IMG/VR virus record: IMGVR_UViG_3300020207_000092
Location: 1 to 32,604 of that record
Direction: 5' to 3' (one strand)
DNA length: 32,604 nt
DNA from: a virus
Made by a program: the position numbers and the translations under genes. Positions 1-32,604 of this stretch are shown here, one piece after another. Numbering within the stretch: position 1 is the stretch's first letter; each line of letters starts with the position of its first letter. The notes beneath the pieces are model-generated. The model searched no databases. It worked only from the letters and a program-made list of their open reading frames with translations, and was not told the DNA's origin.

Positions 1-1
1 A

Positions 2-307
2 GCAAAGCCATTTATTGAAGTAACATTGGAGGTTAAGGATGTCGAAGAAGGAACAGGACGAAACGAAGGACGCCTTGGCGCATTGGTATGCGCTGGAGAA
101 GATGACGGACGAATGGTTGAAGTCAATTGCGGTAGCGGGTTTAGTGACAGCGATCGTGATAGTTTTTGGAATAGTCGTAGCTCACTTATTGGGCAACTTG
201 TAGAAGTAAGAGCAGACGCTATTACGCAAAATCAAGATGGCACCTACAGTTTGCGTTTCCCACGGTTTAAAACATTTAGAGGTTTTGAGGTTGGAGAAAA
301 GTTGTAA
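2..307 (+). CDS. ATP-dependent DNA ligase, C-terminal end (partial at left edge)
   Basis: The reading frame is open from the first bases of the window and ends at TAA 305-307, so this is the last 101 codons of a longer gene; the TTG at 26 is internal. The fragment matches the OB-fold C-terminal domain of ATP-dependent DNA ligases: a GRLGALVC strand, a DGRMVEVNCGSGF segment, a GQLVEVRADAITQN strand and the closing SLRFPRFKTFRG motif, which are well known near the end of this family. The enzyme seals nicks using ATP through a lysyl-adenylate. The nucleotidyltransferase domain with the KxDG lysine lies outside the window and cannot be checked. In T4-like phages the ligase (gp30) joins Okazaki fragments and repairs nicks, which fits the replication genes at the right edge. 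Confidence 0.88.
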   Translation, partial: AKPFIEVTLEVKDVEEGTGRNEGRLGALVCAGEDDGRMVEVNCGSGFSDSDRDSFWNSRSSLIGQLVEVRADAITQNQDGTYSLRFPRFKTFRGFEVGEKL

Positions 308-536
308 GTATATACTGCACGAGTTTACAATGGGCGATGTAGAAGATCCTGAAATCTACTGTGCAGAGCCAATTTATCAATGGCAGCAAACACCTGCGGG
401 CAAATGGTGTATGGAAAAAGCCACAGATCCAACCTACAATATTATGGCCGATCCTGCAACATTTGGTTATCGTGTTACAATTACAGGATATTTAAGTGGC
501 AAACATGCCATATTCTGGGCTCTCAAAAGAGCTTGA
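291..536 (+). CDS. small conserved phage protein of unknown function
   Basis: A small acidic protein with a central FTMGDVEDPEIYCAEPIYQW segment and a PAGKWCME stretch. From memory, similar short proteins with an FTMGDVEDPE core occur in T4-like marine phages, but no function is known to me. The start is uncertain. ATG at 330 gives 68 residues but has no ribosome site and begins inside the core. TTG at 291 gives 81 residues, keeps the whole core, and has an AGAGG stretch (278-282) 8 nt upstream; it overlaps the ligase by 17 nt. I prefer TTG for these reasons. The -35 box of the next gene's promoter overlaps the stop codon. Confidence 0.6.
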   Translation: MEKSCKYILHEFTMGDVEDPEIYCAEPIYQWQQTPAGKWCMEKATDPTYNIMADPATFGYRVTITGYLSGKHAIFWALKRA

Positions 537-561
537 CTTTTTAATCAAGAACATATATACT
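533..561 (+). promoter_or_regulatory. sigma70-type promoter for the 433-aa gene
   Basis: TTGACT (533-538), a 17-bp spacer, then TATACT (556-561). Both boxes are one mismatch from the bacterial consensus. The expected start is near 568, giving a leader of about 23 nt with a TTAGGAG ribosome site 9 nt before the ATG. The 5' half overlaps the stop codon of the upstream gene. This is expected to be read by unmodified host polymerase early in infection. Confidence 0.8.
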
Positions 562-579
562 AACAAAATACACTGTTAG
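560..579 (+). promoter_or_regulatory. small hairpin over the ribosome site of the 433-aa gene
   Basis: CTAACA (560-565) is complementary to TGTTAG (574-579) with an 8-nt loop. The right arm contains the first part of the TTAGGAG Shine-Dalgarno sequence. The left arm lies upstream of the expected start of the local promoter (about 568), so the hairpin could form only in RNA reading through from upstream. It is short and weak by itself, but has the same geometry as the much stronger dexA hairpin. Confidence 0.35.
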
Positions 580-590
580 GAGACATTTAA

Positions 591-1892
591 ATGGCTACAG
601 TAGCTGGCATCAAAGTAAAGAAAAAAGCACCCAGAGCAGCACCTCGTGTAAAACGTGGAGCGAAACTTACTGCACCTAGTTGGGAAGGTTGGGAAACTTG
701 GACAGGCGAGCAGGTCCATCGTCATAGAGAATATTGTAGATCATTTTATTATGAAAATTATAAACCCGCAGATTTGTATCCTGCAATTTATAAATGGATG
801 GAAAAAAGCGGCGAGTATACCAAAGAACAACTCAAACATGCCAAAGCTGTTCCTAGTGCATTCACTAGCATTACAAGTGCTATTGTAGCACAATGTTTCT
901 TAGACGGTGCTCCTGATTACGTAAAAGTAGAAGATGAATACTGGCAAAGTTTGCCTGGTACAATGGGTGAGAAAAAAGGTCCAAGTGAGTTTCTTAAGAA
1001 GCGTATTGAAAGTTACATAGAACGTGGTTCTAAAGTAGTAGTTGAAAAGAAAGCAGAAGAAAAAGAAAAAGCAAATGTATATGTTCCTACTATCCAAGAG
1101 CGTATTCGAGATCAAGCATTTGAAATGGCCGAGCCGATTGACGAATGGCTAGAAGGTTGGATCGAAGATAAAGAATCATTTGATCCTAAAGGATTTGACT
1201 TTAAAGCATACTTTAAAAAAATTCAACCTAGTCAAGCACATGCTCGTAAAATGAAACAGTTCTGGGAAATGGAACTTGTAGACTTTGACGAACTAGAGCG
1301 TATGCCAACTGCCGGACAATTGAAGAAAATGAGTGAACACGATGCAGATCAATGGGCACAACTTAAAGAAGGCTATAGTCATCTTAAAAAAGGCGAAGTT
1401 AAAAAATATCGATCTGCAATCGAAACTGTAAATGCAGAACTAGACTTTATTATTGAACAAGCAAAAGCAACACGTAAGCCACGTAAACCTAAGGCACGTT
1501 CAGCAAGTAAAGTAGTAGAGAAGTTGAAGTTCTGTAAGGCAGACGACAAATACAGCATTGCATCAATTGATCCTACAACGATTGTTGGTGCAAATGAGCT
1601 TTGGGTGTTTAATGTAAAAACTCGCAAAATAGGCAAATATGTTGCGTCTAACATAGATCCTAAAGGTATGCAACGTGAAGGAACAGGTTTAAGTGTAAAA
1701 GGTACAACTATTATAGGTTATGACGAAAATGCAAGCATTCAAAAGACATTACGTAAACCGCCGGAACAACTTAAACAGTTTAAAACCGCAGGTAAAGTAG
1801 CTCTACGTAAGTTTTTAGACGAAATTGCTACAACTGATACTAAACTAAATGGACGTTGCAATCCTGATACAGTTCTTCTGAAGGTAGTCTGA
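591..1892 (+). CDS. conserved phage protein of unknown function, 433 aa
   Basis: The ATG at 591 follows TTAGGAGA with good spacing and a strong sigma70 promoter, so this is likely expressed early. The protein is highly charged. It has a Lys/Arg-rich N-terminus (residues 5-25), an aromatic-rich segment around 30-75, a Lys/Glu-rich helical stretch near 145-165, another Lys/Arg-rich linker near 300-320 (RKPRKPKARS) and a beta-rich C-terminal third (DKYSIASIDPTTIVGANELWVFN). The basic tracts suggest nucleic-acid contact, but I see no catalytic motif and do not recognise a characterised family. My impression is that long proteins of this kind are shared among marine T4-like phages. The stop codon TGA overlaps the late-promoter box of the next gene. 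Confidence 0.82.
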   Translation: MATVAGIKVKKKAPRAAPRVKRGAKLTAPSWEGWETWTGEQVHRHREYCRSFYYENYKPADLYPAIYKWMEKSGEYTKEQLKHAKAVPSAFTSITSAIVAQCFLDGAPDYVKVEDEYWQSLPGTMGEKKGPSEFLKKRIESYIERGSKVVVEKKAEEKEKANVYVPTIQERIRDQAFEMAEPIDEWLEGWIEDKESFDPKGFDFKAYFKKIQPSQAHARKMKQFWEMELVDFDELERMPTAGQLKKMSEHDADQWAQLKEGYSHLKKGEVKKYRSAIETVNAELDFIIEQAKATRKPRKPKARSASKVVEKLKFCKADDKYSIASIDPTTIVGANELWVFNVKTRKIGKYVASNIDPKGMQREGTGLSVKGTTIIGYDENASIQKTLRKPPEQLKQFKTAGKVALRKFLDEIATTDTKLNGRCNPDTVLLKVV

Positions 1893-1898
1893 TAAATA
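1891..1898 (+). promoter_or_regulatory. T4-type late promoter box GATAAATA
   Basis: GATAAATA, one base off the T4 late consensus TATAAATA, sits 24 nt before the ATG of the fibre-like gene at 1923 and overlaps the upstream stop codon. The same GATAAATA box precedes the IscA-like and three large structural genes further on. Confidence 0.7.
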
Positions 1899-1922
1899 CT
1901 GTATAATATACAGGAACCTCAG

Positions 1923-3005
1923 ATGACTATACGTAACAGTTTAAATGATCTTGCATCAGCAATAGAAGACTTACAAAGCGCACCTGCTCCTAAGAATAAT
2001 ATCTTAGATAGAGAGTTAAGTGGTAATAAAATACACGGCGGAGTAATAACACACTTCGCAAGTCAAGGTATTAAGGATAATGCAAACCATGTAGTCCTTA
2101 CTGTAAATGATGACGGTGTTCATTTAGACGCACTGTACACTCCTGTTATTAAAAGTTCTGTAGAAGTTGAAGGTAATCTAACCGTTGAAGGTACAATACG
2201 TGCAACTAGTATGCATGTAGAAGAACTAACAGCTGATGTTAGAAACGAGCGTTCTGATCCTTTATCTTTTACCGCAGATAATGGTGTTGCTTATGGTAAA
2301 GGACTTGTTTGGCCCGGTGGCGATTATACAAAACAATTAATATTACAACAACGTCCGGATAGATTCTTTTCAACTGAATCTTTTGAATTATTAAAAGACA
2401 AAAAGTATATGATATCTGGACAAGAAGTACTATCACAAGACACACTAGGCACATCAGTAGTTAACAGCAACTTAAAAACATTAGGTAGATTATCACGTTT
2501 AGACGTTGACGGTCCACTTAATATCGACAACTTTGTTATCTATGATGCTAATAACGAAAGACTAGCATTAGGCACAGATGCACCTAATGGTACACTTAGC
2601 ATTGCTAACTGGGATCACGAGTTTGTAGTTGACAGCAACGATGAAAACGAGTTTGTAATAGGTTCATATACAAATGTTGCAATTAATCTTATTACAGATG
2701 ACACCGAAAGACTTACTATCACTGAATCAGGTTCTGTCGTTATACACGGTAAAACAACATTCAAAGATAAAATAGGTGTAGGTGTAAAGAACTTTAACCC
2801 AGATGCTGATATTACTACAGCAGGACCTGTACGATTTCAAGGTAAAAAGTTTGAAACAGCAGATGAAGCACCAACAAGCGGAAATTATGCACTAGGAGAT
2901 ATTGTATGGAATACTAATCCTAGACCCACAGGCTATGTTGGATGGATATGCATCAAAACAGGAACTCCGGGTGACTGGAAACCGTTCGGTCAAATCGTAT
3001 CATAA
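1923..3005 (+). CDS. fibre-like virion structural protein, 360 aa
   Basis: The protein resembles phage tail-fibre or fibritin-like structural proteins. It has a helical N-terminus (NSLNDLASAIEDL), a repetitive middle with the VEVEGNLTVEGTIRATSMHV pattern common in trimeric fibre shafts, several LxVDGPLNI-like strands, and a C-terminal GWICIKTGTPGDWKPFG signature frequent at the ends of phage fibre and receptor-binding proteins. No enzymatic motif is seen. A late-promoter box directly upstream fits a virion role. It is separated by about 11 kb from the main fibre block but shares the beta-rich, Thr/Asn-rich style. It could be a short fibre, whisker or decoration fibre; the exact virion position cannot be fixed from sequence. 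Confidence 0.75.
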   Translation: MTIRNSLNDLASAIEDLQSAPAPKNNILDRELSGNKIHGGVITHFASQGIKDNANHVVLTVNDDGVHLDALYTPVIKSSVEVEGNLTVEGTIRATSMHVEELTADVRNERSDPLSFTADNGVAYGKGLVWPGGDYTKQLILQQRPDRFFSTESFELLKDKKYMISGQEVLSQDTLGTSVVNSNLKTLGRLSRLDVDGPLNIDNFVIYDANNERLALGTDAPNGTLSIANWDHEFVVDSNDENEFVIGSYTNVAINLITDDTERLTITESGSVVIHGKTTFKDKIGVGVKNFNPDADITTAGPVRFQGKKFETADEAPTSGNYALGDIVWNTNPRPTGYVGWICIKTGTPGDWKPFGQIVS

Positions 3006-3034
3006 TACTGATATTTAATATTTCCATTATAGCC

Positions 3035-3042
3035 TATAAATA
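3035..3042 (+). promoter_or_regulatory. T4-type late promoter, exact TATAAATA
   Basis: CTATAAATA, an exact match to the T4 late-promoter octamer, lies 36 nt upstream of the ATG of the membrane protein at 3079. The leader carries a strong AGAGAGGGAG ribosome site. The preceding intergenic stretch has no other recognisable signal. Confidence 0.78.
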
Positions 3043-3078
3043 ATTGTGCTGAACAAACTTTTCAGAGAGGGAGCAATT

Positions 3079-3387
3079 ATGACAACTGAACAACAGGCAA
3101 AATACTGGCGTTATGCGGCGTGGACCTCACCATTTGCGGCATTAGCCATTCTTCTAGGCGAAATATTCTTAGGCTTTGACTCAATAGTAAACATCACATC
3201 TATAGCCATAACAACTATCTTTATCACAACCAGTGTGTTCTGGTGGTGGTGGGCGGTAAGTAAGATTGTGTATATGGTAAAGTGTGCTGAGAAAATGGAA
3301 GAACGCTTTTTCCATTTAAAAGAAGATATTGTAGAACTAAAAAAAGATGTTAGTGATAGGCAATGGCGAGAGCCGACAGAAAGTTGA
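3079..3387 (+). CDS. two-helix membrane protein with cytoplasmic coiled coil, 102 aa
   Basis: The start is ATG 3079, preceded by AGAGAGGGAG; a GTG at 3046 in frame has no ribosome site. Two hydrophobic segments (about residues 13-31 and 38-60, the second ending in four tryptophans) are followed by a charged, heptad-like helix (about 65-93) that should lie in the cytoplasm. With the exact late promoter, this suggests an inner-membrane protein made late. Size and topology are compatible with a holin-like or lysis-associated protein, but no family signature supports that, so I leave it as an unknown membrane protein. The 3' end overlaps the next gene by 41 nt in another frame. Confidence 0.78.
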   Translation: MTTEQQAKYWRYAAWTSPFAALAILLGEIFLGFDSIVNITSIAITTIFITTSVFWWWWAVSKIVYMVKCAEKMEERFFHLKEDIVELKKDVSDRQWREPTES

Positions 3388-3943
3388 TATAGATAAAATT
3401 ACCTGTCCTAAAGTAGGGTGTAATGCTATCTATAGAGATTATTATACAGACTATCTTGTGTGCGTTGATAGACGTATGATGAACGAAGCACTAAACGCAA
3501 AAGCTAATATAAAAGGTAGTTTAGTTTATACAAGACCAGACTGGGTTAACAACTTCAAATCAATTAGAGTTAGACAAGTTCCAGACTTGCCATACAAGGG
3601 TGATCAACGATGGGACGAACCCTTTCAATGGGGTAGTGGTCCTTATGCTGTTTTAATTGCTGCAAAGTATACTAAAGAAAAGCAAGTTAGTTTAATCGGT
3701 TTTGATTTATATAGTAAAACAAAGACAGTTAACAATATATACAAAGATACACCAAATTACGATCAATCAGATAAAAGAGCTGTTGATCCTCGATATTGGA
3801 TACATCAAATAGGAATGGTATTTGAATGTTTTCCTAAAATCAAATTTATAATCCATCAAAACGATAACTGGGAATTTCCAAAAGCCTGGAAATATCCTAA
3901 TGTAACGGTTGACAAGATAAGTAACATATATTATAATACATAG
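3347..3943 (+). CDS. glycosyltransferase-like / DUF115-type nucleotide-sugar fold protein
   Basis: The start ATG 3347 lies inside the end of the membrane-protein gene. The N-terminus VIGNGESR is a Rossmann-like nucleotide-binding turn, followed by GCNAIYRDYYTDYLVCVDRR, a pattern seen in phage and bacterial glycan-transfer proteins of the DUF115 / sialyltransferase-like type. The C-terminal half contains a GSGPYAVLIAA helix and SLIGFDLYS strand, again typical of that group. A role in transferring a sugar to a virion or cell-surface acceptor is inferred. A second glycosyltransferase-like gene follows two genes later. The last codons contain a consensus sigma70 promoter that serves the next gene. 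Confidence 0.65.
   Translation: MLVIGNGESRQKVDIDKITCPKVGCNAIYRDYYTDYLVCVDRRMMNEALNAKANIKGSLVYTRPDWVNNFKSIRVRQVPDLPYKGDQRWDEPFQWGSGPYAVLIAAKYTKEKQVSLIGFDLYSKTKTVNNIYKDTPNYDQSDKRAVDPRYWIHQIGMVFECFPKIKFIIHQNDNWEFPKAWKYPNVTVDKISNIYYNT
3909..3937 (+). promoter_or_regulatory. consensus sigma70 promoter for the QueD-like gene
   Basis: TTGACA (3909-3914), a 17-bp spacer and TATAAT (3932-3937): both hexamers match the consensus exactly. The predicted start is near 3944, giving a leader of about 65 nt before the QueD-like ATG, with a TAGGAGA ribosome site. The leader has a short GGCG/CGCC pairing but no riboswitch that I recognise; it does not match a preQ1 aptamer. Confidence 0.82.
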
Positions 3944-4008
3944 TATGAATACAACAGGTCTTGGCGTCATCCCTTCTAATTCTGCCGCCATACTTATAGG
4001 AGATAATT

Positions 4009-4458
4009 ATGGCAAAACATTATAGCACAAAACATTACGGACATAACATTGGCTTATCGGCAGTATTCCGTCAACCTAACGCAGATCATTCACACTGTCA
4101 CTTACTACACGGTTACAGTCTAGCATTTACATTTACATTTGGTTGTGATCATTTAGATAATAAAAACTGGGCTGTAGACTTTGGAGGACTTAAACCTTTG
4201 AAGGCTTGGCTCGAAGATCATTTTGATCATAAAGTTGCAGTAGATATTGCAGACCCGCACTTAGAGACACTACGCGAACTAGAAGCAAAAGGTCTAGCAG
4301 AGATTAGAGTGTTTGAAGGTGTCGGTGCAGAGAAGTTTGCAGAACATGCATTTAACTTTGCAGACAAACTAATACGTGAAGCAACAGACAATCGTTGTTA
4401 TTGTGTACGAGTAGAGTGTGCAGAACACGGAGCAAACTCAGCAATATACGAGGCATGA
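4009..4458 (+). CDS. 6-carboxytetrahydropterin / 6-pyruvoyltetrahydropterin synthase-like protein (QueD family, atypical)
   Basis: At 149 aa this has QueD/PTPS length and layout. HSHCHLLHGY (residues 27-36) aligns with the HKCGRLHGH motif of QueD, placing the catalytic cysteine at C30. FDHK keeps the Asp-His pair and VRVECAEH keeps the late glutamate. In the standard family three histidines bind zinc. Here the first (in the FEAAH motif) aligns with F in LSAVFRQ, and the third aligns with Y36, so only H34 clearly remains; H27, H29 and H31 are possible substitutes. QueD makes 6-carboxytetrahydropterin for 7-deazaguanine (queuosine/archaeosine or phage DNA base) synthesis. No FolE, QueE or QueC is in the window, so the pathway role is open. 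It has its own strong promoter and sits between two glycosyltransferase-like genes. Confidence 0.78.
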   Translation: MAKHYSTKHYGHNIGLSAVFRQPNADHSHCHLLHGYSLAFTFTFGCDHLDNKNWAVDFGGLKPLKAWLEDHFDHKVAVDIADPHLETLRELEAKGLAEIRVFEGVGAEKFAEHAFNFADKLIREATDNRCYCVRVECAEHGANSAIYEA

Positions 4459-4459
4459 T

Positions 4460-5284
4460 TTGGTTAAGAAGTATGTTGACGGCGAAACAAAAGAACAACG
4501 TAAAGCACGTAAAGCTCTAGAGAAAGCGCAGAAAAGTGCGGAAACTCACGAAAATTTGCCGCAAGAAAGTGTGGATGAAAAATACTATGTGTTATGTCTA
4601 AAACACGGCACAAAATATTCTGCAGATTACGTAAACAAGCTCTATAGTATGGTAAACAGATATTGTTCACTTGATATAGAGTTTGTTTGTTTAACCGAAG
4701 ATCCTTCTAACCTTAACGACAATATTACAACAATACCATTACCTGAAGAATTAAACGGTTGGTGGTGCAAACCTTACATATTTTCAAATGAGCTTGGGCT
4801 CAAAGGAACAATACTATATATCGACTTAGATGTAGTTATATCAGGTAGCATAGACAAGTTATTTCTTTACAACACAGACAGATGGTGTACAATAAGAGAC
4901 TTTACTCGAAAGATGCGTCCGCAATGGGAAAAGTATAACAGCAGTGTAGTCAGATTTAAATACGGAACAATGAATCATTTTTGGGAAGGATTCAAACAAA
5001 ATAGATTGTTAATAGAACGCAAGTTTCACGGAGATCAAGACTGGCTATATGATGCTACACATAAAAGTATGCCTGCTTGTTTGTTTCCAGATGAATGGAT
5101 TAAAAGTTGGAAATGGGAAATACGAAAAAATAAAGATTTAAGATATAGCATGCCAAGGGGAACTCGTAAACTGAGAATTGTTGAGAATGTAGTTCCTCCT
5201 AATGATTGCTGTATATGTGTATTTCACGGAGATCCTAATCCTGAAAACTGTGATGATCCTTGGGTTAGAGATAATTGGAAATGA
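4460..5284 (+). CDS. glycosyltransferase, GT-A/GT8-like
   Basis: TTG 4460 is chosen as the start because CGAGG (4449-4453) sits 6 nt upstream, just at the end of the QueD-like gene; an in-frame GTG at 4418 would overlap that gene by 41 nt without a ribosome site. The N-terminal 40 residues are a charged helix. The rest has glycosyltransferase features: a WWCKPYIFS segment, TILYIDLDVVISGSID with the metal-binding DLD at residues 122-124, FHGDQDWLY and a C-terminal CVFHGDPNP. These are typical of phage GT-A enzymes that use a nucleotide-sugar donor and a divalent metal. The acceptor is unknown. Its stop overlaps the start of the next small ORF (ATGA). Confidence 0.75.
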   Translation: MVKKYVDGETKEQRKARKALEKAQKSAETHENLPQESVDEKYYVLCLKHGTKYSADYVNKLYSMVNRYCSLDIEFVCLTEDPSNLNDNITTIPLPEELNGWWCKPYIFSNELGLKGTILYIDLDVVISGSIDKLFLYNTDRWCTIRDFTRKMRPQWEKYNSSVVRFKYGTMNHFWEGFKQNRLLIERKFHGDQDWLYDATHKSMPACLFPDEWIKSWKWEIRKNKDLRYSMPRGTRKLRIVENVVPPNDCCICVFHGDPNPENCDDPWVRDNWK

Positions 5285-5409
5285 GTAGGATTATGAACTA
5301 CATAGCTTGGTACAAAAAACTTAGAAGTCAAGGATATAAAAAACTTGACAGTATCTGTTGGGCAGTGTATAATAGTAAGCATTATACAATTAAAGGCATA
5401 TACAAATAA
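5281..5409 (+). CDS. 42-aa small ORF between glycosyltransferase and uvsE
   Basis: ATG 5281 overlaps the preceding stop (ATGA), and the stop TAA 5407-5409 overlaps the uvsE ATG (TAATG), so the ORF exactly bridges two genes by translational coupling. The product begins MSRIMNYIAWYKKLRSQGYKK and is basic and Tyr/Lys-rich, with no signal peptide or motif. The perfect fit to both neighbours argues that it is translated. The presence of the uvsE promoter inside it means that selection on this DNA need not be for the protein. No family is recognised. Confidence 0.5.
   Translation: MSRIMNYIAWYKKLRSQGYKKLDSICWAVYNSKHYTIKGIYK
5345..5373 (+). promoter_or_regulatory. uvsE: consensus sigma70 promoter for uvsE
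   Basis: TTGACA (5345-5350), a 17-bp spacer and TATAAT (5368-5373): an exact consensus host promoter. The start is predicted near 5380, with AAAGG (5392-5396) as a weak ribosome site 12 nt before the uvsE ATG. It lies inside the 42-aa small ORF. Confidence 0.85.
5366..5388. promoter_or_regulatory. 8-bp inverted repeat over the uvsE -10 box and start site
   Basis: TGTATAAT (5366-5373) and ATTATACA (5381-5388) form a perfect 8-bp inverted repeat with a 7-nt centre. The left arm contains the whole -10 box, and the centre falls at the predicted transcription start. This is the position of a classical repressor operator. In read-through RNA it could also form a hairpin. AT-richness raises the chance of coincidence. 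Confidence 0.45.
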
Positions 5410-6536
5410 TGGACTTAAAATTTACAACAGCAGGTGATTTCTTGAAGGCACAACAACAACGCATTGGCTTTGCATGTAAGTATATGCATCCTGATCAAAC
5501 ACAGAAGAAAAAGTTACTAGAGGAAATTCAGAGACCGCTAAATACTCGTAGCACAACAGTACAGTGGCTGAACAGACAGACACGTGATGTTGCTGAAGAA
5601 CGCTTGTGGGATATTATGGTACATAATATTGCAAGCTATGGGAGATTGATTGAGTATGTTGGAAGCCTTCCTCAAGAGTTACGTATGGTACGATTGGGCT
5701 CTGATGTTCTTCCTGTTTATACCGAGCCTACTTGGTGCTATTTTTGGCGCCGTCAAGATGTACGTGATTATGCGGAAAGAGAGTTTGCCAAAGTCGGAGA
5801 CACAGCCAGACGCTTGGATGTTAGACTCTCCATGCACCCAGGACAATTTACAGTCCTTGCTTCGGATAATGAGGAAATAGTTGATAGGAGCATAGAAGAA
5901 TTTGAATATCACACCGATGTCTTGCGCTGGATGGGATACGGCCGCACATATCAAGACTTTAAATGCAATGTACACATATCGGGTCGAAGAGGTCCACAAG
6001 GCATCAAAGACGCCCTCAAGAGACTCTCGCCCGAAGCACGAAACACCATCACAATCGAGAACGACGAAAACAAATGGGGGCTCGAACACAGCCTCGAACT
6101 TGTCGACCACTGCGCACTCGTTCTTGACATACACCATCACTGGTGCCGTGAAGGAGAATACATTCAGCCCACCGACGATAGATTTGCTCGCGTGATTGAC
6201 AGTTGGCGTGGTGTGCGTCCTGTTATTCACTACAGTGTCAGCAGAGAAGATGTGCTGGTTAACTTTGCAAAAGGACATAAGCCTAACATGGCAAATTTAC
6301 TAGAGCAAGGATACAAAAAAGCAAAACTACGAGCTCACAGTGATTACATGTGGAACCGGGCTGTTAACGACTGGGCATTAGAGTTTTTAGACTATGCAGA
6401 TATTATGGTAGAGTCAAAGTGCAAGAATTTAGCAAGTATTGCACTACATAAATACAATATGGAGAGAAAACACTATGAGCTATCTAAACAAGATGTACGG
6501 CAGAAACAAGCCGGCCCAGACCCAATCATTATCTGA
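5409..6536 (+). CDS. uvsE: UV damage endonuclease UvsE/UVDE
   Basis: At 375 aa this is a full-length UvdE-family TIM-barrel endonuclease that nicks DNA 5' to UV photoproducts and abasic sites and needs divalent metals. Diagnostic motifs in order are RIGFACKY (18-25), LSMHPGQF (140-147), NVHISGRRG (187-195), ITIENDE (214-220) with a metal-binding Glu, LDIHHHW (239-245) and VIHYSVSR. Start ATG 5409 overlaps the small ORF stop. A consensus sigma70 promoter lies directly upstream, so expression is probably early, fitting photorepair of phage DNA in surface water. A stretch covering about residues 178-257 (5941-6180) is near 51% G+C by hand count and rich in CTC/GCC/ATC codons, unlike the rest of the gene and window, which suggests a recombined or recently acquired segment. 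The end overlaps the next gene by 62 nt. Confidence 0.92.
   Translation: MDLKFTTAGDFLKAQQQRIGFACKYMHPDQTQKKKLLEEIQRPLNTRSTTVQWLNRQTRDVAEERLWDIMVHNIASYGRLIEYVGSLPQELRMVRLGSDVLPVYTEPTWCYFWRRQDVRDYAEREFAKVGDTARRLDVRLSMHPGQFTVLASDNEEIVDRSIEEFEYHTDVLRWMGYGRTYQDFKCNVHISGRRGPQGIKDALKRLSPEARNTITIENDENKWGLEHSLELVDHCALVLDIHHHWCREGEYIQPTDDRFARVIDSWRGVRPVIHYSVSREDVLVNFAKGHKPNMANLLEQGYKKAKLRAHSDYMWNRAVNDWALEFLDYADIMVESKCKNLASIALHKYNMERKHYELSKQDVRQKQAGPDPIII
6447..6454 (+). promoter_or_regulatory. T4-type late promoter box CATAAATA
   Basis: ACATAAATA, one base off the T4 late octamer, lies inside the uvsE 3' end and 20 nt before the ATG of the coiled-coil gene. The same variant occurs before the small membrane protein at 12739. 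It would let the small gene be made late while uvsE is made early. Confidence 0.55.
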
Positions 6537-6765
6537 TAAAAATCCTAATCGTGTAACTGGTGGCTTAAAGGCACAAGGTGTAGATACGCTTACTATGGTA
6601 AGCGAAGATGGGACAAGCCGTGAACTTCCGACATTAGAGTATGTGCGTAGTTTGGAAGAGCAGTCAAGAAAACAGCGAGCCGCTATCACTGTTTTAGAGC
6701 GAAAGCTAACTCGCTTAGATACTGCATTACAACAATTACAATCAGCTGTTGTTAATCGCGGCTAA
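6475..6765 (+). CDS. small coiled-coil phage protein, 96 aa
   Basis: ATG 6475 is preceded by GGAGAG; an upstream in-frame alternative start at 6439 has no such site. The N-terminal half is polar (SYLNKMYGRNKPAQTQS, then a VTGGL turn), and residues about 55-92 form a heptad-patterned helix (LEEQSRKQRAAITVLERKL) that should oligomerise. No catalytic motif is seen and I do not recognise the family. The gene overlaps uvsE by 62 nt in another frame and converges with the minus-strand gene, overlapping its end by 24 nt. A late-type promoter box lies just upstream. Confidence 0.68.
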   Translation: MSYLNKMYGRNKPAQTQSLSDKNPNRVTGGLKAQGVDTLTMVSEDGTSRELPTLEYVRSLEEQSRKQRAAITVLERKLTRLDTALQQLQSAVVNRG

Positions 6766-6990
6766 GATATCTGCTTTCTTCATACTAGCGTTGGCTTTAA
6801 TTCCATTCTTTTTAGCATGAGCTAACAAGTCATTCTTTGACATACCTTTTAAATCTACCGCTTGTGACTTTTTTGTTGTAGTTTTCTTGGCTTTAGGTTT
6901 TGGCTTCTCTTCTGGTGCCGGAATAGCAGCTTCTACAGCCGCTGGCAATGAAGGTCCAATTCCTAAAATACGTTTTAACCAATTTAACAT
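6742..6990 (-). CDS. small protein with C-terminal HeH/SAP-like domain, 82 aa
   Basis: The start at 6990 is supported by a strong AAGGAGG site on the minus strand (complement of 6998-7004) and an exact late promoter upstream. The layout is a short amphipathic N-terminus (MLNWLKRILGIG), a Pro/Ala/Lys-rich linker (about residues 20-43), then a compact helix-turn-helix pattern (DLKGMSKNDLLAHAKKNGI, then a MKKADILAAI helix) of the HeH/SAP/Rho-N type. This fold binds nucleic acid in several proteins, so a small DNA- or RNA-associated late protein is a reasonable inference. Similar short proteins with Lys/Pro-rich linkers are, from memory, common in marine phages. It is encoded opposite to its neighbours and overlaps the coiled-coil gene end-to-end. 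Confidence 0.75.
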   Translation of the reverse strand: MLNWLKRILGIGPSLPAAVEAAIPAPEEKPKPKAKKTTTKKSQAVDLKGMSKNDLLAHAKKNGIKANASMKKADILAAINNS

Positions 6991-7014
6991 AATATATCCT
7001 CCTTAAGGAATAAT

Positions 7015-7022
7015 TATTTATA
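7015..7022 (-). promoter_or_regulatory. T4-type late promoter on the minus strand, exact TATAAATA
   Basis: The complement of TATTTATA gives TATAAATA reading leftwards, 24 nt before the start of the HeH/SAP-like gene at 6990. Together with the AAGGAGG ribosome site this makes a clear late transcription unit pointing away from the oxygenase cassette. Confidence 0.75.
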
Positions 7023-7048
7023 CGAGTAATAATACAAAGGATTAAAAT

Positions 7049-7804
7049 TTGACACGTATTAAAAACCAAATTTTGAATCATATTCACAAACAGTTTTCAA
7101 ATACATACGAACTACAACGTGAATATAGAAGTCATCCCGGATATAGTAAATTAGAAATTAAAAACTTTTTGCCAATTAATGTTGTACATCAAATGGCAGA
7201 AGAACTAGAAAAACTTCCTTTAGAACAAGGTAAAAAGTTTACTCGAAAAGGTAGTTGTATGTATGAGTACAACGATTTAGATGTAACTCCTGTACAAGAC
7301 GAAGTAGTACACACATTACACAGTTCTACTTTTTTAAAATGGTTACAAGCAGTAACCGATACTGTTGACCTAATACCTGATCCGCACTTAGTCGGTGCAG
7401 GATATGCTAAAGCGTTTAACGGTGACAGTCTAAAAGTGCATACTGACTTTAATTGGAATGAACAATTAAGATTACATCGTCGGCTAAGTGTTATAATCTA
7501 TTTAAACGAAAATTGGAAAAAGGCTTGGGGTGGTAGTTTAGATTTTTATGATACAGACAGAAAAAATATTATTAGTAGCGTAGTTCCAGGTGCCGGTAAT
7601 CTTGTGGTGTGGAGTTACGATAATCTAGCATTTCACGGATATCCAGAGCCTATGAAAACTCCTGCAGGTGTTTCTCGTAAAAATTTAAGATTATTTTATT
7701 ATGTAAGCAACGCACAACACGATGATAAATTTCCTCCACATCGTAGTTTATACTGGTTTGATAACGAAGAAGGCGTCCCGTACGACAAGCCATGGGAAAA
7801 ATAA
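7049..7804 (+). CDS. 2-oxoglutarate/Fe(II)-dependent oxygenase (prolyl-4-hydroxylase type)
   Basis: TTG 7049 is the likely start, with AAGG at 7037-7040; no in-frame ATG precedes the conserved region. The 251-aa product has the double-stranded beta-helix signature of the prolyl hydroxylase-like family: the HTD metal motif (H131, D133), LSVIIYLNENW, GGSLDFYD, the distal histidine in AFHGYPEP (H196) and a following R210 placed to bind 2-oxoglutarate. All catalytic residues appear intact, so an active oxygenase that hydroxylates a protein, nucleotide or small-molecule substrate is likely. It is the first gene of a six-gene unit in which every junction overlaps. No clear sigma70 or late promoter is visible in the 58 nt upstream. 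Confidence 0.82.
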   Translation: MTRIKNQILNHIHKQFSNTYELQREYRSHPGYSKLEIKNFLPINVVHQMAEELEKLPLEQGKKFTRKGSCMYEYNDLDVTPVQDEVVHTLHSSTFLKWLQAVTDTVDLIPDPHLVGAGYAKAFNGDSLKVHTDFNWNEQLRLHRRLSVIIYLNENWKKAWGGSLDFYDTDRKNIISSVVPGAGNLVVWSYDNLAFHGYPEPMKTPAGVSRKNLRLFYYVSNAQHDDKFPPHRSLYWFDNEEGVPYDKPWEK

Positions 7805-8310
7805 ATTTCGACTTACCAGATTTTAACTATAAAAACTATAAATGGATTATAGAAGACAACGTAACTATTCTTGGACGTTCAAATAGTTTCGAAGATCAAA
7901 ATGTTAAAAATGTAGAAGCAGGATACACATCTCAAAATTCTATGTATTATAGAAATTTTGAAGTAGATGGCGCTGTGCATGATTTTTGTCGTACACTATT
8001 TCCAAGATACAGCGTTGGCATTATGAAACAGCCCCCTGGACAAACACTTCCAGTACACACTGATACATTTTTTCAATTTGCAAAAAATAATAATGTAGAA
8101 CCAAGTAGTTGTTGTAGGGTAAACATTTTTTTAGAAGACTGGCAAAGTGGTCATTATTTTGAAATAAATGAAAATTCGGTCTTGCATTGGAAGCAAGGTG
8201 ATGCTATAATAATAAAATGTAATGAACCGCATCTCAGCGGCAATATGGGCATGACGAACAAATATACCATGCAAGTAACCGGAGTAATAGATGAATTTAA
8301 GAGGAGCTAA
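7792..8310 (+). CDS. second 2OG-Fe(II) oxygenase-fold protein (Asp/Asn beta-hydroxylase-like)
   Basis: At 172 aa this overlaps the preceding gene by 13 nt. A cupin/double-stranded beta-helix core can be read: PPGQTLPVHTDTFF with a HxD pair (H89, D91), CCRVNIFLEDWQSGHYFEI, HWKQGDAIII, and the distal histidine in NEPHLSGN (H147), followed by NKYTMQVTG where a basic residue could bind 2-oxoglutarate. The spacing and GDAII strand resemble aspartyl/asparaginyl beta-hydroxylase-like oxygenases more than prolyl hydroxylases. Two different oxygenase folds in tandem suggest two oxidation steps or two substrates. The next gene starts 20 nt before its stop. Confidence 0.7.
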   Translation: MGKINFDLPDFNYKNYKWIIEDNVTILGRSNSFEDQNVKNVEAGYTSQNSMYYRNFEVDGAVHDFCRTLFPRYSVGIMKQPPGQTLPVHTDTFFQFAKNNNVEPSSCCRVNIFLEDWQSGHYFEINENSVLHWKQGDAIIIKCNEPHLSGNMGMTNKYTMQVTGVIDEFKRS

Positions 8311-9172
8311 ACCTTTAGTAGATCCTAACATAAAAGATTTTATACAAAATCTGGATCCTACTAGCGATTTATACAACAGTAATATACCAGCTGAATTTAC
8401 AGAAAATTATTTTAATTGGATTAACTCTAGTAAACTAAATGATTTAAAAGGGTTAGAACTTTTTACAAATCGTAAACTAGTTGCAGGATCAGCACAAGCA
8501 TTTGATCATTGGTATTGGCGTCACAAGAACAGAACATTTAGATTTTTCCGTGGCGAATTTATGTATCATAGTGCAGTATTAAAACATGGAGGCTTATGGG
8601 CTTACATTAACGATAGAAAATTGCAGACTAACGATGCTGTAATTATTAGTGTTCCCTTTTCGGACTATGGCAGACAACACGAAGATTTAGAGAATGTATT
8701 AGTTAACTGTGATGTTTTAGGTATACCTGTATTATTAGATTTTGCGTATTATCCTTGTACTAAAAACATTAACTTAGACTTAACAAAATACAAGTGTGTA
8801 GAAACTGTAACATTTAGTATTTCAAAAGCATTTTATGGTGCAGAATTTTTACGAGTAGGTATGCGTTTAGAACGCACAGACACCGATGACGGAGTAGATG
8901 TATTCAATTCTGTAGATATGCATAACCGTGTTTCGTTAAGTATTGCTAATAGCTTAATTAACAAATTTAGTATAGATTATAATTGGAATACACATGAGCG
9001 GACTTACCTAGATGTTTGTGTAGAAAATGATTTAAACAGTACTGATTGTATTATGTTTGGATTAGGCGGTGATGAATGGGAAATGATGAACAGAGGCACA
9101 GAAGTTAATAGAGTATGTGTGTCAGAATTAATAGGAGAGAAATTAAATGGCATCTATAGTAAGCAGTCATAA
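8291..9172 (+). CDS. short fold-type I PLP-dependent aminotransferase-like protein
   Basis: The 293-aa product shows the class I/II aminotransferase layout. VAGSAQAFDHWY (about 64-75) resembles the phosphate-cup GS segment, then VIISVPFSDYGRQHEDL, VLLDFAYYP with the cofactor-ring aspartate (D150) and tyrosine (Y153), and TFSISKAF with the Schiff-base lysine (K179), followed by LRVGMRL with the usual arginine (R188). These are the residues expected for a working PLP enzyme. Family members are usually 350-400 aa; here the C-terminal small domain is short or missing. It may amine-load a keto substrate for the amidinotransferase encoded next, an order also found for guanidino-sugar biosynthesis. 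That link is inference. It overlaps both neighbours, by 20 and 26 nt. Confidence 0.65.
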   Translation: MNLRGAKPLVDPNIKDFIQNLDPTSDLYNSNIPAEFTENYFNWINSSKLNDLKGLELFTNRKLVAGSAQAFDHWYWRHKNRTFRFFRGEFMYHSAVLKHGGLWAYINDRKLQTNDAVIISVPFSDYGRQHEDLENVLVNCDVLGIPVLLDFAYYPCTKNINLDLTKYKCVETVTFSISKAFYGAEFLRVGMRLERTDTDDGVDVFNSVDMHNRVSLSIANSLINKFSIDYNWNTHERTYLDVCVENDLNSTDCIMFGLGGDEWEMMNRGTEVNRVCVSELIGEKLNGIYSKQS

Positions 9173-10211
9173 TGACTGGGATCCACTAGAAGAAATTTTT
9201 GTAGGTATTGCAGATCATGCACGTATTCCAACAGTTGATAAATCAACTCACAGTTTTGGTTTTGCAGACTGTACCTACGAGCAAATTAAAGATTTAGAAG
9301 GACCATCGCCCCAATGGGTAGTTGACGAAGCTAATGAAGATTTAGACGGACTTTCAAAAACACTAGAAGGGCTAGGAGTTAAAGTAAGACGTCCACATGC
9401 GATTGATCATTCTAAAGAATTTTCGTCTCCTGATTGGAAAACAACAGGATGGTACACATATTGTCCACGTGATTTGTTGTTACCTTTAGATAACTTAATT
9501 ATCGATTGTCCCGGTGCAATGAGAGCAAGGCAGTATGAAACATTAGCATATCGTTATTTTATGTATGAAGTAATGGAAATGGGAACAGAATGGATTGCAG
9601 CGCCGCGCCCGAGATTGTTAGATGACAGTTATCAATTAGACGATCTAAGCATTCCTACACTTACAAATGAAGAAGTAGTATTTGATGCTCCAAACGTAGT
9701 AAGACTTGGAAAAGATTTACTTTATCAAGTTTCTAACTCAGGAAATATGTGGGGATATAAATGGCTTAAAAGCATACTAGAACCAAGAGGCTATCGTATA
9801 CATCTAGCTGAAAAGTTTTACAGTTATTCTCACTTTGACTCAACTGTTATTCCACTTCGTCCTGGACTAGTTTTGTTTAATGGCGATCGTTGTACGCCAG
9901 ACTGGTATCCTCCAATCTTTAAAGACTGGGATAAAATTTATATCCCAGGAGACGAAGTTGTAGATATTGGATCTAATTTAGAAGGTAACGTAAGTCCTTG
10001 CTCTAAGTATATTGGGTTGAACATGCTAAGTGTTAACGAAGAACTAGTTATTATTGATGAAAATCAAGACTATGTTCGTCGCGAACTTAATAAACATGGC
10101 ATTGAAACTATCGGCTTACCGATGCGCCAAGCACGTACACTAAGCGGAGGGTTCCATTGTGTAACACTAGATACAAAGCGCAAAGGCTCTTTGGAAAACT
10201 ATTTTGATTGA
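9147..10211 (+). CDS. amidinotransferase, glycine/inosamine-phosphate amidinotransferase family
   Basis: At 354 aa this is close to the family norm. The start is supported by AGGAGAG upstream of ATG 9147. Motifs match arginine:glycine / inosamine amidinotransferases along the whole length: YCPRDLLLP, a YETLAYRY helix, FDAPNVVRLGKDLL with D180, SYSHFDSTVIPL with H229, YIGLNMLSV and SGGFHCVTLDTKRKGSL with C338. Asp, His and Cys form the catalytic triad that moves the amidino group from arginine to an amine acceptor through a Cys-amidino intermediate. All three are present, so activity is expected. The acceptor (glycine, an amino sugar or a novel amine) cannot be read from sequence. It lies between an aminotransferase-like gene and a radical SAM gene, overlapping both. 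Confidence 0.88.
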   Translation: MASIVSSHNDWDPLEEIFVGIADHARIPTVDKSTHSFGFADCTYEQIKDLEGPSPQWVVDEANEDLDGLSKTLEGLGVKVRRPHAIDHSKEFSSPDWKTTGWYTYCPRDLLLPLDNLIIDCPGAMRARQYETLAYRYFMYEVMEMGTEWIAAPRPRLLDDSYQLDDLSIPTLTNEEVVFDAPNVVRLGKDLLYQVSNSGNMWGYKWLKSILEPRGYRIHLAEKFYSYSHFDSTVIPLRPGLVLFNGDRCTPDWYPPIFKDWDKIYIPGDEVVDIGSNLEGNVSPCSKYIGLNMLSVNEELVIIDENQDYVRRELNKHGIETIGLPMRQARTLSGGFHCVTLDTKRKGSLENYFD

Positions 10212-11079
10212 TGAAAGAGGATTTCATTTACCGTTTCTAGAATGGATGATCACAACCAGTTGCGATTTAGCTTGTCCTGGTTGTGATCGTTTTATTGATT
10301 ACGACCATCCATGGCATGAAGAGTTTGAAGAACTTAAAGAAAATATGTTTTCTTGGAGTAAGCGTCTTGATCCTGATAATTTTACTATTATAGGTGGAGA
10401 ACCTTTAATCCATCCTAAAATATATGACATATTAAAACACAGCAGAACATGTTTTGATCATGCTAGAATAGAAGTATATTCAAATGGATTTTTCTTACCA
10501 AAAAGAAATAATCTGTTAGAAGTACTATTAGATATACAACCTGCAAAACTTAGTATTACATTTCATAATACCAATCCTACTATAAGACAAAAAATTGAAG
10601 ATAATATTAGGACACATATTATTAGAGATTTAGAGTGGAAACTAGAACCTAATAATATATGGCGATATCAAGATGTTGAACTCGAAGTAACAGATCCTAC
10701 ACAAGGTGGATGGTATGATTATAGACGCAACATTAATGGTGTGTTAAAACCGTGGAATGATAATGATCCACAGAGCAGTTATTCAAAATGTAGTGCAAAT
10801 ATCTATCCTATAATTTATAAAAATCGTTTATACAAATGTCCTCCTATTAGTATGCTAGAAACACATGCTAAAAAATACGGGTTAGATGCAGACGATGATT
10901 GGACAGAATATTTAAAATATAAAGGACTAGCTATAGATTGCAGTGAATACGAACTGCAAGGGTTTGTAACAAATATTTTTGAACCACATCCTATTTGTGC
11001 AATGTGTCCTGCAAATCCAAAATTAAAACCTCAGCAAGAAGCATTGTTGAAAGGTAAAATTCATGAAGAACATTTATAA
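10204..11079 (+). CDS. radical SAM enzyme with additional C-terminal cysteines
   Basis: The start is probably TTG 10204, overlapping the amidinotransferase end by 8 nt; the ATG at 10211 is in another frame. TSCDLACPGCDRF contains the CxxxCxxC cluster (C20, C24, C27) that binds the 4Fe-4S cluster and S-adenosylmethionine, and IIGGEPLIHP carries the GGEP motif (64-67). Five more cysteines (C196, C212, C246, C265, C268), with KCPP and CAMCPANP contexts, look like a SPASM/twitch-type auxiliary cluster. Such enzymes modify peptides, sugars or cofactors by radical chemistry. It does not look like QueE, which lacks such a tail. Its substrate is unknown, but linkage to an amidinotransferase and oxygenases points to one pathway. 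The IscA-like gene at 13482 might support Fe-S loading. Confidence 0.85.
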   Translation: MIDERGFHLPFLEWMITTSCDLACPGCDRFIDYDHPWHEEFEELKENMFSWSKRLDPDNFTIIGGEPLIHPKIYDILKHSRTCFDHARIEVYSNGFFLPKRNNLLEVLLDIQPAKLSITFHNTNPTIRQKIEDNIRTHIIRDLEWKLEPNNIWRYQDVELEVTDPTQGGWYDYRRNINGVLKPWNDNDPQSSYSKCSANIYPIIYKNRLYKCPPISMLETHAKKYGLDADDDWTEYLKYKGLAIDCSEYELQGFVTNIFEPHPICAMCPANPKLKPQQEALLKGKIHEEHL

Positions 11080-12142
11080 GCCGCCGGCACCGATTAAAGT
11101 ATTGCGAAAAGGACTAATACCGTCAAAAGGTATAACATCATCTCGCCTCTGGAGTTTCTTAAAGACTATAAACTTTTTGTATGAAGACAACATAAGCGAT
11201 AACAGTATTTTGTTTTTTGAAAATGTAGGATTAAATTTTGATAGACTAAAAAGTATCGAGTTTAAGCCTAACGACTTTTTAGTGGTAGACGACACATATG
11301 AAGGATTGCTAACACAAGAACAAGTAGATTATATAATATCTCTAGGTATAGATTACGCTATTTGTTCTAGCAATGAAAATTTATTTGGTGATAATGTTTA
11401 CTTCTTTAGTTTTCATTTACTCTATAAAGATTACGACAATATTAAAGTACAAAACCCGTTTAGTGTTAATCTAGAAAAAAGAGAAAATATATTTTTATCG
11501 TTAAACAGACAGACAAGGACACACAGATTAAAATTAGTAAGTTATCTAGCTGAAAAAGATTTATTAGAAAAATCTATAGTTAGTTGCGATTATATAGAAT
11601 TACACAATATAGAAAATAATGACATATTAGAAGATAATTTAGAGTTGCTAACTCCTAAAGAAATTAATACCCTAACAGAAATTTTACCTTTAAGACTAGA
11701 TGATACAAATAATGTAAAGCATCTACCCGACCCTAGCACATTCTATCAAAACAGCTATTGGAGTTTAATCGGCGAACGTGATTTTTATTCTGACGTTTAT
11801 GTTGGCTGGACTGAAAAAGTTTTAAAATCGTTTTTATTTTATCATCCATTTATAGTTGTAGGACTACCATTTACTCTTGAATCTTTAAAAAGTTTTGGGT
11901 TTAAAACATTTGATAATTATATAGACGAATCTTATGATACTATTACTGATCACCACAAACGTTTTAATTCTATTAAAGAACAAATTGATAGATTAGCAGA
12001 AAAAACTATTGACGAACATCACAAAATATATCAAGACATGCTGCCATTATTAGAATATAACCACAATTTATACAAAGATATAAATTTACGTTATGGACCA
12101 ACAGAATTAATGGATCAATTAACAAAGGCTAAACTAAAATAA
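11063..12142 (+). CDS. glycosyltransferase-like protein (exostosin-like phage type)
   Basis: The 359-aa product overlaps the radical SAM gene by 17 nt and ends the cassette. The middle has an IFLSLNRQTRTHRLKLVSYL segment, and the C-terminal third has a WSLIGERDFY ... TEKVLKSFLFYHPFIVVG ... SLKSFGFKTF ... IDESYD series. From memory, this series recurs in phage glycosyltransferase-like proteins related to exostosin or fucosyltransferase C-terminal domains, where the TEK helix and IVVG loop bind the nucleotide sugar. No DxD motif is obvious. It may attach the cassette's product to an acceptor, but this is inferred from position. It converges with and overlaps the minus-strand gene by 28 nt. Confidence 0.6.
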   Translation: MKNIYKPPAPIKVLRKGLIPSKGITSSRLWSFLKTINFLYEDNISDNSILFFENVGLNFDRLKSIEFKPNDFLVVDDTYEGLLTQEQVDYIISLGIDYAICSSNENLFGDNVYFFSFHLLYKDYDNIKVQNPFSVNLEKRENIFLSLNRQTRTHRLKLVSYLAEKDLLEKSIVSCDYIELHNIENNDILEDNLELLTPKEINTLTEILPLRLDDTNNVKHLPDPSTFYQNSYWSLIGERDFYSDVYVGWTEKVLKSFLFYHPFIVVGLPFTLESLKSFGFKTFDNYIDESYDTITDHHKRFNSIKEQIDRLAEKTIDEHHKIYQDMLPLLEYNHNLYKDINLRYGPTELMDQLTKAKLK

Positions 12143-12699
12143 ATTACATATCTATTTTCGTTAATATTTTCATTAGTAGTTTGCATAGACTTCAAATTTC
12201 CAGGATATACAATAATATCTCCTTCAGGGGTTACAGTTTCAAACTTTTCAACATTAAATTCGTTTGCTTCTTTTCTGTGCATTTTTGAATAATAACTTAT
12301 ATTGTTATTAGGATTATCTATTAAAAGATTACCACTATTGGGCGGTGTTTTAACAAAATACATGCCTGTTGCAAAAGAATTAGGAACTTCTACAGGCATT
12401 AGCAATCCGCCGGGCATTGTACAACTACCCCACATTTGTTGTATTCCTAGTTGCGTCATATGCGGTTCTAGTTCCCAGGTTTCTATTAGTGTGTTTGATA
12501 TTAAAGATATAGTTTCTACTAAAGGTTGGAATAGTGTTTTATTATGCAATTCTCCTTCAGTGAGAAAGCCTTTGTTATATGTTTCTCTATCTGTTTCTTC
12601 AATGTAATCTATATATGACTGTTGTTCGTCTTTATGCGAGTCATATGTCATAATCCATAAAGGAGAAACAAACATCGGATAAGCTACTAGTTTTGACAT
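12115..12699 (-). CDS. 2OG-Fe(II) oxygenase-fold protein (TIGR02466-like), probably without metal ligands
   Basis: The 194-aa product follows the TIGR02466-type oxygenase layout: an N-terminal YPMFVSPLWIM strand, a helical region, then PVEVPNSFATGMYFVKTPPN SG (space marks a line break in the motif), a DNPNNN loop and EGDIIVYPGNLKSMQTTNEN. In active members the HPHxHP-type stretch before the PNS motif and a histidine in the FPSWLxH region bind iron. Here they align with MPVEVP and NLKSMQ, with no histidine at any of the sites. The fold is kept and catalysis is probably lost, so a binding or structural role is likely. No ribosome site precedes the start; a late-type TGTAAATA box ends 5 nt before the ATG. 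It is opposite to, and overlaps the end of, the oxygenase cassette. Confidence 0.65.
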   Translation of the reverse strand: MSKLVAYPMFVSPLWIMTYDSHKDEQQSYIDYIEETDRETYNKGFLTEGELHNKTLFQPLVETISLISNTLIETWELEPHMTQLGIQQMWGSCTMPGGLLMPVEVPNSFATGMYFVKTPPNSGNLLIDNPNNNISYYSKMHRKEANEFNVEKFETVTPEGDIIVYPGNLKSMQTTNENINENRYVIYFSLAFVN

Positions 12700-12704
12700 A
12701 CAGA

Positions 12705-12718
12705 TATTTACATAAATA
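12705..12718. promoter_or_regulatory. divergent overlapping late promoter boxes
   Basis: TATTTACATAAATA holds two head-to-head late boxes. CATAAATA (12711-12718, plus strand) serves the small membrane gene at 12739, which also has an AAGGAG ribosome site. TGTAAATA (complement of 12705-12712, minus strand) serves the pseudo-oxygenase at 12699. They share two base pairs, so two polymerases could not occupy both at once. The minus-strand box lies only 5 nt from the ATG, implying a leaderless or near-leaderless mRNA. Confidence 0.55.
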
Positions 12719-12738
12719 ATTTTACAAGGAGAAACATT

Positions 12739-12903
12739 ATGATACAGAAATGGATTAATTCTCGTTTGAAAGAGCGTACTACACTAGATGGTGTTATTCT
12801 AGTTGCAGCAGGCGTTTCATTCTTAATTTTTAAACCTATTGCAGCTCTAGCAGCGTATGGCGCGATTGCTTACGGTGCTTGGACTATTTGGAAAAAGGAA
12901 TGA
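12739..12903 (+). CDS. 54-aa small membrane protein
   Basis: ATG 12739 follows AAGGAG at good spacing and a CATAAATA late box. The product has an amphipathic basic N-terminus (MIQKWINSRLKERTTLDG) and two hydrophobic stretches (about residues 18-31 and 33-49, VILVAAGVSFLIF and IAALAAYGAIAYGAW), ending in WKKE. Size, a basic start and hairpin-like hydrophobic segments suggest an inner-membrane microprotein. Similar RTTLDG-containing small proteins are, from memory, found in other marine T4-like phages, with no known function. The stop overlaps the next ATG (ATGA), so the two genes are coupled. Confidence 0.72.
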   Translation: MIQKWINSRLKERTTLDGVILVAAGVSFLIFKPIAALAAYGAIAYGAWTIWKKE

Positions 12904-13136
12904 GCTGGTTTTTAGTCATTCTTTTTATGGAATGGGAACAATACCCAGTTTACTTGTTTACCGAACCGCAATTTTCAAGTTACGAAGAGTGTATTATAAG
13001 CTCAAGAAACCCGGAAGATGTACAGGGTTATGTTAAAAAACTTCTTGAAGTTTATGGTAGACCTATGCCAGTTAAGGGTGTAGTTTGTATTGACGAAAAT
13101 ATGAAAGATCGTTTGTTAAAAGAACTTAGTATTTAA
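12900..13136 (+). CDS. small conserved protein of unknown function, 78 aa
   Basis: The ATG at 12900 is coupled to the previous stop; an upstream in-frame alternative at 12879 lies inside that gene and is unlikely. The N-terminus MSWFLVILFMEW is hydrophobic and could be a short signal or membrane anchor, followed by a YPVYLFTEPQF strand and a charged C-terminal half with two cysteines (SSYEECII, VVCIDEN). The pattern of an anchor plus a small cysteine-containing domain may indicate a periplasm-facing peptide. I do not recognise the family. It ends 4 nt inside the opposing minus-strand gene. Confidence 0.6.
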   Translation: MSWFLVILFMEWEQYPVYLFTEPQFSSYEECIISSRNPEDVQGYVKKLLEVYGRPMPVKGVVCIDENMKDRLLKELSI

Positions 13137-13420
13137 AGTTTACTAATTGGGAGATCAGAACTAGCAGATAATTTCCATTTTTGCTTTTGTTCTACTCCCT
13201 TTTTTTGTGCAAATTTCTTGCTATCACAGTTACTACAAACATGAAAATAAGAGTTTGATAGACGTTTAGGGTCTATATTTCCTCTAGGACGTTCGAATTC
13301 TATATCACAATTATCACATCTAAACACACACATAGTTAATTCACGCTTGTAGAGGTGTTCCTTGCCGGTTTTACTAACCCTTGTATGCCTGGTTTTAACC
13401 TTATATTCTTTTATATACAT
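13133..13420 (-). CDS. zinc-ribbon protein of unknown function, 95 aa
   Basis: Two CxxC pairs, FRCDNCDIEF and HVCSNCDSKKF, about 26 residues apart, form a probable zinc ribbon. Both flanks are rich in Lys/Arg (KEYKVKTRHTRVSKTGK and KKGVEQKQKWK), which suggests contact with nucleic acid. HNH endonucleases can begin with such a ribbon, but no HNH histidines are present. There is no ribosome site before the ATG. The upstream minus strand carries TGTAAATA ending 5 nt before the start, and a TATAAT further up. This is the same arrangement as for the pseudo-oxygenase gene. Confidence 0.62.
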   Translation of the reverse strand: MYIKEYKVKTRHTRVSKTGKEHLYKRELTMCVFRCDNCDIEFERPRGNIDPKRLSNSYFHVCSNCDSKKFAQKKGVEQKQKWKLSASSDLPISKL

Positions 13421-13425
13421 AACTA

Positions 13426-13433
13426 TATTTACA
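13426..13433 (-). promoter_or_regulatory. late-type box TGTAAATA abutting the zinc-ribbon start
   Basis: The minus-strand sequence from this box to the start, ATGTAAATATAGTTATG, differs from the equivalent stretch of the gene at 12699 in only three bases. The box ends 5 nt before the ATG, so transcription would begin at or next to the start codon. It is weaker than the plus-strand boxes because its second base departs from the late consensus. A sigma70-like TATAAT lies at the complement of 13439-13444. Confidence 0.4.
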
Positions 13434-13453
13434 TTAAGATTATAAAATCATAC

Positions 13454-13461
13454 GATAAATA
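13454..13461 (+). promoter_or_regulatory. T4-type late promoter box GATAAATA
   Basis: CGATAAATA lies 20 nt upstream of the IscA-like ATG at 13482, with AAGGAA as ribosome site between. The same CGATAAATA nonamer precedes the genes at 23521 and 25913. Confidence 0.7.
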
Positions 13462-13481
13462 ACTGTAAGGAATGACAAAAT

Positions 13482-13838
13482 ATGGATATTTGTACACTAA
13501 CTAACGCTGCAAAAACACAAATTGACGCACTTTGCACAGAACATTCGTGCCATGCAATTACTTTAAACATTAAAGGCGGAGGATGTGCCGGATTCGAATA
13601 TGATTGGGGCATGATAATGTCTCCTGAAGAAATAGAAGAAGGTGACGAAATATTAAAAACTGACAATGATTCTTATTTTGTAATAGGAAAGCATTCAATT
13701 ATGTTCTTAATCGGAACTGAAATAGATTACACAAAAAGCATAATAGGATCTACTTTTGAAATTAGAAATCCTAATGCGCAATCTGCATGTGGATGTGGTG
13801 TTAGCGTAAACTTTAATATGGATACTATTCCATTATAA
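13482..13838 (+). CDS. IscA/HesB-like A-type Fe-S cluster carrier
   Basis: At 118 aa the length is typical. The three conserved cysteines are present: GGGCAGFEY (C35) and SACGCGVSVNF (C103, C105), with the usual strand order and an IDYTK...GSTFEIRNPNA segment before the CGCG motif. A-type carriers accept or transfer 2Fe-2S or 4Fe-4S clusters to apo-enzymes. Phage copies are known in marine T4-like genomes. Here possible local clients are the radical SAM enzyme at 10204 and host or phage Fe-S proteins; this is inference. A late box lies upstream, and the giant fibre gene follows after 20 nt, so the two may be co-transcribed. Confidence 0.9.
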   Translation: MDICTLTNAAKTQIDALCTEHSCHAITLNIKGGGCAGFEYDWGMIMSPEEIEEGDEILKTDNDSYFVIGKHSIMFLIGTEIDYTKSIIGSTFEIRNPNAQSACGCGVSVNFNMDTIPL

Positions 13839-13858
13839 TATAACTGGAGCAAATTTAA

Positions 13859-16800
13859 ATGGCTAAACAAGAAATTGATATTGGTGTTGAGGGTAATGAC
13901 GGCACTGGTGATAGCATACGTGAATCGTTTCGTAAAGTAAACGAAAACTTTAATGAGATTTATGCTGTATTTGGAGAAGGTGGCCAAATTAGTTTTACCA
14001 CACTTGGCGACACACCAGACAACTTAATACCAACTACAGTTCCGTTAGTGAACGACGGAGCAACTGCATTTGATTTAGCAGAATTTGCTAGTGACTCAGC
14101 ATTAAATCCAAGTGATGTAGATAGTGTTTTAATATCCGTTACACCTTCTAGAGATAAGATAATTTTAAGAACTAACTTTAGACAAGTAAGCCAAGACTTG
14201 ACTCCGACACTTGGCGGTCCACTTGATGCTAGAGGACAAGGCGATGCTAATATTACACCAATCGCATTAAGTTCACAATCTATATCACAAGAAGCAGTAA
14301 ATGCATTTAACTCTGCACACGGTTTACCTGGTGTTACTATTGACGATCTTGTAATTACAAAAGGCTATGCAGACGGAAGATATATTGCAGGTGATTTGCC
14401 AGTACGTTTACAAGACGAACCTGCAGATGCTTCAGAGTATACACTAATTGTTGATTCTTATGCTAATGGTAATCTTGTAATTAATAGTCACGGATTTGAT
14501 AGAACTATTAATGGCGCTGAATATAGATTTAATGCTGAAGATAATGATCCAACAGGACTTATTACTAACACAGTATATTACTTACGTTATGCTACAGCAG
14601 ATCAATTAAGTGTACATGAAACTAGAGAAGACGCAAAAGTACAAAGTCAAAATGATGCAGAATTAAACAAAATTTTTGTTACAGGTATTATTGCTAGTGA
14701 TGATGAACACTCATTTGTTGACACCGGTTATGATCCTACACTAGAAGGATTTTTCCTAGCAAACGAAGCAATACCACGTAAGAGTGCAGTTCGTAGACAA
14801 GGCGATAAAATGTCAGGGCCATTAATTTTACATGATAGCCCAGGTGAACTTGCAGGACTTACAAACGTTCCAGAAGAATTACAAGCAGCTACAAAATATT
14901 ATGTAGACAACACTTCTTATTCAGCACAAGATAATTTATTTGTAAGTACAAAAGGTGATGATACTATGAAAGGTGTGCCTTCAGGTAAAGAAGGTACATC
15001 ATTTAACTATGCATACGGAAGTATTAATGCCGCAGCTCGACGAGCTGAAGAAATGATACGTGCATCAGAAGCAGAGCCTGGTCCTTACTTCCAAACAATT
15101 ACAATTAATGACGGTGTTGATAATGCTGTTGTTGACACAGCAAACTTTAACAATCCGCTGCCACAATTTACACTTGCAAAAGATTTAATACAAGCAAACA
15201 GAGACTTTATTATTGCAGAAGTTAGGGCTTACTTAGCATTTAAATATCCTGATTTTGATTACGATATAGAAACTTGTGATAGAGACACAGGTTTAATATT
15301 AGATGCTATTTCGTTTGATATAGCTAAAAGTTTTAGTGATACACTAAACAATGCTAACTCCTTAACAAGGAAAGCAGGCGAACGTTATTATGCAAATGCA
15401 AGCGGACGTATTGCTATTACTAGACAGGTAGTTGAAACTGTAGATGCTATTGAACATGCTAAAGATGTTGTTGCAGCAATACTATTAAACAGACCGTTTA
15501 ACCAAACACCAATTGATGACATTTCGTCAGCGCAGATTGCTAAGATTACTACAACTGCACCACATGGATTAATTACAGGTAACATTATAAAACCAGAAGG
15601 TATTGTAGGTCCAACTGAACTTAATGACAATTTTTATTATGTAAAGGTACTTTCAACTACAGAATTTGAGATTTTTACAGATAAAGATTTAGAATTCCCA
15701 GTAGATACTATTGTATTAGATGATTATGATTCCGGTGGCATTGTCGGACAATTCTATCAAACAGACGAGCAACAGTTTATCGGAGTATCAGATGCAACAG
15801 CGCCAGCAAGAACAGGTGTTGGTGATAAATTTGACTTATTAATCGAAATTATGACTGAAGGACTTGATGCTGGTCAGGTTGAGAACTTTGGTAAAACATA
15901 TTACATTTATATTGATCCAGGTGCTGCTAATGCATCAACTGACCAAGCGACTGATACAAATAGAGATATTATTCCAGGTAAAGTAGTAGTTGGTAAAATA
16001 TCAGAAGCACAAGGTAGAATTGTAAACTATTATGCAAAAGCTGCACCAGGAAATCCAGACGGCACAGGTACCTTTGATGTTATCGAAGTACACTTGCTTA
16101 AAGCTAAAGACTTTATCGCTAATGAAGATCTAGAATACGGTAACTTTGTTAATAAGAAACAAATTACAATTTTTGTTGAATCAGGACAGTACGAAGAAGA
16201 CTATCCAATTAAAGTTTCGGCAAATGTGTCTATTAAGGGTGACGAATTTAGACGTGTGATTGTAAGACCTAAGAGACGTGTGTCACAATCTCCGTGGGCA
16301 AACACATATATGTATCGTGATGCAGATTTTGACGGGATCACTGTTGCAGATAAAGGTGCTAGATTCTATAACCAAACAGACGAGTTACAAGGATTTTTTG
16401 GCTTCCACTATTTGTCAAATCCAGAAAAGCCTTTAAACGTTGGACTTCCAGTAACAAATGCTGGCGAATATGTTAATGCAGCAGCTATTCTTAATGAAAA
16501 CAAAGCATTTATCCAAGAAGAAATTATTAATTACATCAATCAAAATGTAAACGACATACTTTATGATAAAGATCAATTTAGTGCAGATTTAGAAAATATT
16601 TTAAATGGTATTACATATGACATTGTTTTAAGATCATCATACCATTCAACGTCATTAGGATTAAAATTCCAAAGAGACAAATCTATCTATAAAGATCAAA
16701 AATTGAAAGATATTTGGGTAGCAGCATTAACTGAAGCAAAATCAATTGTTTCAGGATATGCAAATGTTGGTAACTTAGCAGATGCTAAGTTTGACGAAAT

Positions 16801-19800
16801 TATTAATATTATTAATAACGGCGTTATGGATACTGACACTGGCGCAACATATCCTATCACATTTACTACCTTCGAAGGTAGCTCAGTAAATAGTGAAAAT
16901 GCTAGAGATCAACTTCAAGCAAACAAAGAATTTATTGCACAAGAAGCACTAGCGTATTTAAAATCAATTGCACCTAGAAAATATATTGACGAAGATATAA
17001 GATTGAGAGACTATAGAAATATAGTTGACGCATTAACTCATGATATACTATATGGCGGAAATTATGCTATTGTCGAACTTGCAAAAGATTACTTTATATC
17101 TGATGTTATTAGATTAGAAATAACAACTCGAGAAGAAACGCTTGAAACATTAACTCACTTAAAAACTGTAATTGAAGATATTGTTTTAGAAAATAGTGTT
17201 ACTCCGACAACAGGTAATAGCGAAAGTCAAAACACATCAAATAGCCCTGCTACATCAACAGAAGTGGGACTTTTAAATGCGTATATTAATATTTTATACA
17301 CACAAATAGAAAATGACAACTTACTAAATATTCCTTCACAAAATTATCCGTTATTATCACCAGGTGATTCTGCATTGCTTGCAGCAAAATCAAGTATAGA
17401 TGGTAATCTTGCTGGACTGCTTTCTACTATATTAGTGTTTAACGACAACGGTGCTAATACTGTTTTAAATTACAATGCTTCGAAATGTAGAAGAGATGTA
17501 GGTTTAGTTATTGATGCAATCTGTGACGATCTTGTACGTGGAGGAGCTGAGTTTTCGACAGAAGTTCAAGGCGAATACTATGATAGTTATATTTTACAAT
17601 ATAACAATGGAGGATTTGGCGGACAAGAAAACGCAACAAAAGCAGCAATTTTAAGAATAGGTTATGTTGCTGAAAGGTTATTAGCCGGTGCATATGATGC
17701 TAATGATATATTACAAGATCCATTAGATTCTGATTACGAAGCACCAGACTTTCAATATGGCACAGGTGAAGTAAACTCAAATAACATTGTTAACACTCTA
17801 CTTGATAAAATTGTGTTTGCATTTGATGTTAACTACAATCCACCTAAGCGCAACGACGAAATGGATGCGTTCTTGATGAACGATGCAACTATCCTACGTA
17901 ACTTAACAGTTCAAGGACACGGCGGATTCTTGCTTGTACTTGACCCTGATGGACAAATTCTAACTAAATCTCCATATATCCAAACTGGATCTAGTTTTAG
18001 TAAATCAAAAGGAAACCAAAAAATATTTGGTGGTGGTATGTTTGTTGATGCGTATGCAGGAAACTTACCAGTATACGTTCCAGAAACAATCGACCCAACA
18101 GGCGAAGGAAGCCCTGAAAGTGGTAAAACAAATAACTTTGAAATTTGGGTACGTTCTGAAGAAGGGCAAGGATTGTTTATTAGACAACCACAGTTACCAT
18201 GTCCGTTTTATGTAGAAGGTAGACGTTTCCAAGTTAACGCTATATCAGATTATAGCCAAGCAAATGGCTGGTGTAAACTTTACTTAGATGTAACATCAAA
18301 TAGCGGCGCCGGCTATGACGAAACACAGTTTGAAGAAAATAGAGGTAATATTGGTAGAACAATTTACTTGCAAACAGCTGGTAACCGTTCTATGCTTGGT
18401 AACGACTTTACACAAATTAACGACTTAGGATATGGACTTGTTACTAACAATGGTGCGTTCTCTGAGATGGTGTCTATGTTCACATACTACTGTCAAGCAG
18501 CGTACTATGCGAAAAACGGTTCAGAGATTCGTTCACTAAACGGTTCTAACGGTTATGGTAACTTTGGTCTTGTTGCTGAAGGTGCTGATCCAAACGAAAT
18601 TCCAGATCAGGTTTCATACGGCTATGATATGGTATTCCCAGGTAAAGCAATTACATATAATAATTCAGGAACCAATACTAACTTACAAGGTGCAATACAA
18701 ATTGCTCTTACAGATTGTAAGTTTCCTCCATTACCTAACGCAATTATACAAATTGATCATGGTGGTGCAATAGGTGTATTAAGATATTCTATCGGTGCTG
18801 TTGCTAGAACAAGTCAAGTAGCAACAGGCGGAGTATATAACGATGATGTTTATCTATTACAGTTGACTGGTACAACAAATGGTGAAAACGGAGAATTCTT
18901 TAATACACTACAAGATACACTAGCAGACGGAACATATGTAGAATTTAGATCATCCGAAACACACATTTTTGATAAAGTTAGAGATAAAGGAAATATTGTT
19001 GAACGTCCAAGTACTGCGGTTAACTTTGATGAAACAGACGATATTACTTACAGATCAGTTTCATTCTCAGGTACAAACAACTTCGGTGACGACTTAGGTA
19101 CTACAAGTGTACAAACTACATTCAATCAACCTTATGACTTTATTGAACTTTATACAGATTCAACAAACCTAGGTGGCGGACAAGGCGGTGCGCAAGGCGA
19201 TACTTCGATAGCTATTCTAATCAATGGCGACGATGTTCCTGACTTTAATGCAGTTATTGAAGAACGTATAACTCGCGACATTTATGGAAACCAACCTCCG
19301 GGTGTTACACTGTATCCTAATGCACACGACTTGATTGCACGTAACTTGCGTTATGTACAAGAAGAAGTAGTTGCATTTGTAAACACTCTTCCAGGATTTG
19401 CTGGAACATATGACGAAAGAAAATGTTATAGAGATACTGGACTTATCGTACGTGGTGTAGCAATGGACTTGCTTTATGGTGGTAATGCAAATACTGTACA
19501 AAATGCTAACAAGTACTATGTAGGAACAGTATTACAACTACCCGACGACGGATCACAAACAGCCGAAACAATCGCTGCAATCGATAAAGCAAAAGAAATT
19601 ATCGAAAGTTATATCTTACCAAGAGTAGCATGGAGTACAGCAAATGCTAATGGTTACACACAAGACACAACTGGTAGTGCAGCAGAAGCAGGAGCAGCAA
19701 CTAGTGCAGCTACATTGTTTGATATTGTAAGTGACGGCATTGGTGACGTAACAACTATTCCAACCCTAGCAAACACAACAGGTTATGCAGGGGGTATGAT

Positions 19801-22800
19801 TTTTACATACGAAGGTCGAACACACCAGATTGTAGGATATACCGATTTAGGTAGTACAGATCCTAGCGGCAATGGACAAGGACTTCTTAGTATTGACCCT
19901 ATGCCCGTAGCTGATCTTACAGCAGGTGGTACAGGGTTAAGCACAGGAATCTTAACAAACGATAAAATCTTATATGCAGGCTTACCTATCGATAGCACAG
20001 CAGAAATTACTGTTAAAATTTCATTATGTCGTGCAACTGGACATGACTTTACACAAATTGGTACAGGATCATTTAACGATTCAAACTATCCAAATGTTAT
20101 TTTAGGTGATCCGGTTAACGACTTAGCACCGTTCTACTCGGATACTCCAAATGCTACATCAGCACAAGTTTGGGAAAGACGTAAAGGGCGTGTGTTCTGG
20201 ATGTCAACTGACCAATATGGTTTCTTCCGTGTTGGACAATTCTTTGCAGTTGACCAAGCACAAGGTAAAATTACATTTAGTGGTGAAATTGGTATTACTG
20301 GTGCTACTGAACTTGGATTTAGAAAAGGTGTTACCGTTGATGAATTTTCAATTGATGACGAAATGGTTGACGAGTCTGATAGTGCAGTACCAGTTGAAAG
20401 TGCTATTGTCAAATACATTAACAAACGCTTAGGTAGAACTAAAACTGATCAACTAGTTCCTCCAGGTGATAGACTAGGACCAGGGTTTTTACCACTAAGC
20501 GGTTCCGCAGCAATGGAAAACGATCTAGATATGGGCGGCTTCCAAATCAAGCAATTAGCGACACCGACTAGTAATACAGACGCTGCAACAAAGGCGTATG
20601 TAGATACACAATTACTTGCAAACGATAGTTTTGATTCATTACGTGAAACACCTCCTGCAGGATACAATTATCAACAAGCAGGCGATATTGTAATTTATAC
20701 AGGATTGAAGAAAGCTCTAATTACTGTTCCTGTAGATGCATCAGGTACTGATACATTTGAAGTTGATGACGAAATTACAGATGGTACAGGAACTATTGAT
20801 GCAACAATCAAGGATATTATACAAACTACAGATGCTATTGTTGGAGAAAATGAACCAGGTAATAATATTGTTATTATTACATATGAACTAGCGCCTGGTA
20901 GTGCTGACTTTAATTTAGAGCAAGTATATGGCACAGCACTAAAGGCTGATGTGTCTGCTACAATTCTAAGAGGACCATTCGATGAAATTGCAAATGCTAG
21001 AAATACAGTAGGTAGTGACATTGAATATACTATTAATAGAATTAAAAGTACATTAGATGATGCAACAGCAGGTCCTATTGCAGAGTTTGACTTCCAAATT
21101 TCTCAAGAAGTGATTCAAAACGCAGAAATTAGTCCAAACGCAGCAATAGCACAAAGTAAACTACTGTTAAATAGAGCAGGCGTACTAGATACTAGTGCAG
21201 GCTTATATGGATCTGGAGATGATGTAGGTCAAGACAGTAGAGGTCTTGCAGTTTTTGATAGCAAGAGTTTTACAGAAGAAGTTCAGCTAACTGTAAGCGG
21301 AAACATAACAGCATCCGCTGGAGAGTATATCTATCAAGGGACAACAGCAGTTGGTGAAGTAGTAGCTAATGTTACAAACAGTGTTATTGTAGTAGTTAGA
21401 ACAGGTGATGAGTTCCAAATTAATTCAGATATTCTTAACAAAACTACATTTACAAATGGACAAGAAACAGCTCAGTCTGCTTTAGGAGTTACAGTAACTG
21501 ATGTAAAAAATACAGGCTTTATTGGCAGAGCTCCAAGAAGTGTTGACACTAGTAGACTATCTCAAATTCCTGCAAACAGTGTGTTAGGTAGAGAAACTGA
21601 CGGATCGCCAATTAACATAACAGCACTTGTGGTAGGACGAACATATACTATTAATGATCCAGGTAACTCGAACTTTACAACAATTGGAGCAGCTGATAGT
21701 AATGCAGGTACAATATTTGTTGCTAATGGTGCAGGTACCGGTACTGGTACAGTTTTTGAAGTTGGAGATGTAGAAGCAGTTCCGTTTAAAAATATTATTA
21801 AACAAGGTACTGGTCTTGAAGATAGAGATTTTGAAAGTTCTACCATTGTTACTTTGACTGGTCAAAAATTAAATTTTGCTACACCAGTAAATGCAATAGA
21901 TGGCGAAGTTATAACACAAGGACAAACACAAGGTACTGTACAAGGTAGTGTATTCCAAGAACGTTCAATTTATGTAGTAAATGTAATTAACTCAGTCACA
22001 TCGTTACCAGCAGTATTTGCTAACGGTTCTGTAACAGGTTCTCTGTCAGGAACAATTGGTAATGTAATTACAGTTAATACTAACGTTAACTTATCAGGTA
22101 GTGTTTTAGTAAAACAAGAAGACGGCATATACGGTACTACACCGATTAGTATAGGTTCAGCTGGTAATACTATAGCTAGAAGAACTTCTGGCGGTGGCAT
22201 ACAGGCTAACTCACTTATTATTGGTAGCGCAAGTACAAACGAAGTACTCAGCGAAGTCGGCGGCGTACTATCTTTTAAAACACCTACACAAGGTATTATT
22301 CTTCAAGCAACTGGAAATAGCAAACCAGTAATGCACACAGGCGGTACTATAGAAGTTGGTGATATTGCTGCTGGTGCATCTAGTGAAAGTTCCTTCCATG
22401 AAAATAGTACTTATGGATCAAGTGGCGGAGCAGGTACTACCGAAGAAACAAGTGCTCTAGCAACAAGATGGTTATATACATCTTTTATCGAAACACCAAA
22501 CGAAAAAGGTGCATCTTCATGTGGTATTAGCATAGGATCAGGAACTGGATTTACAAATGCAGCCAATGATACTATTTTGTTAATTGCTAACGGTACTGAA
22601 AGAATAGTAGTAAAATCAAATGCAACAACTATCAATGGTTCACTTACTGTAACAGGCAATGATATTAATACAAATAGCAGTCTTAATATTACAGCAGGAG
22701 GCAATATTGATGTTAAGAAAGCTAACGGTACTGACCAAGCATTCTTAGTAGACGGTACAACTGGTAATACTACTGTTGCAGGTACGCTAGGAGTTACCGG

Positions 22801-23488
22801 AGAAATTACTACTAATGCAAATCTTGGTGTAGCAACTAGTGCAACATTTGGCGGCGGTTATGGATCCACTGGTACATCAATTAGTACTGACGGTAACATA
22901 AGCACCAATGGTAACGTACAGATTGATGGTAACTTAGAAGTTGACGGTAATATTGATTTAGGAAATAACTCAGCAGATACTATTACATTTACTGGTTCAG
23001 TAGATAGTAATATTATACCATCAGGAACAAGAAACCTAGGTAGTTCAACATCAAGGTGGAGCACAGTATATGGTGACACATTCTCAGGTACTGCTACAAC
23101 TGCAAAATACGCTGACTTAGCTGAAAACTATCTAGCAGATGCAGACTACGAAGCTGGAACAGTTTTAGTTCTCGGTGGTGACGCAGAAGTTACTGTAACT
23201 AATGTTAAAGGTGATCGTAGAGTAGCTGGGGTAGTTACAACTAATCCAGCACACTTAATGAACAGCGCACTAGAAGGCGATCATGTTGTAGGTGTAGCAC
23301 TAACAGGTCGTGTTCCATGTAAAGTTCTTGGTAAGGTATCTAAAGGTGATATACTTGTAACAAGTGCAATACCAGGGTATGCTATTGTTGATAACAATCC
23401 ACAGTATGGTACAATAATTGGTAAAGCAGTTGAAGCAAAAGATAGCAGTGATAAAGGAATTGTTGAAGTATTAGTAGGCAAATCTTAA
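13859..23488 (+). CDS. giant tail-fibre / virion protein, 3209 aa
   Basis: An uninterrupted 9.6-kb gene, preceded by TGGAGC. The N-terminus has DIGVEGNDGTGDSIRESF followed by KVNENFNEIY, a module also seen in the gene at 25173 and common at the start of marine phage fibres. About residue 360, LFVSTKGDDT and YAYGSINAAARRAEEM open a beta-helix-like region that continues to FVESGQYEEDYPIKVSANVS (near 769), a pectate-lyase-like pattern. Five alpha-helical repeats with an RDTGLI-type core lie between about residues 449 and 1890. Near 2117, DQYGFFRVGQFFAVDQ begins another conserved block. The C-terminus (from about 3059) has LGSSTSRWSTVYGDTF then LAENYLADADYEAGTVLVLG, a peptidase-G2-like / fibre-tip module. 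It probably forms a trimeric adhesin-bearing fibre that contacts the host. The late promoter of the IscA-like gene likely drives it. Confidence 0.85.
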   Translation: MAKQEIDIGVEGNDGTGDSIRESFRKVNENFNEIYAVFGEGGQISFTTLGDTPDNLIPTTVPLVNDGATAFDLAEFASDSALNPSDVDSVLISVTPSRDKIILRTNFRQVSQDLTPTLGGPLDARGQGDANITPIALSSQSISQEAVNAFNSAHGLPGVTIDDLVITKGYADGRYIAGDLPVRLQDEPADASEYTLIVDSYANGNLVINSHGFDRTINGAEYRFNAEDNDPTGLITNTVYYLRYATADQLSVHETREDAKVQSQNDAELNKIFVTGIIASDDEHSFVDTGYDPTLEGFFLANEAIPRKSAVRRQGDKMSGPLILHDSPGELAGLTNVPEELQAATKYYVDNTSYSAQDNLFVSTKGDDTMKGVPSGKEGTSFNYAYGSINAAARRAEEMIRASEAEPGPYFQTITINDGVDNAVVDTANFNNPLPQFTLAKDLIQANRDFIIAEVRAYLAFKYPDFDYDIETCDRDTGLILDAISFDIAKSFSDTLNNANSLTRKAGERYYANASGRIAITRQVVETVDAIEHAKDVVAAILLNRPFNQTPIDDISSAQIAKITTTAPHGLITGNIIKPEGIVGPTELNDNFYYVKVLSTTEFEIFTDKDLEFPVDTIVLDDYDSGGIVGQFYQTDEQQFIGVSDATAPARTGVGDKFDLLIEIMTEGLDAGQVENFGKTYYIYIDPGAANASTDQATDTNRDIIPGKVVVGKISEAQGRIVNYYAKAAPGNPDGTGTFDVIEVHLLKAKDFIANEDLEYGNFVNKKQITIFVESGQYEEDYPIKVSANVSIKGDEFRRVIVRPKRRVSQSPWANTYMYRDADFDGITVADKGARFYNQTDELQGFFGFHYLSNPEKPLNVGLPVTNAGEYVNAAAILNENKAFIQEEIINYINQNVNDILYDKDQFSADLENILNGITYDIVLRSSYHSTSLGLKFQRDKSIYKDQKLKDIWVAALTEAKSIVSGYANVGNLADAKFDEIINIINNGVMDTDTGATYPITFTTFEGSSVNSENARDQLQANKEFIAQEALAYLKSIAPRKYIDEDIRLRDYRNIVDALTHDILYGGNYAIVELAKDYFISDVIRLEITTREETLETLTHLKTVIEDIVLENSVTPTTGNSESQNTSNSPATSTEVGLLNAYINILYTQIENDNLLNIPSQNYPLLSPGDSALLAAKSSIDGNLAGLLSTILVFNDNGANTVLNYNASKCRRDVGLVIDAICDDLVRGGAEFSTEVQGEYYDSYILQYNNGGFGGQENATKAAILRIGYVAERLLAGAYDANDILQDPLDSDYEAPDFQYGTGEVNSNNIVNTLLDKIVFAFDVNYNPPKRNDEMDAFLMNDATILRNLTVQGHGGFLLVLDPDGQILTKSPYIQTGSSFSKSKGNQKIFGGGMFVDAYAGNLPVYVPETIDPTGEGSPESGKTNNFEIWVRSEEGQGLFIRQPQLPCPFYVEGRRFQVNAISDYSQANGWCKLYLDVTSNSGAGYDETQFEENRGNIGRTIYLQTAGNRSMLGNDFTQINDLGYGLVTNNGAFSEMVSMFTYYCQAAYYAKNGSEIRSLNGSNGYGNFGLVAEGADPNEIPDQVSYGYDMVFPGKAITYNNSGTNTNLQGAIQIALTDCKFPPLPNAIIQIDHGGAIGVLRYSIGAVARTSQVATGGVYNDDVYLLQLTGTTNGENGEFFNTLQDTLADGTYVEFRSSETHIFDKVRDKGNIVERPSTAVNFDETDDITYRSVSFSGTNNFGDDLGTTSVQTTFNQPYDFIELYTDSTNLGGGQGGAQGDTSIAILINGDDVPDFNAVIEERITRDIYGNQPPGVTLYPNAHDLIARNLRYVQEEVVAFVNTLPGFAGTYDERKCYRDTGLIVRGVAMDLLYGGNANTVQNANKYYVGTVLQLPDDGSQTAETIAAIDKAKEIIESYILPRVAWSTANANGYTQDTTGSAAEAGAATSAATLFDIVSDGIGDVTTIPTLANTTGYAGGMIFTYEGRTHQIVGYTDLGSTDPSGNGQGLLSIDPMPVADLTAGGTGLSTGILTNDKILYAGLPIDSTAEITVKISLCRATGHDFTQIGTGSFNDSNYPNVILGDPVNDLAPFYSDTPNATSAQVWERRKGRVFWMSTDQYGFFRVGQFFAVDQAQGKITFSGEIGITGATELGFRKGVTVDEFSIDDEMVDESDSAVPVESAIVKYINKRLGRTKTDQLVPPGDRLGPGFLPLSGSAAMENDLDMGGFQIKQLATPTSNTDAATKAYVDTQLLANDSFDSLRETPPAGYNYQQAGDIVIYTGLKKALITVPVDASGTDTFEVDDEITDGTGTIDATIKDIIQTTDAIVGENEPGNNIVIITYELAPGSADFNLEQVYGTALKADVSATILRGPFDEIANARNTVGSDIEYTINRIKSTLDDATAGPIAEFDFQISQEVIQNAEISPNAAIAQSKLLLNRAGVLDTSAGLYGSGDDVGQDSRGLAVFDSKSFTEEVQLTVSGNITASAGEYIYQGTTAVGEVVANVTNSVIVVVRTGDEFQINSDILNKTTFTNGQETAQSALGVTVTDVKNTGFIGRAPRSVDTSRLSQIPANSVLGRETDGSPINITALVVGRTYTINDPGNSNFTTIGAADSNAGTIFVANGAGTGTGTVFEVGDVEAVPFKNIIKQGTGLEDRDFESSTIVTLTGQKLNFATPVNAIDGEVITQGQTQGTVQGSVFQERSIYVVNVINSVTSLPAVFANGSVTGSLSGTIGNVITVNTNVNLSGSVLVKQEDGIYGTTPISIGSAGNTIARRTSGGGIQANSLIIGSASTNEVLSEVGGVLSFKTPTQGIILQATGNSKPVMHTGGTIEVGDIAAGASSESSFHENSTYGSSGGAGTTEETSALATRWLYTSFIETPNEKGASSCGISIGSGTGFTNAANDTILLIANGTERIVVKSNATTINGSLTVTGNDINTNSSLNITAGGNIDVKKANGTDQAFLVDGTTGNTTVAGTLGVTGEITTNANLGVATSATFGGGYGSTGTSISTDGNISTNGNVQIDGNLEVDGNIDLGNNSADTITFTGSVDSNIIPSGTRNLGSSTSRWSTVYGDTFSGTATTAKYADLAENYLADADYEAGTVLVLGGDAEVTVTNVKGDRRVAGVVTTNPAHLMNSALEGDHVVGVALTGRVPCKVLGKVSKGDILVTSAIPGYAIVDNNPQYGTIIGKAVEAKDSSDKGIVEVLVGKS
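15203..19525 (+). repeat. five diverged helical repeats within the giant fibre gene
   Basis: A repeating unit of about 50-57 residues has the form F-I-x-E-(Y/F) helix, a Y/C-R-D-x-G-L-I core, then D-A-x-x-x-D-(I/L) and GG. Copies start near 15203 (core CDRDTGLILDAISFD), 16500 (ENILNGITYDIV), 16921 (RNIVDALTHDILYGG), 17462 (CRRDVGLVIDAICDDL) and 19349 (CYRDTGLIVRGVAMDLLYGG). The cores are recognisable at protein level but not at DNA level, so the duplications are old. Spacing is irregular, with beta-rich segments between copies. Confidence 0.6.
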
Positions 23489-23492
23489 TTAC

Positions 23493-23500
23493 GATAAATA
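23493..23500 (+). promoter_or_regulatory. T4-type late promoter box GATAAATA
   Basis: CGATAAATA in the 32-nt gap after the giant gene, 20 nt before the ATG at 23521, with AGGAAT as weak ribosome site. Confidence 0.72.
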
Positions 23501-23520
23501 TGTAAAATAGGAATAAAAGA

Positions 23521-25158
23521 ATGGCAAATAAATTTCCGTTAGTTTTTGATTCAACAGGTAAAAGCCTACAAGAACTACCAACAGGTGACAATCTAGACTT
23601 AACTGGTAGCAGTATATTAAATGCAATTGATATTACTGCTACTGGAACGCTTACTGTTAATACTGTTAGTGCGCAGAATATAAGCATTGACGGTGGTATT
23701 ATAGCAGAAGTTGCAAAAACTAATGATTACAATGATTTGTCAAACAAACCTACGCTGTTTAGCGGCGACTATAATGACTTAACAAATAAGCCAACTAGTA
23801 TAGGAGCAGATTGGGCAGATGTAACTAACAAGCCATTTATTCCATCAAGAACAAGTCAATTAACAAACGATGCTAATTTTGTATCAAACAATCAAATTAG
23901 TATTTTGCCTATACAAGTTACAGGATTATCGAATATTGCTACTTCCGGTTCTTTTAATGACTTATCTGATGTTCCTGATTATATTTCAAGAGAAGAAGTT
24001 GCTGGAGGAACACTAACGGTTGAGCTAAAAAACACTGGTGATTTAATAGGTAGTGTGTTCGGAGCCGATAGTTCAATAATTGTAGATCATTTAGCAAACG
24101 AACTTAATGTTGCTACTGTGAATACTGACATTATAAATGCTAACATATTAAATGCTCCTGATTTTAACTTAGTTGCAACAGATGACCTTAACATAAAGAC
24201 AGATACATATCTAACTATCAGATCTACATCGTTTAGACTTTTAAATACATTGACTGGAACAGAGTTATATGATGTAGACAAGCTCGTAATTAGAGGTGAT
24301 GTTGATTTTCAATTTGCATCGGTTACAGGTCTTTCACTCAATCAAGTTGTTGGCGACTTAACAGGTAGCGTGTTTGCAGACGACTCGTCTGTAATTATTG
24401 ACGGTATCGGAAAAAGTATTAATATTAATACATTAGATGCAAATATTATATCTACTACTGAATTAAATTGTAATAACTTTAATTCTTCTAGTAAAATTAC
24501 ACTTAACGGCACAAATGGTATTGACGTGTTAACTGGTGGTCCTGTAAATATTCCTAATGCAACAACAGTTAGTATTGCAGGAACACAAGGAATTACAATC
24601 GAAGCTTCAAATGACTTAGTATTAACAAGTTCAAGTGGTAAAATAGATTTTACTAACAATTCGTTAATAGACTTTTCAGGTGCAGCAGTAACAGGACTTG
24701 CAGCCTTAACAGGTGATGTAAACGGTAGTGTGTTTGGTGATGATTCAACACTGCTAGTTGATGCAGTTAATAACACTATTCCAGCAAGTGTTATTTCAGG
24801 AACCTTTGCACAAGTAAATACTCCGGAATTAATATCAAGTACAACTCTTACTCTTGACTCTGCCAACATAAATTTAAGAAGCTCAGGAATAATGAGCATA
24901 CAAGACATAGGCACTGGCGGTATTAATATAGGTAGTGGTAGTAATACTGTTAGTTTTGTTAATGGAACTAGTTTAAATATATCAGATTTAACCGACATCA
25001 ATTTTAGTAATTCTGTAATAACTGGCTTAACAGGTGGTTCAATAGGATACACTGCATCCGTTCCTGCAAACTGGAATGGAGCAGCGCCTACTACAACACA
25101 AGAAGCAATCGACAGAATAGCAGCATGGATACAAGCGCAAGGTGGCGCCCTAGCATAA
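23521..25158 (+). CDS. tail-fibre-like virion protein with repeated GDxxGSVF modules, 545 aa
   Basis: The N-terminus NKFPLVFDSTGKSLQELP followed by GDNLDLTGSS is a recurrent start of marine T4-like fibre proteins. Next come three YNDLxNKP-type turns (two DYNDL(S/T)NKP and one DWADVTNKP), a motif very common in phage fibres, then three copies of a GD-(L/V)-x-GSVF-x-D-S-(S/T) module separated by beta-rich Asn/Thr-rich repeats. The C-terminus has a GGSIGYTASVPANW segment followed by a helical TTQEAIDRIAAWIQAQGG end. This looks like a trimeric fibre shaft with a short C-terminal helix. A dedicated late promoter precedes it, and the next gene starts 14 nt after its stop. Confidence 0.8.
   Translation: MANKFPLVFDSTGKSLQELPTGDNLDLTGSSILNAIDITATGTLTVNTVSAQNISIDGGIIAEVAKTNDYNDLSNKPTLFSGDYNDLTNKPTSIGADWADVTNKPFIPSRTSQLTNDANFVSNNQISILPIQVTGLSNIATSGSFNDLSDVPDYISREEVAGGTLTVELKNTGDLIGSVFGADSSIIVDHLANELNVATVNTDIINANILNAPDFNLVATDDLNIKTDTYLTIRSTSFRLLNTLTGTELYDVDKLVIRGDVDFQFASVTGLSLNQVVGDLTGSVFADDSSVIIDGIGKSININTLDANIISTTELNCNNFNSSSKITLNGTNGIDVLTGGPVNIPNATTVSIAGTQGITIEASNDLVLTSSSGKIDFTNNSLIDFSGAAVTGLAALTGDVNGSVFGDDSTLLVDAVNNTIPASVISGTFAQVNTPELISSTTLTLDSANINLRSSGIMSIQDIGTGGINIGSGSNTVSFVNGTSLNISDLTDINFSNSVITGLTGGSIGYTASVPANWNGAAPTTTQEAIDRIAAWIQAQGGALA
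23725..23840 (+). repeat. tandem YNDLxNKP fibre motif
   Basis: DYNDLSNKP (from 23725), DYNDLTNKP (from 23767) and DWADVTNKP (about 23812) are spaced 14-15 codons apart in the fibre gene. They are separated by short PTLFSG and PTSIGA linkers. Confidence 0.75.
24037..24835 (+). repeat. three GDxxGSVF modules in the fibre gene
   Basis: Modules begin at 24037 (GDLIGSVFGADSSIIVD), 24352 (GDLTGSVFADDSSVIID) and 24712 (GDVNGSVFGDDSTLLVD), 105 and 120 codons apart. Each is followed by a variable I-N-A-N-I-L-type strand that may begin the next shaft segment. This suggests growth of the fibre by duplication of a domain of about 110 residues. Confidence 0.7.
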
Positions 25159-25172
25159 ACGGAGAGACGTAA

Positions 25173-25880
25173 ATGGCAATAACATACATTAATACAGGTA
25201 CAATAGCAAATGACGGAACTGGTGATGCTCTCCGTGAAGCATTTATTAAAGTAAACGACAACTTTGAAGATTTAGATTTAAGAACTATTGAACAAACACA
25301 ATTTGAAAACATTGGTTCAATCGGCGTTGGAGTTTTTGCAGGAAAAACAGATAACACAGCAGAATTTAAAAAACTAGTAGGCGGAACTAACATTACAGTT
25401 ACAGAAGCAAATTCTACTATCGTTTTTGATGTAGATGACGCATTAGACGAACTGTTAATTATTGCTGACAATGGATCATTAACTATTAGTAGTGGTCAAA
25501 GTATGAATTTAATCGGAGGTAACGGTATAGTTACTGATGTTTCTGGGCAAACATTAACTGTAGAATTAGATACACAAAACATTGTTGCAAGAGATAGCAA
25601 TCCAACACTATCAGCTGCATTAGATGCAAACAGTAATGATATCGTTAGTGCAGGTACAATTACTGCAAATCAATTTAATGGACCAATTGATGGATTAGTT
25701 TTTGGTTATGATGTAAGAGAATTTGGACCGTACTTATCTGGATTTGATTTTGGTAATATCAGACAAACATCTACAAATGCACTCCAATATATAATGTATA
25801 ATATAGATATTGATTTTGGCGTAATTGATCCAGAAGATAGATCTAACACAGTCGACCTTGGGTTTTTAGAACCGGCATGA
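25173..25880 (+). CDS. fibre-associated virion protein, 235 aa
   Basis: GGAGAG precedes ATG 25173. The N-terminal IANDGTGDALREAFIKVNDN segment matches the N-terminal module of the giant fibre (NDGTGDSIRESF then KVNENF), which suggests a common docking or trimerisation element. The middle is beta-rich (VGGTNITVTEANSTIVFDVD, then NGIVTDVSGQTLTVELDTQ), and the end is an acidic, aromatic segment (REFGPYLSGFDFGNIRQ, then NIDIDFGVIDP). No enzymatic motif is seen. It is probably a short fibre, connector or baseplate-attached protein. It has no promoter of its own and is likely translated with the gene before it. Confidence 0.72.
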   Translation: MAITYINTGTIANDGTGDALREAFIKVNDNFEDLDLRTIEQTQFENIGSIGVGVFAGKTDNTAEFKKLVGGTNITVTEANSTIVFDVDDALDELLIIADNGSLTISSGQSMNLIGGNGIVTDVSGQTLTVELDTQNIVARDSNPTLSAALDANSNDIVSAGTITANQFNGPIDGLVFGYDVREFGPYLSGFDFGNIRQTSTNALQYIMYNIDIDFGVIDPEDRSNTVDLGFLEPA

Positions 25881-25884
25881 TAAC

Positions 25885-25892
25885 GATAAATA
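25885..25892 (+). promoter_or_regulatory. T4-type late promoter box GATAAATA
   Basis: CGATAAATA just after the preceding stop, 20 nt before ATG 25913, with AAGGAA as ribosome site. Confidence 0.72.
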
Positions 25893-25912
25893 TGTTATAG
25901 AAGGAAAAATCT

Positions 25913-28747
25913 ATGGCATTACTGTGGACACAAGCTACAAACACATTATTAAGTACGGTAGAAGAAAACATTACTACAGAAGTAATGTTACCTGTATTAG
26001 AATCTTCTAACATATCACTTATCAGTGGTAAACTTCCTCCGGGACTCAGAATTGACGGAACATCTATAGTTGGAACTCCTAGAGAAGTTCCAAGAATTAC
26101 TGATTATAGATTTGTATTAAGAGCTTCAACGGCTGAAGTTTTAGAAGATAGAACATTTACTATAAAAGTATTAGGTCCGGACGAACCGATCTGGGTTACT
26201 CCCCCGGGAGATTTGCCTGTTGGCAATAACGATACGTATTATATCTTAGACAGCAGTCCTATAGATTTTCAGTTAATTGCTACTGATGACGATATTACTG
26301 CCGGACAAACTTTAGAATTTTTTATGAAAGACGGTGACGGTGAGTTACCTCCCGGAACATCGCTTACAACAGATGGTAGAATTATAGGAATAGTTGATCC
26401 GTTATTAGCAATCGAAAAAGGCGAAATATTTGCAAGTGGGTTTTATGATACAAGCCCATATGATTTAACATCTGGCGGTTATGATTTTGGCATACGAAGC
26501 TCAAACGGTTTTGATAGCTTCTTTTATGATACAGCAGTTTGGGACTTTAGTTATACAGAACGTCCTCCTAAAAAATTAAATAGATTTTATGAATTTACAG
26601 TAAATGTCACTGACGGTGACACTATTGCAAGAAGAACGTTTAAAATATTTGTTGTAGGCGACGACTTTTTTAGAGCAGATAACACAATATTACAAGTTGG
26701 TTCAGGAACGTTTACAGCAGACAACACAAATTTACGTACACCTATTTGGATTACTCCAGGTGACTTAGGAATTAAACGTGCAAACAACTATATTACACTA
26801 CAGCTTGATGTTATTGACACAAATACATCTGTAGGATTTATTAGTTATAGCGTTGAAAGCACTAATCCAGGAACATATAGACTAAAATCTACTGGAGAAA
26901 TAATTACAAACGGTAGATATGAAATTACTGGAACATTGCCTAAGTTTATAGATAGCGGAAGAGGTCCTGATAGTTTTAACGGAACTCAACCTAATCCTAT
27001 TACACCAGCTGAATGGGAAGTTATTACTCCTGAAACTGTAAGTACACTGCCGCCTGGTATGGATATAGATTTGTCTAATGGTGAAATTGCTGGTAGGGTT
27101 CCTTATCAGCCAGAAGTTACTAAAGATTATACATTTACAGTTAAAGCAACAAGATTTACTCCTGACGATATAGATAACAATGTTTCGTCTTTAAAAACAT
27201 TTACTGTTAAAATACTTGGAGAAATTAATTCCGAAACTGTATGGGTAACTCCAAGTGATTTAGGTATTTTAAATTCTAATGCTATTAGTGTACTACGAGT
27301 CGAAGCAACAACAAATGTTACAAATGCAGGTGTTTTATATAGTTTAGCATCAGGAAGACTGCCTCCAGGATTAGAATTAACATACGATGGCGAAATAGTT
27401 GGAAGAGTTAATGCTTACGGACAAAACGTATATCACGGACTGTGGAGACCGGCAAGAAATTATACAGCAGGTCAAGTTGTTAAATACAATGGCATACTTT
27501 ATAGAGCTATAAGTTCGCATTTAAGTAGTACATTAGGAAACTTTTCTACTGACGAAGCATATTGGGAAGAATTTAACTACATAATAACAGGCTTAACTAC
27601 ATTTGATAATGATAAAACTCAATTTGACGGAACTGAAACTAGTATTGATAGACAATATAAATTTACAGTAAATGCCGAAGATCAGTACAAATATAGTATT
27701 GCAAAAAGAGAATTTTCAATTACAGTTACAGATCCTGAAATAATAAGATATAGCAATGTATACTTAAAGCCTTTCTTAAAAGAAGATATTAAAAGAGAAT
27801 TTACAAACCTTATTTCTAATCCGGAAATTTTTATTCCGCAAAATATTTATAGACCAGGAGATCCTAACTTCGGTATACAAACTGATATAAAAGTTCCTGT
27901 GTACTACGGAATTGAAAATAAATCCATTGATAATTTTGTAGCAGCAACAGCAAAAAATCATAAAAGAAAACAATATAGAATAGGTGAACTTAAAACAGCA
28001 GAAGCAACTCGTGAAGGAACTAATGAAGTTGTATACGAAGTTGTTTATTTAGATGTAATAGATCCTAGCGATACTTCAGAAGGTAGAACTCGAAACAGTA
28101 TTGACATAAAAACTAAAAATAATATAACTATAGATTCTGTAAATAATGATCCAAAAAATATGTTTTACGATTATGAAACTAAACCTTCATTTTCTGTTAA
28201 TACTAGAAATGGTAATGTTGTAATCACGCTAGGTGAAGATTTTAATATCGAAACAAGAGAAAGTGGCGAATTATCATTAACTTGGAGTACAGGAATAGAA
28301 TTAGACGGAAGAACAGAAGATAATATTTTAAAAATTATAGAAGGCTTTGGTAATAATTTTCAACTTCGCCCCAAATATGAAAATACTATAAAAGCAGACT
28401 CTGATGCTATTGATGTATCATTAAACAAAGATAGTAAAAGATATATCAGTAATATTAATAATATGAGAGATAGAATTAGATCAATCGGAGCTACTAATAG
28501 AAGTTTTGTTCCTTTATGGATGCGTAGTCAACAACAAGGAAGTGTAAACGAATTAGGATATACTCCGTCAATTGTTTTATGTTACTGCAAACCTGGAACA
28601 AGTAGTATTATAAAAGCAGCAATCGAAGCTGCTGGATTTGATTTTAAATTATTTAATTTAGACATGGATAGATATCTTGTAGACAGTACTGAAATATCAA
28701 GTCAACCTAGATATATACTTTTCGCAAATTATAGATTCAATGTATAA
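25913..28747 (+). CDS. large Ig-like (He_PIG-type) virion protein with carbohydrate-binding-like segment, 944 aa
   Basis: At least three putative-Ig (He_PIG) domains can be read from the LPPGL pattern: KLPPGLRIDGTSIVGTP (about residue 40), STLPPGMDIDLSNGEIAGRVP (near 378, split around the motif) and RLPPGLELTYDGEIVGRV (near 482). A further ELPPGTSLTTDGRIIG lies near 145. Each is followed by a (F/Y)TVKA-type or FTIKVLG closing strand. Between about 510 and 560, RPARNYTAGQVVKYNGILYR followed by AYWEEF resembles CBM5/12-type carbohydrate-binding modules, suggesting surface-glycan contact. The last third is Asn/Asp-rich, ending with a helical IIKAAIEAAGFDFKLF segment. It is probably a tail or baseplate-attached adhesin. 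A late promoter lies upstream. Confidence 0.8.
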   Translation: MALLWTQATNTLLSTVEENITTEVMLPVLESSNISLISGKLPPGLRIDGTSIVGTPREVPRITDYRFVLRASTAEVLEDRTFTIKVLGPDEPIWVTPPGDLPVGNNDTYYILDSSPIDFQLIATDDDITAGQTLEFFMKDGDGELPPGTSLTTDGRIIGIVDPLLAIEKGEIFASGFYDTSPYDLTSGGYDFGIRSSNGFDSFFYDTAVWDFSYTERPPKKLNRFYEFTVNVTDGDTIARRTFKIFVVGDDFFRADNTILQVGSGTFTADNTNLRTPIWITPGDLGIKRANNYITLQLDVIDTNTSVGFISYSVESTNPGTYRLKSTGEIITNGRYEITGTLPKFIDSGRGPDSFNGTQPNPITPAEWEVITPETVSTLPPGMDIDLSNGEIAGRVPYQPEVTKDYTFTVKATRFTPDDIDNNVSSLKTFTVKILGEINSETVWVTPSDLGILNSNAISVLRVEATTNVTNAGVLYSLASGRLPPGLELTYDGEIVGRVNAYGQNVYHGLWRPARNYTAGQVVKYNGILYRAISSHLSSTLGNFSTDEAYWEEFNYIITGLTTFDNDKTQFDGTETSIDRQYKFTVNAEDQYKYSIAKREFSITVTDPEIIRYSNVYLKPFLKEDIKREFTNLISNPEIFIPQNIYRPGDPNFGIQTDIKVPVYYGIENKSIDNFVAATAKNHKRKQYRIGELKTAEATREGTNEVVYEVVYLDVIDPSDTSEGRTRNSIDIKTKNNITIDSVNNDPKNMFYDYETKPSFSVNTRNGNVVITLGEDFNIETRESGELSLTWSTGIELDGRTEDNILKIIEGFGNNFQLRPKYENTIKADSDAIDVSLNKDSKRYISNINNMRDRIRSIGATNRSFVPLWMRSQQQGSVNELGYTPSIVLCYCKPGTSSIIKAAIEAAGFDFKLFNLDMDRYLVDSTEISSQPRYILFANYRFNV

Positions 28748-28751
28748 CCCA

Positions 28752-28759
28752 GATAAATA
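28752..28759 (+). promoter_or_regulatory. T4-type late promoter box GATAAATA
   Basis: AGATAAATA four nt after the preceding stop and 16 nt before ATG 28776, with TAGGAGA as ribosome site. Confidence 0.7.
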
Positions 28760-28775
28760 AGTGTAGGAGAACACT

Positions 28776-29399
28776 ATGGCAACTAGCGACAACATTATAC
28801 CAGAACAAATAGATGAAGAATTTCCAGTAGCAGGTCAAGATAATGACTCGCAAGGATTTCGTGATAACTTTGCAGCAATACAATCTAGCTTAACTGCAAC
28901 TAAATCAGCTTTACAAGACTTAGAACAAAAAGCAGTTACAACAACTGCATTAACTGATCAGAGTCTCGATAACAATATGCAAGGTAATACTATATCAAAC
29001 GGAGTATTACAATCTGTTGGTTATAAAATGATTGCCGCTGGAAATATTGATAATAATGATAATGCAAACATACTTTGGAGTACTGCAAATTATCATACAC
29101 TTTCTATGCGTAATAATAATAGTGTTCGTTTAAATTTAAGTGGCTGGCCCGAATCTGGCGTATTTGCGAAAATGCGTTTAGCTATATACAGCAACGACGG
29201 TACTACAAGAACACTTACATTTGAAGCAGCAAATGCTGGTACATTACGTGTTAACCAAAACAATTGGAATACAGCACTAACTAACGGTGACTTCCAAGTA
29301 ACTAGTGCAACAAGTCCTAAAATTGTAGATGTATGGACAGTTGACGGCGGTATTACAGTGTTTATGGAATATATTGGCGAATTTAGTATACTATCCTAA
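28776..29399 (+). CDS. short fibre/virion protein, 207 aa
   Basis: The N-terminal helix region (FPVAGQDNDSQGFRDNFAAI then QSSLTATKSALQDLEQKA) is a coiled coil resembling the N-terminal 'DNxxxFRDNFAAI' element of small T4-like fibre or fibritin proteins, and is a looser relative of the NDGTGDSIRESF module in the neighbouring fibres. The C-terminal half is beta-rich (MIAAGNIDNNDNANILW, then HTLSMRNNNSVRLNLSGWP and a GGITVFMEYIGEF end), forming a likely globular head domain. It has its own late box and strong ribosome site. Its stop overlaps the next start (TAATG). Confidence 0.72.
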   Translation: MATSDNIIPEQIDEEFPVAGQDNDSQGFRDNFAAIQSSLTATKSALQDLEQKAVTTTALTDQSLDNNMQGNTISNGVLQSVGYKMIAAGNIDNNDNANILWSTANYHTLSMRNNNSVRLNLSGWPESGVFAKMRLAIYSNDGTTRTLTFEAANAGTLRVNQNNWNTALTNGDFQVTSATSPKIVDVWTVDGGITVFMEYIGEFSILS

Positions 29400-29635
29400 T
29401 GTTTGATCCTAGAATAGACAATCTAGATACATTTACAGATTCTGAAATTGAAAACAGAATTATAGAATTAGGACGAAAATACTGGATGTCTCGCAATCCC
29501 GAAGTCCAGCAACAAATTGCTATTGCACTAGATATGTACAAAGAAGAAGCTAGTACTCGACGTGCAAAAGCCCTTCTCAAACAACAAGAACAAAACGGCG
29601 AAAATCCTCTTGACAATTTAATCAATGTATCGTAA
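29399..29635 (+). CDS. small conserved helical phage protein, 78 aa
   Basis: ATG 29399 shares its A with the preceding TAA, indicating coupling. The product is almost all helix: DSEIENRIIELGRKYWMS, QQQIAIALDMYKEEAS and RRAKALLKQQEQN. It is charged and has no motif I can assign. From memory, short proteins of this type are shared by T4-like marine phages near late structural genes. Expression could follow from the late promoter at 28752. The 3' end overlaps the sigma70 promoter of the next gene. Confidence 0.68.
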   Translation: MFDPRIDNLDTFTDSEIENRIIELGRKYWMSRNPEVQQQIAIALDMYKEEASTRRAKALLKQQEQNGENPLDNLINVS

Positions 29636-29638
29636 AAT
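29610..29638 (+). promoter_or_regulatory. sigma70-type promoter before the Pol III-like fragment
   Basis: TTGACA (29610-29615), a 17-bp spacer and TAAAAT (29633-29638, one mismatch). A 6-bp inverted repeat (ATGTAT 29625-29630, ATACAT 29637-29642) overlaps the -10 box. The expected start is at about 29645, the ATG itself, and there is no Shine-Dalgarno sequence, so the mRNA may be leaderless. Confidence 0.65.
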
Positions 29639-29644
29639 ACATGT

Positions 29645-30175
29645 ATGCTTATGAAAACAGACTCTTTAGGAATACCACGATTCTCTAATCGCAATCTTCT
29701 CGATATGATCTATTCAGGTCATGCGGATAAGGTACACGTTGTACTATGTGATCCAAGCGATGATGTAGATAAGTTCAACGCCGCTATGGAAGAGCAAGGC
29801 TTTAACAAACTACAAAAGTATATCCCACTAGATGTAGATCAAAAGACTTTTGACGGTGTATGTCAAAGTGAATGGTTTATGCCTAATGAATACAAAGACA
29901 TTAATGTATATGAGTATGTACTAGGCAAAGCAGAAACACCTTGTCCACAACACGTACAAGATCGCATATGGCAAGAATTAGATGCTTTTAGAGAACGCGG
30001 TATGGAAGATCTACTACGCTATATGATCTATCTTGTAGATTTCATGCGTGAGAATGATATTGTGTGGGGTGTTGGACGTGGATCAAGTGTAGCAAGTTAT
30101 GTGTTGTATTTGATAGGTGTACATAGGATTAATTCAATCCAATATGACCTGGATTGGAGAGAGTTCTTGAGATAA
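29645..30175 (+). CDS. DNA polymerase III alpha (DnaE)-like fragment lacking the catalytic aspartates, 176 aa
   Basis: The C-terminal third matches the palm entry of bacterial Pol III alpha: MIYLVDFMRENDIVWGVGRG, then the GRGSSVAS phosphate-binding motif (144-151), YVLYLIGVHRINSI, and YDLDWREFLR corresponding to the LLFERFLNPER region. In DnaE the PDFDVDF catalytic aspartates follow directly after this point, but here the protein stops. The N-terminal 120 residues also fit the helical linker before the palm in only a general way (CPQHVQDRIWQELDAFRERG). It cannot polymerise DNA by itself. It could bind a nucleotide or triphosphate, or interfere with or recruit host replisome components; this is speculation. 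It has a sigma70 promoter, so early expression is likely. An alternative start is ATG 29651. Confidence 0.78.
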   Translation: MLMKTDSLGIPRFSNRNLLDMIYSGHADKVHVVLCDPSDDVDKFNAAMEEQGFNKLQKYIPLDVDQKTFDGVCQSEWFMPNEYKDINVYEYVLGKAETPCPQHVQDRIWQELDAFRERGMEDLLRYMIYLVDFMRENDIVWGVGRGSSVASYVLYLIGVHRINSIQYDLDWREFLR

Positions 30176-30206
30176 GTAAGCATATAATTCACTAGGAGAT
30201 ACTATT

Positions 30207-30554
30207 ATGGTACAAAAATCAAAAGGCAATAAAACTTACAGAACTATGCAAGGTAAGATTGTTGATATGGATATGCTAAGAAAGCGTAACGAACTTACTC
30301 CAGCAGTAGGAAATGTAAAGACAAATGCCCGCGGAGACGAACTAGGTCCAGGCGGCAAAATTGTTCGTAAACGTGAAGACGTAGTTAAGGAATATTATGA
30401 TAACCACAAAGGCGTGGTTGATCAACCAGCAATAAAAAAAGAACAGGCTGTTCAAAAAGATTTAATAGACGATTGGGAAGATCCTGAACCAGTAGCTGAC
30501 ACAGACGACTGGGTCGAAGATGAAGATGGCAATTTTGTAAAAAAAGGTGACTAA
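30207..30554 (+). CDS. conserved acidic-tailed phage protein, 115 aa
   Basis: AGGAGA precedes ATG 30207. The N-terminal half is basic and Gly/Asn-rich (SKGNKTYRTMQGKIVDMD, NARGDELGPGGKIVRKRED), and the C-terminal half is strongly acidic (LIDDWEDPEPVADTDDW, VEDEDGNFVKK). From memory, proteins with the GNKTYRTMQGK start are conserved in marine T4-like phages, possibly as small virion components, but I cannot assign a function. The acidic tail suggests binding to a basic partner or DNA mimicry. The stop overlaps the next ATG by one base (TAATGG). Confidence 0.68.
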   Translation: MVQKSKGNKTYRTMQGKIVDMDMLRKRNELTPAVGNVKTNARGDELGPGGKIVRKREDVVKEYYDNHKGVVDQPAIKKEQAVQKDLIDDWEDPEPVADTDDWVEDEDGNFVKKGD

Positions 30555-30955
30555 TGGCATTAAACATTAATACAATTAAAGGTACCCCACGAGCAATCGG
30601 TAATAGAGTACTAGTAACCGATATGCACTTTGGCGAACAAACAACCAAAGGCGGTATTATAATTTCAAATGATGATGGTAAAACTCGAGGAATTTATCCT
30701 CGATGGGCAAGAGTATACTCAAAAGGCCCAGAGAATAAAGACGAATATAATGTCGGTGATTGGATTTTAATTGAACACGGACGTTGGACCCGTTCAATTA
30801 AGGTTGATACAGACAACGGTGAACTTGAAATTCGAATGGTTGAAGCTGAATCAGTTCTTGCTATGTCAGACGAAAAGCCTGAAAGTGTTTCAATCGGTAA
30901 AGAATATGCAGACGGCGAACATGCAACTGTAGATCCTAGTGTTTTTGCAAATTAA
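30554..30955 (+). CDS. GroES-like co-chaperonin
   Basis: At 133 aa this shows the Cpn10 fold order: IGNRVLVTDMHFGEQTTKGG (the N-terminal strand and roof entry), IIISNDDGKTRGIYPRWARV (where the mobile loop lies), VYSKGP, YNVGDWILIEHGRWTRSI and an E-L-E-I-R strand. It is longer than bacterial GroES (about 97 aa) through a C-terminal tail of about 35 acidic residues. T4 encodes gp31, an analogous co-chaperonin that lets host GroEL fold the large capsid protein gp23, and a similar role is likely here. The start is coupled to the upstream stop, and MazG-like follows after 9 nt. Confidence 0.85.
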   Translation: MALNINTIKGTPRAIGNRVLVTDMHFGEQTTKGGIIISNDDGKTRGIYPRWARVYSKGPENKDEYNVGDWILIEHGRWTRSIKVDTDNGELEIRMVEAESVLAMSDEKPESVSIGKEYADGEHATVDPSVFAN

Positions 30956-30964
30956 GAGGTATAA

Positions 30965-31321
30965 ATGACAAATCCATTTGAAGATATTGAACGCTTTGGC
31001 TCAGCGTGTGATCAAGAGCCATCAGAAGCAAACTACGATATGTATCTTAGTCTTATTGCAGAAGAATACAACGAACTTGCAGATGCTATAGCAGCAGATG
31101 ATCGTGTAGAACAACTTGATGCACTGATTGACATTCTTGTTGTTACTATGGGTGCAATACGTGCAGGCGGCTATGACGGCGAAGGTGCATGGCGTGAAGT
31201 AATGAATACAAACTTTGCTAAGATTGATCCAGTTACTGGCAAAGTTCGCAAACGTGAAGATGGCAAAGTTCTCAAGCCAGAAGGCTGGAAAGCCCCAGAA
31301 TTAGAACAATTTGTAAAATAA
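30965..31321 (+). CDS. MazG-like / PRA-PH-type nucleotide pyrophosphohydrolase
   Basis: At 118 aa this is an all-alpha NTP pyrophosphohydrolase. LIAEEYNELADAIAADDRVE carries the EExxE metal-binding set, followed by LDALIDILVVTMGAI with the conserved ExxD-type second half, and the C-terminal NFAKIDPVTGKVRKREDGKV followed by LKPEGWKAPEL matches phosphoribosyl-ATP pyrophosphohydrolase-like members. Phage MazG homologues hydrolyse (d)NTPs and have been proposed to lower ppGpp or dispose of non-canonical nucleotides. The protein has the right length and intact acidic residues. AGAGG precedes the start. The stop is followed at once by the dexA promoter and hairpin. Confidence 0.85.
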   Translation: MTNPFEDIERFGSACDQEPSEANYDMYLSLIAEEYNELADAIAADDRVEQLDALIDILVVTMGAIRAGGYDGEGAWREVMNTNFAKIDPVTGKVRKREDGKVLKPEGWKAPELEQFVK

Positions 31322-31324
31322 TAC

Positions 31325-31353
31325 TTGACTCCTAGCAGTTTATACGTTATAAT
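31325..31353 (+). promoter_or_regulatory. dexA: sigma70-type promoter for dexA
   Basis: TTGACT (31325-31330), a 17-bp spacer and TATAAT (31348-31353). The start is expected near 31360, leaving a 20-nt leader with TTAGGAG (31366-31372) 7 nt before the TTG start. The promoter begins right after the MazG-like stop and lies within a long hairpin. Confidence 0.84.
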
Positions 31354-31373
31354 GTATATAAATTGTTAGGAGT
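31328..31373 (+). promoter_or_regulatory. 17-bp hairpin enclosing the dexA promoter and hiding the dexA ribosome site; possible terminator
   Basis: ACTCCTAGCAGTTTATA (31328-31344) pairs along its full length with TATAAATTGTTAGGAGT (31357-31373), with two G-U wobbles and a 12-nt loop that contains most of the -10 box. TTTCTTTT follows at once. In RNA made from upstream, the whole TTAGGAG Shine-Dalgarno sequence would be paired, and the U-rich tail could also end transcription. RNA started at the internal promoter (about 31360) has only the end of the right arm, so its ribosome site stays open. T4 uses the same design for several genes, where early read-through RNA is silenced and locally initiated RNA is translated. 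Confidence 0.7.
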
Positions 31374-31379
31374 TTTCTT

Positions 31380-31925
31380 TTGGCTACACACGGCATGATT
31401 GACTTAGAAACACTAGGCGTTGAGCCTGATAGTGTTATAATGACTCTAGGTGCTATTAAGTTTGATCCTTATTCTGATGCAGAACCGCATAGTCCGTTAT
31501 ACTTGCGTGGCGATGTAGAAGAACAAAGCGAAGTATACGGACGTTCTATCGACGACAACACTCTTGCTTGGTGGAGTAGACAGCCACAAGAAATTCAAGA
31601 CGAAGCATTTGGCGATCATCAAGATCGTGTAACTGTACAAGAAATGCTACGTCAATTAAACAAATGGTGTGTAGGATTAGACTACATTTGGTGTCAAGGT
31701 CCTACGTTCGACTTTGTAATTCTACAAAGTTTATATAAAGACGCAGAAAAACCTGCACCTTGGAACTATTGGCAAATACGTGATAGTCGTACACTGTTTT
31801 CAATGATGCCAAGCGATCCTCGCAAGGCAATACAGGAAAGTTTGCATAACGCACTAGCAGATTGTTATTATCAAGCAAAGTGTGTGCAGCAAAGTTATAA
31901 ACATTTTGGAGTACAATCTAAGTGA
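31380..31925 (+). CDS. dexA: DexA-type 3'-5' exonuclease (DEDD family)
   Basis: The TTG start at 31380 is supported by AGGAG 7 nt upstream and by the family motif that begins almost at once: MIDLETLG (residues 6-13) carries the DxE exonuclease I pair, WCQGPTFDFVIL the exonuclease II aspartate, and HNALADCYYQA the His/Asp of exonuclease III. Length (181 aa) and layout match T4 DexA and Rv2179c-like 3'-5' exonucleases. The T4 enzyme degrades ssDNA and is not essential. Expression is set by the promoter/hairpin just upstream. It overlaps the next gene by 4 nt (GTGA). Confidence 0.85.
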   Translation: MATHGMIDLETLGVEPDSVIMTLGAIKFDPYSDAEPHSPLYLRGDVEEQSEVYGRSIDDNTLAWWSRQPQEIQDEAFGDHQDRVTVQEMLRQLNKWCVGLDYIWCQGPTFDFVILQSLYKDAEKPAPWNYWQIRDSRTLFSMMPSDPRKAIQESLHNALADCYYQAKCVQQSYKHFGVQSK

Positions 31926-32302
31926 AAGTTGGATTAAGTTTAAGCAGATGCGTTCGAGACGTTGTGGAAGCACGAGTATTGTATGAAGATATTTTGTGCA
32001 TTATCGCACGAACAGACATAGATCCACATAATGATGATCATTGGAATGCCATCTGGGAAGGATACAACTATGGTGGATTAAGCAATCCTGAATGGGCAAA
32101 CAATACCGAAGGAGAAGAAGTTTATCGCAATGTAGTCAAACAACTGTATGACGGCGGCAAAATTCATCAACCTAGGCAGTTTGGTGCTCATCCTGCTCGT
32201 ATGCGTAACTACTGGTTAGACTGTGTTGTTCCTTTAGAAGAACACACACCTGCACAACAAAAAGCGTGGGATAATTATCAGCTAATTACAGGATTGTCTT
32301 AA
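31922..32302 (+). CDS. conserved phage protein of unknown function, 126 aa
   Basis: The start is GTG 31922, overlapping the dexA stop (GTGA). The product is compact, with an N-terminal KVGLSLSRCVRDVVE helix, a DILCIIARTDIDPHNDDHW segment, YNYGGLSNPEWANN and a helical VYRNVVKQLYDGGKIHQPRQ tail. The His/Asp-rich DPHNDDHW stretch could bind metal, but no family match comes to mind. Its position between dexA and the clamp-loader gene, in an unbroken run of coupled genes, suggests an early replication-related role. Confidence 0.7.
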   Translation: MKVGLSLSRCVRDVVEARVLYEDILCIIARTDIDPHNDDHWNAIWEGYNYGGLSNPEWANNTEGEEVYRNVVKQLYDGGKIHQPRQFGAHPARMRNYWLDCVVPLEEHTPAQQKAWDNYQLITGLS

Positions 32303-32463
32303 TGATTAGATGGTATGATTATCCAGCAGCATATATAATGGCAGATATATTAGTAACATTATTCTTTACAGTTCCTGTATTTGGTGCTATAATTGCATAT
32401 ATTGTATACGAATACGGTTGGGACGCATATTGTAAATTTAGATTGGAGCAGGAAAACAAATGA
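32302..32463 (+). CDS. 53-aa membrane microprotein upstream of gp44
   Basis: ATG 32302 shares its A with the preceding TAA, and the TGA stop overlaps the gp44 start (ATGA), so the ORF is coupled on both sides. The product has one long hydrophobic stretch (about residues 11-36, with ADILVTLFFTVPVFGAIIAY), flanked by RWYDYP and a charged EYGWDAYCKFRLEQ end, so it is a likely single-pass or hairpin inner-membrane protein. Function unknown. Confidence 0.65.
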   Translation: MIRWYDYPAAYIMADILVTLFFTVPVFGAIIAYIVYEYGWDAYCKFRLEQENK

Positions 32464-32604
32464 AAGAACTATGGGTAGAAAAGTACCGTCCGAAAACAGT
32501 AGACGGTTATGTATTTAGAGATGAAGCACAAAAACAACAAGTCAAAACTTGGATCAAAGACAAAACTATTCCGCACTTGCTTTTTAGTGGCAATGCTGGG
32601 ATTG
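32460..32604 (+). CDS. 44: sliding-clamp loader subunit gp44 (RFC small subunit type), partial at right edge
   Basis: The N-terminal 48 codons contain ELWVEKYRPKTVDGYVFRDE, the classic start of T4 gp44 / archaeal and eukaryotic RFC small subunits, then KTWIKDKTIPHLLFSGNAGI leading into the Walker A motif, which is cut by the window edge. The protein is an AAA+ ATPase that, with gp62, loads the sliding clamp gp45 on primer-template. The ATGA overlap and a GGAG site inside the upstream microgene support the start. Confidence 0.92.
   Translation, partial: MKELWVEKYRPKTVDGYVFRDEAQKQQVKTWIKDKTIPHLLFSGNAGI

Follow-up and report, generated by a model that had tools for sequence, protein, structure and literature searches.

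A conserved RNA hairpin that encloses a promoter at the dexA locus of uncultivated phages is predicted to hide the dexA ribosome site in read-through transcripts

The window analyzed here, a stretch of 32,604 bases, is a single viral record (IMGVR_UViG_3300020207_000092, positions 1 to 32,604), and the group that bears the element described below consists of uncultivated viruses of bacteria. Pfam and PHROG matches show that the phage encodes GroES-like, MazG-like and DexA-like exonuclease genes (Table 1), with the mazG stop codon (31321) placed 3 nt upstream of the -35 box of a sigma-70 type promoter (TTGACT, a 17-nt spacer and TATAAT; 11 of 12 matches). This promoter lies within an inverted repeat whose arms form 17 pairs, from A31328-T31373 through A31344-T31357, with only two G-U pairs (31335/31366 and 31338/31363) in a stem that is rather A+U-rich above its foot. 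RNA of positions 31300-31400 was calculated to fold at -24.4 kcal/mol (z -3.48), and 0 of 200 shuffled sequences folded as well. The 17-bp pairing, the promoter inside it and the right arm holding the entire TTAGGAG site, with a U-rich tract after it, had all been pointed out in the original prediction, and each is present as described, the pairing exactly so. TTAGGAG is followed by TTTTCTTT and then by the dexA TTG start at 31380. A comparison of the hairpin with Rfam returned just two sub-threshold microRNA matches to its shape, which were judged to be chance. The 5' arm ends at 31344 and the -10 box at 31353, so the promoter appears to be placed such that its RNA would lack the 5' arm; judging from the position of the -10 box, dexA transcription is expected to start near 31359-31361, within the 3' arm.

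Table 1. Features of the junction between mazG and dexA, in window coordinates
Feature	Position	Strand	Remarks
GroES-like (Cpn10 / head morphogenesis), upstream operon	30554..30955	+	PHROG 931 1e-15; Pfam Cpn10 5e-4, under gathering cut-off
MazG-like nucleotide pyrophosphohydrolase	30965..31321	+	PHROG 671 6e-32; Pfam PRA-PH 1e-8
-35 box TTGACT	31325..31330	+	last three bases form the foot of the 5' arm and pair where the SD region ends
5' arm (anti-SD)	31328..31344	+	entirely upstream of the expected transcription start
-10 box TATAAT	31348..31353	+	in the hairpin loop region
3' arm	31357..31373	+	contains the expected transcription start
Shine-Dalgarno TTAGGAG	31366..31372	+	fully within the 3' arm, predicted to be wholly paired in read-through RNA
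U-rich tract TTTTCTTTT	31373..31381	+	after the stem; doubles as SD-start spacer and first start-codon bases
DexA-like 3'-5' exonuclease gene, TTG start	31380..31925	+	Pfam Rv2179c-like 6e-36; PHROG 255 2e-48

By calculation, TTAGGAG takes 15.0 kcal/mol to open in read-through RNA, as against 3.3 kcal/mol in promoter RNA starting at 31359 or 31361, in agreement with the earlier proposal that the hairpin hides the Shine-Dalgarno sequence (SD) only in RNA coming from upstream. The promoter RNA can still make a weak 8-bp hairpin of -4.5 kcal/mol, in which the SD is covered too. The opening cost in read-through RNA had a median of 12.9 kcal/mol in 31 distinct dexA upstream sequences with the promoter; for the 46 TTGAC promoters found before genes in four relatives, dexA ones included, it was 2.0 kcal/mol, and just five of these 46 reached 8 kcal/mol, three being dexA elements. 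Relatives that keep the promoter would be expected to keep the pairing, and this holds in part: 23 of the 31 sequences have an SD-opening cost of 8 kcal/mol or more, while 4 cost less than 5 kcal/mol and yet keep the promoter. Relatives with a retained promoter and a weak hairpin include L107, L065, L049 and L023. Computed folding and covariation together indicate that the SD is locked in a stable helix in RNA arriving from upstream.

A DexA search yielded 80 loci, about 30 of which have a promoter upstream of dexA; at the remaining loci an ORF or tRNA-like sequence lies directly upstream and the promoter is absent. The 3' end of a candidate tRNA gene directly precedes dexA in L016, L028, L031, L037, L052 and others; dexA begins with ATG there, and the promoter element is missing. 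A pattern in which TTGAC, TATANT and the first dexA codons were fixed and the arms left free, gave 32 distinct upstream sequences. In the 30 dexA sequences with GGAG, 372 of 420 cells were paired in register, compared with 156-235 when the arms were slid by 1-3 bases. Covariation in related phages, put forward earlier as a check on the pairing, was clear in an alignment of 43 non-redundant sequences of the dexA locus: the covariation score was 0.364, compared with 0.07-0.11 for slid arms and 0.145 for shuffled ones, 85.8% of cells were paired (40-53% when slid), and 93 cells had changed on both sides with pairing kept (19-37 when slid, a mean of 37 when shuffled), all sequence counts being taken without correction for shared ancestry. 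Compensatory changes occur in 9 of 16 pairs, and pair 12-44 appears among the phages as C-G, U-A, A-U, G-C or G-U. The hairpin at the dexA locus is a real, conserved RNA structure.

Read-through into the element is to be expected, because most dexA-locus elements have a co-directional ORF upstream (MazG, GroES-like or other) that stops no more than about 60 nt from the -35 box. The nearest annotated MazG genes in cyanophage isolates follow their neighbor by at most 9 nt, or by 42 nt in S-CAM7, a comparison of gene spacing only. The presence of a small gene between the element and dexA varies among relatives: a gene of about 53 aa is found there in many of them and is absent in the window. Its protein (SGIGTTGATGIALMILHITGYLT...; L003, L005, L010, L084, L199 and others) has no Pfam match. 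This gene was considered as an independent use of the element and rejected, as the locus is the same, with a gene inserted between element and dexA.

The -35 box itself forms part of the anti-SD. Its sixth base is T in 26 of 30 dexA elements and pairs with the A of GGAG, while among the promoters of four relatives the same position is A in 37 and T in 10, elements counted; when three elements are left out, the Fisher p for the contrast is 1.5e-9, uncorrected for ancestry. Divergent phages with TTGACA or TTGACC as the -35 box have weak hairpins (L065, L023, L072, L107).

A search of viral contigs for TTGACTCCT, TATANT and AGGAG found at least 125 distinct cores. Among the matches listed, 74 of 125 cores pair at five or six of the six positions beyond the selected bases; with permuted arms 15.6 cores pair that well, with a maximum of 25. 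The element is located before dexA, before the gene of about 53 aa ahead of dexA, before MazG family genes on other contigs and before dUTPase, and genes of 149 and 86 aa in near-complete relatives have their own version. A scan of genome contigs for a strict form of the motif gave zero matches and no clue to the host.

The eight bases after the SD contain a mean of 5.8 T in the structured elements among the matches listed, and 74% of these elements have at least six T, as compared to a mean of 2.1-2.7 T, and at least six T in 0-5%, for ordinary genes of four relatives. Because this enrichment is what an intrinsic terminator needs, the dexA hairpin is probably an intrinsic terminator as well, and the U-tract suggests that the element may end the GroES/MazG operon, which the original prediction had raised with a "perhaps".

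The reading that we favor, and hold to be fairly probable, is that of a three-in-one 50-bp junction between two operons, serving as terminator, promoter and ribosome-binding site (RBS) lock, with dexA made from its own promoter only and insulated from groES-mazG read-through. A polymerase coming from groES-mazG would transcribe the entire inverted repeat, and the RNA would fold and probably be released at the U-rich tract; in transcripts that escape, the stem would keep the dexA ribosome site locked. The host-type sigma-70 promoter, with its -10 box in the loop, would initiate RNA inside the 3' arm, and this RNA, with half of the hairpin, would not terminate there and would be translatable. 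DexA would thus come from its own promoter only, presumably early; counts of late-promoter motifs gave no information on timing. Against this reading stand the relatives that combine a retained promoter with a weak hairpin, the many dexA genes that lack the element altogether and the weak hairpin open to the promoter RNA. The main idea of the original prediction was largely right, with a probable terminator role now added and its second example corrected below, and its interpretation is partly supported; the arrangement of the sequence suggests an uncoupling of dexA.

Part of this arrangement resembles a device of T4-like phages. PeSLs (promoter-early stem-loops), which Arbiol 2010 and Comeau 2014 reportedly defined, are said to be sigma-70-like promoters in the stem-loops of terminators in RB49, phi1 and other T4-like phages. 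They are also said to occur in many copies per genome and to mediate gene shuffling; the corresponding observations here are the 2-5 hairpin-embedded promoters per relative given below and the small gene whose presence varies at the dexA locus. In the RB49 genome we found the same geometry, with sigma-70-like early promoters whose -10 boxes lie inside hairpins, some of them then followed by U-runs, and with the SD of the next gene outside. A scan of RB49 for a promoter hairpin containing the SD of the next gene found no convincing case; two rows flagged by the script as having an SD in the arm proved on inspection not to hold the SD of a gene that starts just after a strong stem with a -10 box. 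The dexA element shares with the PeSL a sigma-70-like promoter embedded in a stem-loop, and is unlike those of RB49 in having the SD in the 3' arm and a U-tract that doubles as SD-start spacer. The dexA element might be first of all a composite promoter-terminator of this kind, in which the SD came to lie in the 3' arm owing to tight space and its hiding has no function. The U-tract enrichment, the RB49 promoters and a promoter-terminator hairpin without SD in the relative G001 (L247) all speak for this account, which we nevertheless regard as unlikely, given that the 5' arm runs on as far as the -35 box and in this way covers the whole SD. In addition, 11 strongly paired SD-covering elements among the matches listed (-18 to -31 kcal/mol) have few T after the stem (for example, AGGAGATCTCATG), and therefore hiding of the SD may be maintained on its own account.

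Elements without a U-tract are in line with the opposite simplification, in which the hairpin is an RBS lock only and gives translational insulation with real termination absent. The computed difference in opening cost fits such a lock, and precedents are at hand. For T4 gene e, PMC3014915 describes an early read-through RNA that hides the SD and late promoters located in the DNA of the 5' strand, an arrangement associated in the same passages with a 100-fold drop in lysozyme synthesis; similar arrangements are described for I-TevI, segB and mobE of Aeh1 in passages of PMC2988022. In Bacillus subtilis, according to passages of PMC5942855, a hairpin of 20+ bp before sigG was put forward as a barrier to the translation of spoIIG read-through RNA, and PsigG transcripts cannot form it. 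The sigG case, as those passages present it, is like the dexA element in that read-through RNA forms the hairpin and own-promoter RNA does not; it differs in being a bacterial gene with a sporulation sigma promoter, and a terminator role is undescribed in these passages. An RBS lock acting alone leaves the strong T enrichment after the SD unexplained, and we think it improbable, more so than a terminator with an idle SD.

Elements of the T4 gene e type (also soc, 49, I-TevI, segB and Aeh1 mobE) share with that of dexA an upstream RNA that hides the SD and an own promoter in the DNA of the 5' arm, which leads to a free transcript. Their inner promoter is middle or late and the hairpin delays the gene, whereas dexA has a full sigma-70 promoter: it is TTGACT-17-TATAAT, TATAAATA is absent, and it does not belong to the phage late or middle type. 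The dexA element is also unlike them in using the -35 box as a piece of the anti-SD and in having a U-tract behind its stem. It would work like both the T4 gene e type and the PeSL and, as tested, is a full member of neither. Each trick is known, and their combination at an early-type promoter looks new, as do the early-type promoter itself, the -35 box doubling as anti-SD and the fused U-tract.

The inverted repeat overlaps the -35 and -10 boxes and could in principle be a DNA operator or cruciform bound by a regulator. One relative (L234) carries a near-perfect palindrome, adjoining a MazG gene, in which the same promoter and AGGAG site are read both ways, as such a site might be. In the 74 structured elements among the matches listed, search-fixed bases excluded, G-U occupies 68 cells and A-C 12; the binomial p of 1e-10 is overstated owing to shared ancestry, and the direction is clear. 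A DNA-level palindrome would treat G-U and A-C alike, because one mismatch appears as G-U on one strand and as A-C on the other, and the excess of G-U therefore means that selection acts on a plus-strand nucleic acid, in the simplest case the read-through RNA. The arm sequences also change freely with the pairing kept, and an operator or cruciform is accordingly very improbable. An origin of the pairing by chance, or by common descent of a single promoter sequence, can be set aside almost entirely: the sequences are related, and the -35 box and SD are constrained anyway, but the observed pairing was unmatched by shuffles, slides and permutations, and unrelated genes have the same design with different arms.

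The three-in-one junction would merge the promoter-terminator cassette with the read-through RBS lock, both of them known from phages, in a minimal element whose bases serve three functions at once. Since its arms covary across dozens of phages, it offers a strong and testable case of selection for an early gene that stays deaf to transcription from upstream, and as a compact natural insulator it is open to study without the uncultivated host.

The original prediction had also suggested a repeated strategy, naming a similar but weaker pairing at 560-579 of the window. That site does contain the 6-bp pairing CTAACA/TGTTAG, but relatives keep the TTGACT promoter there with the pairing reduced to 4-5 bp or lost; repetition is instead seen at other genes and in other phages. 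In G001, a 149-aa gene of no known family (L252 13622, minus strand) has a TTGACA promoter, a AAACTCCTGCT/AGCAGGAGTTT stem, eight T and an ATG, and would by its sequence be an independent SD-in-terminator promoter. In four near-complete relatives, 2-5 of the 23-34 TTGAC promoters per relative are embedded in hairpins and 0-2 have an SD in the arm; most are without such a hairpin, and therefore the element is not the default. It is possible, and we put it forward only tentatively, that the element is a portable 50-bp terminator-promoter-RBS lock, with the -35 box as part of the anti-SD and with repeated origins in unrelated phages, that serves as a general route to give one early gene own-promoter-only expression, immune to read-through in a dense genome.

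Two further promoters in the window are associated with inverted repeats. At 5345-5388, a TTGACA-TATAAT promoter precedes the gene for a UvdE-like endonuclease (start 5409); the -10 box of this promoter falls within a perfect inverted repeat of 8 bp (TGTATAAT/ATTATACA) that includes neither SD nor U-tract. At 29610-29645, the -10 region of a TTGACA-17-TAAAAT promoter lies between ATGTAT and ATACAT, directly 5' of an ORF start at 29645, which leaves almost zero 5' leader.
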